This document shows positions 1 to 40,449 of a stretch of 40,449 nt of DNA, piece after piece; within the stretch, counting starts at the first letter, position 1, and the number at the start of each line of letters is the position of its first letter. The stretch comes from Ruminiclostridium sp. (GTDB lineage Bacteria > Bacillota > Clostridia > Oscillospirales > Ruminococcaceae). The position numbers were made by a program, and so were the translations under genes. The DNA is taken from NCBI GenBank assembly GCA_017635095.1, contig JAGBMA010000066.1, positions 1-40,449 of the forward strand, written 5' to 3'. The notes beneath the pieces were generated by a model. It worked only from the letters and a program-made list of their open reading frames with translations, made no database searches and had not been told where the DNA came from.

Positions 1-9
1 GCACTTTTG

Positions 10-216
10 TTCGTCTGAAGGACGAAATGAGCTTGACATCAAGGAATGTGTCCGTTGTTTAAATGCACCGCAGGAGCATTTAAACAACATCTGAAAATCT
101 GTTTTGCAGATTTTCAGTCAATAACTGCCAAAAGGCAGTTACTGAGGACACATTACTTATTGCAGTATGCCTCTTGTTATACTGCACAAAAATATTCTTA
201 CAAATTGTAAGAATAT
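10..216. repeat. Array of perfect hairpins (possible small structured element)
   Basis: This stretch upstream of the sigma gene has no convincing gene but is packed with perfect inverted repeats. Arms are at 10-15/21-26, 54-66/76-88 (13 bp), 91-101/107-117 (11 bp), 122-129/134-141 (8 bp), 161-168/179-186 (8 bp) and 192-201/207-216 (10 bp). A 9-bp outer stem, AATGTGTCC at 45-53 with GGACACATT at 146-154, encloses three of the hairpins as a closed multibranch. An 11-bp direct repeat, AAATGAGCTTG, lies at 25-35 and 251-261 and brackets most of the array, as a target duplication would. It could be a non-autonomous mobile element or a structured leader RNA; the sequence alone does not decide. The left edge may be cut by the window. 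Confidence 0.6.
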
Positions 217-263
217 ACAAATCTGCAATTATCAACATTTTTTCCGTCACAAATGAGCTTGCC

Positions 264-279
264 GGAACGTTTATATAAT
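264..279 (+). promoter_or_regulatory. Weak promoter-like signals before the sigma gene
   Basis: A perfect TATAAT lies at 274-279, but no -35 hexamer stands 16-18 bp upstream of it. GGAAC at 264-268 resembles the -35 box of ECF sigma promoters, but I see no convincing matching -10. Either sigma-A or autoregulatory control is possible. Confidence 0.25.
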
Positions 280-340
280 AGACAGGCAAGTGGTGCTGTC
301 TGTTGAGATAGCTATATTCAGAGAAAGGTGCGGCATAATT

Positions 341-892
341 ATGTTATCCATGTACATGGCAATGCTGGACGAGCCCGTGGACAAGGCTCTGTTTGAAGAT
401 GCCTACAACCGTTACAATCGCAGGATGATAGCCATTGCGTACAATATCATCGGTAATTATCATGACGCGGAAGAAGCGGTGAGCAATGCGTTTTTCAAGA
501 TAGCAGCGAATTTTGACAAGGTAAGGAAACGTACCGGACAGGAACGTGCAGCTTATTACTGTATTGTCACCAGAAACTGCGCATACGATATCCTCCGTGA
601 ACAGAGCAGGAGAAAAGAGATCCCGCTTGACGAAGATATGGATATACCCGACGGAAACAGCGACGTATCTGACGAGGTGCTGAGCGGGTACGGGTATGAG
701 CGTGTGGTCGAAGCGATACGGTCGCTGCCGGAAATGTACGCGGAGGCGCTTTATCTTCAGAATGTGACGGGATTGTCCGTTAAAGAGATCTCCCGCAATC
801 TCGGTATAACCGAAGCCGTTGTGCGCAAAAGGCTTGAACGGGCGCGCATGAAGCTTCGAAGAATACTCGATGAGCAGGGGATAACTGTCTGA
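341..892 (+). CDS. ECF-type RNA polymerase sigma factor
   Basis: A 183-residue sigma-70 family protein of extracytoplasmic-function size that directs RNA polymerase to a small regulon. Region 2 covers about residues 17-90 and includes the DAEEAVSNAFFKI stretch. Region 4 covers about 125-175, with the helix-turn-helix at LSVKEISRNLGITEAVVRKR. I chose ATG 341 because GAGAAAGGTG (321-330) precedes it; an in-frame GTG at 290 would add 17 residues but has no good ribosome site. The gene lies 23 bp before a single-pass membrane protein, the usual arrangement of an ECF sigma factor with its regulator. The regulon cannot be read from the sequence. Confidence 0.9.
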   Translation: MLSMYMAMLDEPVDKALFEDAYNRYNRRMIAIAYNIIGNYHDAEEAVSNAFFKIAANFDKVRKRTGQERAAYYCIVTRNCAYDILREQSRRKEIPLDEDMDIPDGNSDVSDEVLSGYGYERVVEAIRSLPEMYAEALYLQNVTGLSVKEISRNLGITEAVVRKRLERARMKLRRILDEQGITV

Positions 893-915
893 TTTTTCTG
901 AAATGGGGATCAACT

Positions 916-3069
916 ATGGAAAATATACTTAAAAAAGCGCTCGGAGAGGTGCTCACTCCGAAGTATTCGGAGGAGCTCCGTGATTCTTTCGATACGGGAT
1001 ATGCTCCGAGCCGGGAATTTGAATCGGGAATGCGTGAACTGATACGAAAAACCGACAGACCCGCCGTATTCCGATATACCCGTTATTTTGCAGCCGCAGC
1101 CGCAGTTGCACTCGCGATAGGGGCTGCGGTACTTGTGCCTGTGCTCGTAAACAGCGGCAGAATAGCTGTGTCGGAGCCGGAAGATACGACCGATGCAGTC
1201 ACCGAGCTCGCATCACCGACATCTGATATCACGGTTTCCGTGACAGAACCGCCGGTCGCGGCTGAGGACAGCGTGACGGAAACGGGGGATACGGATAACG
1301 TGTTGGATATCATCGTTTCCGAAGACAATACGGAAACCGACAGTCCGTCAGCTGAGACAACAGCCTCCGGAACCATAACGTCTTCCGGGACCGATACTAC
1401 TCCGGAAACAACCGTCCCGGACAGCGAAAACGCATCGTCAGGCGATAACACAGACACAAGTGCCGACGATGATATCAATAACGACGTTGACGTTGCTGAG
1501 AATGAGAACGACACGACCGAAAATGACGAGCCCACCGGCGATGACGACGAGGTCGTTGTAGATGCAGACGATGATGACGTGGCGGAAGTTGATGATGATT
1601 GTGATCTGCCGGAAGCGGATGATGACTATGATCATGGCGACGGCGATGATGACGCGGCTATAGTCATCGAAAAAACAAAAGATATCAATGTAACGGAGGG
1701 CGACAAGCTTTCGGACGTATTTGCAAAAAATTTCGGCGGTATCGGGTTTGACAGTCTTTATGCCGTTTCCGGAAGGTACAAAGCCGATAACGGTTCCCTT
1801 GTTCCACTTGATATGAGCCTGTCGAATCATGCGTTTATCCAGGATCTTGTTCACGGTATGGGTGATGCCGTAACAAACAACACGCATATCGAGTCCACAG
1901 CCGCGGAGCAGTATGTCATGCTTACTGTGTGCGACCGAAAGCCTCAGCATATCGAGCGTACAGACGGATATGTAAACTATTCGGCGTGGCTCGATTACGG
2001 AAGTCTTTTCGGAAACGGAGAATCGGAGGATTTTGTTGATGAAGAGGACGATTTTTCCGATACAAATGAAACGCTGAGTTTTGCTGTAAAGATCTATAAA
2101 AGCGGCAGGATCTCATTTGACGAATATATAAACTACCGTGATCCTTCGGCAAATAAAAGTGAACAGTATAAGATCGGTGTAGATTTCTTCATCAGCGAGG
2201 AGACCGTGAACAAACTGTTCGATGATATCGCAGCAAGATTTATGCCCGATAATGCAGGAACATTCGGCGAAGCCGTTGACCGGTTCGGTATCACCACGGA
2301 AAATATCTCCCAGGCGTTCACAAATGTTGACGGAGTGTACGATACGTTGATCTACAACGGGAAGATAGATCACGGATATATAGAGAAACTGTTCACAAAG
2401 TACAGCAACCGGAAAGTTGCAGTTGCCAAAATCGTCGGCTCTCATCTTGTCAGGATCAATATTGTCACTGTGAACGATGTCCGTATTGTCGTTGATCTGT
2501 GCAGCGACGGTTATATTTACATTGACGATCTGAGGAGCAGATACAGACTGAGATATGAAAACGGGGAAGTGGAAGATGCGCTGAATGCCATTGCTTCCGC
2601 GAACAATATAAATATCCCGTTTTATGGCACACTCGGCGATTATCTTGCAGATAAGAACTTCACCGGCATATCAAGACTTGTTTACGGCGAAGGAAATACC
2701 ACATACGCCCTTGATGACGCGGAGGAACTAAAGGCATTCACCGATCTGCTCAGGGCGGAATTCAATACCGCAAAGTACACTTATGCAGCTTCGGAAACAA
2801 ATGGCTCCAACGCTGTGCAGATATACGTTCCCGGATATCAGAGACCCCTCTCCCTATATTCTCAGGGAAGCGGAGTGCTCAATATACGAACGAACAGCAA
2901 CAACCGTTTCATGCTGTCCGACGGTTTTTCTCAGAAGTTCCTGAAGCTTCTCAAGGAAAACAGTAATACGAAAAGAATGACAGACGAAGATGAAGATACG
3001 ATCGTTTATGTGGACGATATCGACTCTGACGATGTTGACTACGAAGAAGTGATAGACGATGAGCCGTAA
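916..3069 (+). CDS. Membrane-anchored acidic protein, likely sigma partner
   Basis: A 717-residue protein. Residues 1-57 are probably cytoplasmic, one membrane helix spans about 58-79, and a Thr/Ser/Glu/Asp-rich low-complexity stretch follows to about 245, becoming almost pure Asp/Glu/Val near 195-245. The rest looks folded and contains several similar lead-ins (DKLSDVFAKNFGG, TFGEAVDRFGITTENI, TLGDYLADKNFTG), suggesting three related extracytoplasmic modules. The C-terminus is again strongly acidic (DDIDSDDVDYEEVIDDEP). Its position right after the sigma gene suggests that the short cytoplasmic segment binds the sigma factor and the outer part senses a signal. I see no zinc-binding anti-sigma motif, so this role is inferred from context. 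I recognise no named domain in the outer part. Confidence 0.75.
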   Translation: MENILKKALGEVLTPKYSEELRDSFDTGYAPSREFESGMRELIRKTDRPAVFRYTRYFAAAAAVALAIGAAVLVPVLVNSGRIAVSEPEDTTDAVTELASPTSDITVSVTEPPVAAEDSVTETGDTDNVLDIIVSEDNTETDSPSAETTASGTITSSGTDTTPETTVPDSENASSGDNTDTSADDDINNDVDVAENENDTTENDEPTGDDDEVVVDADDDDVAEVDDDCDLPEADDDYDHGDGDDDAAIVIEKTKDINVTEGDKLSDVFAKNFGGIGFDSLYAVSGRYKADNGSLVPLDMSLSNHAFIQDLVHGMGDAVTNNTHIESTAAEQYVMLTVCDRKPQHIERTDGYVNYSAWLDYGSLFGNGESEDFVDEEDDFSDTNETLSFAVKIYKSGRISFDEYINYRDPSANKSEQYKIGVDFFISEETVNKLFDDIAARFMPDNAGTFGEAVDRFGITTENISQAFTNVDGVYDTLIYNGKIDHGYIEKLFTKYSNRKVAVAKIVGSHLVRINIVTVNDVRIVVDLCSDGYIYIDDLRSRYRLRYENGEVEDALNAIASANNINIPFYGTLGDYLADKNFTGISRLVYGEGNTTYALDDAEELKAFTDLLRAEFNTAKYTYAASETNGSNAVQIYVPGYQRPLSLYSQGSGVLNIRTNSNNRFMLSDGFSQKFLKLLKENSNTKRMTDEDEDTIVYVDDIDSDDVDYEEVIDDEP

Positions 3070-3078
3070 CATAACAAG

Positions 3079-3110
3079 AACCCCGCTGCTTTACCGGCAG
3101 CGGGGGTTTT
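3079..3110. terminator. Bidirectional intrinsic terminator
   Basis: CCCCGCTGC (3081-3089) pairs with GCAGCGGGG (3097-3105) around a 7-nt loop. TTTT follows on the plus strand, ending the sigma operon. On the minus strand the hairpin is followed by TTCTTGTTAT, so it can also stop reads from serA. Confidence 0.85.
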
Positions 3111-3118
3111 GCTTTATC

Positions 3119-3210
3119 GGGTCCGGCATCATGCCGGCGCGGTGCAGGCTGCGTAAGTCTGCCGCCGTCCGCGGGGACATTTTGCCCAAAAGTACCTTTG
3201 GGGCAAAACT
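3119..3210. repeat. Intergenic hairpin-chain repeat, copy A
   Basis: About 92 bp starting with GGGTCC. It contains a 7-bp stem with a one-base centre (CCGGCAT-C-ATGCCGG, 3123-3137), a weaker second stem, GTCC-GCGG-GGAC (3167-3178), and a final stem TTTTGCCC/GGGCAAAA (3180-3187/3201-3208) around the core AAAGTACCTTT. The order, spacing and core match the element at 29040-29131, while the stem sequences differ in a paired way. No reading frame is evident. Confidence 0.7.
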
Positions 3211-3216
3211 CTCTGC

Positions 3217-4365
3217 TTACTTTATAACTCTTACCTTTATAACGCCGTCAACTGCTTCGAGCTTTGCAACATCTGCATCACCCTTGACATCGAGGATAGT
3301 GTAAGCCATATCCTTCTTTGCTGCGGTCGCTTTGTTTGCAACAGTTGCTCCTGCAGCGGCGGCAAGCTTATCAGCGATACCGTCGGAAGCCTTGCTTATA
3401 ACAGTTACGAGTGCGTCGCCTGTCTTTGCAAGAGAAAGGTTCGGGAGGTTCACGCTGTTGAGGATCTCACCCTTTTCGAGGTAGTTGCGTACTTCGTTGC
3501 ACGCCATGACAGCGCAGTTGTCCTCGCTCTCGGGAGTGGAAGCTCCGAGGTGCGGGATAGCGATGACGTTCTCAACGCAGAGCAGGTCGTCTGTAGCAAA
3601 GTCGGTAGCGTATGCTGCCATTTTACCGCTTGCGAGGGCATCTATGATAGCCTTGCTGTCAACGAGGTCTGCACGGGCAAAGTTGAGGATACGAACGCCG
3701 TCCTTCATCTTGCCGATGGTATCTGCATTTATCATGCCCTTTGTTTCGGGAGTTGCGGGAGCGTGGATAGAGATGTAGTCGCTTATCTTGTAGATCTCGT
3801 CATTGTTTGCAGCGATCTTGATCTCGGGGGAGAGACGCTTTTTAGCTGCATCGGAAAGGAACGGATCTGCACCGTAAACTTCCATTCCGAGAGCGACTGC
3901 TGCATTTGCAACAAGTGCGCCGATAGCGCCGAGACCGATAACACCGAGCTTTTTGCCGGAGATCTCGGGGCCTACGAACTGGCTCTTGCCTTTTTCTACG
4001 AGCTTGCCTACTTCATCGCCCTTGCCTTTGAGGGTCTTGATCCACTCTGTTGCGGGAACGACCTTTCTGCTGGAGAGAAGGAGTCCTGCTATAACGAGTT
4101 CCTTAACTGCGTTTGCGTTGGCACCGGGGGTGTTGAAAACAGCGATACCTTTTTCTGAGCACTTGTCGATCGGGATATTGTTTACGCCTGCGCCTGCTCT
4201 TGCAATAGCGAGAAGGTTGGAGCCGAGCTCCATTTCATGCATGGAAGCGGAACGAACCACTACCGCATCGGGATTTGCTTCGCTGTCGCTTATAGCGTAG
4301 TCGGTCTTCGGGAGAAGGTCTGTGCCGCAGGCAGCGATCTTGTTAAGAGTGAGTATATTGTACAT
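3217..4365 (-). CDS. serA: D-3-phosphoglycerate dehydrogenase
   Basis: A 382-residue enzyme for the first step of phosphorylated serine synthesis, the NAD-dependent oxidation of 3-phosphoglycerate to 3-phosphohydroxypyruvate in the cytoplasm. The Rossmann fold shows GLGAIG, the substrate-binding and catalytic regions are recognisable at AGAGVNNIP, NFARADLV (Arg) and IPHLGAST (His), and residues from about 310 look like a short ACT-type regulatory domain (YTILDVKGDADVAKLEA). The length fits the short clostridial form. A GAGGT site precedes the ATG. It lies 77 bp downstream of serC on the same strand, with a terminator-like hairpin between them, so its expression may be reduced relative to serC. 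Confidence 0.95.
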   Translation of the reverse strand: MYNILTLNKIAACGTDLLPKTDYAISDSEANPDAVVVRSASMHEMELGSNLLAIARAGAGVNNIPIDKCSEKGIAVFNTPGANANAVKELVIAGLLLSSRKVVPATEWIKTLKGKGDEVGKLVEKGKSQFVGPEISGKKLGVIGLGAIGALVANAAVALGMEVYGADPFLSDAAKKRLSPEIKIAANNDEIYKISDYISIHAPATPETKGMINADTIGKMKDGVRILNFARADLVDSKAIIDALASGKMAAYATDFATDDLLCVENVIAIPHLGASTPESEDNCAVMACNEVRNYLEKGEILNSVNLPNLSLAKTGDALVTVISKASDGIADKLAAAAGATVANKATAAKKDMAYTILDVKGDADVAKLEAVDGVIKVRVIK

Positions 4366-4390
4366 TTTGAGTTACCTCTTTCTTATAAAA

Positions 4391-4428
4391 TTATTCAAAC
4401 GGGCAGCGAAGAAGCATCTTGCTGCCCG
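4391..4428 (-). terminator. Hairpin between serC and serA
   Basis: CGGGCAGC (4400-4407) pairs perfectly with GCTGCCCG (4421-4428) around a 13-nt loop. Read on the minus strand it is followed by TTTGAATAATTTT, a moderately U-rich tail. It would partly terminate serC transcripts before serA. Confidence 0.6.
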
Positions 4429-4442
4429 TAATGATAGTATGA

Positions 4443-5528
4443 TTATGAATTTTCAGCTTCAAACTTCTTCATGAATTCTACAAGCTTTTCAACGCCCTCG
4501 ATAGGCATAGCATTGTAGATAGAAGCTCTCATACCGCCGACAGTTCTGTGACCTTTGAGGTTCTCGAAGCCTGCAGCCTTAGCTTCCTTGACGAATTTAG
4601 CGTCGAGCTCTTCGTTGCCGGTGATGAAAGGAACGTTCATTATCGAACGGTCTTCCTTGCGTACTGTGCCCTTGAAGAGCTTGCTCTCGTCGAGATAATC
4701 ATAAAGGATCTTAGCCTTCTTCTCGTTGTGAGCCTTCATAGCCTCTAAGCCGCCCATCTTCTTGATCCACTTGAATACCTTGCCGCAGATATAGATGCCG
4801 TAGCAGGGAGGAGTGTTGTAGAGCGAATCGTTGTCTGCCTGGGTCTTCCACTTGAGAAGAGTAGGTGTGCCCGGAAGAACATCGTCTGTGATGAGATCTT
4901 CTCTGATTATTGCAATAACAACGCCTGCAGGGCCTACATTCTTCTGAACGCCGCCGTAGATAACGCCGTACTTTGTTACATCAACAGGCTCGGAAAGGAA
5001 GCAGGAGGAAACGTCGGAAACAAGGATATGACCCTTTGTATTCGGGAGCTTCCAGTACTTTGTACCGTAGATCGTGTTATTCTCACAGATATATACATAG
5101 TCTGCATCTTCGGGGATAGGAAGATCGGAGCAGTCCGGGATATAGGAGAAAGTCTTGTCTGCGGACGATGCAACTGCAACTGCGCCTTCGCCGGCATAGA
5201 TCTGAGCTTCCTGCCAAGCCTTCTTAGCCCACTGACCTGTGATGATGTACGCAGCCTTCTTGTTCTTCATGAGGTTCATAGGAACTTCTGCGAAGAACTG
5301 GGATGCGCCGCCCTGAAGGAAGAGCACCTTGTAGTTGTCGGGGATATTCATGAGGTCTCTGATGTCTTTCTCGGCTTCCTTGATGATATCATCGAAAGCC
5401 TTGGAACGGTGGGACATCTCCATTACGGACATACCCGTTCCTCTGTAATCGAGCATCTCGTCTGCCGCTTCTTTGAGGACTTCCTCGGGCAGAACTGCGG
5501 GACCTGCGCTGAAATTGTAAACTCTCAT
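4443..5528 (-). CDS. serC: Phosphoserine aminotransferase
   Basis: A 361-residue PLP enzyme that transaminates 3-phosphohydroxypyruvate with glutamate to phosphoserine, the step after SerA. Family hallmarks include the start MRVYNFSAGPAVLPEEVL, FLQGGASQFF, SDVSSCFLS and the PLP-lysine segment GGVQKNVGPAG; the C-terminus has GHRTVGGMRASIYNA. The length is normal. AGGAGG stands 7 nt before the ATG, and a consensus promoter lies just upstream. No phosphoserine phosphatase is seen nearby, so serB must be elsewhere. Confidence 0.97.
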   Translation of the reverse strand: MRVYNFSAGPAVLPEEVLKEAADEMLDYRGTGMSVMEMSHRSKAFDDIIKEAEKDIRDLMNIPDNYKVLFLQGGASQFFAEVPMNLMKNKKAAYIITGQWAKKAWQEAQIYAGEGAVAVASSADKTFSYIPDCSDLPIPEDADYVYICENNTIYGTKYWKLPNTKGHILVSDVSSCFLSEPVDVTKYGVIYGGVQKNVGPAGVVIAIIREDLITDDVLPGTPTLLKWKTQADNDSLYNTPPCYGIYICGKVFKWIKKMGGLEAMKAHNEKKAKILYDYLDESKLFKGTVRKEDRSIMNVPFITGNEELDAKFVKEAKAAGFENLKGHRTVGGMRASIYNAMPIEGVEKLVEFMKKFEAENS

Positions 5529-5566
5529 AGTTTGCCTCCTGAGATAAAATTTAATAATACTCTACT

Positions 5567-5595
5567 ATTATAATTTAAATTGTCGATTCTGTCAA
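5567..5595 (-). promoter_or_regulatory. Consensus sigma-A promoter of serC
   Basis: On the minus strand TTGACA (5590-5595) and TATAAT (5567-5572) are both perfect and 17 bp apart, about 40 bp before the serC ATG. Confidence 0.85.
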
Positions 5596-5674
5596 TAGAA
5601 TTTGTCAAATTTTATATATTTTTTTGCAGGAAAATGTATATCAATCCTGCAAAATCCGCATTGACGGTTCCGGA

Positions 5675-7942
5675 TCAACAGCTGGGGCGGATCCTCTTTA
5701 TGCGCTCACGCATTATTGTATGCTGTTCCTCGGTCCTTCCGCACTTCGGGCAGCGGTCGCCGATGATGCCGGTATATCCGCAGACGGAGTCTCTGTCAAC
5801 AGGGTGGTTCACCGAGCCGTAACCGATGCCGGATTCTTTCATGCAGCGGATTATCTGCTCAAACGCATCGAGGTTCTGGAGCGGATCGCCGTCAAGCTCC
5901 ACATAGCTTATGTGACCCGCGTTCGTGAGCGCGTGATACGGAGCTTCGAGCTTTATTTTGCTGAACGCGGAGATATGGTAATATACCGGGATATGGAACG
6001 AGTTGGTATAGTATTCGCGGTCTGTGATACCCTCGATCTTACCGTATCTCTTTCTATCCATTTTTACAAATCTTCCGGAAAGACCCTCTGCCGGAGTTGC
6101 AAGGAGAGAGAAGTTGAAGCCCGTCTTCTTGGACTCCTCGTCCATTCTCTGGCGCATACGGCCGATAATGCGAAGTCCGAGTTCCTGTGCTCTTGCACTT
6201 TCGCCGTGATGCTCACCGATAAGAGCCTTGAGGCATTCCGCAAGTCCGATGAAGCCCATAGAAAGCGTGCCGTGCTTGAGGACTTCGCCTACGCAGTCGT
6301 TTGGACCGAGCTTGTCGGAGTCTATCCAGATACCCTGACCCATGAGGAAGGGGTAATTCTTGACTTTCTTCTGAGCCTGGATCTTGTATCTGTACATGAG
6401 CTGGTCGATAACAAGGTTCATTTCGTCTTCGAGGAGTTCAAAGAAGCGCACGATATCTTTCTGTGCCTTTATTCCGAGGCGGGGAAGATTGATCGAAGTG
6501 AAACTGAGGTTACCGCGTCCGGTGACGATCTCACGGGAGGGGTCGTTCACATTTCCTATGACTCTTGTGCGGCAGCCCATATAAGCGATCTCTGTGTTGT
6601 AATCGCCGGGCTTGTAGTACTGGAGATTATAGGGAGCGTCTATGAACGAGAAGTTCGGGAAAAGGCGCTTTGCGGAAACCCTGCAGGCAAGCTTGAACAG
6701 GTGGTAGTTCGGCTCACCGGGATTGTAGTTGATACCTTCCTTTATTTTGAAGATATGGATAGGGAAGATAGCGGTCTCTCCGTTTCCGAGCCCCTTTTCG
6801 GTTGCAAGAAGAACGTTCTCTGTGACCATCTGACCTTCGGGAGATGTATCGGTGCCGTAGTTTATGGACGAGAACGGTATCTGGGCACCCGCGCGGCTGT
6901 TCATGGTGTTGAGGTTATGGATAAGAGCCTCCATGGCCTGGTAAGTCGCACGGTTTGTCTCTTTCTTCGAGAGTTTGAGTGCAAATGACTGGATCTTTCC
7001 GGCGAGTTCCTTGCTTCCGCAGATCTCTGTCAGATACGGCAGCTCCGCTTCGGTGAAGCCGTTATTGTTTGCAAGAACGGGAACGAGATCCTGTTCGTCA
7101 TGCAGTTTATCAAAGTACTCATTGACTTTCTGTGCCGCGTCATCATCGGACATATCGCTTTCGAGGAACAGACCGCGGATAATGTTGCTGCGGTACATCT
7201 GCATATATGTCTTCTTAACGCCGTCAGCCATTGCATAGTCAAAGTTTGGTATGGACTGGCCGCCGTGCTGGTCGTTCTGGTTGGACTGGATAGCTATACA
7301 GGCGAGAGCGGAATAGCTTCCGATACCGTTCGGTTCACGCAGGAAACCGTGACCGGTGGAAAAACCGCCTTTGAAAAGCTTTTTCAGGTCGATCTGACAG
7401 CAAGTCGTTGTGAGAGTAAAGAAATCGAGGTCGTGGATATGGATATCGCCCTCTATATGAGCCTTTGAGTGCGCAGGGTCGAGAACGTACATCTCGTTGA
7501 ACTGCTTTGCGCCCTCGGAACCGTATTTGAGCATCGTGCCCATAGCGGTATCGCCGTCTATATTTGCGTTTTCGCGCTTGATATCACAATCCTGGGCGGA
7601 CTTGAAGGTAAGATCCTCATACGTTTTCATAAGAGAAGTATTCATCTCTCTTATGCGTGTTCTGTCGGCTCTGTACAGGATATAGCTCTTTGCAGTCTTG
7701 GCGTGTCCGTTTTCCACGAGCACCTTTTCGACTGTATCCTGGACCTCTTCGACAGACGGAACGAATTCATCGGTGTTTGTATCTTCCTGTTCGAGTATCC
7801 GGCAGACTTCCTCGGCGAGTGCGAGAGCCGAATTGTAGTCCTTGCCGCCTACAGACGATGCAGCCTTGAAAATTGCGTCTGCGATCTTCTGTACGTTGAA
7901 TGCGGTGGTCCTTCCGTCACGTTTACGGATCTTGGTTATCAT
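5675..7942 (-). CDS. nrdD: Anaerobic ribonucleoside-triphosphate reductase, C-terminus atypical
   Basis: A 755-residue class III ribonucleotide reductase, which makes dNTPs without oxygen. An ATP-cone occupies about residues 1-95 (ITKIRKRDGRTTAFNVQKI). The barrel follows, with HIHDLDFF, NSRAGAQIPFSSINYG, GCRTRVIGNV and NLSFTSINLPRLG. The zinc-site region VCGYTGIIGDRCPKCGR is near the end. Family members then carry a glycyl-radical loop of the type R-[IV]-x-G-Y-L about 30 residues from the C-terminus. Here the protein stops at ERIKRIRPSC and no GYL motif follows in any frame down to the serC promoter. Everything else looks intact. AAGGAG precedes the ATG. No activase gene (nrdG) is in the window. 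It is a truncated gene, a variant complemented in trans, or a sequence or assembly fault. Confidence 0.93.
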   Translation of the reverse strand: MITKIRKRDGRTTAFNVQKIADAIFKAASSVGGKDYNSALALAEEVCRILEQEDTNTDEFVPSVEEVQDTVEKVLVENGHAKTAKSYILYRADRTRIREMNTSLMKTYEDLTFKSAQDCDIKRENANIDGDTAMGTMLKYGSEGAKQFNEMYVLDPAHSKAHIEGDIHIHDLDFFTLTTTCCQIDLKKLFKGGFSTGHGFLREPNGIGSYSALACIAIQSNQNDQHGGQSIPNFDYAMADGVKKTYMQMYRSNIIRGLFLESDMSDDDAAQKVNEYFDKLHDEQDLVPVLANNNGFTEAELPYLTEICGSKELAGKIQSFALKLSKKETNRATYQAMEALIHNLNTMNSRAGAQIPFSSINYGTDTSPEGQMVTENVLLATEKGLGNGETAIFPIHIFKIKEGINYNPGEPNYHLFKLACRVSAKRLFPNFSFIDAPYNLQYYKPGDYNTEIAYMGCRTRVIGNVNDPSREIVTGRGNLSFTSINLPRLGIKAQKDIVRFFELLEDEMNLVIDQLMYRYKIQAQKKVKNYPFLMGQGIWIDSDKLGPNDCVGEVLKHGTLSMGFIGLAECLKALIGEHHGESARAQELGLRIIGRMRQRMDEESKKTGFNFSLLATPAEGLSGRFVKMDRKRYGKIEGITDREYYTNSFHIPVYYHISAFSKIKLEAPYHALTNAGHISYVELDGDPLQNLDAFEQIIRCMKESGIGYGSVNHPVDRDSVCGYTGIIGDRCPKCGRTEEQHTIMRERIKRIRPSC

Positions 7943-7968
7943 CTTAGCATCTCCTTTTACATTTCAAA

Positions 7969-8018
7969 ACACAAGATGTTGTGGTCGCATAGAAAACTCG
8001 CGACAATATATATTATAT
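7969..8018 (-). promoter_or_regulatory. Two NrdR boxes upstream of nrdD
   Basis: Boxes at 7969-7984 (ACACAAGATGTTGTGG) and 8003-8018 (ACAATATATATTATAT) each match 13 of 16 positions of the NrdR consensus ACACWATATATWGTGT. They start 34 bp apart, about three helical turns. The distal box overlaps the promoter -10, as expected for repression by NrdR when dATP/ATP is high. Confidence 0.65.
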
Positions 8019-8040
8019 TGCCAATGCATTGATTTGTCAA
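8012..8040 (-). promoter_or_regulatory. Consensus sigma-A promoter of nrdD
   Basis: On the minus strand a perfect TTGACA (8035-8040) and a perfect TATAAT (8012-8017) are separated by 17 bp. The untranslated leader is about 60 nt. Confidence 0.85.
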
Positions 8041-8128
8041 TATGAACAGTAGAAATTTTTTCTGCGTTCATATATAAATTTTAAACGTACATAATAAGAA
8101 TATACAGCTGTACATAAAAACGGGCATA

Positions 8129-8159
8129 AAGAAAACAGGCACTCCACACGGAATGCCTG
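8129..8159 (-). terminator. Intrinsic terminator of rpsT
   Basis: On the minus strand CAGGCATTC pairs with GAGTGCCTG (one G-T pair), followed by TTTTCTTTATG. The arms are 8136-8144 and 8151-8159. Confidence 0.85.
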
Positions 8160-8176
8160 CACAGTTGTACTGTTGA

Positions 8177-8416
8177 TTACGCATTTGCGCTCTTTGCAAG
8201 TCTCGACTTGAGTCTTGCAGCCTTGTTCTTATGAATGTAACCCTTGCCGGCAGCCTTATCGAGAGCTATATCGGCAGCGAGTACAGCTTCGGAAGAAGCG
8301 CCTTCTGCTCTTGCTTTCTTTATGATCGTCTTTAATTCCGACTTTGCAGCCTTGTTGCGGTCGTTTCTTACCTTAGCGACAAGAACTCTCTTCTTTGCGG
8401 ATTTGATGTTAGGCAC
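8177..8416 (-). CDS. rpsT: 30S ribosomal protein S20
   Basis: A 79-residue basic protein that binds 16S rRNA early in small-subunit assembly. The sequence starts (M)PNIKSAKKRV and contains the family's long helical segments (AAGKGYIHKNKAARLKSRL). The start codon is GTG at 8416, set by AAGGAGGTG about 10 nt upstream; longer in-frame starts would add hydrophobic residues foreign to S20. It has its own promoter and terminator and is divergent from gpr, an order common in Firmicutes. Confidence 0.95.
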   Translation of the reverse strand: MPNIKSAKKRVLVAKVRNDRNKAAKSELKTIIKKARAEGASSEAVLAADIALDKAAGKGYIHKNKAARLKSRLAKSANA

Positions 8417-8462
8417 TCTGTTTGCACCTCCTTGATCTGATATGGTATTCACAATACAACAT

Positions 8463-8491
8463 ATTATATCACAACTGAAAAAAAAAAGCAA
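8463..8491 (-). promoter_or_regulatory. Promoter of rpsT
   Basis: TTGCTT (8486-8491 on the minus strand) and a perfect TATAAT with an extended TG (8463-8468) are 17 bp apart. The spacer holds a long T-tract. Confidence 0.7.
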
Positions 8492-8528
8492 TACTTTTTT
8501 GCAAATTTTTTTAAAAAAGGAAATTTTT

Positions 8529-9323
8529 ATGAAAAGAACCGACCTTATATGTGAAAACGGAGTAATAGACAGCGAAGAGTTTTCGTCGTATGTTCATACA
8601 AAACAAGCGTTTGGAACGCGTTATACCGATATCGTGACAGATGATGAGGCTGCTGAAAGAACAGGGCTTCGTCCCGGGAGATATGTGACCGTATATTCCG
8701 GAAACGGTGATGTGAAAAGCTGTATCGCCGGACTGCTCCGTGAGATGATCCCCGAAGGAAGCGTTCTTGTGGCGGGTCTCGGGAATGAGCGCATCTGTTC
8801 CGACAGTCTCGGTACAATGGCTCTTAGGTATATTCCCGCCACAGCGCACCTTGCACAGTTTAAGGATTTTACCGATCTCGGCATGAGAAAAGTTTTTGTC
8901 GCAGAAGCCGGTGTGACCGGGAAAACCGGCTTTGAGAGCAGTTCCCGTATCGCTTCCGAAGTCCGCCTTGCAGGAGCGGAAGCTGTTATCGCAATAGACA
9001 GTCTTGCCTGTTCCGGACTTGACCGGCTTTGCACTGTGGTCCAGATCACCGATACCGGAATATCCCCCGGCAGCGGTGTCGGAAACGACCGGAAAGCGCT
9101 TGACCGCAGTACCGCAGGTGTACCGGTGATCGCGGTAGGCGTTCCGACGGTCATAGATCTTGACTGTATCACCGGTTCCGATACAGGAAAAGGGCTTATG
9201 GTAACCCCCCGCAGCATAGATGCGAGCATTCACAGATTTGCCCGGATAATAGGCGGTGCTGTGAGCCGCGCATTAAATCCGTCGCTTACGGAAGATGAAC
9301 TTGAGGCGCTCCTTATACTATAA
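8529..9323 (+). CDS. gpr: Germination protease (spore protease)
   Basis: A 264-residue aspartic-type endopeptidase that degrades small acid-soluble spore proteins during germination. Visible family features are the N-terminal TDIVTDDEAAERTGLRPGRY, the GLGNERICSDSLG segment, and AIDSLACSGLDRLCTVVQITDTGISPGSGVGN in the core, plus GVPTVID. It is shorter than the Bacillus enzyme but in the clostridial range. The ATG was chosen for the AAAAAAGGAAA site about 8 nt upstream. It precedes spoIIP on the same strand, the conserved gpr-spoIIP pair. Its presence means the lineage makes, or recently made, endospores. Confidence 0.92.
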   Translation: MKRTDLICENGVIDSEEFSSYVHTKQAFGTRYTDIVTDDEAAERTGLRPGRYVTVYSGNGDVKSCIAGLLREMIPEGSVLVAGLGNERICSDSLGTMALRYIPATAHLAQFKDFTDLGMRKVFVAEAGVTGKTGFESSSRIASEVRLAGAEAVIAIDSLACSGLDRLCTVVQITDTGISPGSGVGNDRKALDRSTAGVPVIAVGVPTVIDLDCITGSDTGKGLMVTPRSIDASIHRFARIIGGAVSRALNPSLTEDELEALLIL

Positions 9324-9400
9324 TGGTGATGTCTCGTCATAAATCCGGACATACCCGAATAGAATGTTATATAACGTTCTTACAGTAAAGGAAGATGAAA

Positions 9401-10639
9401 ATGACAGTCATCAGAACATCGCTCAGAAAAAAGATCACAAGATCCGTGCTTTCCGCCGCAGCACTTATAGGAACAGCTGCCGGGGTATTGTTCCTGTATC
9501 CGCTTGTACCGGAGATATCGGCGCTGTTCATACCTGTGCGTTCGCAGACCGGGGAAATGACCCGTATAGCAAACATGAACGATACTGCTATGGTATTGTT
9601 TGAACCTGTGGAGCCTGAGTCGGTATCAGTGCAGGAGCCTGTGAATGACGCAGTATATGAACAGCAGGTGCCCGAACCTGTTCCTGAACTGACCGTAAAG
9701 GAATTTCCCGGAAAATATATCCGTACATACAACAGGTTTGAGATGAACGAAGACGTTTCGGCTTTCACCGTTCATAGCGGCAGGATAGTGGAAGAAACGT
9801 TCACACGCGGAAACGGACCGGAATATATTGAACTTTCCGGCGGAGCACAAGTGCGCAATTGTACGGATTTGGACAACAGCGCTGTAATGAACATCTGTTC
9901 TGTGATGCCGGATATTGCTGTTGAAATGTACTCCGATGAGCCTCAGGTGCTGATACTGCACACACATACCACAGAAAGTTATGAGCCGTACACAAAGGAT
10001 TGGTATGATGAACAATATACAAGCAGGTCTTCCGATCCCGAAAACGGTGTGGTCGCTGTGGGAGATGCTATAGCCGAACAGCTCGCTTCTGCGGGGATAT
10101 CGGTGATCCATGACTGCACTATACACGATGAGATCTATACCGGTGCGTATGCGAGAAGTCTTTCTACAGCGGTTTCCGTGCTCGATATGTACCCGTCTGT
10201 CAAAGTTGTGCTCGATATCCACCGTGATGCGATTGAGTACAGCGACGGTTCCCGTGTAAGTGCAGTAACGGAGATAGACGGAAAAAAGGCAGCGCAGGTA
10301 ATGATAATCTGCGCTGCCGATGACGGTAATTATGATGTTCCCGATTTTTACAATAATCTGCATTTTGCCTGCGGTCTTCAGCAGAGCATGGAAACTCTCT
10401 TTCCGACGCTTACACGTCCGGTTCTGTTCCAGTATTGTCAGTATAATCAGCAGATATCACACGGTGCACTTCTCATAGAGGTCGGCTCACACGGAAACTC
10501 GATAGACGAGGCTGTGTACAGCGGAGAACTGATAGGGAAGGCGTTGGCGGAGCTGCTTGCCGTGAATGCGGCAAAAGAACCGGAAACTATACCTGTGATG
10601 GCGGGAATGCCGTTATATTTCCTTGAAAGGGTAAGGTGA
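9401..10639 (+). CDS. spoIIP: Stage II sporulation protein P
   Basis: A 412-residue amidase and endopeptidase that thins septal peptidoglycan so the mother-cell membrane can engulf the forespore. A membrane anchor lies near the N-terminus (about residues 13-33). The C-terminal SpoIIP domain shows the metal and catalytic motifs LILHTHTTESY, VVLDIHRDAI and LIEVGSHGNSIDEA. I prefer ATG 9401 over ATG 9395 because AAAGGAAG (9387-9394) directly abuts the earlier codon and is well spaced for the later one. It is transcribed after gpr. In many Firmicutes lepA follows; here a convergent gene follows with no space between the stop codons. Confidence 0.93.
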   Translation: MTVIRTSLRKKITRSVLSAAALIGTAAGVLFLYPLVPEISALFIPVRSQTGEMTRIANMNDTAMVLFEPVEPESVSVQEPVNDAVYEQQVPEPVPELTVKEFPGKYIRTYNRFEMNEDVSAFTVHSGRIVEETFTRGNGPEYIELSGGAQVRNCTDLDNSAVMNICSVMPDIAVEMYSDEPQVLILHTHTTESYEPYTKDWYDEQYTSRSSDPENGVVAVGDAIAEQLASAGISVIHDCTIHDEIYTGAYARSLSTAVSVLDMYPSVKVVLDIHRDAIEYSDGSRVSAVTEIDGKKAAQVMIICAADDGNYDVPDFYNNLHFACGLQQSMETLFPTLTRPVLFQYCQYNQQISHGALLIEVGSHGNSIDEAVYSGELIGKALAELLAVNAAKEPETIPVMAGMPLYFLERVR

Positions 10640-11491
10640 TCACTTGGTGACCTTTACCTTGATCTTTGTTGTATTATTGCCGAGTTTAGCCGAAATTACA
10701 GCTGTACCTGCAGCCTTTGCGGTGATCTTGCCGCTGGAGTTTACAGAAACAACGGAGCTCTTGGAAGATGACCACTTGATGGACTGAGAAGTTGTACCTA
10801 CGATGTTTGTACCGAGCTTCATTGATGTGCCCTTCTTCATGGTAATTGTGAAGCTCTCGATATATGCTCCGATATCGGAACTTGTTGTTGTGGTGGTTGT
10901 TGTTGTTACAGTTGACGAAGAAGAGGAAGAGCTTGCGGAACCGGAAGTAGCTGTAACATTTATAGTACCTGTGCGGTCTCTGCCGTTTGCGTGTGTGTAG
11001 TAGGGTGTAGGATCAACGCTGCTTACTTCAACGCCTGTAAAGCGGAGGTAGAATGTACCCTTCTTGAGATCTTTGAACGTTATGGAACCGCTTATCACTC
11101 TGCCGGAATCCTTCCAGCGGCAGTAAGTTGTTGAGCCGGATCTGTACATATTACCGCTCGATACTACGGGATCGTTGGGTCTTGCCTGGTTGCCGTCCTG
11201 CTTGTAAAGGTCGATGAATACCTGATCCGCGCCGTCTATTGTAACATCGAGCTTGAGGTCGCCGCCCTTATCAAGAACTATCTTGTAGTAAGCCTTATGA
11301 TCCGAGTAGTACTCGCCGCTCATGTTGTTGTATTTCTTGCCTATAACTTTGGAGTACTTAGTTCCTAAAGCCATATTGTCCGAAAGTTTCTCAAAGTCAT
11401 CATGATCTGCTGCACTTGCGGGTAAAGCAAACATACACATGATCATTGTGAGCGACAGCAGTACGGCTGCCAGTTTTCTGAATTTTGTCAT
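10640..11491 (-). CDS. Secreted protein with C-terminal BIG2 Ig-like domain
   Basis: A 283-residue exported protein. A signal peptide spans residues 1-27 (KFRKLAAVLLSLTMIMCM, cut near ALPASAA). Residues about 30-160 form a beta-rich module resembling bacterial pre-peptidase C-terminal domains (YYKIVLDKGGDLKLDVTIDGADQVFIDLYK). A Ser/Thr linker follows (SSSSSSSTVTTTTTTTTSS), then a BIG2 domain from about 208 (KWSSSKSSVVSVNSSGKITAKAAGTAVISAKLGN). I see no catalytic domain, sortase motif or S-layer repeat, so a surface-binding or matrix role is only a guess. ATG 11491 is preceded by AGGAGGG. Its stop codon touches that of spoIIP. Confidence 0.85.
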   Translation of the reverse strand: MTKFRKLAAVLLSLTMIMCMFALPASAADHDDFEKLSDNMALGTKYSKVIGKKYNNMSGEYYSDHKAYYKIVLDKGGDLKLDVTIDGADQVFIDLYKQDGNQARPNDPVVSSGNMYRSGSTTYCRWKDSGRVISGSITFKDLKKGTFYLRFTGVEVSSVDPTPYYTHANGRDRTGTINVTATSGSASSSSSSSTVTTTTTTTTSSDIGAYIESFTITMKKGTSMKLGTNIVGTTSQSIKWSSSKSSVVSVNSSGKITAKAAGTAVISAKLGNNTTKIKVKVTK

Positions 11492-11524
11492 TTTGCCCTC
11501 CTGAAATAAAAAAGATATATTTAT

Positions 11525-11574
11525 TTGGTATAAAATACCAATGATATTATAATATAACTGCGATAGTTTGTCAA
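11525..11574 (-). promoter_or_regulatory. Promoter and palindromic operator of the BIG2 gene
   Basis: On the minus strand TTGACA (11569-11574) and TATAAT (11546-11551) are perfect with a 17-bp spacer. Just downstream, over the expected start of transcription, lies the palindrome TTGGTAT-AAA-ATACCAA (11525-11541), a plausible repressor site. Confidence 0.75.
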
Positions 11575-11596
11575 GCATTCTACAAATAATTTACAT

Positions 11597-11626
11597 AAAA
11601 ATCTGCACGGCATATGCCGTGCAGAT
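11597..11626 (-). terminator. Terminator of the GNAT gene
   Basis: A perfect 26-bp palindrome (11601-11626, arms ATCTGCACGGCAT) is followed on the minus strand by TTTTATGT. Confidence 0.85.
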
Positions 11627-11643
11627 CGAAATTACCGGTGATA

Positions 11644-12045
11644 TCAGAGTTTTTTTGAGAGCATCATCTCGAACTTCGCACCGAAGGGGAGGAACCCGCC
11701 TATCGTCGAGTAGCCGAGCTTGATGTAGAAGTGCTGAGCGAACTCATCGGAAGCTGTGGAAGTCATGACCTTAGTATATCCGAGCTTACGCATCTCGTCC
11801 TCCCAGAATTCAACGAACTTCCTGCCGTAGCCCTTGCCGCGCTCGTCATCGTTGAGGCAGATCATGTTCATGAAGGGTATGTGATCCCAGAACAGATTGT
11901 ATCTGAGCCAGCCTATGAACTTTCCATCTTCTTCCATGATATAGACTCTGTTGAGTGCGATCAGATTGAGCATTTCGTTCTTATCGACGTGCTTGTCGTT
12001 TGCGGTAAGTATGTCGATATCTTCCTTTTTGGCAAATCTTATCAT
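11644..12045 (-). CDS. GNAT family N-acetyltransferase
   Basis: A 133-residue single-domain acetyltransferase expected to move an acetyl group from acetyl-CoA to an unknown amine. The acetyl-CoA loop is visible as DERGKGYGRKFVEFWEDEM (Q/RxxGxG/A type), preceded by the beta strand with MNMICLNDD and followed by FYIKLGYSTIGGF. The length is typical. AAGGAGG precedes the ATG. It lies 88 bp after the acyl-CoA synthetase gene with no clear terminator between, so it may share that transcript. The substrate is not predictable. Confidence 0.9.
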   Translation of the reverse strand: MIRFAKKEDIDILTANDKHVDKNEMLNLIALNRVYIMEEDGKFIGWLRYNLFWDHIPFMNMICLNDDERGKGYGRKFVEFWEDEMRKLGYTKVMTSTASDEFAQHFYIKLGYSTIGGFLPFGAKFEMMLSKKL

Positions 12046-12133
12046 AGTATTTCCTCCTTATTTTTTATTTGCCGCGTTGTGCAGCATCACTGGAACCGCA
12101 AATCACAGTAGTCTGCGATACCCGCAGGTCACA

Positions 12134-13795
12134 TTACTTTTTGCTGTCCTTGTCTCTTATGGTGTTGTGTTTGATCTTTCCGCTTATGGTCTTGGGCAGC
12201 TCATCAACGAACTCAACTATACGCGGGTATTTGTACGGAGCGGTGTTCTTCTTGACGTACATCTGTAGTTCTTTTGCAAGTTCATCGCTTGCAGTATATC
12301 CCTTTGCAAGCACGATAGTCGCCTTTACGACAATACCTCTCACGCCGTTGGGGTCGGGAGCTCCGGTAACTGCACATTCAAGGACGGAAGGGTGCTGGAT
12401 AAGTACGCTCTCTATCTCGAACGGCCCTATGCGGTATCCGCTGGATTTGATTATATCATCGTTTCTGCCGACATACCAGAAGTAGCCGTCCTCATCGCGC
12501 CAGGCTGTATCTCCGGTGTGGTAAAGTCCGTCATGCCATGCGGCGTCGGTCTTTTCCTCGTCTCTGTAGTAGCTGAGGAAGAGTCCTTCCGCACCTCTTT
12601 CCGCCTTTATGACGATCTCGCCTGTCTCACCGACCGGAACGGTATTGCCGTTTTCATCAACGAGATCAACGTTGTAAAGGGGAGTAGGCTTGCCCATGGA
12701 ACCGGGCTTCGGCTCCATACCGGGGAGATTGGCGAGAACTGCGGTGGTCTCAGTCTGACCGAAAGCTTCCATGAGCTTGAGACCCGTGAACTCAAGCCAG
12801 CGGTTGAAGACCTCGGGGTTGAGAGCTTCACCTGCTATGCAGCTGTATTTGAGACATGAAAGATCGTAGTCCTTCAATCCTTCTTTGATGAAGAAGCGAT
12901 ACATCGTCGGAGGTGCGCAGAGGGAGGTGATCTTGAAATTCTGGATTATGCGAAGAACGTCAGCGGGAACGAATTTGTCGAAGTCATACACGAATACGCA
13001 TGAACCGAGAGACATCTGACCGTAGAGCTTGCCCCACGCAGCCTTGCCCCAGCCGGTATCTGAGATAGTAAGATGAAGTCCGTCGGGCTGAACATTCTGC
13101 CAGAGGGCTGTCTGTATATGCCAGAGAGCATACTTGTGACAGTGAGCCGCCATTTTCGGATAACCGGAGGTACCGGAAGAGAAGTAAATGAGCATCATTT
13201 CCGTTGCGAGGGTCGGAACGCGCTCCATTGTGGTGGGCTGGCTCTTTATCTCTTCATCGAAGTCGTACCAGCCTTCGCGTTTACCGTTTGCAACGAATTT
13301 TTCGAGCTTTATGCCGAGTTCTGCCTCTGCCTCATCGACGTATTTTTCGATATCGGGATTGTAGCCCGTTGCAACAATACCCTTGACGCCTGCGCTCTTG
13401 AAGCGGTAGGTGAAGTCGTGTGTGGTGAGCAGGTGAGTAGCGGGGATAACGACTGCACCGAGCTTTATAAGACCGATTATCGCATACCAGAACTGGTAGT
13501 TCCTTTTAAGTACGAGCATGACCTTATCGCCTTTTTTGATGCCTTTTGAAGCGAAAAGGTTTGCTGCCTGTGTGGAAAGGTCGGAAAGCTGCTTGTAGGA
13601 AAATCTTGTTACATTTTCCTGGAGATCCACATGAAGGAGAGCGGGTCTGTCCGGTTCGAGCTCGCCGAACTTGTCGATTATATCGTAACCGAAGTTGTAA
13701 TTGTCGGGTGCGGTTATCTCGAACTTGTTGAGTATCCCGTCCTCGCCGTAGCCTTCTCTGACAAACTTTTTATAGTAATCTTTGACTTGTTCCAT
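12134..13795 (-). CDS. AMP-forming acyl-CoA synthetase
   Basis: A 553-residue ANL-superfamily enzyme that activates a carboxylic acid to an acyl-adenylate and then to acyl-CoA. Motifs include the P-loop-like YFSSGTSGYPKMAAH, EAFGQTETT, YHTGDTAWRDEDGYFWYVGR, the hinge DDIIKSSGYRIGPFEIE and the C-terminal catalytic lysine region LPKTISGKIKHNTIR. The pattern is closest to medium- or short-chain synthetases; the acid used is unknown. I chose ATG 13795 with GAGAAAGG upstream, although an in-frame GTG lies 24 nt earlier. It lies 30 bp behind the XRE-cupin regulator, which probably controls it. Confidence 0.9.
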   Translation of the reverse strand: MEQVKDYYKKFVREGYGEDGILNKFEITAPDNYNFGYDIIDKFGELEPDRPALLHVDLQENVTRFSYKQLSDLSTQAANLFASKGIKKGDKVMLVLKRNYQFWYAIIGLIKLGAVVIPATHLLTTHDFTYRFKSAGVKGIVATGYNPDIEKYVDEAEAELGIKLEKFVANGKREGWYDFDEEIKSQPTTMERVPTLATEMMLIYFSSGTSGYPKMAAHCHKYALWHIQTALWQNVQPDGLHLTISDTGWGKAAWGKLYGQMSLGSCVFVYDFDKFVPADVLRIIQNFKITSLCAPPTMYRFFIKEGLKDYDLSCLKYSCIAGEALNPEVFNRWLEFTGLKLMEAFGQTETTAVLANLPGMEPKPGSMGKPTPLYNVDLVDENGNTVPVGETGEIVIKAERGAEGLFLSYYRDEEKTDAAWHDGLYHTGDTAWRDEDGYFWYVGRNDDIIKSSGYRIGPFEIESVLIQHPSVLECAVTGAPDPNGVRGIVVKATIVLAKGYTASDELAKELQMYVKKNTAPYKYPRIVEFVDELPKTISGKIKHNTIRDKDSKK

Positions 13796-13825
13796 TGGTC
13801 TTTTGTCCTTTCTCTGCACATGAGG

Positions 13826-14380
13826 TCAGATGAGTATAGCGAGAAAATCGCAGTCATCGTCCAGTGCTATCATACCGTGCGGGTTTGAGCTGTCGAAGTA
13901 AACGCAGTCGCCTTCGCCGAGTATCTCTGTGTTGTTGTTTATAACGAATTTAAGCTTGCCCTTGATGATGAAGTCCATTTCCTGACCTTCATGCACCGAC
14001 ATGGCAATAGGCTTGTTCAGATCCGGCTCGTATGGAGCGTGGACCATGATCGGTTCGATCTTCTTGTTTTTGAACAGATAAGCCATATGCTGATAAGTGA
14101 AGCCGATCCTTCTTTCAATCGGAAGTCCTTCACCTTTTCTTACAAGCGAATAAGTTGCAAGGGTAGGTGAAGAGCCGGTAAGAAGTTCGATCATCTCGAT
14201 GCCCATAGCCTCTGCGCAGGAATTGAGCACGGAAAGCGAAAGGTCTTTTTCGCCGGATTCGTACGCAATATACTCCTGCTCCGTAATTCGTGCAGCCTCA
14301 GCCATATCCTTTGTTGTAAAATCGAGGGATTCTCTTGTTGCTCTGAGTCTTGAGGACACCTCTTTGATGTCATACTTCAT
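13826..14380 (-). CDS. XRE-family regulator with cupin sensor domain
   Basis: A 184-residue transcription factor. Residues about 6-62 are an XRE helix-turn-helix (SRLRATRESLDFTTKDMAEAARITEQEYIAYESGEKDLS). Residues about 112-183 form a small cupin barrel (AMSVHEGQEMDFIIKGKLKFVINN, GEGDCVYFDSSNPHGMIAL) that would bind a small ligand. The N-terminal ATG has AAGGAGG upstream. It is the first gene before the acyl-CoA synthetase, so it likely senses the acid or a related metabolite. A perfect palindrome lies in its leader. Confidence 0.92.
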   Translation of the reverse strand: MKYDIKEVSSRLRATRESLDFTTKDMAEAARITEQEYIAYESGEKDLSLSVLNSCAEAMGIEMIELLTGSSPTLATYSLVRKGEGLPIERRIGFTYQHMAYLFKNKKIEPIMVHAPYEPDLNKPIAMSVHEGQEMDFIIKGKLKFVINNNTEILGEGDCVYFDSSNPHGMIALDDDCDFLAILI

Positions 14381-14416
14381 ACATTTTACCTCCTTATGAA
14401 ATATTAACTGTTTGCA

Positions 14417-14470
14417 GCACTTTTAAGTGCGTAGCTGGTAAAGTATATCACACTTTCATAAAAAAATCAA
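14417..14470 (-). promoter_or_regulatory. Promoter and leader palindrome of the XRE-cupin operon
   Basis: On the minus strand TTGATT (14465-14470) and TATACT with an extended TG (14442-14447) are 17 bp apart. A perfect 14-bp palindrome, GCACTTTTAAGTGC (14417-14430), lies about 12 bp downstream of the -10 and is a candidate autoregulatory operator. Confidence 0.65.
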
Positions 14471-14485
14471 GTATAAACTATAATT

Positions 14486-15118
14486 TTACTTTTCCGATGC
14501 ATTTTTGCAGACGTTTTTAAGACAGCATTTTTCGCACTGCGGACGGCGTGCAATGCACACGAGCCTTCCGTGCCAGACGAGCCTGTGGCAAAGAACAAGC
14601 CCCTCTTCGGGCGGAACGACCGCGGCAAGCTGTTTCTCGACTTTTGCGGCGTCTTTCGAGTCCGAAAGCCCGATAAGATTGGTAAGTCTTATGACGTGCG
14701 TATCGCATACGAGAGCGGGCTTGCCGTAAAGATCGCCAACGATGAGGTTAGCGGTCTTTCTTCCTACTCCCGGAAGTGTTGTGAGCTCTTCTATAGAGTC
14801 CGGCACTTTTCCGCCGAATCTGTCGCGGAGATCCCTGCACATAAGTAAGATGTCGTTTGCTTTTGTATGGTAAAGCCCGCAGCTCTTTATGTATTCTTCT
14901 ATCTCCGGGACTTCCGCATCGGCGAATGCGTCAATATCGGGGAAGCGTTCAAACAAAGCCGGAGTGACCATGTTCACGCGTTTGTCGGTGCATTGAGCGG
15001 AAAGGCGCGTCGCTATCAGAAGTTCATGAGGCTTCTGATAGGCGAGAGCGCACTTTACATCGGGGTATTCCGAGCGCAGAAGCGCTATCACTTCCGCAGC
15101 ACGTTGTTTTCTTGTCAT
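14486..15118 (-). CDS. nth: Endonuclease III, DNA glycosylase/AP lyase
   Basis: A 210-residue base-excision repair enzyme that removes oxidised pyrimidines and cuts the abasic site. The helix-hairpin-helix is LPGVGRKTA with catalytic Lys121, the catalytic Asp139 is in CDTHV, and a [4Fe-4S] cluster is bound by Cys188, 195, 198 and 204 in the exact C-x6-C-x2-C-x5-C spacing. The length is standard. It starts 9 bp after the cls stop codon and is probably cotranscribed with it. Confidence 0.96.
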   Translation of the reverse strand: MTRKQRAAEVIALLRSEYPDVKCALAYQKPHELLIATRLSAQCTDKRVNMVTPALFERFPDIDAFADAEVPEIEEYIKSCGLYHTKANDILLMCRDLRDRFGGKVPDSIEELTTLPGVGRKTANLIVGDLYGKPALVCDTHVIRLTNLIGLSDSKDAAKVEKQLAAVVPPEEGLVLCHRLVWHGRLVCIARRPQCEKCCLKNVCKNASEK

Positions 15119-15127
15119 ACTGCCTCC

Positions 15128-16669
15128 TCAGAGAAGCGGTGAGAGCACCTTGATGAGCGAGCGGATAAGTTTCCTGCCGAATGAAACGTTCTTGCAGAAC
15201 TCTGGGGTTATTTTCTCCGATACGGAGAGAGAACGTATAAAAGAATCGCTCGCCTGGCTGACTGCCTTGCATTTATACATCCACACACCGTTCTCGAAAT
15301 GCAGGTAAAAGCTTCTGTAGTCGAAGTTGCAGGTCCCGACGATAGCTGTGAGATCATCGCTTATTATCATTTTTGTGTGGATAAACCCCGGAACGAACTC
15401 ATATATCTCTACACCGCAGTCGATAAGCCGCTCATAGTTTGCGCGCGTCATCTCGAAAATAAGTTTTTTGTCCGGGATATGCGGAGTTATTATCTTTACG
15501 TCAACCCCGCTTCTTGCCGCACGGATCAGCGCGTTTTCCATAACGTCATCAAGAATGAGGTACGGCGTGCAGATATAAACATATTTCTTTGCATTGTCGA
15601 TAACGTTTATATACGCGTTCTCGTGGATAAGCCCCCTGAAAAGCGGTTCGTCCGAGAACGGAATGACGAAGCCGTCATTCTTTGACTGGTATTTTATCGT
15701 ATATTTCTCGTAATCCTGCTGTTCTCCGGTAGCGAAGTTCCACATTTCGAGATAAAGCACAACGACCTTCTTGACGGCATCGCCGTCAAGCTTCACGCAG
15801 GAGTCCTCCCAGTATCCGAAACGCTCTTTGCGGTTGATGTATTCGTCGGCAATATTGATGCCGCCGGTGAATGCTACCTTACCGTCGATAATGGCGAATT
15901 TTCTGTGGTCACGATAGTTCATGAACCGGTCAAGAGAGGGCTTGTAAGGATTGAATACTACCGTTCTTATGCCGTAGGACTGCATCATCTCGGGAAAATC
16001 CACAGGCAGAAGGTTGATCGTGCCGATATCATCGTACATCAGACGTACTTCCACACCGGCTTTTGCTTTTTCTTTGAGGATAGCGAAGATCTGCTGCCAC
16101 ATATCGCCGTCGCCTATGATGAAATACTCAAGGAAGATGTATTGCTCGGCTTTCTGAAGTTCGTTTATCAGGTCGTCGAAGAAAAGTGTGCCGGGGTTCA
16201 GGAATTCTGTTTCTGTGAACGCGTAGATATTGCTCCTGGAATTATTGATGATATAACTCGCTTCGCGTTTTATGTGGGCATTCTTCTCGCCGATCATATC
16301 GAGCAGCTCATTATCCGGCACGATGATGCCGTCCGAACTTTCCACGGCAGCTTTGAGCTTCTGGGTATTCTTCTTGTTAAGGTGCGTCCGTCCGAACATG
16401 ATATAAAGCAGCGCTCCGCCCACAGGAAATGCAAGTACCGGGAAGAGCCACGCTATCTTGAAATCGGGGTTGTTGTTCCTGTTCACGATATTTATGGATA
16501 TGAAAAAGCTCAGGAGCTGGAAAAACAGGAACAGGGGTATATAATATGCAGAAAGGAAAAACATCGGAAGGACTATAACGGCTATCTGTATGAAAATAAG
16601 AATGCTCACAACGAACAGTCTGCTTGAAAGCATTTTGCCTAATCTGTTCAAAAAAACCACTCCCTCCAT
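15128..16669 (-). CDS. cls: Cardiolipin synthase
   Basis: A 513-residue membrane enzyme that joins two phosphatidylglycerols to cardiolipin. Two hydrophobic helices occupy about residues 18-62, followed by the family segment AWLFPVLAFPVGGALLYIMFG. Two phospholipase-D motifs are present, HRKFAIIDGKVAFTGG and HTKMIISDDLTAIVGTCNFDYRS. The length is normal. The start is ambiguous: ATG 16669 has AAAGGAG only 4 nt away, while an in-frame TTG six codons later sits 9 nt after GGAGGGA. nth follows directly. Confidence 0.94.
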   Translation of the reverse strand: MEGVVFLNRLGKMLSSRLFVVSILIFIQIAVIVLPMFFLSAYYIPLFLFFQLLSFFISINIVNRNNNPDFKIAWLFPVLAFPVGGALLYIMFGRTHLNKKNTQKLKAAVESSDGIIVPDNELLDMIGEKNAHIKREASYIINNSRSNIYAFTETEFLNPGTLFFDDLINELQKAEQYIFLEYFIIGDGDMWQQIFAILKEKAKAGVEVRLMYDDIGTINLLPVDFPEMMQSYGIRTVVFNPYKPSLDRFMNYRDHRKFAIIDGKVAFTGGINIADEYINRKERFGYWEDSCVKLDGDAVKKVVVLYLEMWNFATGEQQDYEKYTIKYQSKNDGFVIPFSDEPLFRGLIHENAYINVIDNAKKYVYICTPYLILDDVMENALIRAARSGVDVKIITPHIPDKKLIFEMTRANYERLIDCGVEIYEFVPGFIHTKMIISDDLTAIVGTCNFDYRSFYLHFENGVWMYKCKAVSQASDSFIRSLSVSEKITPEFCKNVSFGRKLIRSLIKVLSPLL

Positions 16670-16687
16670 AAACTCCTTTAAAATATT

Positions 16688-16716
16688 ATTATATCACAAT
16701 TTTCGATTGTTTTCAA
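16688..16716 (-). promoter_or_regulatory. Promoter of cls-nth
   Basis: On the minus strand TTGAAA (16711-16716) and a perfect extended TATAAT (16688-16693) have a 17-bp spacer, just upstream of the cls ribosome site. Confidence 0.75.
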
Positions 16717-16761
16717 GGCTTTTTTGTCAATATTTACTTTTTAAAATAATATGTTATGATG

Positions 16762-16790
16762 TTGACAAATCAATAATGAACGGTTATAAT
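16762..16790 (+). promoter_or_regulatory. Promoter of the antiporter gene
   Basis: TTGACA (16762-16767) and TATAAT (16785-16790), both perfect, are 17 bp apart. They are divergent from the cls promoter. Confidence 0.85.
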
Positions 16791-16848
16791 AAATAGGTAT
16801 AATGATATGAACAGTCAAAAAACAAATACATAACAAAGGAGACAGAAA

Positions 16849-17880
16849 ATGGAGATATCAAAGATTCTTATGGACATGGTCGATAAGGCTGCCGGAGGCG
16901 GGTTCCTCGTCATCATCGTTTCGGTGCTGTTCCTTGTCGCAGGTTTTATTATGCTTATAAAAGGCGCGGATATGTTCGTTGACGGTGCGTCAAAGGTGGC
17001 TGTAAAGCTCAAAGTTCCGCTCATCGTCATAGGTCTTACGATAGTAGCTTTCGGCACAAGCGCCCCGGAGGCTGCGATAAGCATAACCTCTGCCTGCCAG
17101 GATAACGCGGGTATTGCGGTGGGCAACGTTATCGGAAGCAATATCATGAATATCCTCGTGATACTCGGTATATCATCGCTGTTTGCGGTACTGCCGGTCA
17201 AAAAGACTACGTTCATCTACGAGATACCCTTTGTTGTACTTATAACCGTTGTACTGCTTTTAGAAGGACTTGACGGAGATGTGAGCTTTGTTGATGCGCT
17301 GATACTTATTGCATTGTTTATTGCTTTCTTTGTTTATCTCATCGTTCTTTCCAAGAAAGGTACCGGCGGCGGAGATGATGAGATCGCGCCGCTCACCGAA
17401 AAGGACACTGTCCCGAAGATGATCCTTTTCATACTTCTCGGACTGGCTATGATAGTATTCGGAAGTGACTTCACTGTCACCGGCGCCACAAAGATCGCGG
17501 AAGCGATAGGCGTTGACTCCCGCCTGATCGGTCTTACGATAGTTGCATTCGGTACGTCGCTCCCCGAACTTGTTACGAGCGTTACCGCGGCAAGGAAGAA
17601 CGCGGTGGATATCGCAATAGGAAATATAATCGGAAGCAATATCTTCAATATCCTTTTCGTTCTCGGACTTGCGGGTGCGGTATCGCCTAATCCGATCGCT
17701 TTCCAGCCCGTGTTTATTATCGACGCATTTGTAGCTATATATTCGGCAGTTCTCCTGTGGCTCTGTCTTATCAAAGACAGGAAGCTCGGGAAACTCGGCG
17801 GTATCATAATGCTGGTATCTTACGCGGCTTACTTCGTGTATCTCTTATTGCAGCCCGTGATTTTTGCGAATGCCGGCTGA
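16849..17880 (+). CDS. Sodium/calcium exchanger family antiporter
   Basis: A 343-residue inner-membrane antiporter of the CaCA family (YrbG-like), about ten helices, expected to exchange Na+ for Ca2+. The two inverted alpha-repeats are plain: VIGLTIVAFGTSAPEAAIS with GNVIGSNIMNILVILG, and LIGLTIVAFGTSLPELVTS with GNIIGSNIFNILFVLG. Each has the conserved Glu of the ion site. A loop with acidic residues (about 170-185) separates the halves. AAAGGAG lies 8 nt before the ATG. The lysozyme gene follows, probably cotranscribed. Confidence 0.94.
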   Translation: MEISKILMDMVDKAAGGGFLVIIVSVLFLVAGFIMLIKGADMFVDGASKVAVKLKVPLIVIGLTIVAFGTSAPEAAISITSACQDNAGIAVGNVIGSNIMNILVILGISSLFAVLPVKKTTFIYEIPFVVLITVVLLLEGLDGDVSFVDALILIALFIAFFVYLIVLSKKGTGGGDDEIAPLTEKDTVPKMILFILLGLAMIVFGSDFTVTGATKIAEAIGVDSRLIGLTIVAFGTSLPELVTSVTAARKNAVDIAIGNIIGSNIFNILFVLGLAGAVSPNPIAFQPVFIIDAFVAIYSAVLLWLCLIKDRKLGKLGGIIMLVSYAAYFVYLLLQPVIFANAG

Positions 17881-17932
17881 GACCGGTCTTTGTAAGCATA
17901 CGGTTCACGTTTTGGTCAACGGAGGAAGATTT

Positions 17933-19375
17933 ATGGACGAAAACATGGATAAGGACATTCTTGAAGACGACAGCGATATCTTTATGGACGCACCGGTCTC
18001 TCTGGACGGCCTTGACGATGATGCGTTCCCGACGGAGGAAGAAACTTCCGAAGAAAGCGGAGATGATGATACCGACGGTGTTACGAAGTCCGTTGAGGAT
18101 CTGTACGTTTATGACGACAAAGAGGACGATCCCGTTGATGACAAGGATCTTTACCGTGATTTTGAGGATAAGGCTCCCTCTGTAAAGCCGACTGTCACAG
18201 AGCAGAACGTCATTTCGGCTGTTCCCGAGGCGAGGAAGCGTCAGGATCGTATGGTAAATGCAGCGCCGGGAGCCGCAGCTTCGGAGGCGACTGCTGACAG
18301 ACAGATGTACGGCGAAGAGTTCCGCGGACACAGGGACAGCGTAAAGATAAACCGCATATATATAGTGAATACAGTGATCTCAATGTTTACGCTGTGCGCG
18401 GTGGCTGCAGGAATTTTCACGGGTTATGCGTACCTGAAAAAGCTTGAGCAGGATCTCGGATCAAGCAAGCGCCGCATTGCCGATCTTGAGACCGGCACAT
18501 CGGTCACTTCTTCCGGGGACAGCGGCGAAGAGTATGTCGATGCGGTAAGTCTTATCGACGAAGAGGAGCTGAATGAGCCCGATGCTCCGGAAAATGACAG
18601 TATGGTAGATATCGACAACGGGAAACTGCTTCTTTACGATTCATATGTAGGGTATTCTTGGGTGCCGGTATTGTCCGGCGTCAAGCCGAATACCTATGTT
18701 AAAGAGAATTTTCGGGTGGATGACGATTTCCGCATGAAATATGTCTCCAACGGTGAAGTTTCGTCGTATTTCGGCATAGATGTTTCATCTCACCAGGGAG
18801 ATATAAACTGGGACGCGGTGCGCTCCGACGGCGTAGAGTTCGCGATACTGCGCATAGGTGTGCGCGGCTACGGAGAAGAAGGCAACATAAAGCTTGACGA
18901 GAAGTTTTTCGACAATTACGAGAATGCACACAAGGCGGGCTTAGATCTCGGCGTTTATTTCTATTCACAGGCTCTCAATGTCGATGAAGCGATCGAGGAA
19001 GCGAATTTCGTGCTCGAACAGCTTGGCAGCAGGAAGCTCGAATACCCGATCGTGTTCGATTGGGAGCCGGTGGATCCGACCGGCCTCGACTCGCCTCCGC
19101 GTACCGAGGATATAATGCCGGGAACGCTCACGCTGAGCGCTCTTGCGTTCTGTGAAACGATACGGGATGCAGGTTACGACGCCATGATCTACACGAACAA
19201 GAAAATGGCGTACATAAAATATGATATGCGGAAATTCGCGGATTATCCCATTTGGCTCGCTCTTTACAGCACGGATCTTACCTATTACTACGATTTCGAT
19301 ATGTGGCAGTATGGTTTCGGTACCGTTGACGGCATAGAAGGGGAAGTGGATTTCGACATTTCCATTATCCGTTAA
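17933..19375 (+). CDS. Membrane-anchored GH25 lysozyme with acidic N-terminal region
   Basis: A 480-residue protein. Residues 1-140 are hydrophilic and very acidic and probably cytoplasmic. One membrane helix spans about 142-166, then a charged possible coiled coil (YLKKLEQDLGSSKRRIADLE), a linker, and a glycoside hydrolase family 25 domain from about 279 to the end. The catalytic segments are GIDVSSHQGDINW and VFDWEP. The domain would cut N-acetylmuramic acid linkages outside the membrane. ATG 17933 was chosen for GGAGGAAGATTT; a start at 17864 inside the antiporter is possible but lacks a site. The long acidic cytoplasmic region is unusual for a lysozyme and suggests a regulated cell-wall remodelling role. 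Confidence 0.9.
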   Translation: MDENMDKDILEDDSDIFMDAPVSLDGLDDDAFPTEEETSEESGDDDTDGVTKSVEDLYVYDDKEDDPVDDKDLYRDFEDKAPSVKPTVTEQNVISAVPEARKRQDRMVNAAPGAAASEATADRQMYGEEFRGHRDSVKINRIYIVNTVISMFTLCAVAAGIFTGYAYLKKLEQDLGSSKRRIADLETGTSVTSSGDSGEEYVDAVSLIDEEELNEPDAPENDSMVDIDNGKLLLYDSYVGYSWVPVLSGVKPNTYVKENFRVDDDFRMKYVSNGEVSSYFGIDVSSHQGDINWDAVRSDGVEFAILRIGVRGYGEEGNIKLDEKFFDNYENAHKAGLDLGVYFYSQALNVDEAIEEANFVLEQLGSRKLEYPIVFDWEPVDPTGLDSPPRTEDIMPGTLTLSALAFCETIRDAGYDAMIYTNKKMAYIKYDMRKFADYPIWLALYSTDLTYYYDFDMWQYGFGTVDGIEGEVDFDISIIR

Positions 19376-20211
19376 AGCTTCCTGTAGGCTGCAATACCGA
19401 AGGCTGCCGTTACGGAGAGCGTATCGAGCCGGTCAAGCTTCGCGCGGTCTTTGGCGGAGGTCTTGTAGCAGTACGGCGTCATCTCGAAGAGAGAGATTAT
19501 GTCCTCATTTGATGAAAGCTCCGCTCTGAACCGGCATTCGCTGTGTCCGGCAAGCTCGAATCCCTCAACTTCCAGCGGTGACACCTTGTTTTTATAGGGT
19601 GCTTCATAAACAGCCTGTTTGAGCTCGAACAGGTGCTCTTCAAGGGGAAAGGCGGTAATGTAAATACCGCTTTTTTTCAGGACACGAAGGTATTCGCTGC
19701 CGGAGAAGGGCGAAAAGAGCGCTGTCACGATATCGCAGCTCCCGTCCGGCAGGGGTATGTCGAAAACGCTCGCGGCGGCGAGCCTTATTCCCGCATGACG
19801 CGATGCGCCGGAACTGATCGCTTCCTTTGATACATCTATCCCGATGATATCGGCGTTTATGCCGTTGTTCTGCAGTTCCCGGCTGATGTCGGCGGTATAG
19901 CTGCACTCGCCGCAGCCACAGTCAAGGATAGTGCAGCCGCTTTCCGCGTATCTGCACACAAGTTCGCGTATCTCTTTGTGCAGCGGCTCGTAATGACCGC
20001 TGTCGAGAAAGCGCTTTCTGGCTGCAACCATGCGCTTGTCGTCACCGTGACGGGATCTGTTGGATATGAGCAGATTCACCGTGCCCTTTTTTGATATGTC
20101 GTAGCAGTGTCCGCTGCTGCATCTCATGCTTTTCCCGTCGGAGATCAGCTCATTCCTGCAGATCGGACATATAAAATTTACCATGCGATCCACACTTTCG
20201 TTATGATACAT
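19372..20211 (-). CDS. 23S rRNA (guanine-N1)-methyltransferase, RlmA-like
   Basis: A 279-residue SAM-dependent methyltransferase. The N-terminal zinc site is CPICRNEL with CSSGHCYDISKKGTVNLL, as in RlmA/TlrB enzymes that methylate G745/G748 of 23S rRNA. The Rossmann SAM motif is ILDCGCGECSYTADI, followed by IDVSKEAI and DIVTALFSPF. The start at 20211 gives a normal RlmA length and lies about 30 nt after the expected transcription start, though its ribosome site is weak; ATG 20184 is an alternative. Its stop codon overlaps that of the convergent lysozyme gene within TTAA. Confidence 0.88.
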   Translation of the reverse strand: MYHNESVDRMVNFICPICRNELISDGKSMRCSSGHCYDISKKGTVNLLISNRSRHGDDKRMVAARKRFLDSGHYEPLHKEIRELVCRYAESGCTILDCGCGECSYTADISRELQNNGINADIIGIDVSKEAISSGASRHAGIRLAAASVFDIPLPDGSCDIVTALFSPFSGSEYLRVLKKSGIYITAFPLEEHLFELKQAVYEAPYKNKVSPLEVEGFELAGHSECRFRAELSSNEDIISLFEMTPYCYKTSAKDRAKLDRLDTLSVTAAFGIAAYRKL

Positions 20212-20248
20212 CTCAATACCGGCTTTGCGGAAATTGAGTACACATTTT

Positions 20249-20277
20249 ATTATATAATACAGCCCGTCTGTTGTCAA
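20249..20277 (-). promoter_or_regulatory. Promoter of the RlmA-like gene
   Basis: On the minus strand perfect TTGACA (20272-20277) and TATAAT (20249-20254) have a 17-bp spacer. This supports translation from 20211 rather than from upstream. Confidence 0.8.
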
Positions 20278-20299
20278 GACCGGGCTTTTCGGAGAACAT

Positions 20300-20950
20300 A
20301 TGTACGGATTTGTTTTTTTTGACCTTGACGGAACGCTCCTCAATACTCTCGATGACCTTGCGAATGCGGGCAATTACGCGCTTTCCCGGCTGGGACTGCC
20401 TGTGTATGACACTGAGAAGTACAAGTATTTTGTCGGCAACGGTATTCCTAAGCTCATTGAACGGATACTGCCGGAAAACAGCGGAGATGATCTCAAAAAA
20501 CGGGCTCACGGCCTTTTTGACGAGTACTATTCGGCTCACAGCGAGGATATGACACTGCCTTATGACGGGATACCGGAGCTGATAGATGCGCTTTATGACG
20601 CGAAAGTCGTGACGGCTGTCATAACCAATAAGGACAGCGTGTTTGCCGACGTGCTCATCAGGAAATACTTCGGGGATAAAATATACCGCGTTTACGGAAG
20701 TATCCCCGGTACGCCCCACAAGCCGGATCCGTACTGGGTGAACAGGGCGCTTTCGGAACTGGGGGCGGACAAGAAAGATGTTCTCTATGTTGGTGACAGC
20801 GGGGTGGATATGCAGACCGCGAACAATGCGGGACTTGAAAGCGCAGGAGTGCTCTGGGGGTTCCGTAGGGAAGACGAACTACGCGAAAACGGTGCACATC
20901 ATATCTGCAGAACACCGGGAGAATTGTTTGGAATTGTAAAAAGTGTGTAA
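20300..20950 (+). CDS. HAD-family phosphatase, phosphoglycolate phosphatase-like
   Basis: A 216-residue haloacid-dehalogenase superfamily hydrolase with a helical cap. Motif I is FFDLDGTLLNT (nucleophile Asp), motif II VITNKD, motif III Lys in PHKPDP, and motif IV YVGDSGVDMQTANNAG. The closest match is Gph-type 2-phosphoglycolate phosphatase, but substrates of this group cannot be read from sequence. CGGAGA lies 6 nt before the ATG. A strong terminator follows, so it appears to be a single-gene unit, divergent from the rRNA methyltransferase. Confidence 0.9.
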   Translation: MYGFVFFDLDGTLLNTLDDLANAGNYALSRLGLPVYDTEKYKYFVGNGIPKLIERILPENSGDDLKKRAHGLFDEYYSAHSEDMTLPYDGIPELIDALYDAKVVTAVITNKDSVFADVLIRKYFGDKIYRVYGSIPGTPHKPDPYWVNRALSELGADKKDVLYVGDSGVDMQTANNAGLESAGVLWGFRREDELRENGAHHICRTPGELFGIVKSV

Positions 20951-20963
20951 AAATATTTTTCGG

Positions 20964-21006
20964 AAGTCCCTTAAGATACGTTTTTTAGGGACTTTTCTTT
21001 TTTTGT
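20964..21006 (+). terminator. Intrinsic terminator after the HAD gene
   Basis: AAGTCCCT (20964-20971) pairs with AGGGACTT (20987-20994), followed by a T-rich run to about 21005. Confidence 0.85.
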
Positions 21007-21040
21007 ATTTTACTTTCTGTGAAAAAATATTAAAAAATCC

Positions 21041-21069
21041 TTGCAATATTTTGCTGAATATGGTAAAAT
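21041..21069 (+). promoter_or_regulatory. Promoter of the diguanylate cyclase gene
   Basis: TTGCAA (21041-21046) and TAAAAT (21064-21069) are separated by 17 bp. Confidence 0.65.
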
Positions 21070-21132
21070 ATTATAAACCTGTGGTTTGAGTATAACCCTA
21101 TGCCGGATCTAATATGAAACGGGGTGAGATGA

Positions 21133-22863
21133 ATGAAAGCCGACGAAGAGAAGGTTGACCTTTTTATGTTCGTTATCATAGCATCTGTTGCTGTTCTTGC
21201 ATTTATCTCCTCCGTTTCTTTTTTCTTCGCTGAAGGGAAAGACAACATTTTGGGGAATAAAGGCGCTGTCACTGATTTTTCAGCGGGCTGGAAGAGCAGT
21301 GACGGTATCGTGCTTTCCATAAACGGCATGATAGACAGCAAAAAGGGAATTTCCGCAGATGTGCCTGTCCGTATCACCAAAAGTATCGAAAAAGTGAATG
21401 ACGGGGATATGCTCTATATCCATTCGAGAAACCTTGTCATAAACATTTACGCAAACGGCGAACCCATGTATATTACCGGTGAGAACGGTCTTTCCGCGGG
21501 TATTTCCGGATTTGATAACTACATATTGACCTCTGTGCCTTCGGGAAAAGACAAGATCGAACTGATGATGGAGATATACTTTACGGAGTATTCCGAACAG
21601 TGCGGGATAGGTTCCATACTGCTCGGTTCAGACAGCAAGCTTATCAGAAGGCTTCTTTCCGAGAATATATTACCCGTTATTTCGGGTGTTGTATTTCTGG
21701 TCCTCGGTATAGCTCTGATAATCTTCGGCGTATCTACCCGTAAAAAGATCGAAAACTATATGAGCAGTGTGTATTTCGGCATTTTCCTCGTGATGTTCGC
21801 GCTCGGCTCGACCTTTGATACATCGTGGTCACATATCGTGCTCAACAACACCCCTCATGCTGAATACGGCCAGCGTATATTCCTATCCGCAGCTTTGCCG
21901 GCATTCCTCGCTTTTATCGACAAGTTCTTTATTACAGAGCATACATACCCTGTGAAGATAATGTGCATTCTCTCCGTGATAGCATTCCCGACAGTGATGA
22001 TAATGCAGGCTGCCGGTGTTGTCACACTTATATCCGTGGGCACATATTACCTGATATTCATGGCGGTATGCGGGCTTGTTGCATTTGAAGAGATCTTTGT
22101 GTTCATGATAAAGACGAGGGGAACACGGGCTTTGCGGAAGATGCGGGATTATGTTTCAGTGTACGTCTATATTGCGACCTGTCTCATGGATATACTGGTG
22201 TTTATCAGTATGCCTGTCGGTAACGACGACCTTTTCTTCTCGCGGCTCGGTCTGTTTGTGATGAGCGCAGTAACACTCATATCCTGGTTCGGAGATATAC
22301 TTGACATGATAAAGCTCGGTGTTCAGGCGGGACGTATCGGCAAGATCGCGTTTACCGATGCAAACACGGGTATAGGAAATGTGGCTGCATTCAAATCCGA
22401 GTTTGAAGAGCTCGAATCCAAGAAATATATGCACAAATACATTGCGGTGGTACAGTTCGACGTCAACAATCTTAAAGTCATAAACGACTCCCGTGGACAC
22501 GAAGCCGGCGATATGCTGATAAAATCGGCTGCCGATATAATCAATAAGTCTTTCGGTGCTGTGGGTAACTGCTACCGCACGGGCGGAGACGAGTTCGTGG
22601 CACTCGTTGTGAACGATCATGCTCCGATAGAGTGTGAAGAGGCGATATACCGTTTCAACAAGCTTATCGACAAGTTCAATGATGATCCCGAAAGACCGTT
22701 TGATCTTCGTATTGCCTACGGAGTAGCGTATTTCCAGAATGATAAGACTGCAAATAAGACGCTTAAAGAGATCCATAAGATCGCGGACGAACGTATGTAT
22801 GAGAACAAGAAGATGCTCAAGGCGAGGTACGCAAGGACCGCGGAAGAAGCGATAATAAGATGA
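21133..22863 (+). CDS. Membrane diguanylate cyclase (7TM sensor plus GGDEF)
   Basis: A 576-residue signalling protein. One helix at about 11-32 is followed by an extracytoplasmic domain (to about 180), then roughly seven helices (about 186-395) in the arrangement of 7TMR-DISM receptors, and a GGDEF domain from about 405. The active-site motif GGDEF is intact at 484-488, so it should make cyclic di-GMP from two GTP. No RxxD inhibitory site precedes it at the usual five-residue spacing, so product feedback may be absent. GGGGTGAG precedes the ATG. It stands alone between promoter and terminator. No EAL or PilZ partner is in the window. Confidence 0.92.
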   Translation: MKADEEKVDLFMFVIIASVAVLAFISSVSFFFAEGKDNILGNKGAVTDFSAGWKSSDGIVLSINGMIDSKKGISADVPVRITKSIEKVNDGDMLYIHSRNLVINIYANGEPMYITGENGLSAGISGFDNYILTSVPSGKDKIELMMEIYFTEYSEQCGIGSILLGSDSKLIRRLLSENILPVISGVVFLVLGIALIIFGVSTRKKIENYMSSVYFGIFLVMFALGSTFDTSWSHIVLNNTPHAEYGQRIFLSAALPAFLAFIDKFFITEHTYPVKIMCILSVIAFPTVMIMQAAGVVTLISVGTYYLIFMAVCGLVAFEEIFVFMIKTRGTRALRKMRDYVSVYVYIATCLMDILVFISMPVGNDDLFFSRLGLFVMSAVTLISWFGDILDMIKLGVQAGRIGKIAFTDANTGIGNVAAFKSEFEELESKKYMHKYIAVVQFDVNNLKVINDSRGHEAGDMLIKSAADIINKSFGAVGNCYRTGGDEFVALVVNDHAPIECEEAIYRFNKLIDKFNDDPERPFDLRIAYGVAYFQNDKTANKTLKEIHKIADERMYENKKMLKARYARTAEEAIIR

Positions 22864-22866
22864 CAT

Positions 22867-22909
22867 AAGCTCTCCGGCGAAGAAAGTTCGTTTCCGGAGA
22901 GCTTTTTTG
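22867..22909 (+). terminator. Intrinsic terminator after the cyclase gene
   Basis: AAGCTCTCCGG (22867-22877) pairs perfectly with CCGGAGAGCTT (22894-22904), followed by TTTT. Confidence 0.9.
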
Positions 22910-22920
22910 TATGCTGTGTA

Positions 22921-22949
22921 TTGAAAAATCGCTGAAAGTGTGGTATAAT
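22921..22949 (+). promoter_or_regulatory. Promoter of the salvage operon
   Basis: TTGAAA (22921-22926) and a perfect TATAAT (22944-22949) are 17 bp apart, 12 bp after the preceding terminator. It appears to drive the six genes to 28946. Confidence 0.8.
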
Positions 22950-22986
22950 AATACAGATTATTTGTTTTCAGAAAGGAAGACGGAAA

Positions 22987-23832
22987 ATGACACCTCAGGA
23001 AAAACTTGCAAAATGTTACGAAAGCTTCAGAAATAAGATCGACTTTGTCCCGGAAGTTGCAATAATCCTCGGCTCCGGGCTCGGCGCGCTCGCGGACGAG
23101 ATAGATATCAAGGCTGTTCTTGATTATAAGGACATCGAAGGGTTCCCTCAGTCCACTGTCCCCGGGCACAAGGGAAGATTCGTATTTGGCTTTATGGACG
23201 GTGTACCGGTGGTGATAATGCAGGGAAGAGTGCATTATTACGAGGGCTACCCGATGCAGGACGTTGTGCTTCCTACGAGACTTATGAAGCTAATGGGCGC
23301 GAAGGTGCTTTTCGTTACAAATGCAAGTGGCGCCTGCAACGCGGATTTCTCCGCGGGCGACTTCATGCTCATTACCGATCAGATCGCTAATTTCGTTCCG
23401 AGCCCGCTTATCGGCGCGAATTTTGATGAGCTCGGGACACGTTTTCCGGATATGCATGAGATATACGACAAAGATCTCCGGGATATTGTCGCAAAGACTG
23501 CGAAAGACCTGGATATAAAGCTTCAGCAGGGCGTTTATATCCAGCTCACCGGTCCGAATTTCGAGTCGCCGTCGGAAGTGAGAATGTGCCGTATGCTCGG
23601 AGCCGACGCGGTGGGAATGAGCACAGCCTGTGAGACTATCGCGGCAAATCACGCGGGAATGAAGATAGTCGGCATCTCCTGTGTCTGCAATCTCGGCTGC
23701 GGGCTTACCGACAACCCTCTTACGCATGAGGAAGTAATGGAGGCCTCAAACAAGGCAGCGCCTCTGTTCAAGAAGCTTATACGCACATCTGTGGTGAACA
23801 TATACAGCTATCTGGAGGAGAGTAAGAATTGA
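22987..23832 (+). CDS. punA: Purine nucleoside phosphorylase
   Basis: A 281-residue trimeric-type phosphorylase that splits purine nucleosides with phosphate to base and (deoxy)ribose-1-phosphate. Motifs include [59 protein letters not shown] and [17 protein letters not shown]. The Asn in [10 protein letters not shown] and the His in LTHEEV match the residues that select 6-oxopurines and contact the 5'-hydroxyl in the family. It is first in an operon with MtnA and an MTA/SAH deaminase, so methylthioinosine is a possible substrate besides inosine and guanosine, although the conserved His argues for ordinary nucleosides. Confidence 0.94.
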
Positions 23833-24878
23833 AGCCGGAAAACGTAGTATTGTCCGAAGACGGAAAGAGCGTTGTAATTATAGATCAGACGCGGCTCCCT
23901 CTCCATACCGAATATCTTGCGCTTTCACAGCCGGAAGAGTTTTACGACGCCATACATGAGCTTAAAGTTCGCGGCGCGCCGGCTATCGGTATCTGCGCAG
24001 GAATGGGGCTTTATGTCGCAGCGGAACATTTTGGTGAGCATAACGAGGAAAAGTTCCTGAGCGAGCTCCATAATGTATCGGCATTTCTGAATTCTTCCCG
24101 CCCCACAGCCGTTAATTTGAAGCACGCGCTTGACCGTGTAGAGAATGCAGCCCATTCCATGCGCGGCAAAGGGACGGACGCTATGCTCGGCGAGATGCGG
24201 CGGGAGTGTATCGCGGTTCAGGAAGAAGATATCGCTATGTGTAAAGCCATCTCAGAGTATGGTCTTACTCTCGTAAAGAACGGATACGGGATCCTCACAC
24301 ACTGCAACGCCGGTCCGCTTGCGACTTCGTGCTATGGCACAGGTCTCGGGACGCTCCTTCTCGGTAAAGAGCGCGGATATACATTCCGGGCTTACGTTGA
24401 CGAGACGCGTCCGCTTCTCCAGGGCGCAAGGCTCACTGCATACGAACTGGACAAGGCTGGGATTGACGTTACGCTGATATGCGACAATATGGCAAGCATA
24501 GTCATGAAGCAGGGAAAAGTGAACGCTTGCTTTGTTGGCTGTGACAGAGTCGCTGCAAACGGAGATACCGCAAACAAGATCGGTACGAGCGGAGTTGCGG
24601 TGCTTGCAAAGCATTACGGTATCCCGTTCTATGTTTTCTGCCCCTCAACAACGATAGATTTTAACTGCAGGACCGGCGAGGATATACAGATAGAAGAGCG
24701 GGATCCCGGTGAGATAAAGACAAAGTTTTTCAGAGAGCCGGTAGCTCCGGAGAATGTAAAATGCTTCAATCCGGCATTTGATGTCACCGACTCGTCTCTG
24801 ATAACAGCCATTATCACCGAGAAAGGCATCTGTACCGCGCCGTATACACAAAGTCTCAGGATTTGCATGAAGGAGTGA
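23829..24878 (+). CDS. mtnA: Methylthioribose-1-phosphate isomerase
   Basis: A 349-residue member of the MtnA/eIF2B-alpha family that converts 5-methylthioribose-1-phosphate to methylthioribulose-1-phosphate. Diagnostic features are the substrate loop [15 protein letters not shown], the catalytic Cys159 in [10 protein letters not shown] and Asp239 in [17 protein letters not shown], plus [19 protein letters not shown]. The start is TTG 23829, inside the TTGA overlap with the punA stop, supported by GGAGGAG 8 nt upstream. Close coupling to a phosphorylase and a deaminase points to methylthioadenosine salvage. No mtnK, mtnN, mtnB, mtnC or mtnD homologue is in the window. Confidence 0.93.
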
Positions 24879-24882
24879 CGGG

Positions 24883-25323
24883 ATGAGATTTATAAACAGC
24901 GTTATCAGGGAGGATATTGCCCGCGAATTCCCCGGGCTCAATATTGAGTTCAGTGAGAATGACGGTGCTCTTGACGCCGTTTTCAGAAACGATGCAGGCT
25001 GCGATCTTTTTCTGCATTTCGGGGAAAGGCTTACCCTTTGTTTTGACAAGTGGAGAAGCGATTATCTGCTTACAGATGATGAATATGAGCGTCTTTTGTG
25101 GGATATAAGGGACATCGTTCACAAGAATGCTTATGCTGTCTCCGTAATGGTGGGAAGCAACCTGTACCTGTCCTATCTTACCCGTGTCGAGATCGGGAAC
25201 ATTGATGATTTCATGGACGACGATCCTGTCGGGAACGCCGGGCTCAGAAGAACGGGTGCGGTAATAAGCTGTGTGTGCTTCGATGACAGCCGCACAAAAA
25301 GATTTGTTTTGGAAAAGGAATGA
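24883..25323 (+). CDS. Unrecognised 146-residue protein in the salvage operon
   Basis: I do not recognise this protein. It is 146 residues, acidic and soluble, with no signal peptide or membrane helix. Visible features are MRFINSVIREDIAREFPGLN, a beta-rich middle (GCDLFLHFGERLTLCFDKWRSDYLL), the helix TDDEYERLLWDIRDIVH, and a C-terminal strand segment. It begins 5 bp after the mtnA stop, with AGGAG spanning the junction, and ends 5 bp before the likely mtaD start, so it is translated with the salvage enzymes. Its conserved operon placement would suggest a small accessory or regulatory role, but nothing in the sequence shows an activity. Confidence 0.8.
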   Translation: MRFINSVIREDIAREFPGLNIEFSENDGALDAVFRNDAGCDLFLHFGERLTLCFDKWRSDYLLTDDEYERLLWDIRDIVHKNAYAVSVMVGSNLYLSYLTRVEIGNIDDFMDDDPVGNAGLRRTGAVISCVCFDDSRTKRFVLEKE

Positions 25324-25328
25324 AGATA

Positions 25329-26600
25329 ATGAAAACAAGGTTTTATAATGCAAGAATACTCACTCTGAACGGTAACATAGATATAGCCGACGGAGAACTC
25401 CACGTTGACGGCGACAAGATATCATACATAGGAAGCGGGAACGGAGACTCCGGATTTGACCGGGAGATAGACTGCAAGGGAAATGTGCTCATGCCGGGAT
25501 TCAAGAATGCACACACCCACACTGCCATGACATTCCTGCGTTCTTTTGCGGACGATCTTCCTCTGCAGGAATGGCTCTACAACAGAGTTTTCCCTATGGA
25601 GGCAAAGCTCACGCCGGACAGGGTGTACTGGTTCTCTCGCCTTGGTATCCTTGAGTACCTCACGAGCGGTATAACCGCAAACTTTGATATGTACATGAAG
25701 ACCGACGCTATCGTGAACGCAAGTATCGACAGCGGTTTCAGGACCGTGCTCTGCGATTCGATGAACAACTTCGGGGGAAGTGTGGAGCAGATGGAGCTGG
25801 ACTACGATAAATTCAGCAAAGTGGATCCGCTTATCTCCTATAACCTCGGTTTTCACGCCGAATATACCACAAGCGCCGAGCTGATGAAGCAGCTTTCCGA
25901 CCTTGCAAACAGGCGGAAGCTCCCGGTATTCGTTCACAGCTCGGAGACAAAGAAGGAAGTCGATGAGTGCATAGAGCGCTACGGAATGACGCCCACTGAG
26001 TACCTCGACAGCATCGGTATGTACAACTATGGAGGAGGCGGTTATCACTGCGTCTGGATGAGCGACAAGGACTTTGAGATATACAAGGAAAGGAAGCTTT
26101 TTGCAGTTACCAACCCCGCTTCAAACTTAAAGCTCGCAAGCGGTATCGCTCCGATATGCAGATACCTCAGAGAGGGTATCCCGGTGGCTATAGGTACCGA
26201 CGGTCCTGCAAGCAACAACTGCCTTGATATGTTCAGGGAGATGTTCCTTGTGACAGGTCTGCAGAAAGTCAAGGAGTATGACGCGGAAGCCTGCGACGCA
26301 GCCGAAGTTCTGAAAATGGCTTGTGTGAACGGCGCTCACGCAATGGGTCTTACGGACTGTGATGTTCTTGAAGTCGGCAAACAGGCCGATATTATCGAGA
26401 TAGATCTTCACAGACCGAATATGCAGCCCCTCAACAATATCGCGAAGAACATAGTTTATGCCGGAAGCAAGGAGAACGTCAAGCGTACTATGGTAGCCGG
26501 GAAGATCCTTTATGAGTGCGGCGAGTTTTTCGTGGGAGAAGATCCGGAAAAGATCTATGAAAAAGCCAATACCATGATAAAAGAGATGTGCAATGAATAA
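25329..26600 (+). CDS. mtaD: 5-methylthioadenosine/S-adenosylhomocysteine deaminase
   Basis: A 423-residue amidohydrolase-superfamily enzyme expected to deaminate MTA to methylthioinosine and SAH to S-inosylhomocysteine. Metal-binding and catalytic positions are visible: HTHTAM, LGFHAEYT, PVFVHSSETKKEVDE, YHCVWMSDKD and GTDGPASNNCLDMF. The N-terminal composite domain (ARILTLNGNIDIADGELHVDGDKISYIG) is typical. ATG 25329 was preferred to the overlapping ATG 25320 because AAAAGGA abuts the earlier one. It lies in an operon with a phosphorylase and MtnA, which supports MTA as a physiological substrate. Confidence 0.9.
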   Translation: MKTRFYNARILTLNGNIDIADGELHVDGDKISYIGSGNGDSGFDREIDCKGNVLMPGFKNAHTHTAMTFLRSFADDLPLQEWLYNRVFPMEAKLTPDRVYWFSRLGILEYLTSGITANFDMYMKTDAIVNASIDSGFRTVLCDSMNNFGGSVEQMELDYDKFSKVDPLISYNLGFHAEYTTSAELMKQLSDLANRRKLPVFVHSSETKKEVDECIERYGMTPTEYLDSIGMYNYGGGGYHCVWMSDKDFEIYKERKLFAVTNPASNLKLASGIAPICRYLREGIPVAIGTDGPASNNCLDMFREMFLVTGLQKVKEYDAEACDAAEVLKMACVNGAHAMGLTDCDVLEVGKQADIIEIDLHRPNMQPLNNIAKNIVYAGSKENVKRTMVAGKILYECGEFFVGEDPEKIYEKANTMIKEMCNE

Positions 26601-27930
26601 GTTCGATCTTCCCGAGGGTGTTGAAGCGATAATCGAAAGGCTGTACGAGTGCGGGTATGAAGCTTATGCAGTTGGTGGGTGCGTTCGTAATTTCATGCTC
26701 GGGACAGAGCCCAAGGATTATGATGTGACCACGAGTGCAAGACCGGAAGAGATAAAGCAGGCGCTTGAAGGTTTCCGCATCATTGATACCGGCATAAAGT
26801 ACGGCACCGTCACCGTGATCTCACGGGGAATGCCGATAGAAGTGACCACATACCGCGTTGACGGTGATTACAGTGACAACCGCAGACCCGAAAACGTTAC
26901 GTTCACCACAAAGCTTGCTGAAGATCTCAAAAGACGAGATTTTACCGTGAATGCCATGGCTTACAGTTCCCGCACGGGAATCATTGATATCTTCGGCGGA
27001 CGTGCGGATCTGCAGAACGGTATAATACGCGCCATCGGCAATCCTGATGAACGGTTCAGAGAGGACGGTCTGCGCATATTAAGAGCGCTAAGGTTCGCTT
27101 CATGCTACGGATTGAAGATAGAGCCCGCCACTGCAGATTCGATACACAGAAACAGAAAGCTCCTCGAAAACATATCCGGCGAGCGAATTGCCGCCGAGCT
27201 TAACAGGCTTCTGTGCGGTGAATGCGGGAACATTCTCAGGGAATACTATGATGTGATCTCGGTTTTTCTCCCGGAATTTGCAGCCTGCCGCGGGTTTGAA
27301 CAGCACACGAAGTACCATGACCGGGACGTTCTTGAGCACATTATAGGAACTGTAACCGCGATCGAACCGAAGCTTCATCTGCGGCTCACGATGCTGCTTC
27401 ACGACATCGGAAAACCGCTGTACTTTACCATGAGTGAAGACGGCGTAGGTCATTTCAAGGGTCATGCAAAGGGCAGTACAGCTATTGCGGAAAGCTTTTT
27501 CAAGCGGCTCCGATACAGCAATGCTGTTGCAGAGCGGGTTTCCAAGCTTGTTCAGACCCATGATATACTTATCGCGGACGATGAGCATCTGATAAAACGA
27601 TATCTGAACAAATACGGCGAAGAGATGTTCTTCGATATGATAAAGGTGCATATCGCGGACGACATGGCGAAAGCACCGGAGTGCAGAGAGCGGATAAAGA
27701 CATACCGCGCCGCGGCTGAGACAGCGAGAAAGATACTTGCACAGAAAGAGTGCTTTTCGCTGAAACAGCTTGCTGTGAACGGGAATGACATAAGAGCGCT
27801 CGGATATGAGGGCGCGGAGATCGGTGACAAACTCGGGATACTGCTCGGGCTGGTCATTGACGGAAAATGTGTGAACGAAAGAGATGCGCTTCTGGGTGCA
27901 TTGACACAAAAGAGCGGAGGAGACCAATGA
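26593..27930 (+). CDS. cca: CCA-adding tRNA nucleotidyltransferase
   Basis: A 445-residue class II nucleotidyltransferase that adds or repairs the 3' CCA end of tRNA. The head shows AYAVGGCVRNFMLG, the metal-binding DYDVTTSA, RRDFTVNAMAYS, and the RNA-binding region ERFREDGLRILRALRFAS. A C-terminal HD domain is present (LLHDIGKPLYFTM, KGHAKGSTAIAESFF), as in many Firmicutes enzymes. The start overlaps the deaminase stop by 8 bp. A poly(A) polymerase activity cannot be excluded from sequence, but a CCA role fits the length and motifs. Confidence 0.92.
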   Translation: MNKFDLPEGVEAIIERLYECGYEAYAVGGCVRNFMLGTEPKDYDVTTSARPEEIKQALEGFRIIDTGIKYGTVTVISRGMPIEVTTYRVDGDYSDNRRPENVTFTTKLAEDLKRRDFTVNAMAYSSRTGIIDIFGGRADLQNGIIRAIGNPDERFREDGLRILRALRFASCYGLKIEPATADSIHRNRKLLENISGERIAAELNRLLCGECGNILREYYDVISVFLPEFAACRGFEQHTKYHDRDVLEHIIGTVTAIEPKLHLRLTMLLHDIGKPLYFTMSEDGVGHFKGHAKGSTAIAESFFKRLRYSNAVAERVSKLVQTHDILIADDEHLIKRYLNKYGEEMFFDMIKVHIADDMAKAPECRERIKTYRAAAETARKILAQKECFSLKQLAVNGNDIRALGYEGAEIGDKLGILLGLVIDGKCVNERDALLGALTQKSGGDQ

Positions 27931-28946
27931 GCTCGATAGATATAGGCATAGACCTCGGTACTGCAAATACCATAATTACCCTTGGCGGCAAGGGAATCGT
28001 TATAAATGAGCCGAGTGTCGTGGCTTATGACAAGAAGAAAAAGCAGGTCCTCGCAGTCGGCGAGGAAGCTTACAGAATGCTCGGAAGAACGCCGGAGTAC
28101 ATTGTTGCGATGAAGCCGCTTGCGGACGGAGTGATCTCCGATAACGTCATGGCGGAAGCTATGGTGTCCGAATTTATCCGGAAAGTAAGCGGAAGTATGC
28201 TGCTTAAACCGCGCATCATAATCTGCGTACCGTCCTCCGTTACCGATGTTGAGACGAGGGCAGTAGTGGAAGCTGCTCTTTCCGCCGGTGCAAGGAAAGT
28301 ATATATCATAGAGGAGCCGATCGCGGCTCTGCTCGGCGCCGGAATCGACATATCGAAGCCGAACGGATATATGGTGGTGGACATAGGCGGCGGAACCGCC
28401 GATGTTGCTGTCGTTTCATTCAACGGCATCGTCAAGTCCGAATCCGTCAAGGTTGCGGGAAATAAGTTCGATGAAGCTATAATACGTTATGTATCTCAGA
28501 AATACAAGCTGCTTATAGGAGAAAAGACTGCGGAGAACATCAAGAAAACGATCACGAATGTGTATGATCCCACAGGCTACAGAAAGATGCAGGTCAAAGG
28601 CCGTCATCTTCTGAAAGGTCTGCCGGTGACAATGGAGATCACTGATCTTGATGCGGCGGAGGCTGTAGCGGAGCTTGTCATGGAGATCATCGACGCGGTA
28701 AAAGGTGTGCTTGAGGTGACGCCGCCTGAGCTTATCGGCGACATTCATCAGAACGGCATCATACTCACCGGCGGCGGTGCGCTTCTCGGCGGGCTTGATA
28801 AGGCGATATCCCAGGAGACCCATGTAAAGTGCTATGTTGCGGAGAACGCTCTGGAATGTGTAGCAAGAGGAGTTGCGGCAGCATTCGCGCTTTCGGAAGA
28901 TCTGATGGACGGATTCGAGAAGATCTCACTTTACAGGTATAAATAA
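27927..28946 (+). CDS. mreB: MreB/Mbl actin-like cell-shape protein
   Basis: A 339-residue bacterial actin that guides cell-wall synthesis at the membrane. Nucleotide-binding motifs are visible: GIDLGTANTIIT, VVDIGGGTADVAVVSFN and ILTGGGALLGGLDKAIS, with IIEEPIAALLGAG between. The length is normal for MreB. ATG 27927 overlaps the cca stop as ATGA, with GGAGGAG just upstream. No mreC, mreD or penicillin-binding protein follows, so this is a solitary copy, perhaps an Mbl-like paralogue. A terminator hairpin follows at 28951. Confidence 0.93.
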   Translation: MSSIDIGIDLGTANTIITLGGKGIVINEPSVVAYDKKKKQVLAVGEEAYRMLGRTPEYIVAMKPLADGVISDNVMAEAMVSEFIRKVSGSMLLKPRIIICVPSSVTDVETRAVVEAALSAGARKVYIIEEPIAALLGAGIDISKPNGYMVVDIGGGTADVAVVSFNGIVKSESVKVAGNKFDEAIIRYVSQKYKLLIGEKTAENIKKTITNVYDPTGYRKMQVKGRHLLKGLPVTMEITDLDAAEAVAELVMEIIDAVKGVLEVTPPELIGDIHQNGIILTGGGALLGGLDKAISQETHVKCYVAENALECVARGVAAAFALSEDLMDGFEKISLYRYK

Positions 28947-28950
28947 GAAA

Positions 28951-28980
28951 GACCGATGTTATCGTTTGATAACATCGGTC
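28951..28980. terminator. Terminator hairpin, left copy of a 29-bp duplication
   Basis: A perfect 13-bp stem with loop GTTT (arms 28951-28963 and 28968-28980). On the plus strand no T-run follows, but on the minus strand it is followed by TTTCTTATTT, so it can end transcripts from the CBS gene. The same 29 bases recur exactly at 29133-29161. Confidence 0.8.
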
Positions 28981-29039
28981 AGTTTGTCAATAAAGTATCA
29001 TGTTTTTTGCAGAAGTACTGATATCCGTGGTACGGTACA

Positions 29040-29131
29040 GGGTCCAGCGTCACGCTGGCGCGGGACGGGGGCGCGCAGCCCCGGCGCTGTCCGCGAGGAC
29101 GTCTGTCGAAAAAGTACCTTTTTCGACAGAC
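29040..29131. repeat. Intergenic hairpin-chain repeat, copy B
   Basis: Starts with GGGTCC like copy A at 3119. It contains CCAGCGT-C-ACGCTGG (29044-29058), a GGGGC/GCCCC stem, GTCC-GCGA-GGAC (29089-29100; a GNRA-type loop) and a perfect 14-bp stem (29101-29114/29118-29131) around TAC, keeping the core AAAGTACCTTT. The wider segment 28981-29132 lies between two identical terminator hairpins. Confidence 0.75.
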
Positions 29132-29132
29132 T

Positions 29133-29168
29133 GACCGATGTTATCGTTTGATAACATCGGTTTTTTTA
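29133..29168 (+). terminator. Terminator hairpin, right copy of the duplication
   Basis: The same hairpin as at 28951, followed here on the plus strand by TTTTTTT, so this copy is the effective stop for the salvage-mreB operon. Confidence 0.85.
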
Positions 29169-30092
29169 TGCCTGCTTTTCGGTCTGTTCATTCCTGAATA
29201 CGATCAGGCGGTCAATGCAGTTATCTGTGACTGCAAGAACAACGAACCGTAAATCTTTGTAATCTACGTGAGGTTTCTTGTCGGAGTCCTCCGGAAGATC
29301 CTCGGGAACATATTTCAGAAGGCTTATCACGAAACCCGAGATCGTATCGAAATCGTGATCTTCCGGCAGGGAATACCCGAACAGTTCAAGTACCTCGTCC
29401 GGGTCGGCTTCACCGCTTATCTCGTATTTTTCTGCGCCGAGCTTCTTTATTTCTGCGCTTTCCGAGTCGTATTCGTCCTGTATATTTCCCATTACAGACT
29501 CGATTATGTCCTCAAGTGTGACTATTCCGGCAGTCCCGCCGTATTCGTCTATGACCACCGCCATACCTGCCTTTGCGTCCGTCATGATCTTGAAGGCGTT
29601 GCTGCAGGTGCAGCTTTCGGGAATGAATACTGTCTCGCGAATGAACTTTTTCAGATCGAACTCTTCGAGATGCTCGCTTCCTATAAGGCTCAGCAGATCC
29701 TTTACTATAAGCACGCCCACGATCTTGTCTATGTTCTTTTCGTACACCGGGATGCGGGAAAAACCTTCGTTGAGCGCAAGATAGATAATGTCGTCAAGCT
29801 CCGCTCCGGTGTCTATTGCAGTAATATTGACCCGGTGGGTCATAACATCGCTTACCCGCAGATCGTCGTATTCGAAAACATTGCTTATGAGCTCCGCCGA
29901 GTCGTCCTCTATCGCGCCGCTCTCAGTGCCGGATTCCACCATTGACATGATATCGTCCTCGGTCACATCTTCTCCGTAGTTGTCGCCCACAGCTTTCTTC
30001 AGAATGAATGTAAGCCCTTTGTTTATCAGTATCAGCGGGAAAAGCAGTATCTCCGCCGGTTTTATCTTTCGTTTGTGACTGTCGCCTTCCAT
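29166..30092 (-). CDS. CBS-pair protein of the CorC/HlyC family without DUF21
   Basis: A 308-residue protein. Residues about 58-185 form a pair of CBS domains (VSDVMTHRVNITAID, GFSRIPVYEKNIDKIVGVLIVKDLL, AGMAVVIDEYGGTAGIVTLEDIIESVMG). The C-terminal CorC/HlyC domain covers about 215-300 (YEISGEADPDEVLELFGYSLP, DFDTISGFVISLL). Full-length relatives have an N-terminal four-helix DUF21 membrane domain; here only its junction remains (ILLFPLILINKGLTFILKKAVG), and the upstream gene ends 2 bp before the start, leaving no room. It may act as a cytosolic or peripherally bound regulator of Mg2+ or other ion transport. Confidence 0.88.
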   Translation of the reverse strand: MEGDSHKRKIKPAEILLFPLILINKGLTFILKKAVGDNYGEDVTEDDIMSMVESGTESGAIEDDSAELISNVFEYDDLRVSDVMTHRVNITAIDTGAELDDIIYLALNEGFSRIPVYEKNIDKIVGVLIVKDLLSLIGSEHLEEFDLKKFIRETVFIPESCTCSNAFKIMTDAKAGMAVVIDEYGGTAGIVTLEDIIESVMGNIQDEYDSESAEIKKLGAEKYEISGEADPDEVLELFGYSLPEDHDFDTISGFVISLLKYVPEDLPEDSDKKPHVDYKDLRFVVLAVTDNCIDRLIVFRNEQTEKQA

Positions 30093-30094
30093 GG

Positions 30095-30871
30095 TTATCC
30101 TTTCGTTCTGTCGAATCTGAAAAATCTTTCCGCGTTTTCGTTGCAGGCTTTCACGGCTTCCTCTACTGTGATCCCTTTTATCTCCGCAAGCTTTCCGGCA
30201 GTGAATATGAGATTTCCGCTGTCATTGCGTTCACCGCGGTGAGGAACAGGTGTCATGTACGGGCTGTCCGTTTCGAGCATTATGCGGTCAAGCGGTATTA
30301 TCCTGCAGGCTTCAACGGCTTTCTTTGCGTTTTTGAACGTGAGAAGTCCCGTAAAGCTTATCATCATGCCGAACGAAAGAATCTCTTCGGCGACCTCGAC
30401 ACTTCCCGAGAAGCAGTGCAGCACACCCTTCGGACGGAATTCACGGAGAATATCGAGAATGTCCTTGGTGCAGTCCCTTGAATGCACGCATACGGGAAGA
30501 CCGAGTTCTTTTGCAAGAATGAGCTGTTCACGGAAGAAATGAATCTGCCGGTTACGGTCAAACGGCTCCCAGTGATAGTCGAGGCCTATCTCGCCGATAG
30601 CGCATACTTTCGGGTGATCTGCAAGTTTTTTCAGTTCTTCGAGCCAGTCATCGCCGACATCGCCGCAGTTCTCGGGGTGGACTCCGACGGCGGCATATAC
30701 ATTGTCGTATCTTTCTGCAAGACCGACGGAGAACCGGCTTTTTCCGATATCACAGCCGAGGGTGACGATCTTTTCGCATTTTTCAGCAAGAAGCCGTTCA
30801 AGAAGCTCGTATCTGTCGCTGTCGAAAGCTTCGTCGTCATAGTGTGAGTGGGTATCTGTTATCTTTATCAT
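30095..30871 (-). CDS. TatD family metal-dependent hydrolase
   Basis: A 258-residue TIM-barrel nuclease of the TatD family, linked to 3'-5' DNA/RNA exonuclease activity. Metal ligands are visible: TDTHSHYDDEAF, GEIGLDYHW, PVCVHSRD, LHCFSGSVE and LETDSPYMTP. The length is standard. Its ATG overlaps the stop of the preceding LacI-family gene as ATGA, so translation is coupled, and the CBS gene follows after 2 bp. Confidence 0.93.
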   Translation of the reverse strand: MIKITDTHSHYDDEAFDSDRYELLERLLAEKCEKIVTLGCDIGKSRFSVGLAERYDNVYAAVGVHPENCGDVGDDWLEELKKLADHPKVCAIGEIGLDYHWEPFDRNRQIHFFREQLILAKELGLPVCVHSRDCTKDILDILREFRPKGVLHCFSGSVEVAEEILSFGMMISFTGLLTFKNAKKAVEACRIIPLDRIMLETDSPYMTPVPHRGERNDSGNLIFTAGKLAEIKGITVEEAVKACNENAERFFRFDRTKG

Positions 30872-31881
30872 TTAAGCTTTTTAACACTGTCCCTTTCGAT
30901 AAGATTGCCGGTCACGAGAATCCTGCCGCAGTGATAGTTTTTGTCCTGTATCTTTTTGATGAGCACATCGACCGCGTGGTTCGACATCTCGTAGCTGTTC
31001 ACATCGACCGTGGTGATGCGCGGATTTGAGATCGTGGAATATATGTGGTTATCGTAGCCGACCACGGAAATATCTTCCGGAATGCGCAGCCCCTTGGATT
31101 TGAGCTGGTTTATGAGGATATAAGCAGTCTCGTCACAGTTGCACACAAATGCGGTAGGGAGTTCGAGCGGCAGAGCAAACTCGTGGAAGCTCGTGCCGTC
31201 GGTCCTGCGGTCCTCGATGACCCATGCCTGATTGAGCCTTACACGGTTCTCGATATGGGCTTTGTAGTAGCCGAGGTATCTGTCCTGAATGCTCGAAGTG
31301 GATCCGATGGAGCCTATAAATCCGATCTTTCTGTGACCGAGGGAGAAGAGGTGGTTGGTGATAAGATACGAGCCGAAGAAATTATCGGCAATAACTGTGT
31401 CGATGTCGTTTCTTGAGCCGTAGAAATCGAGGAATACGGCGGGAACGCCGAAGGACATGAGCGCATTTACATAGCTGTTCGAGAACTGGCCGAGAACGAT
31501 CACCCCGTCAACTTTCTTTTCCGAGACGGTTTTCGGCATTTCGCAGGTTGTCTCGTCATCTTCGGAAACTACGTCGAGAATGCCGTAATAGTTCTGTTTC
31601 TGGAGAAGCTCAACTATGTATCTGTAAACTACCCAGTAAAAAGCGCTCGCGTCCTGGATAAAATGCCTTGCGACGATGACGCTTATGCTGTATGTAAGGT
31701 TTTCCTTTATATTCTTTGAGGTACCGCTGAACTGATAACCCATTTCGGCGGCTTTCTGCTTTATCTTTTCACGAAGTTCGCTTCCGACTCCGTCCTTATC
31801 CCCGAGGGCTTTTGACACGGTAACTGTGCTTACGCCGACGGATTTTGCAATATCGCTCATGGTTACTGATTTTTTTATCAT
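30868..31881 (-). CDS. LacI-family transcriptional regulator (divergent copy)
   Basis: A 337-residue repressor with an N-terminal LacI helix-turn-helix (TMSDIAKSVGVSTVTVSKAL) and a periplasmic-binding-protein-like sensor domain (about residues 60-335; DGVIVLGQFSN, GHRKIGFIGS, RIPEDISVVGYDN). The ligand is probably a sugar. AAGGAG precedes the ATG. It is divergent from a second LacI regulator that leads a glycosidase operon, and is itself followed by tatD and the CBS gene, so it could act on either side. The shared 346-bp intergenic region holds repeated AT-rich motifs that could be its operators. Confidence 0.93.
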   Translation of the reverse strand: MIKKSVTMSDIAKSVGVSTVTVSKALGDKDGVGSELREKIKQKAAEMGYQFSGTSKNIKENLTYSISVIVARHFIQDASAFYWVVYRYIVELLQKQNYYGILDVVSEDDETTCEMPKTVSEKKVDGVIVLGQFSNSYVNALMSFGVPAVFLDFYGSRNDIDTVIADNFFGSYLITNHLFSLGHRKIGFIGSIGSTSSIQDRYLGYYKAHIENRVRLNQAWVIEDRRTDGTSFHEFALPLELPTAFVCNCDETAYILINQLKSKGLRIPEDISVVGYDNHIYSTISNPRITTVDVNSYEMSNHAVDVLIKKIQDKNYHCGRILVTGNLIERDSVKKLK

Positions 31882-32227
31882 GGCTGCAGCTCCTTCGCGT
31901 TTTTCTTATTTTAATTTTAAGTTAATTTAATAAATTTGTAAATTAACCAAATGAACAATTTTTGATGTTTATTTTTGTGCAAATTTACTTAGTCAGAAAA
32001 AACTGCGTTCCGTAAGTATCTATGTAAAAAAAACGACGTTTAAATTTGTTAATTGTGCATATTGATAATATGTGTTTTGGTATGATATAATTTATGAGTA
32101 TAAAAATGCCATTTTTTAAGAAATTCATGCTGTTAGCCGGGGCAAAGCTCCGCTTATAGCAGAGTGTCATCTCTTTTCGTTCATTTATGCCGAATTTGTG
32201 AACAGTTTATTCCGGGAGGAAATAGAA
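31882..32227. promoter_or_regulatory. Divergent control region between two LacI genes
   Basis: This 346-bp region has no gene. A 14-bp motif, TAAATTTGTWAATT, occurs at 31931-31944 and 32041-32054, and its core occurs inverted at 31980-31987. GTTAATTT (31921-31928) and AAATTAAC (31940-31947) form an 8-bp inverted repeat. AAACGACGTTT (32031-32041) is a CG-centred palindrome of the LacI-operator type. The 3' part (32126-32165) can form an imperfect leader hairpin. Confidence 0.5.
32062..32091 (+). promoter_or_regulatory. Promoter of the LacI-GH95-GH2 operon
   Basis: TTGATA (32062-32067) and TATAAT with an extended TG (32086-32091) have an 18-bp spacer. The leader is about 130 nt. Confidence 0.65.
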
Positions 32228-33223
32228 TTGAGCGTTACTATCAAAGATGTTGCAAAGGCTGCAAACGTTTCCGTGGCAACAGTCTCCAGAGTACTTAACA
32301 AAAAATCCAATGTATCCGATGAAGCAGCTGAGGCTGTCAATAATGCAGTCAAAGCTCTGGGCTACAGCCCGAACTTCCTCGGGCGTGATCTTCGCAAGAG
32401 CGAGACGCGACGCATACTTGCAATAATCGCATCTACCGAGCAGACTTTCTACTCGGAAGTGCTCAGAGGTATGGAGGAGGAGGCTTTCTCAAAAGGCTAT
32501 GATGTGCTCATAGCCACGACCCGCGACGATCCGGAACATGAGATGCACCTTCTCGGAATGCTGTTTTCACGTTCTGTGGACGGCGCTGTTCTGCTCGGAC
32601 CGAAGCTTGACGCGGAAACGATCTCGGAGCTTGCGGAAAATCATCATATCGCTATGTGCCTTGAACGACTTGAGAACTGCAGGGTACTTACGGTAACGAT
32701 AGATAATGTCAAAGCAGGGAGAGATGCGGTAAATTACCTCATAAACAAAGGCCGCCGCCGCATAGGTCTCATTACCACCAAGCAGCGGAGCCAGTCTTCC
32801 GTTGACCGTGAGGTAGGCTACCGTCAGGCGTTGGCTGAGCACGGTATCCCGTATGATGAAAGCCTCGTATATTATGGGACATATGAAGCGGAATCCGGCA
32901 CAAAGGGCTGCGCTGCGCTTATGTCACAGGAAAACCGACCCGATGCCATATTTGCGATCTCGGATATGATCGCCATAGGCGCTATGAATTATGCGCTCAC
33001 GACGGGAATAGACATAGGCAAAGATGTGCTTTTCTTCGGATTTGATGATATCCAGTATTCGCATATCTTTGTACCGCACCTTTCTACGGTGAGCCAGCCG
33101 TGTTTTCTGCAAGGAAAGCTTGTGGTTGAAAAGCTTATCGAGAATATCCATTCCGATGAGCCGGATCAGTCGATCTATATGCTCCCGCACAGCCTTATCC
33201 TTCGCGAAACGACCGGCGACTGA
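32228..33223 (+). CDS. LacI-family regulator of the glycosidase operon
   Basis: A 331-residue repressor. The LacI helix-turn-helix lies at the very start (VTIKDVAKAANVSVATVSRVL), followed by the sensor domain (DGAVLLGPKLDAE, KGRRRIGLITTKQ, RPDAIFAISDMIAIGAM). The start codon is TTG 32228, set by GGGAGGA 8 nt upstream; a GTG 30 nt earlier would place odd residues before the DNA-binding helix. It lies 24 bp before the GH95 gene and probably controls it and the GH2 gene, with a fucosylated or galactosylated sugar as inducer. Confidence 0.92.
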   Translation: MSVTIKDVAKAANVSVATVSRVLNKKSNVSDEAAEAVNNAVKALGYSPNFLGRDLRKSETRRILAIIASTEQTFYSEVLRGMEEEAFSKGYDVLIATTRDDPEHEMHLLGMLFSRSVDGAVLLGPKLDAETISELAENHHIAMCLERLENCRVLTVTIDNVKAGRDAVNYLINKGRRRIGLITTKQRSQSSVDREVGYRQALAEHGIPYDESLVYYGTYEAESGTKGCAALMSQENRPDAIFAISDMIAIGAMNYALTTGIDIGKDVLFFGFDDIQYSHIFVPHLSTVSQPCFLQGKLVVEKLIENIHSDEPDQSIYMLPHSLILRETTGD

Positions 33224-33247
33224 CATACTTGATTCCGGAGATTTTTT

Positions 33248-35617
33248 ATGGACACAATATATCATGAGATAAAGTTCAGAACAGAGGGTGATCCGTCAAA
33301 GTGGGAAAGCACCTGTCTGCCCATAGGCAACGGGTATATGGGAGCTACTTTCTACGGCGGTATTGCGCAGGAGAGAGTTGTTCTCAACGAAAAGACCCTC
33401 TGGATAGGCGGTCCCTCAGCAAACCGACCGGACTATGACGGCGGCAACCGAAAAGGCGCGTACAAGTCCGTCAGAAAAGTGCAGGAGCTGCTTGCGGCAG
33501 GGAAGTACGACGAAGCGCTCGCTCTGCTGCCCGATCTCACCTGTGAGACAGGCGACGGCTTCGGTGCGTATCAGTGCCTTTGTGAAGCTGTATTCGATTT
33601 TCCGGATATCGACAAGAGCAATGTGACGGAATATGAACGGAGTCTCAGTCTTGATTCAGCCGAATACAACAACATCTTCAAACACAACGGAATAAGATAT
33701 TTCCGCAGTGCTTTTGCGTCATATCCTGCAAGGGTCATATGCATACATTTCGCGTGTGATGAGGATAACAGCATCAGCTTTAAGCTGTCTCTTGACAAGG
33801 TACAGCAAGGCTGTACAGTCAAGGCTGACGGAAACAGACTTGATTATTACGGCGCACTCGCAGATAACGGGCTTCGTTATTACGCTGCATTTTATATTGA
33901 GAATGACGGAGGAGAGGTTGAGTGTTCTGACGGCAGTGTCACGGTCAGAAACGCCGACGATGTCAATATACTGATAACAGCTGCTACGGACTACAGCGAT
34001 AGATTTCCGGATTACAGAACCGGCATTGACCCTATCGTGACTGTAAATGATGTGCTTGAAAAGTGCGTTGGCAGGAAAAACCTGTTTGAAGAGCATTTTG
34101 ATGACTACAATTCGCTTTACCGCCGTGTTTCATTAAAACTCGGCAATACCGGTGAGTTGTTCTCCGATACAGGCAAGCTTCTTGACGAATACCGAAACGG
34201 TTCAGCGGAAGCCGCCGCGCAGCTCGAACCGCTCTATTTCCAGTACGGGCGTTACCTGCTGATATCATCGTCCCGCGAGGGTTCGCTGCCCGCGAATTTA
34301 CAGGGCGTATGGAACGAGAGCAATATGCCGCCGTGGTGCTGTGACTACCACATCAATGTTAATTTGCAGATGAACTACTGGGGCGCGTTCAACACCAACC
34401 TCGCCGAGACCGCAAAACCGCTGGTGCGCTTTCTTGACAGTCTCAGAGCACCGGGACGGATAACTGCAAAAGAGTATTATAACATCGTGAGCGACGATGA
34501 GCATCCCGAGAACGGCTGGATAGCGCATACTCAGTCAACGCCCTTCGGCTGGACTTCGCCGGGGTGGGACTTCTACTGGGGCTGGTCAACGGCGGCAGTA
34601 GCGTGGCTTATGCTGAATATCTATGATTATTTTGCTTTCACCGGTGATCTTGAATATATGCGGGAGCATATTTACCCGATAATGCGTGAAGCTGCGCGGT
34701 TCTACACTCAGTGGCTTATATGGGACGAAAAACAGCAGAGGTTTGTTTCTTCGCCTACTTATTCTCCGGAACATGGTCCCGTAACAATAGGCAATACCTA
34801 TGAGCAGTCTCTTATTTCGGAGTTTTATGAGTGTTTCCTGAACCTGACTGTCAGGAATTACAAAAGGGAAGATGATGCCCTTATCAAGAAGGTTGAAGAA
34901 CAGCTTGAACTGCTGAAACCTTTCTCGGTCAGCAAAACGGGACTTCTCAAAGAATGGTATGAGGAGGACGAACCGGACTTTGACCGCTCGAAGATACAGC
35001 AGAACCACCGCCACATTTCCCACCTTATGAGCCTTTACCCGGGAAGCCTTATCAACCGTGACAGCCCCGAGCTTATGCAGGCGGCGATAGCCACGATGAA
35101 TGACCGGGGCGATGAATCCACCGGCTGGGCGAGAGCGTACAAACTCAATCTCTGGGCAAGGACAGGTGACGGCGAGAGGGCATACAAGCTGCTCCACGGG
35201 CTGCTGACCGACTGTACATACCCCAACCTGTGGGATTTCCACCCGCCGTTCCAGATAGACGGAAACTTCGGCGGAAGTGCGGGAATAGCGGAAATGCTGC
35301 TGCAAAGCCATGAGCTTTACAATGAAGTAATGTCTTATACGATAAATGTTCTGCCTGCAATACCGACGAAGTGGTCAGAGGGCGAGTTCAGCGGACTCTG
35401 CGCACGCGGAGGATTTGAGGTTTCCGCAAAGTGGGAAGACTGCAAACCTACAGAGATCCGCATTAAATCATTGCAGGGTGAATGGGCGTATGTAAGGACA
35501 GACCTTGATCACGTTACCGATGAGAAAGGGGCAGGTGTTGAGTTCCGGCGTGATAGCTGGGACAGCAGGAATATAACATTCCGAACTGAAAAAGGAAAAA
35601 CATACATAATAAGCTAA
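33248..35617 (+). CDS. GH95 alpha-L-fucosidase (or alpha-L-galactosidase)
   Basis: A 789-residue glycoside hydrolase of family 95, which removes alpha-1,2-linked L-fucose (some members L-galactose) with inversion. An N-terminal beta domain starts with LPIGNGYMGATFYGG and LNEKTLWIGG. The catalytic (alpha/alpha)6 region holds the paired Asn370 and Asn372 in YHINVNLQMNYW, the acid Glu508 in YSPEHGP, and Asp671 in FQIDGNFGG. No signal peptide is present, so it acts in the cytoplasm on imported oligosaccharides. It is cotranscribed with a LacI regulator and a GH2 enzyme. Fucosylated milk, mucin or xyloglucan oligosaccharides are all possible substrates. Confidence 0.93.
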   Translation: MDTIYHEIKFRTEGDPSKWESTCLPIGNGYMGATFYGGIAQERVVLNEKTLWIGGPSANRPDYDGGNRKGAYKSVRKVQELLAAGKYDEALALLPDLTCETGDGFGAYQCLCEAVFDFPDIDKSNVTEYERSLSLDSAEYNNIFKHNGIRYFRSAFASYPARVICIHFACDEDNSISFKLSLDKVQQGCTVKADGNRLDYYGALADNGLRYYAAFYIENDGGEVECSDGSVTVRNADDVNILITAATDYSDRFPDYRTGIDPIVTVNDVLEKCVGRKNLFEEHFDDYNSLYRRVSLKLGNTGELFSDTGKLLDEYRNGSAEAAAQLEPLYFQYGRYLLISSSREGSLPANLQGVWNESNMPPWCCDYHINVNLQMNYWGAFNTNLAETAKPLVRFLDSLRAPGRITAKEYYNIVSDDEHPENGWIAHTQSTPFGWTSPGWDFYWGWSTAAVAWLMLNIYDYFAFTGDLEYMREHIYPIMREAARFYTQWLIWDEKQQRFVSSPTYSPEHGPVTIGNTYEQSLISEFYECFLNLTVRNYKREDDALIKKVEEQLELLKPFSVSKTGLLKEWYEEDEPDFDRSKIQQNHRHISHLMSLYPGSLINRDSPELMQAAIATMNDRGDESTGWARAYKLNLWARTGDGERAYKLLHGLLTDCTYPNLWDFHPPFQIDGNFGGSAGIAEMLLQSHELYNEVMSYTINVLPAIPTKWSEGEFSGLCARGGFEVSAKWEDCKPTEIRIKSLQGEWAYVRTDLDHVTDEKGAGVEFRRDSWDSRNITFRTEKGKTYIIS

Positions 35618-35644
35618 ATCAATACAGAAGGAAAGGGATTTCTT

Positions 35645-38600
35645 ATGTCGGAAAAGCTTTTTAACGATAACTGGAGCTTTATGCTGAAAGACGTCGGCTC
35701 CGAGATAGCTGATGCCGTGGCCGAGAAGGAGTGGCACGATGTCGAAGTGCCGCACGACTGGCTCATAGGCGACACGCACAATCTGTATAAGTCCAACGAC
35801 GGTTGGTACAAAAAGACGTTCAGGGTAGATGAACTTACTGACGATGACGCATATATACTGCGATTTGACGGAGTGTATATGGACAGCACCGTTTATGTGA
35901 ACGGGGAAGAAGCCGGCGGCAGGGGATACGGATATTCCTGCTTTTCTATCGACATAACCGACAAGCTGAATGAGGGCGACAATGAGATCTTCGTGAGGGC
36001 GCGATATCAGGCTCCCAATTCGCGCTGGTACTCCGGCGCGGGCATCTACAGGAACGTGTGGCTCCGTCATACCAACAAGCTGCACATAAACGAAAACGGA
36101 GTTTATATATCCTGCCGCAAGTATGATGAAAACAACAAATGGATCGTCATTATCGAGACCGAAAGCACAGCCGGAGACTGCACGATACGTCACAGAGTAT
36201 TCGACAGCATCGGCAGAAAATGCGCGGAAGTGACCTGCAGCCAGGAAGACGGATCATCACGGTCGGCGTTTTATGCAGTAAACCCGGTATGCTGGGATAT
36301 CGACACTCCCGTTTCTTACGAAATGGTCAGTGAGCTCATAAAAGACGGGGAAGTCCTCGACAGCGTTTCAAACATCTTCGGATTCCGCACGACGGAGTTT
36401 GACCCCGATGAGGGATTCAGGCTCAATGGCAGGAAGATGAAGCTTCACGGTGTTTGTATGCATCACGACCTGGGTGCTCTCGGAGCGGCGGTAAACGTGA
36501 ACGCTCTGAAAAGACAGCTCACGATACTTAAAAGCTACGGAGTGAACGCGGTAAGGACCGCCCACAATATGCCCGCCCGTGAGCTCATTGACCTCTGTAC
36601 GGAAATGGGTATCCTTGTGGACAGCGAGTGCTTCGATATGTGGGAGCTGCCAAAGACCGAGTTCGATAATGCCCGTTTCTTCAAAGAGCATTATGAAGAA
36701 GATGTTGAGAGCTGGGTGACCCGTGACAGGAACGCGCCCTGCGTGATAATGTGGAGCATAGGCAACGAGATCTTTGATACCCACAAGGACGAGCATGGGC
36801 TTGATATAGCAAAGATGCTGTATAAGGCAGTGAACCGCTTCGATAAATACGGTAATGCGCCTTGCACCATAGCGTCCAATTATATGCGCTGGGCAAACGC
36901 GCAGAAGGTATCCGATCTGATAAAGATAGCGGGCTATAACTATGCGGAGGATCTCTACGACGGTCATCACGAAGCATACCCCGACTGGTTCATATACGGA
37001 AGCGAGACTGCATCTACGGTAAGTTCGCGCGGCATCTATCATTTCCCGGCGGAAGAGTCTATTCTTACTCATGAGGATCTTCAGTGTTCCGATTACGGCA
37101 ACAGTGTGGTAGGCTGGGGAAAGCTTCATGAGAAAGCGATAATAGATGACCGCGACAGACCTTTCGTGGGCGGCCAGTTTGTCTGGACGGGCTTCGACTA
37201 TATCGGTGAACCCACCCCGTACAGCTCGAAGAACTCCTTCTTCGGTATCGTTGATACCGCCGGATTCCCGAAAAACTCGTATTATCTTTACAAGGCGGCG
37301 TGGGGACGCGGCAAGACAGAGCCTTTCGTGCATCTTTTCCCGTACTGGGATTTCAACATAGGCGAGGAGATAACTGTCCGGGCTTATTCAAATATGCCGG
37401 ACGTTGAGCTGAAATACAACGGCAGAAGCCTCGGTAAGCGTCATATCGACTTCGACCACGGGGACACATATCTCTGCGAATGGACTCTCAGGTACAGAAA
37501 GGGCACGATCCTTGCCACGGCTTATGATAAGGACGGAAAGGAAGCTGCCACCGACAGCATCAGCTCTTTCGGAGATCCCGAAAGCATTGACGCTGTGCCG
37601 GACAAGTATATAATGCATTCCGACGGACGGGATCTTGTTTTCATAGAGATAAGCGTTTCGGATAATAACGGGATCGCTGTTGCAAACGCGAGAAACAGGA
37701 TAAAAGTTACGGTCGAAGGCGCGGCAAGACTTGTCGGTCTCGATAACGGCGACAGCACGGATTATGACAGCTATAAGGGCGATAACCGCAGGCTTTTCAG
37801 CGGTAAGCTGCTTGCGATAATCCAGTCCACTCTTGAGCCGGGCGAAGTTACCGTCAGCATAAAGAGCGAGGGCTTATGGGGCAAGGAGCTTGTGATAACA
37901 TCGCTTGAACCGGAAGTGAAGCCCGAGGGCGTTTCGGTAGTGTCGGAATACTATCCGAAAGTCACCGCGGAATACACTCCCGAAGTACCCCTCCGCAAGA
38001 TCGAGCTTTATGCTACACGGAGCATTCTTGAACCCGAGACGAATGCGGCAGGTATAAGCGCGAAGTTCTTCCCGGAAAATGCAGATTATAAGGACATCGA
38101 GTTCAGCTGTATCCTTCCGAACGGTGCAAAAGTCGGGCTTTCCGAGATCGAAAAGACGGATTTCGGTGCCAAGATCACCGGAAAAGGCGACGGCGCGTAT
38201 ATTATCCGCGCCGTCAGCAAAAACGGCGGAGATATCCCACAGGTCTATTCCGAGATACACATGATGAACAGCGGTTTCGGTCCGATATCTCTCGACCCGT
38301 ACACATTCATATCGCCCGCTCTTACGTCTTTCAGCAGCCGCCCCTATAAACTTATCGAGAGAAACGCTATCTCCACCGATAACGAGCGCATGGTCGTAGG
38401 ATTTTCAAATATTGATTTCGGCAGCTCCGGAACCAATATTATAAAGGTGTATTACGGTTTCAGCGACGGTCCTGCAATTCCGGTAGAGCTGTGGCTCGGA
38501 GATCCGGATAAGAACGGCTCGGGACTTCTGACTACACTGACACTTGAGAACAACGGCATCTGGGACGGTTTCGCACCCCAGGAATTCAAGCTTCCCGAGC

Positions 38601-39049
38601 GTATCCGCGGTACTGAGACTATCGCTTTTGTAATAAACCGAAAGTTCACTTTCGGCGGATTCGAGTTCACACCCGTGGATCGAGCGTTCGATAAGCTGTA
38701 CGCATCGGATAATGATGAGATCTACGGTGACGCGTACCAGCTTTCCGGATTGCAGATAACCGAGATAGGCAACAATGTGGTGCTGACATTCAAAGAGCTC
38801 GATTTCGGAAATGACGGGGCTTCGTCGGTAACGATATGCGGCAGGACCCCGAACACCGTGAACTCTGTGCAGATACGCTGCACCGGAACGGACGGAGTTC
38901 AGCGCACTCAGCTTGTCGAGTTCCCTCAGAGCTTTGATTATTCGGAACAAAAGCTCAGTCTTGACAGGATCGTCGGAGTAAATGATGTTTCGCTGGTATT
39001 CATGCCCGGAAGCAGGTTCGACCTTGACTGGTTCAGATTTGACAGATAA
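35645..39049 (+). CDS. GH2 beta-galactosidase with C-terminal accessory domains
   Basis: A 1134-residue family 2 glycoside hydrolase. The N-terminal sugar-binding domain (WHDVEVPHDWLIGD, SRWYSGAGIYRNVWL), an Ig-like domain and the TIM barrel (LHGVCMHHDLGALG) are clear. The acid/base is Glu375 in WSIGNEI and the nucleophile Glu454 in YGSETAS. After the barrel comes a DUF4982-like segment (PYWDFNIGEEITVRAYSN) and Ig-like domains, then two related C-terminal beta-sandwich modules (GFSNIDFGSSGTNIIKVYYG; LTFKELDFGNDGASSVTICG) resembling CBM6-type binding domains. There is no signal peptide. It lies 27 bp after GH95. It would release galactose once fucose is removed. Confidence 0.92.
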   Translation: MSEKLFNDNWSFMLKDVGSEIADAVAEKEWHDVEVPHDWLIGDTHNLYKSNDGWYKKTFRVDELTDDDAYILRFDGVYMDSTVYVNGEEAGGRGYGYSCFSIDITDKLNEGDNEIFVRARYQAPNSRWYSGAGIYRNVWLRHTNKLHINENGVYISCRKYDENNKWIVIIETESTAGDCTIRHRVFDSIGRKCAEVTCSQEDGSSRSAFYAVNPVCWDIDTPVSYEMVSELIKDGEVLDSVSNIFGFRTTEFDPDEGFRLNGRKMKLHGVCMHHDLGALGAAVNVNALKRQLTILKSYGVNAVRTAHNMPARELIDLCTEMGILVDSECFDMWELPKTEFDNARFFKEHYEEDVESWVTRDRNAPCVIMWSIGNEIFDTHKDEHGLDIAKMLYKAVNRFDKYGNAPCTIASNYMRWANAQKVSDLIKIAGYNYAEDLYDGHHEAYPDWFIYGSETASTVSSRGIYHFPAEESILTHEDLQCSDYGNSVVGWGKLHEKAIIDDRDRPFVGGQFVWTGFDYIGEPTPYSSKNSFFGIVDTAGFPKNSYYLYKAAWGRGKTEPFVHLFPYWDFNIGEEITVRAYSNMPDVELKYNGRSLGKRHIDFDHGDTYLCEWTLRYRKGTILATAYDKDGKEAATDSISSFGDPESIDAVPDKYIMHSDGRDLVFIEISVSDNNGIAVANARNRIKVTVEGAARLVGLDNGDSTDYDSYKGDNRRLFSGKLLAIIQSTLEPGEVTVSIKSEGLWGKELVITSLEPEVKPEGVSVVSEYYPKVTAEYTPEVPLRKIELYATRSILEPETNAAGISAKFFPENADYKDIEFSCILPNGAKVGLSEIEKTDFGAKITGKGDGAYIIRAVSKNGGDIPQVYSEIHMMNSGFGPISLDPYTFISPALTSFSSRPYKLIERNAISTDNERMVVGFSNIDFGSSGTNIIKVYYGFSDGPAIPVELWLGDPDKNGSGLLTTLTLENNGIWDGFAPQEFKLPERIRGTETIAFVINRKFTFGGFEFTPVDRAFDKLYASDNDEIYGDAYQLSGLQITEIGNNVVLTFKELDFGNDGASSVTICGRTPNTVNSVQIRCTGTDGVQRTQLVEFPQSFDYSEQKLSLDRIVGVNDVSLVFMPGSRFDLDWFRFDR

Positions 39050-39054
39050 CTCCA

Positions 39055-39118
39055 GACCCCGACCGGCACTTTGCCTCTCGGGGTCGATGTCTGCCGCAAG
39101 GAATTCAGTCGGGCAGAC
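39055..39118 (+). terminator. Two hairpins after the GH2 gene
   Basis: GACCCCGA/TCGGGGTC (39055-39062/39078-39085) and GTCTGCC/GGCAGAC (39089-39095/39112-39118) are perfect stems in tandem. Neither is followed by a T-run, so termination would be weak or factor-assisted. Confidence 0.5.
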
Positions 39119-39157
39119 GGACGTATGCAAAAATTTCGGGAAAATATGAAAAAGTGA

Positions 39158-39186
39158 TTGAAAAATCCTTGCGAATATAGTATAAT
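39158..39186 (+). promoter_or_regulatory. Promoter of hprK
   Basis: TTGAAA (39158-39163) and a perfect TATAAT (39181-39186) have a 17-bp spacer. Confidence 0.8.
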
Positions 39187-39240
39187 ATATCTGTATGCTG
39201 AAATGCATATCCATAAATGATCTGAAAGGAATAAAACCCT

Positions 39241-40197
39241 ATGCCACAGGAATTTACGGTCTCGCTGGACAGGATAATACGGGAGAATGAGCTCGAAACG
39301 CTTTACTGCCCGAAAAAGCCGGAAGAGATCACAGTCAGCAGCAACGATGTCAACCGCCCGGGACTTCAGCTCAGCGGTTTTTACGAATACTTCGACAATA
39401 CCCGTATCCAGATCCTTGGAAAGTCAGAGTACGCTTTTATGGAGCATAGAAATGAGGAGGAGCGTAAAGCTTCCTTTGAGACTCTTTTTTCCCAGAAGCC
39501 GCCGGCAGTGGTCATTGCCCGTGGTCTTGATCCGTTCCCGGAGCTTATCCCCCTCGGCGAGAAGTATGAAGTCTCCGTTCTCCGAAGCCATGACAGCACT
39601 TCCGCTTTTATGGCAAGGCTCATAGCATTCCTTAACCTTAACCTTGCACCGCGTATAACCCGCCACGGTGTCCTCATTGAGATTTACGGCGAGGGCGTTC
39701 TTATCCTCGGCGACAGCGGAGTAGGTAAGAGCGAAACTGCAATAGAGCTTGTAAAACGCGGACACAGACTTGTCGCGGACGACGCGGTCGAGATACGCAA
39801 GACATCGAATATCACTCTTGTCGGAAGTTCCCCCGATAACATCAGGCACTTCCTTGAGCTCCGCGGCATAGGTATCATCAATGTCCGCCAGCTCTACGGT
39901 ATCGGCTCAGTCAAGGTGACCGAGAAGATAGATATGGTGGTGGAGATCGAACCCTGGAACCCCGAGAAGGTTTATGACAGAATGGGCATGGATAATCATT
40001 ATATGTCTATACTCGGAGTGAAGGTGCCGTATCTTACCATTCCGGTAAAGCCGGGACGTAACCTTGCGGTGATCCTCGAAGTTGCAGCCATGAACAACAG
40101 ACAGAAGAAAATGGGCTATAACGCAGCGCAGGATCTGCTCGATCATCTGGGGCTCAGCATGGAGGGCGCCGATACAGTGACCAAGTACGATATGTGA
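39241..40197 (+). CDS. hprK: HPr kinase/phosphorylase
   Basis: A 318-residue bifunctional enzyme that phosphorylates Ser46 of HPr, and reverses this, in response to ATP, phosphate and glycolytic intermediates. It is the sensor of carbon catabolite control in Firmicutes. Residues 157-164 are the Walker A GDSGVGKS, His142 lies in the conserved RHGVLIEIYG, Asp180 and Asp181 follow at LVADDAVEI, and the family signature is ELRGIGIINV (206-215). AAAGGA precedes the ATG. It has its own promoter but sits next to an inducible glycosidase operon, whose expression would fall under the same control circuit. Confidence 0.96.
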   Translation: MPQEFTVSLDRIIRENELETLYCPKKPEEITVSSNDVNRPGLQLSGFYEYFDNTRIQILGKSEYAFMEHRNEEERKASFETLFSQKPPAVVIARGLDPFPELIPLGEKYEVSVLRSHDSTSAFMARLIAFLNLNLAPRITRHGVLIEIYGEGVLILGDSGVGKSETAIELVKRGHRLVADDAVEIRKTSNITLVGSSPDNIRHFLELRGIGIINVRQLYGIGSVKVTEKIDMVVEIEPWNPEKVYDRMGMDNHYMSILGVKVPYLTIPVKPGRNLAVILEVAAMNNRQKKMGYNAAQDLLDHLGLSMEGADTVTKYDM

Positions 40198-40449
40198 TAC
40201 ATAGATAATTAGAGGGAACCTCTAAAAACCCAATTTGAGAGAAAAAGAGCTATCCACTTTATGCCGCATTGTATGCGCGCGTCCTGCTCGCTTTTGGCGG
40301 CAATACCACGGCTTCCTGCCGTGACCGTCTACTGCGTCAAAACTCCTAACCGGGCGTGGTCTCCCCGGCAGCGGGGAGGTGTCGAGCTTGCGAGACAGAG
40401 GGGCTGACCGACAGACCAGCCCGGCTTCGTCGGCTTTCCTTGTATCCGA
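40198..40449. repeat. Non-coding, repeat-like right end
   Basis: No gene is apparent. Perfect stems occur at TTAGAGG/CCTCTAA (40209-40215/40219-40225), CACGGC/GCCGTG (40307-40323) and CTCCCC/GGGGAG (40361-40366/40373-40378). The last is followed by GTGTCGAGCTTGCGAGAC and AGAGGGGCT, which from memory resembles a palindromic intergenic repeat common in gut Firmicutes. The segment could also be a remnant of an insertion sequence; I cannot tell. Confidence 0.4.

Follow-up and report, generated by a model that had tools for sequence, protein, structure and literature searches.

In Methanocaldococcus jannaschii, DadD, an S-inosylhomocysteine hydrolase, a methylthioinosine phosphorylase and MtnA are among the closest described counterparts of the locus reported here; deamination comes first, and inosine-type nucleosides are then cleaved (passages of PMC10978960 and PMC6302742). 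As in M. jannaschii, the Ruminiclostridium genome studied here encodes a hydrolase of the type that prefers S-inosylhomocysteine, and phosphorolysis to 5-deoxyribose-1-phosphate and methylthioribose-1-phosphate is predicted. Unlike in M. jannaschii, the host is a clostridium and the phosphorylase is a purine nucleoside phosphorylase (PNP) of the inosine/guanosine type, not a member of the methylthioinosine phosphorylase family. Here the phosphorylase, isomerase and deaminase share one operon, the comparison with M. jannaschii being one of enzymes and not of gene layout. Thermotoga maritima resembles the locus in that its TM0936 belongs to the same MTA/SAH deaminase superfamily as the deaminase of the operon, and in that its SAHH is reported, in part of PMC10978960, to be more active on S-inosylhomocysteine, the hydrolase here bearing the HxExK fingerprint; by that account T. 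maritima also has an MTAN homologue, whereas none scores over cut-off here. In Pseudomonas aeruginosa, an MTA deaminase is likewise followed by phosphorolysis to hypoxanthine and methylthioribose-1-phosphate (passages of PMC6302742). Salvage of 5-deoxyribose by DrdK, DrdI and DrdA, together with the dihydroxyacetone phosphate (DHAP) shunt, pairs an MtnA-type isomerase with a class II aldolase, a pairing predicted here too, and a phosphorylase variant of it has been proposed from gene clustering in Clostridium phytofermentans (part of PMC6079011). The locus differs from DrdK/DrdI/DrdA in that no kinase scores over cut-off, a deaminase is predicted to act before the phosphorylase and the gene for the candidate aldolase is on a separate contig. 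No published description of this operon type was found in the open-licence literature searched, and what appears to be new is a route like that of Methanocaldococcus and Thermotoga in clostridia with an ordinary PNP, its chemistry being predicted.

SAH inhibits methyltransferases and 5'-deoxyadenosine inhibits radical-SAM enzymes. The inhibitory nature of 5'-deoxyadenosine is also noted in part of PMC6079011, and since both compounds are inhibitory, cells need to clear them. We propose, with a probability of about 0.6, that adenosyl by-products of S-adenosylmethionine pass through a deaminate-first hub with this operon at its core and with substrates that we infer. The amidohydrolase would convert SAH to S-inosylhomocysteine, 5'-deoxyadenosine, the radical-SAM product, to 5'-deoxyinosine, and any MTA to methylthioinosine. 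An SahH-family enzyme encoded elsewhere in the genome would split S-inosylhomocysteine into homocysteine and inosine, PNP would turn inosine into hypoxanthine and ribose-1-phosphate, and the same PNP would release hypoxanthine and the matching 1-phosphates from 5'-deoxyinosine and methylthioinosine. MtnA would then isomerise 5-deoxyribose-1-phosphate and methylthioribose-1-phosphate to the ribulose-1-phosphates, which a class II aldolase would probably cleave to DHAP and an aldehyde. We consider the SAH arm of this scheme likely, the 5'-deoxyadenosine arm somewhat favoured, and the assignment of the aldolase on contig C139 to the pathway tentative. If the proposal is true, a route known mainly from archaea and heat-loving bacteria also operates in rumen and gut clostridia, where the deaminate-first system stands in for MtnN and the cells would presumably lack the LuxS precursor.

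The operon and its enzymes

The window, meaning the whole stretch of DNA that was analysed (40,449 nt, contig JAGBMA010000066.1 of Ruminiclostridium sp., Ruminococcaceae, an anaerobe akin to rumen Ruminococcus), carries the operon genes at 22987-26600, where PNP, mtnA, an ORF of 146 aa and the deaminase gene are arranged head to tail on the plus strand.

22921..22949, + strand: promoter-like site TTGAAA-17-TATAAT with extended -10, 11/12 consensus matches (7 such sites in the region against a shuffle mean of 6.6, a count not above shuffles)
22987..23832, + strand: PNP, purine nucleoside phosphorylase I, inosine/guanosine type, 281 aa (TIGR01700)
23829..24878, + strand: mtnA, methylthioribose-1-phosphate isomerase, 349 aa, TTG start (TIGR00512)
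24883..25323, + strand: ORF of 146 aa without family match (Pfam search to E 10)
25320..26600, + strand: amidohydrolase of the MTA/SAH/5'-deoxyadenosine deaminase type, 426 aa (best NCBIfam models and PDB match to TM0936)

The PNP stop overlaps the TTG start of mtnA by 4 nt, the 146-aa ORF begins 4 nt after mtnA, and its end overlaps the deaminase start by 4 nt. Upstream, a hairpin of 11 bp and its T run (22867-22908, identified by eye) close the preceding gene; downstream, a CCA tRNA nucleotidyltransferase gene (26593-27930) overlaps the deaminase gene by 8 nt, with MreB also among the neighbours, and no transporter gene lies inside the window operon. The initial annotation had placed the three enzyme genes as overlapping or abutting, and the coordinates are confirmed, with PNP and MtnA over their model cut-offs; the annotation passed over the ORF between mtnA and the deaminase gene. 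That ORF was rejected as a conserved operon member: it was not found between mtnA and the deaminase gene in the near relative L131, and the small ORFs that L051 and L053 have near mtnA are not similar to it. An Rfam scan of the window gave no RNA family at gathering score. The window also contains the gene for NrdD, a ribonucleotide reductase of class III, which requires a radical-SAM activase producing 5'-deoxyadenosine.

MtnA reaches 396.6 bits on TIGR00512 (cut-off 279) and PNP 327.1 bits on TIGR01700 (cut-off 293.35). Unlike the P. aeruginosa enzyme, PNP scores 50.4 bits on the methylthioinosine phosphorylase model NF006599 (cut-off 223), which rules it out as a methylthioinosine phosphorylase by family. 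Its active-site residues, including Asn235 and His247, align with those of bovine PNP (1fxu) in an alignment to solved PNPs, and His247 we take to be the histidine contacting the 5'-hydroxyl. This histidine had been singled out as the weak point of a methylthioinosine route; its retention would make sense for a PNP that regularly acts on inosine. The equivalent histidine is also present in the Toxoplasma PNP, whose activity on methylthioinosine is negligible according to part of PMC3885546.

The deaminase reaches 238.3 bits on NF012037 (cut-off 779) and 307.4 bits on NF005557 (cut-off 522), and because it passes no curated cut-off we describe it as of this type and file it under neither model. 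Its best PDB match is TM0936 (1p1m). His65, His67, His206, His243 and Asp294, presumably the metal-site residues of the amidohydrolase fold, are invariant in 35/35 aligned deaminase rows (>45% identity). Arg136 and Arg148 of TM0936, which we take to bind the SAH carboxylate, align with a gap and a Ser, respectively, so that neither arginine is kept and the window enzyme differs from TM0936 in this respect.

Genome complement and the hydrolase

The genome is a draft of 236 contigs, 98.3% complete with 4.2% contamination. MtnN, MTAP and MtnK do not score over cut-off anywhere in it. The claim that nucleosidase and kinase are missing from the window extends, at these cut-offs, to the whole genome, and an intact mtnN-mtnK route, the finding of which was to have refuted the initial annotation, did not turn up. 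A sub-threshold match to the MtnN model (E 4e-5) fits a uridine phosphorylase scoring 24 bits, the window PNP and one uridine phosphorylase being the only PF01048 matches, and two fragments score 33 and 25 bits on the MtnK model (cut-off 275). LuxS and an Add-type adenosine deaminase likewise gave no match over cut-off in this genome. A search of the genome for an AdoMet decarboxylase (PF02675) was also negative, so that the usual, polyamine-linked source of MTA seems to be missing.

One SahH is encoded in the genome, on contig C79 and not near the operon. Its best PDB match is the S-inosyl-L-homocysteine hydrolase 7r3a, and it carries HLEAK at residues 51-55, the HxExK fingerprint. Passages of PMC10978960 tie this fingerprint to a preference for S-inosylhomocysteine and report it mainly from Methanococci, Thermococci and some other groups. 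In the family, HxExK is present in 26/26 readable SahHs (27 in total; the copy in L176, at a contig end, is missing the motif region), and being universal among them it gives no within-family contrast.

Three PF00596 matches occur in the genome. The one of them that was scored against curated models, the class II aldolase on C139, reaches 70.8 bits on MtnB of aerobic methionine salvage (cut-off 137.05), passes no curated cut-off and is unlinked to the operon. It is 42-51% identical to the cluster-linked aldolases of L049, L048, L136 and L044, and only 30-35% identical to those of L042, L150 and L132.

Distribution in the family

We surveyed 148 family genomes, using Fisher tests uncorrected for relatedness; the named loci (L) and the survey genomes (G) may overlap and cannot be matched to each other. 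MtnN occurs in 104 of these genomes, SahH in 27, SpeD in 60 and the deaminase in 57 (E<=1e-30), of which 26 hold a close deaminase (>400 bits). G049, with a fragmented deaminase gene including a 72% identical piece, falls below the 400-bit cut. SahH is present in 19/26 close-deaminase genomes against 8/122 others, and MtnN scores over cut-off in 5/26 against 99/122; three of the 26 have neither. Conversely, a deaminase match at E<=1e-30 is found in 26 of the 27 SahH genomes, so that 26/148 family genomes hold both.

Recurrence of the gene order, which the initial annotation had left to be checked, is borne out and points to more than chance: a PNP gene in the same orientation lies no more than 5 kb away at 25/45 fetched deaminase loci (57 genomes had a match), and one lies within 5 kb at 8/17 mtnA loci examined (of 18; G144 left out). 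SahH, PNP and the deaminase gene are adjacent in L168 and L169, and SahH and the deaminase gene in L154, L156 and L176. In L150 an MTAP-type phosphorylase, mtnA, SahH, a class II aldolase and the deaminase stand in a row, the order in L049 is deaminase-PNP-mtnA-aldolase, and the L136 cluster comprises PNP, an alcohol dehydrogenase, mtnA, a BMP-type ABC transporter, the deaminase and an aldolase. The suggested aldolase shunt gains from these three relatives, where a class II aldolase sits within the same cluster.

MtnA is distributed differently. Its model matches 23 genomes, of which five have only divergent matches (G043, G051, G061, G078, G086), leaving 18, two of them with partial genes. 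MtnN is kept in 11/18 of these (p 0.41) and SahH is present in 6/18 (p 0.10), by the same uncorrected tests, and only 5/18 combine a close deaminase and SahH with no MtnN.

In 29 family genomes, the PNP histidine for the 5'-hydroxyl goes with SahH (11/15 against 1/14, p 0.0005, a raw count, rows covering <80% of PNP, such as L190, being excluded); the PNPs of L050, L043 and L049 lack this histidine. The raw count suggests that loss of this histidine tracks SahH absence; the tree shows only three changes and gives no power, and we rejected that relation.

We put it at slightly less than an even chance that one branch of the Clostridia of gut and rumen has wholly replaced MtnN with a deaminate-first system. 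In it, SAH, 5'-deoxyadenosine and MTA would all enter through one deaminase, an ordinary PNP and an HxExK hydrolase would share the later steps, and the purine of SAM by-products would return only as hypoxanthine. Where sister lineages have no hydrolase, the PNP linked to the deaminase would have lost the 5'-hydroxyl histidine and may have become a dedicated 5'-deoxyinosine/methylthioinosine phosphorylase.

Competing readings of the operon

The initial annotation read the operon as dedicated MTA salvage, with methylthioinosine cleaved by the phosphorylase, MtnA yielding methylthioribulose-1-phosphate and an anaerobic aldolase shunt beyond it. That interpretation is partly supported. Its deaminase-phosphorylase-isomerase logic agrees with the chemistry published for P. 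aeruginosa and M. jannaschii (passages of PMC6302742), with the genome-wide lack of MtnN, MTAP and MtnK over cut-off and with the recurring mtnA-PNP-deaminase order. AdoMet decarboxylase, moreover, is commoner with a close deaminase (16/26 against 44/122 genomes, p 0.026, uncorrected), a weak association which favours MTA as one substrate in other family genomes. MTA as the main substrate is not supported: the genome yielded no AdoMet decarboxylase, and in the survey of 148 genomes the presence of MtnA is not associated with that of the decarboxylase (8/18 against 52/130, p 0.8), so that a link between MtnA and polyamine synthesis was rejected. The PNP is of the inosine type, and the route does not stand alone, MtnA being absent from 17/26 close-deaminase genomes while an SahH of the HxExK type is present in 19 of them. 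As a full account of the operon, dedicated MTA salvage is improbable. Plain purine salvage, in which the amidohydrolase is an adenosine deaminase, PNP takes the resulting inosine and MtnA is a mere neighbour, would fit the type of PNP, the lack of an Add-type deaminase over cut-off in the genome, and the 19/25 PNP-linked deaminase loci with no MtnA-like gene within 5 kb. We hold it to be unlikely, as it leaves unexplained both the loss of MtnN together with an HxExK SahH and the clustering of mtnA and an aldolase with these genes. A preference for 5'-modified adenosines is moreover known from TM0936 and DadD, two members of the deaminase family.

The operon might instead serve to catabolise imported 5'-deoxynucleosides as a carbon source, in the manner of the E. 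coli DHAP shunt. In L136, genes for a BMP/PnrA-type substrate-binding protein, an ABC ATPase and a permease (by Pfam) lie between mtnA and the deaminase gene, L132 and L048 seem to share this arrangement, judged by eye and from sequence clusters, and E. coli with mtnK-mtnA-ald2 is reported to grow on 5'-deoxynucleosides and 5-deoxyribose (part of PMC10986504). With no transporter gene in the window operon, and CCA transferase and MreB downstream of it, we judge this reading very unlikely. For the preferred reading, a deaminate-first hub for adenosyl by-products, the family PNPs with and without the 5'-hydroxyl histidine offer a natural series for testing the evolution of 5' specificity. In a plasmid search with the deaminase, all matches were below 60% identity (678 records).

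The operon and its enzymes

The operon is real and functionally coherent. Its four genes are consecutive, each junction being either a 4-nt overlap or a 4-nt gap, with two further genes downstream in the same direction:

22987-23832, purine nucleoside phosphorylase (PNP)
23829-24878, same direction, mtnA
24883-25323, same direction, 146-aa ORF
25320-26600, same direction, amidohydrolase (deaminase)
downstream, same direction, CCA tRNA nucleotidyltransferase, then MreB

The string of PNP, MtnA and deaminase genes reported in the initial annotation is borne out, with the addition of the 146-aa ORF, which it did not mention. This ORF has no match in Pfam (to E 10) or NCBIfam, and no counterpart between mtnA and the deaminase gene was found in the near relative RUG12593. 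A promoter-like site lies upstream of the PNP gene, although the region is not enriched in such sites relative to shuffles. The window is a single contig (C222, 40,449 bases) of a draft genome measuring 3.83 Mb in 236 contigs (completeness 98.3%, contamination 4.2%). The nearest named record found for MtnA (79% identity) is RUG12593, a Ruminococcus metagenome assembly whose rumen origin is taken from the isolate name; given this record and the spore genes GPR and SpoIIP encoded in the window, we infer that the host is an anaerobic clostridium. The PNP gene of RUG12593 (L131:277-997) is broken by a missing stretch and a mid-gene frame change, which may be genuine or may stem from faulty assembly. 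3' of mreB, a palindromic hairpin of 28 bases, GACCGATGTTATC-4-GATAACATCGG, occurs in two copies (28951-28980 and 29133-29162) about 150 bases apart that flank a GC-rich stretch (no such hairpin in 100 shuffles). The copies may act as paired terminators or belong to a small repeat element.

The MtnA assignment is clear. The nearest PDB structure to the amidohydrolase is TM0936, and its best NCBIfam models, two named N-ethylammeline chlorohydrolase and the next 5'-deoxyadenosine deaminase, all score below their cut-offs. Five residues that we take to be the metal site are invariant in 35/35 aligned rows. Two TM0936 arginines, presumably ligands of the SAH carboxylate, are not retained in the alignment. 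By score the phosphorylase is an inosine/guanosine-type PNP; a methylthioinosine phosphorylase was ruled out by model score.

The histidine contacting the 5'-hydroxyl, flagged earlier as the weak point of a methylthioinosine route, is indeed kept: aligned to solved PNPs, the window enzyme retains their residues, His247 included. According to PMC3885546, inosine and methylthioinosine are nearly equivalent substrates (ratio 1.6) for the Plasmodium falciparum PNP, which has the corresponding histidine, whereas the Toxoplasma PNP shares this histidine but shows negligible activity on methylthioinosine. Since the two share the residue and differ on this substrate, the histidine by itself neither permits nor excludes 5'-modified substrates, and its retention fits an enzyme needing inosine as a substrate too. 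It is retained in the window's clade of deaminase- or mtnA-linked PNPs and substituted in others. Among 29 family genomes, SahH is found in 11/15 with the histidine vs 1/14 without (p 0.0005); because the trait changes just three times on the tree, where a paired test lacks power, this association is a lead, not a result. The order mtnA-PNP-deaminase is seen in Lachnospiraceae bacterium CE91-St61 (L135:9053-9898) and Extibacter muris (L141:9080-9877), with PNPs only 39-40% identical to that of the window and lacking the histidine.

Genome content and the SahH motif

PF01048 yields only the window PNP and a uridine phosphorylase in the genome, and hence no MtnN, MTAP or DeoD over cut-off; the single match to the MtnN model (E 4e-5) is consistent with the uridine phosphorylase, which scores 24 bits. 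Likewise no MtnK passes its cut-off, the matches being two fragments that score 33 and 25 bits. No intact mtnN-mtnK route was found over cut-off in this draft genome, in line with the proposed bypass. Neither LuxS nor an Add-type adenosine deaminase was found in the genome, nor was AdoMet decarboxylase (seven candidates scored, 0 at E<=0.001). The last of these matters, since without it polyamine synthesis, from which MTA commonly arises, seems to be missing.

The genome encodes one SahH (contig C79) and three class II aldolase-family genes. The SahH, whose best PDB match is 7r3a, an S-inosyl-L-homocysteine hydrolase, reads SVHLEAKTAY in its motif region. According to PMC10978960, HxExK enzymes prefer S-inosylhomocysteine and HxTxE/Q enzymes SAH, the lysine of HxExK being able to bond the inosine C6 oxygen. 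The hydrolase, judged by this motif, appears to be a clue to the pathway. HxExK is present in 26/26 family SahHs with a readable motif (1 of 27 is truncated ahead of it), and as no family SahH has the HxTxE/Q motif it offers no contrast inside the family.

Gene order and co-occurrence in relatives

Deaminase loci were taken from 45 of the 57 family genomes with a match, including all 26 with a close deaminase (over 400 bits). Within 5 kb of the deaminase these 45 loci hold a same-strand PNP in 25, SahH in 5, an MtnA-like gene in 7 and an aldolase in 3; none of these is near in 16, among them L048, where PNP and mtnA lie farther away in the same cluster. In two loci (L168, L169) the SahH, PNP and deaminase genes are direct neighbours, and another (L049) has the order deaminase-PNP-mtnA-class II aldolase. 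MtnK adjoins MtnA in 2/17 family mtnA loci (L041, L044), so the family also includes a kinase form. Among 22 MtnA loci from named genomes, MtnA identity exceeds 42% in 21; in 11 of those 21 a PNP-family gene lies no more than 5 kb away and a deaminase gene no more than 8 kb away. The gene order does recur. One cluster (L136) additionally holds a zinc-type alcohol dehydrogenase, a BMP-type ABC transporter and an aldolase. In a named soil bin (L150), phosphorylase, mtnA, SahH with HxExK, aldolase and deaminase stand in a row: the entire proposed enzyme set in one cluster, but with another phosphorylase, which passes both the MTAP and MTI phosphorylase cut-offs.

Co-occurrence was assessed by Fisher tests on 148 family genomes, counted as independent although related. 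SahH is present in 19/26 close-deaminase genomes vs 8/122 others (p 2e-12), and MtnN over cut-off in 5/26 vs 99/122 (p 3e-9); conversely, 26/27 SahH genomes have a deaminase match at E<=1e-30. MtnA occurs in 9/26 close-deaminase genomes vs 9/122 others (p 7e-4). MtnA genomes, however, retain MtnN in 11/18 vs 93/130 others (p 0.41), and SahH occurs in 6/18 of them vs 21/130 (p 0.10), which counts against a simple story. From these counts, MtnN replacement tracks the deaminase and hydrolase, not MtnA. Three genomes (G032, G074, G146) with a close deaminase and neither SahH nor MtnN are unexplained by the model. AdoMet decarboxylase is found in 8/18 MtnA genomes vs 52/130 others (p 0.8), and is weakly associated with the close deaminase (16/26 vs 44/122, p 0.026), another result at odds with a simple story, so MTA may be a deaminase substrate in other genomes.

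The proposed route and its aldolase

The gene set behind the MTA-salvage label given in the initial annotation is coherent; the label itself is too narrow, with no AdoMet decarboxylase found in the genome and MtnA not tracking it, and should be widened to SAM by-products, SAH and 5'-deoxyadenosine foremost. SAH, 5'-deoxyadenosine and any MTA would be deaminated, S-inosylhomocysteine would yield homocysteine and inosine, the PNP would release hypoxanthine and sugar-1-phosphates, and MtnA would isomerise the 5'-modified sugar-1-phosphates, which an aldolase would then split, leaving acetaldehyde or methylthioacetaldehyde for disposal.

As proposed, the pathway works like the M. jannaschii route (PMC10978960, PMC6302742) and is likewise similar to that of T. 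maritima (PMC10978960), and its isomerase-aldolase end resembles 5-deoxyribose salvage (PMC6079011) and the DHAP shunt (PMC10986504). What sets it apart is its ordinary PNP, its operon and its clostridial hosts. The arrangement was not found described in searches of open-licence literature.

The best aldolase candidate in the genome, from sequence comparison, would be a 227-aa protein on contig C139. It is 42-51% identical to cluster aldolases of relatives (L049, L048, L136, L044), but identity falls to 30-35% with those of L042, L150 and L132 and to 26-30% with the remaining two aldolase-family proteins of its own genome. It retains the Glu and His positions that we assume to be zinc ligands. 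Immediately upstream of its gene, in the same orientation, stands a radical-SAM activase-like gene (L036:6178-7905), a suggestive but weak tie.

Two genomes (L199:4237-8037 and L200:4099-8743) carry a divergent MtnA-like gene (about 30% identity), a paralogue, with deaminase, PNP and class II aldolase. At L044:6060-14500, the genes after mtnK-mtnA encode, in turn, a regulator-like protein, a class II aldolase, an aldehyde dehydrogenase of PduP-like type and small shell-like proteins, the regulator and microcompartment shell being identified by eye only; this cluster possibly encodes a compartment for 5-deoxyribose or methylthioribose.
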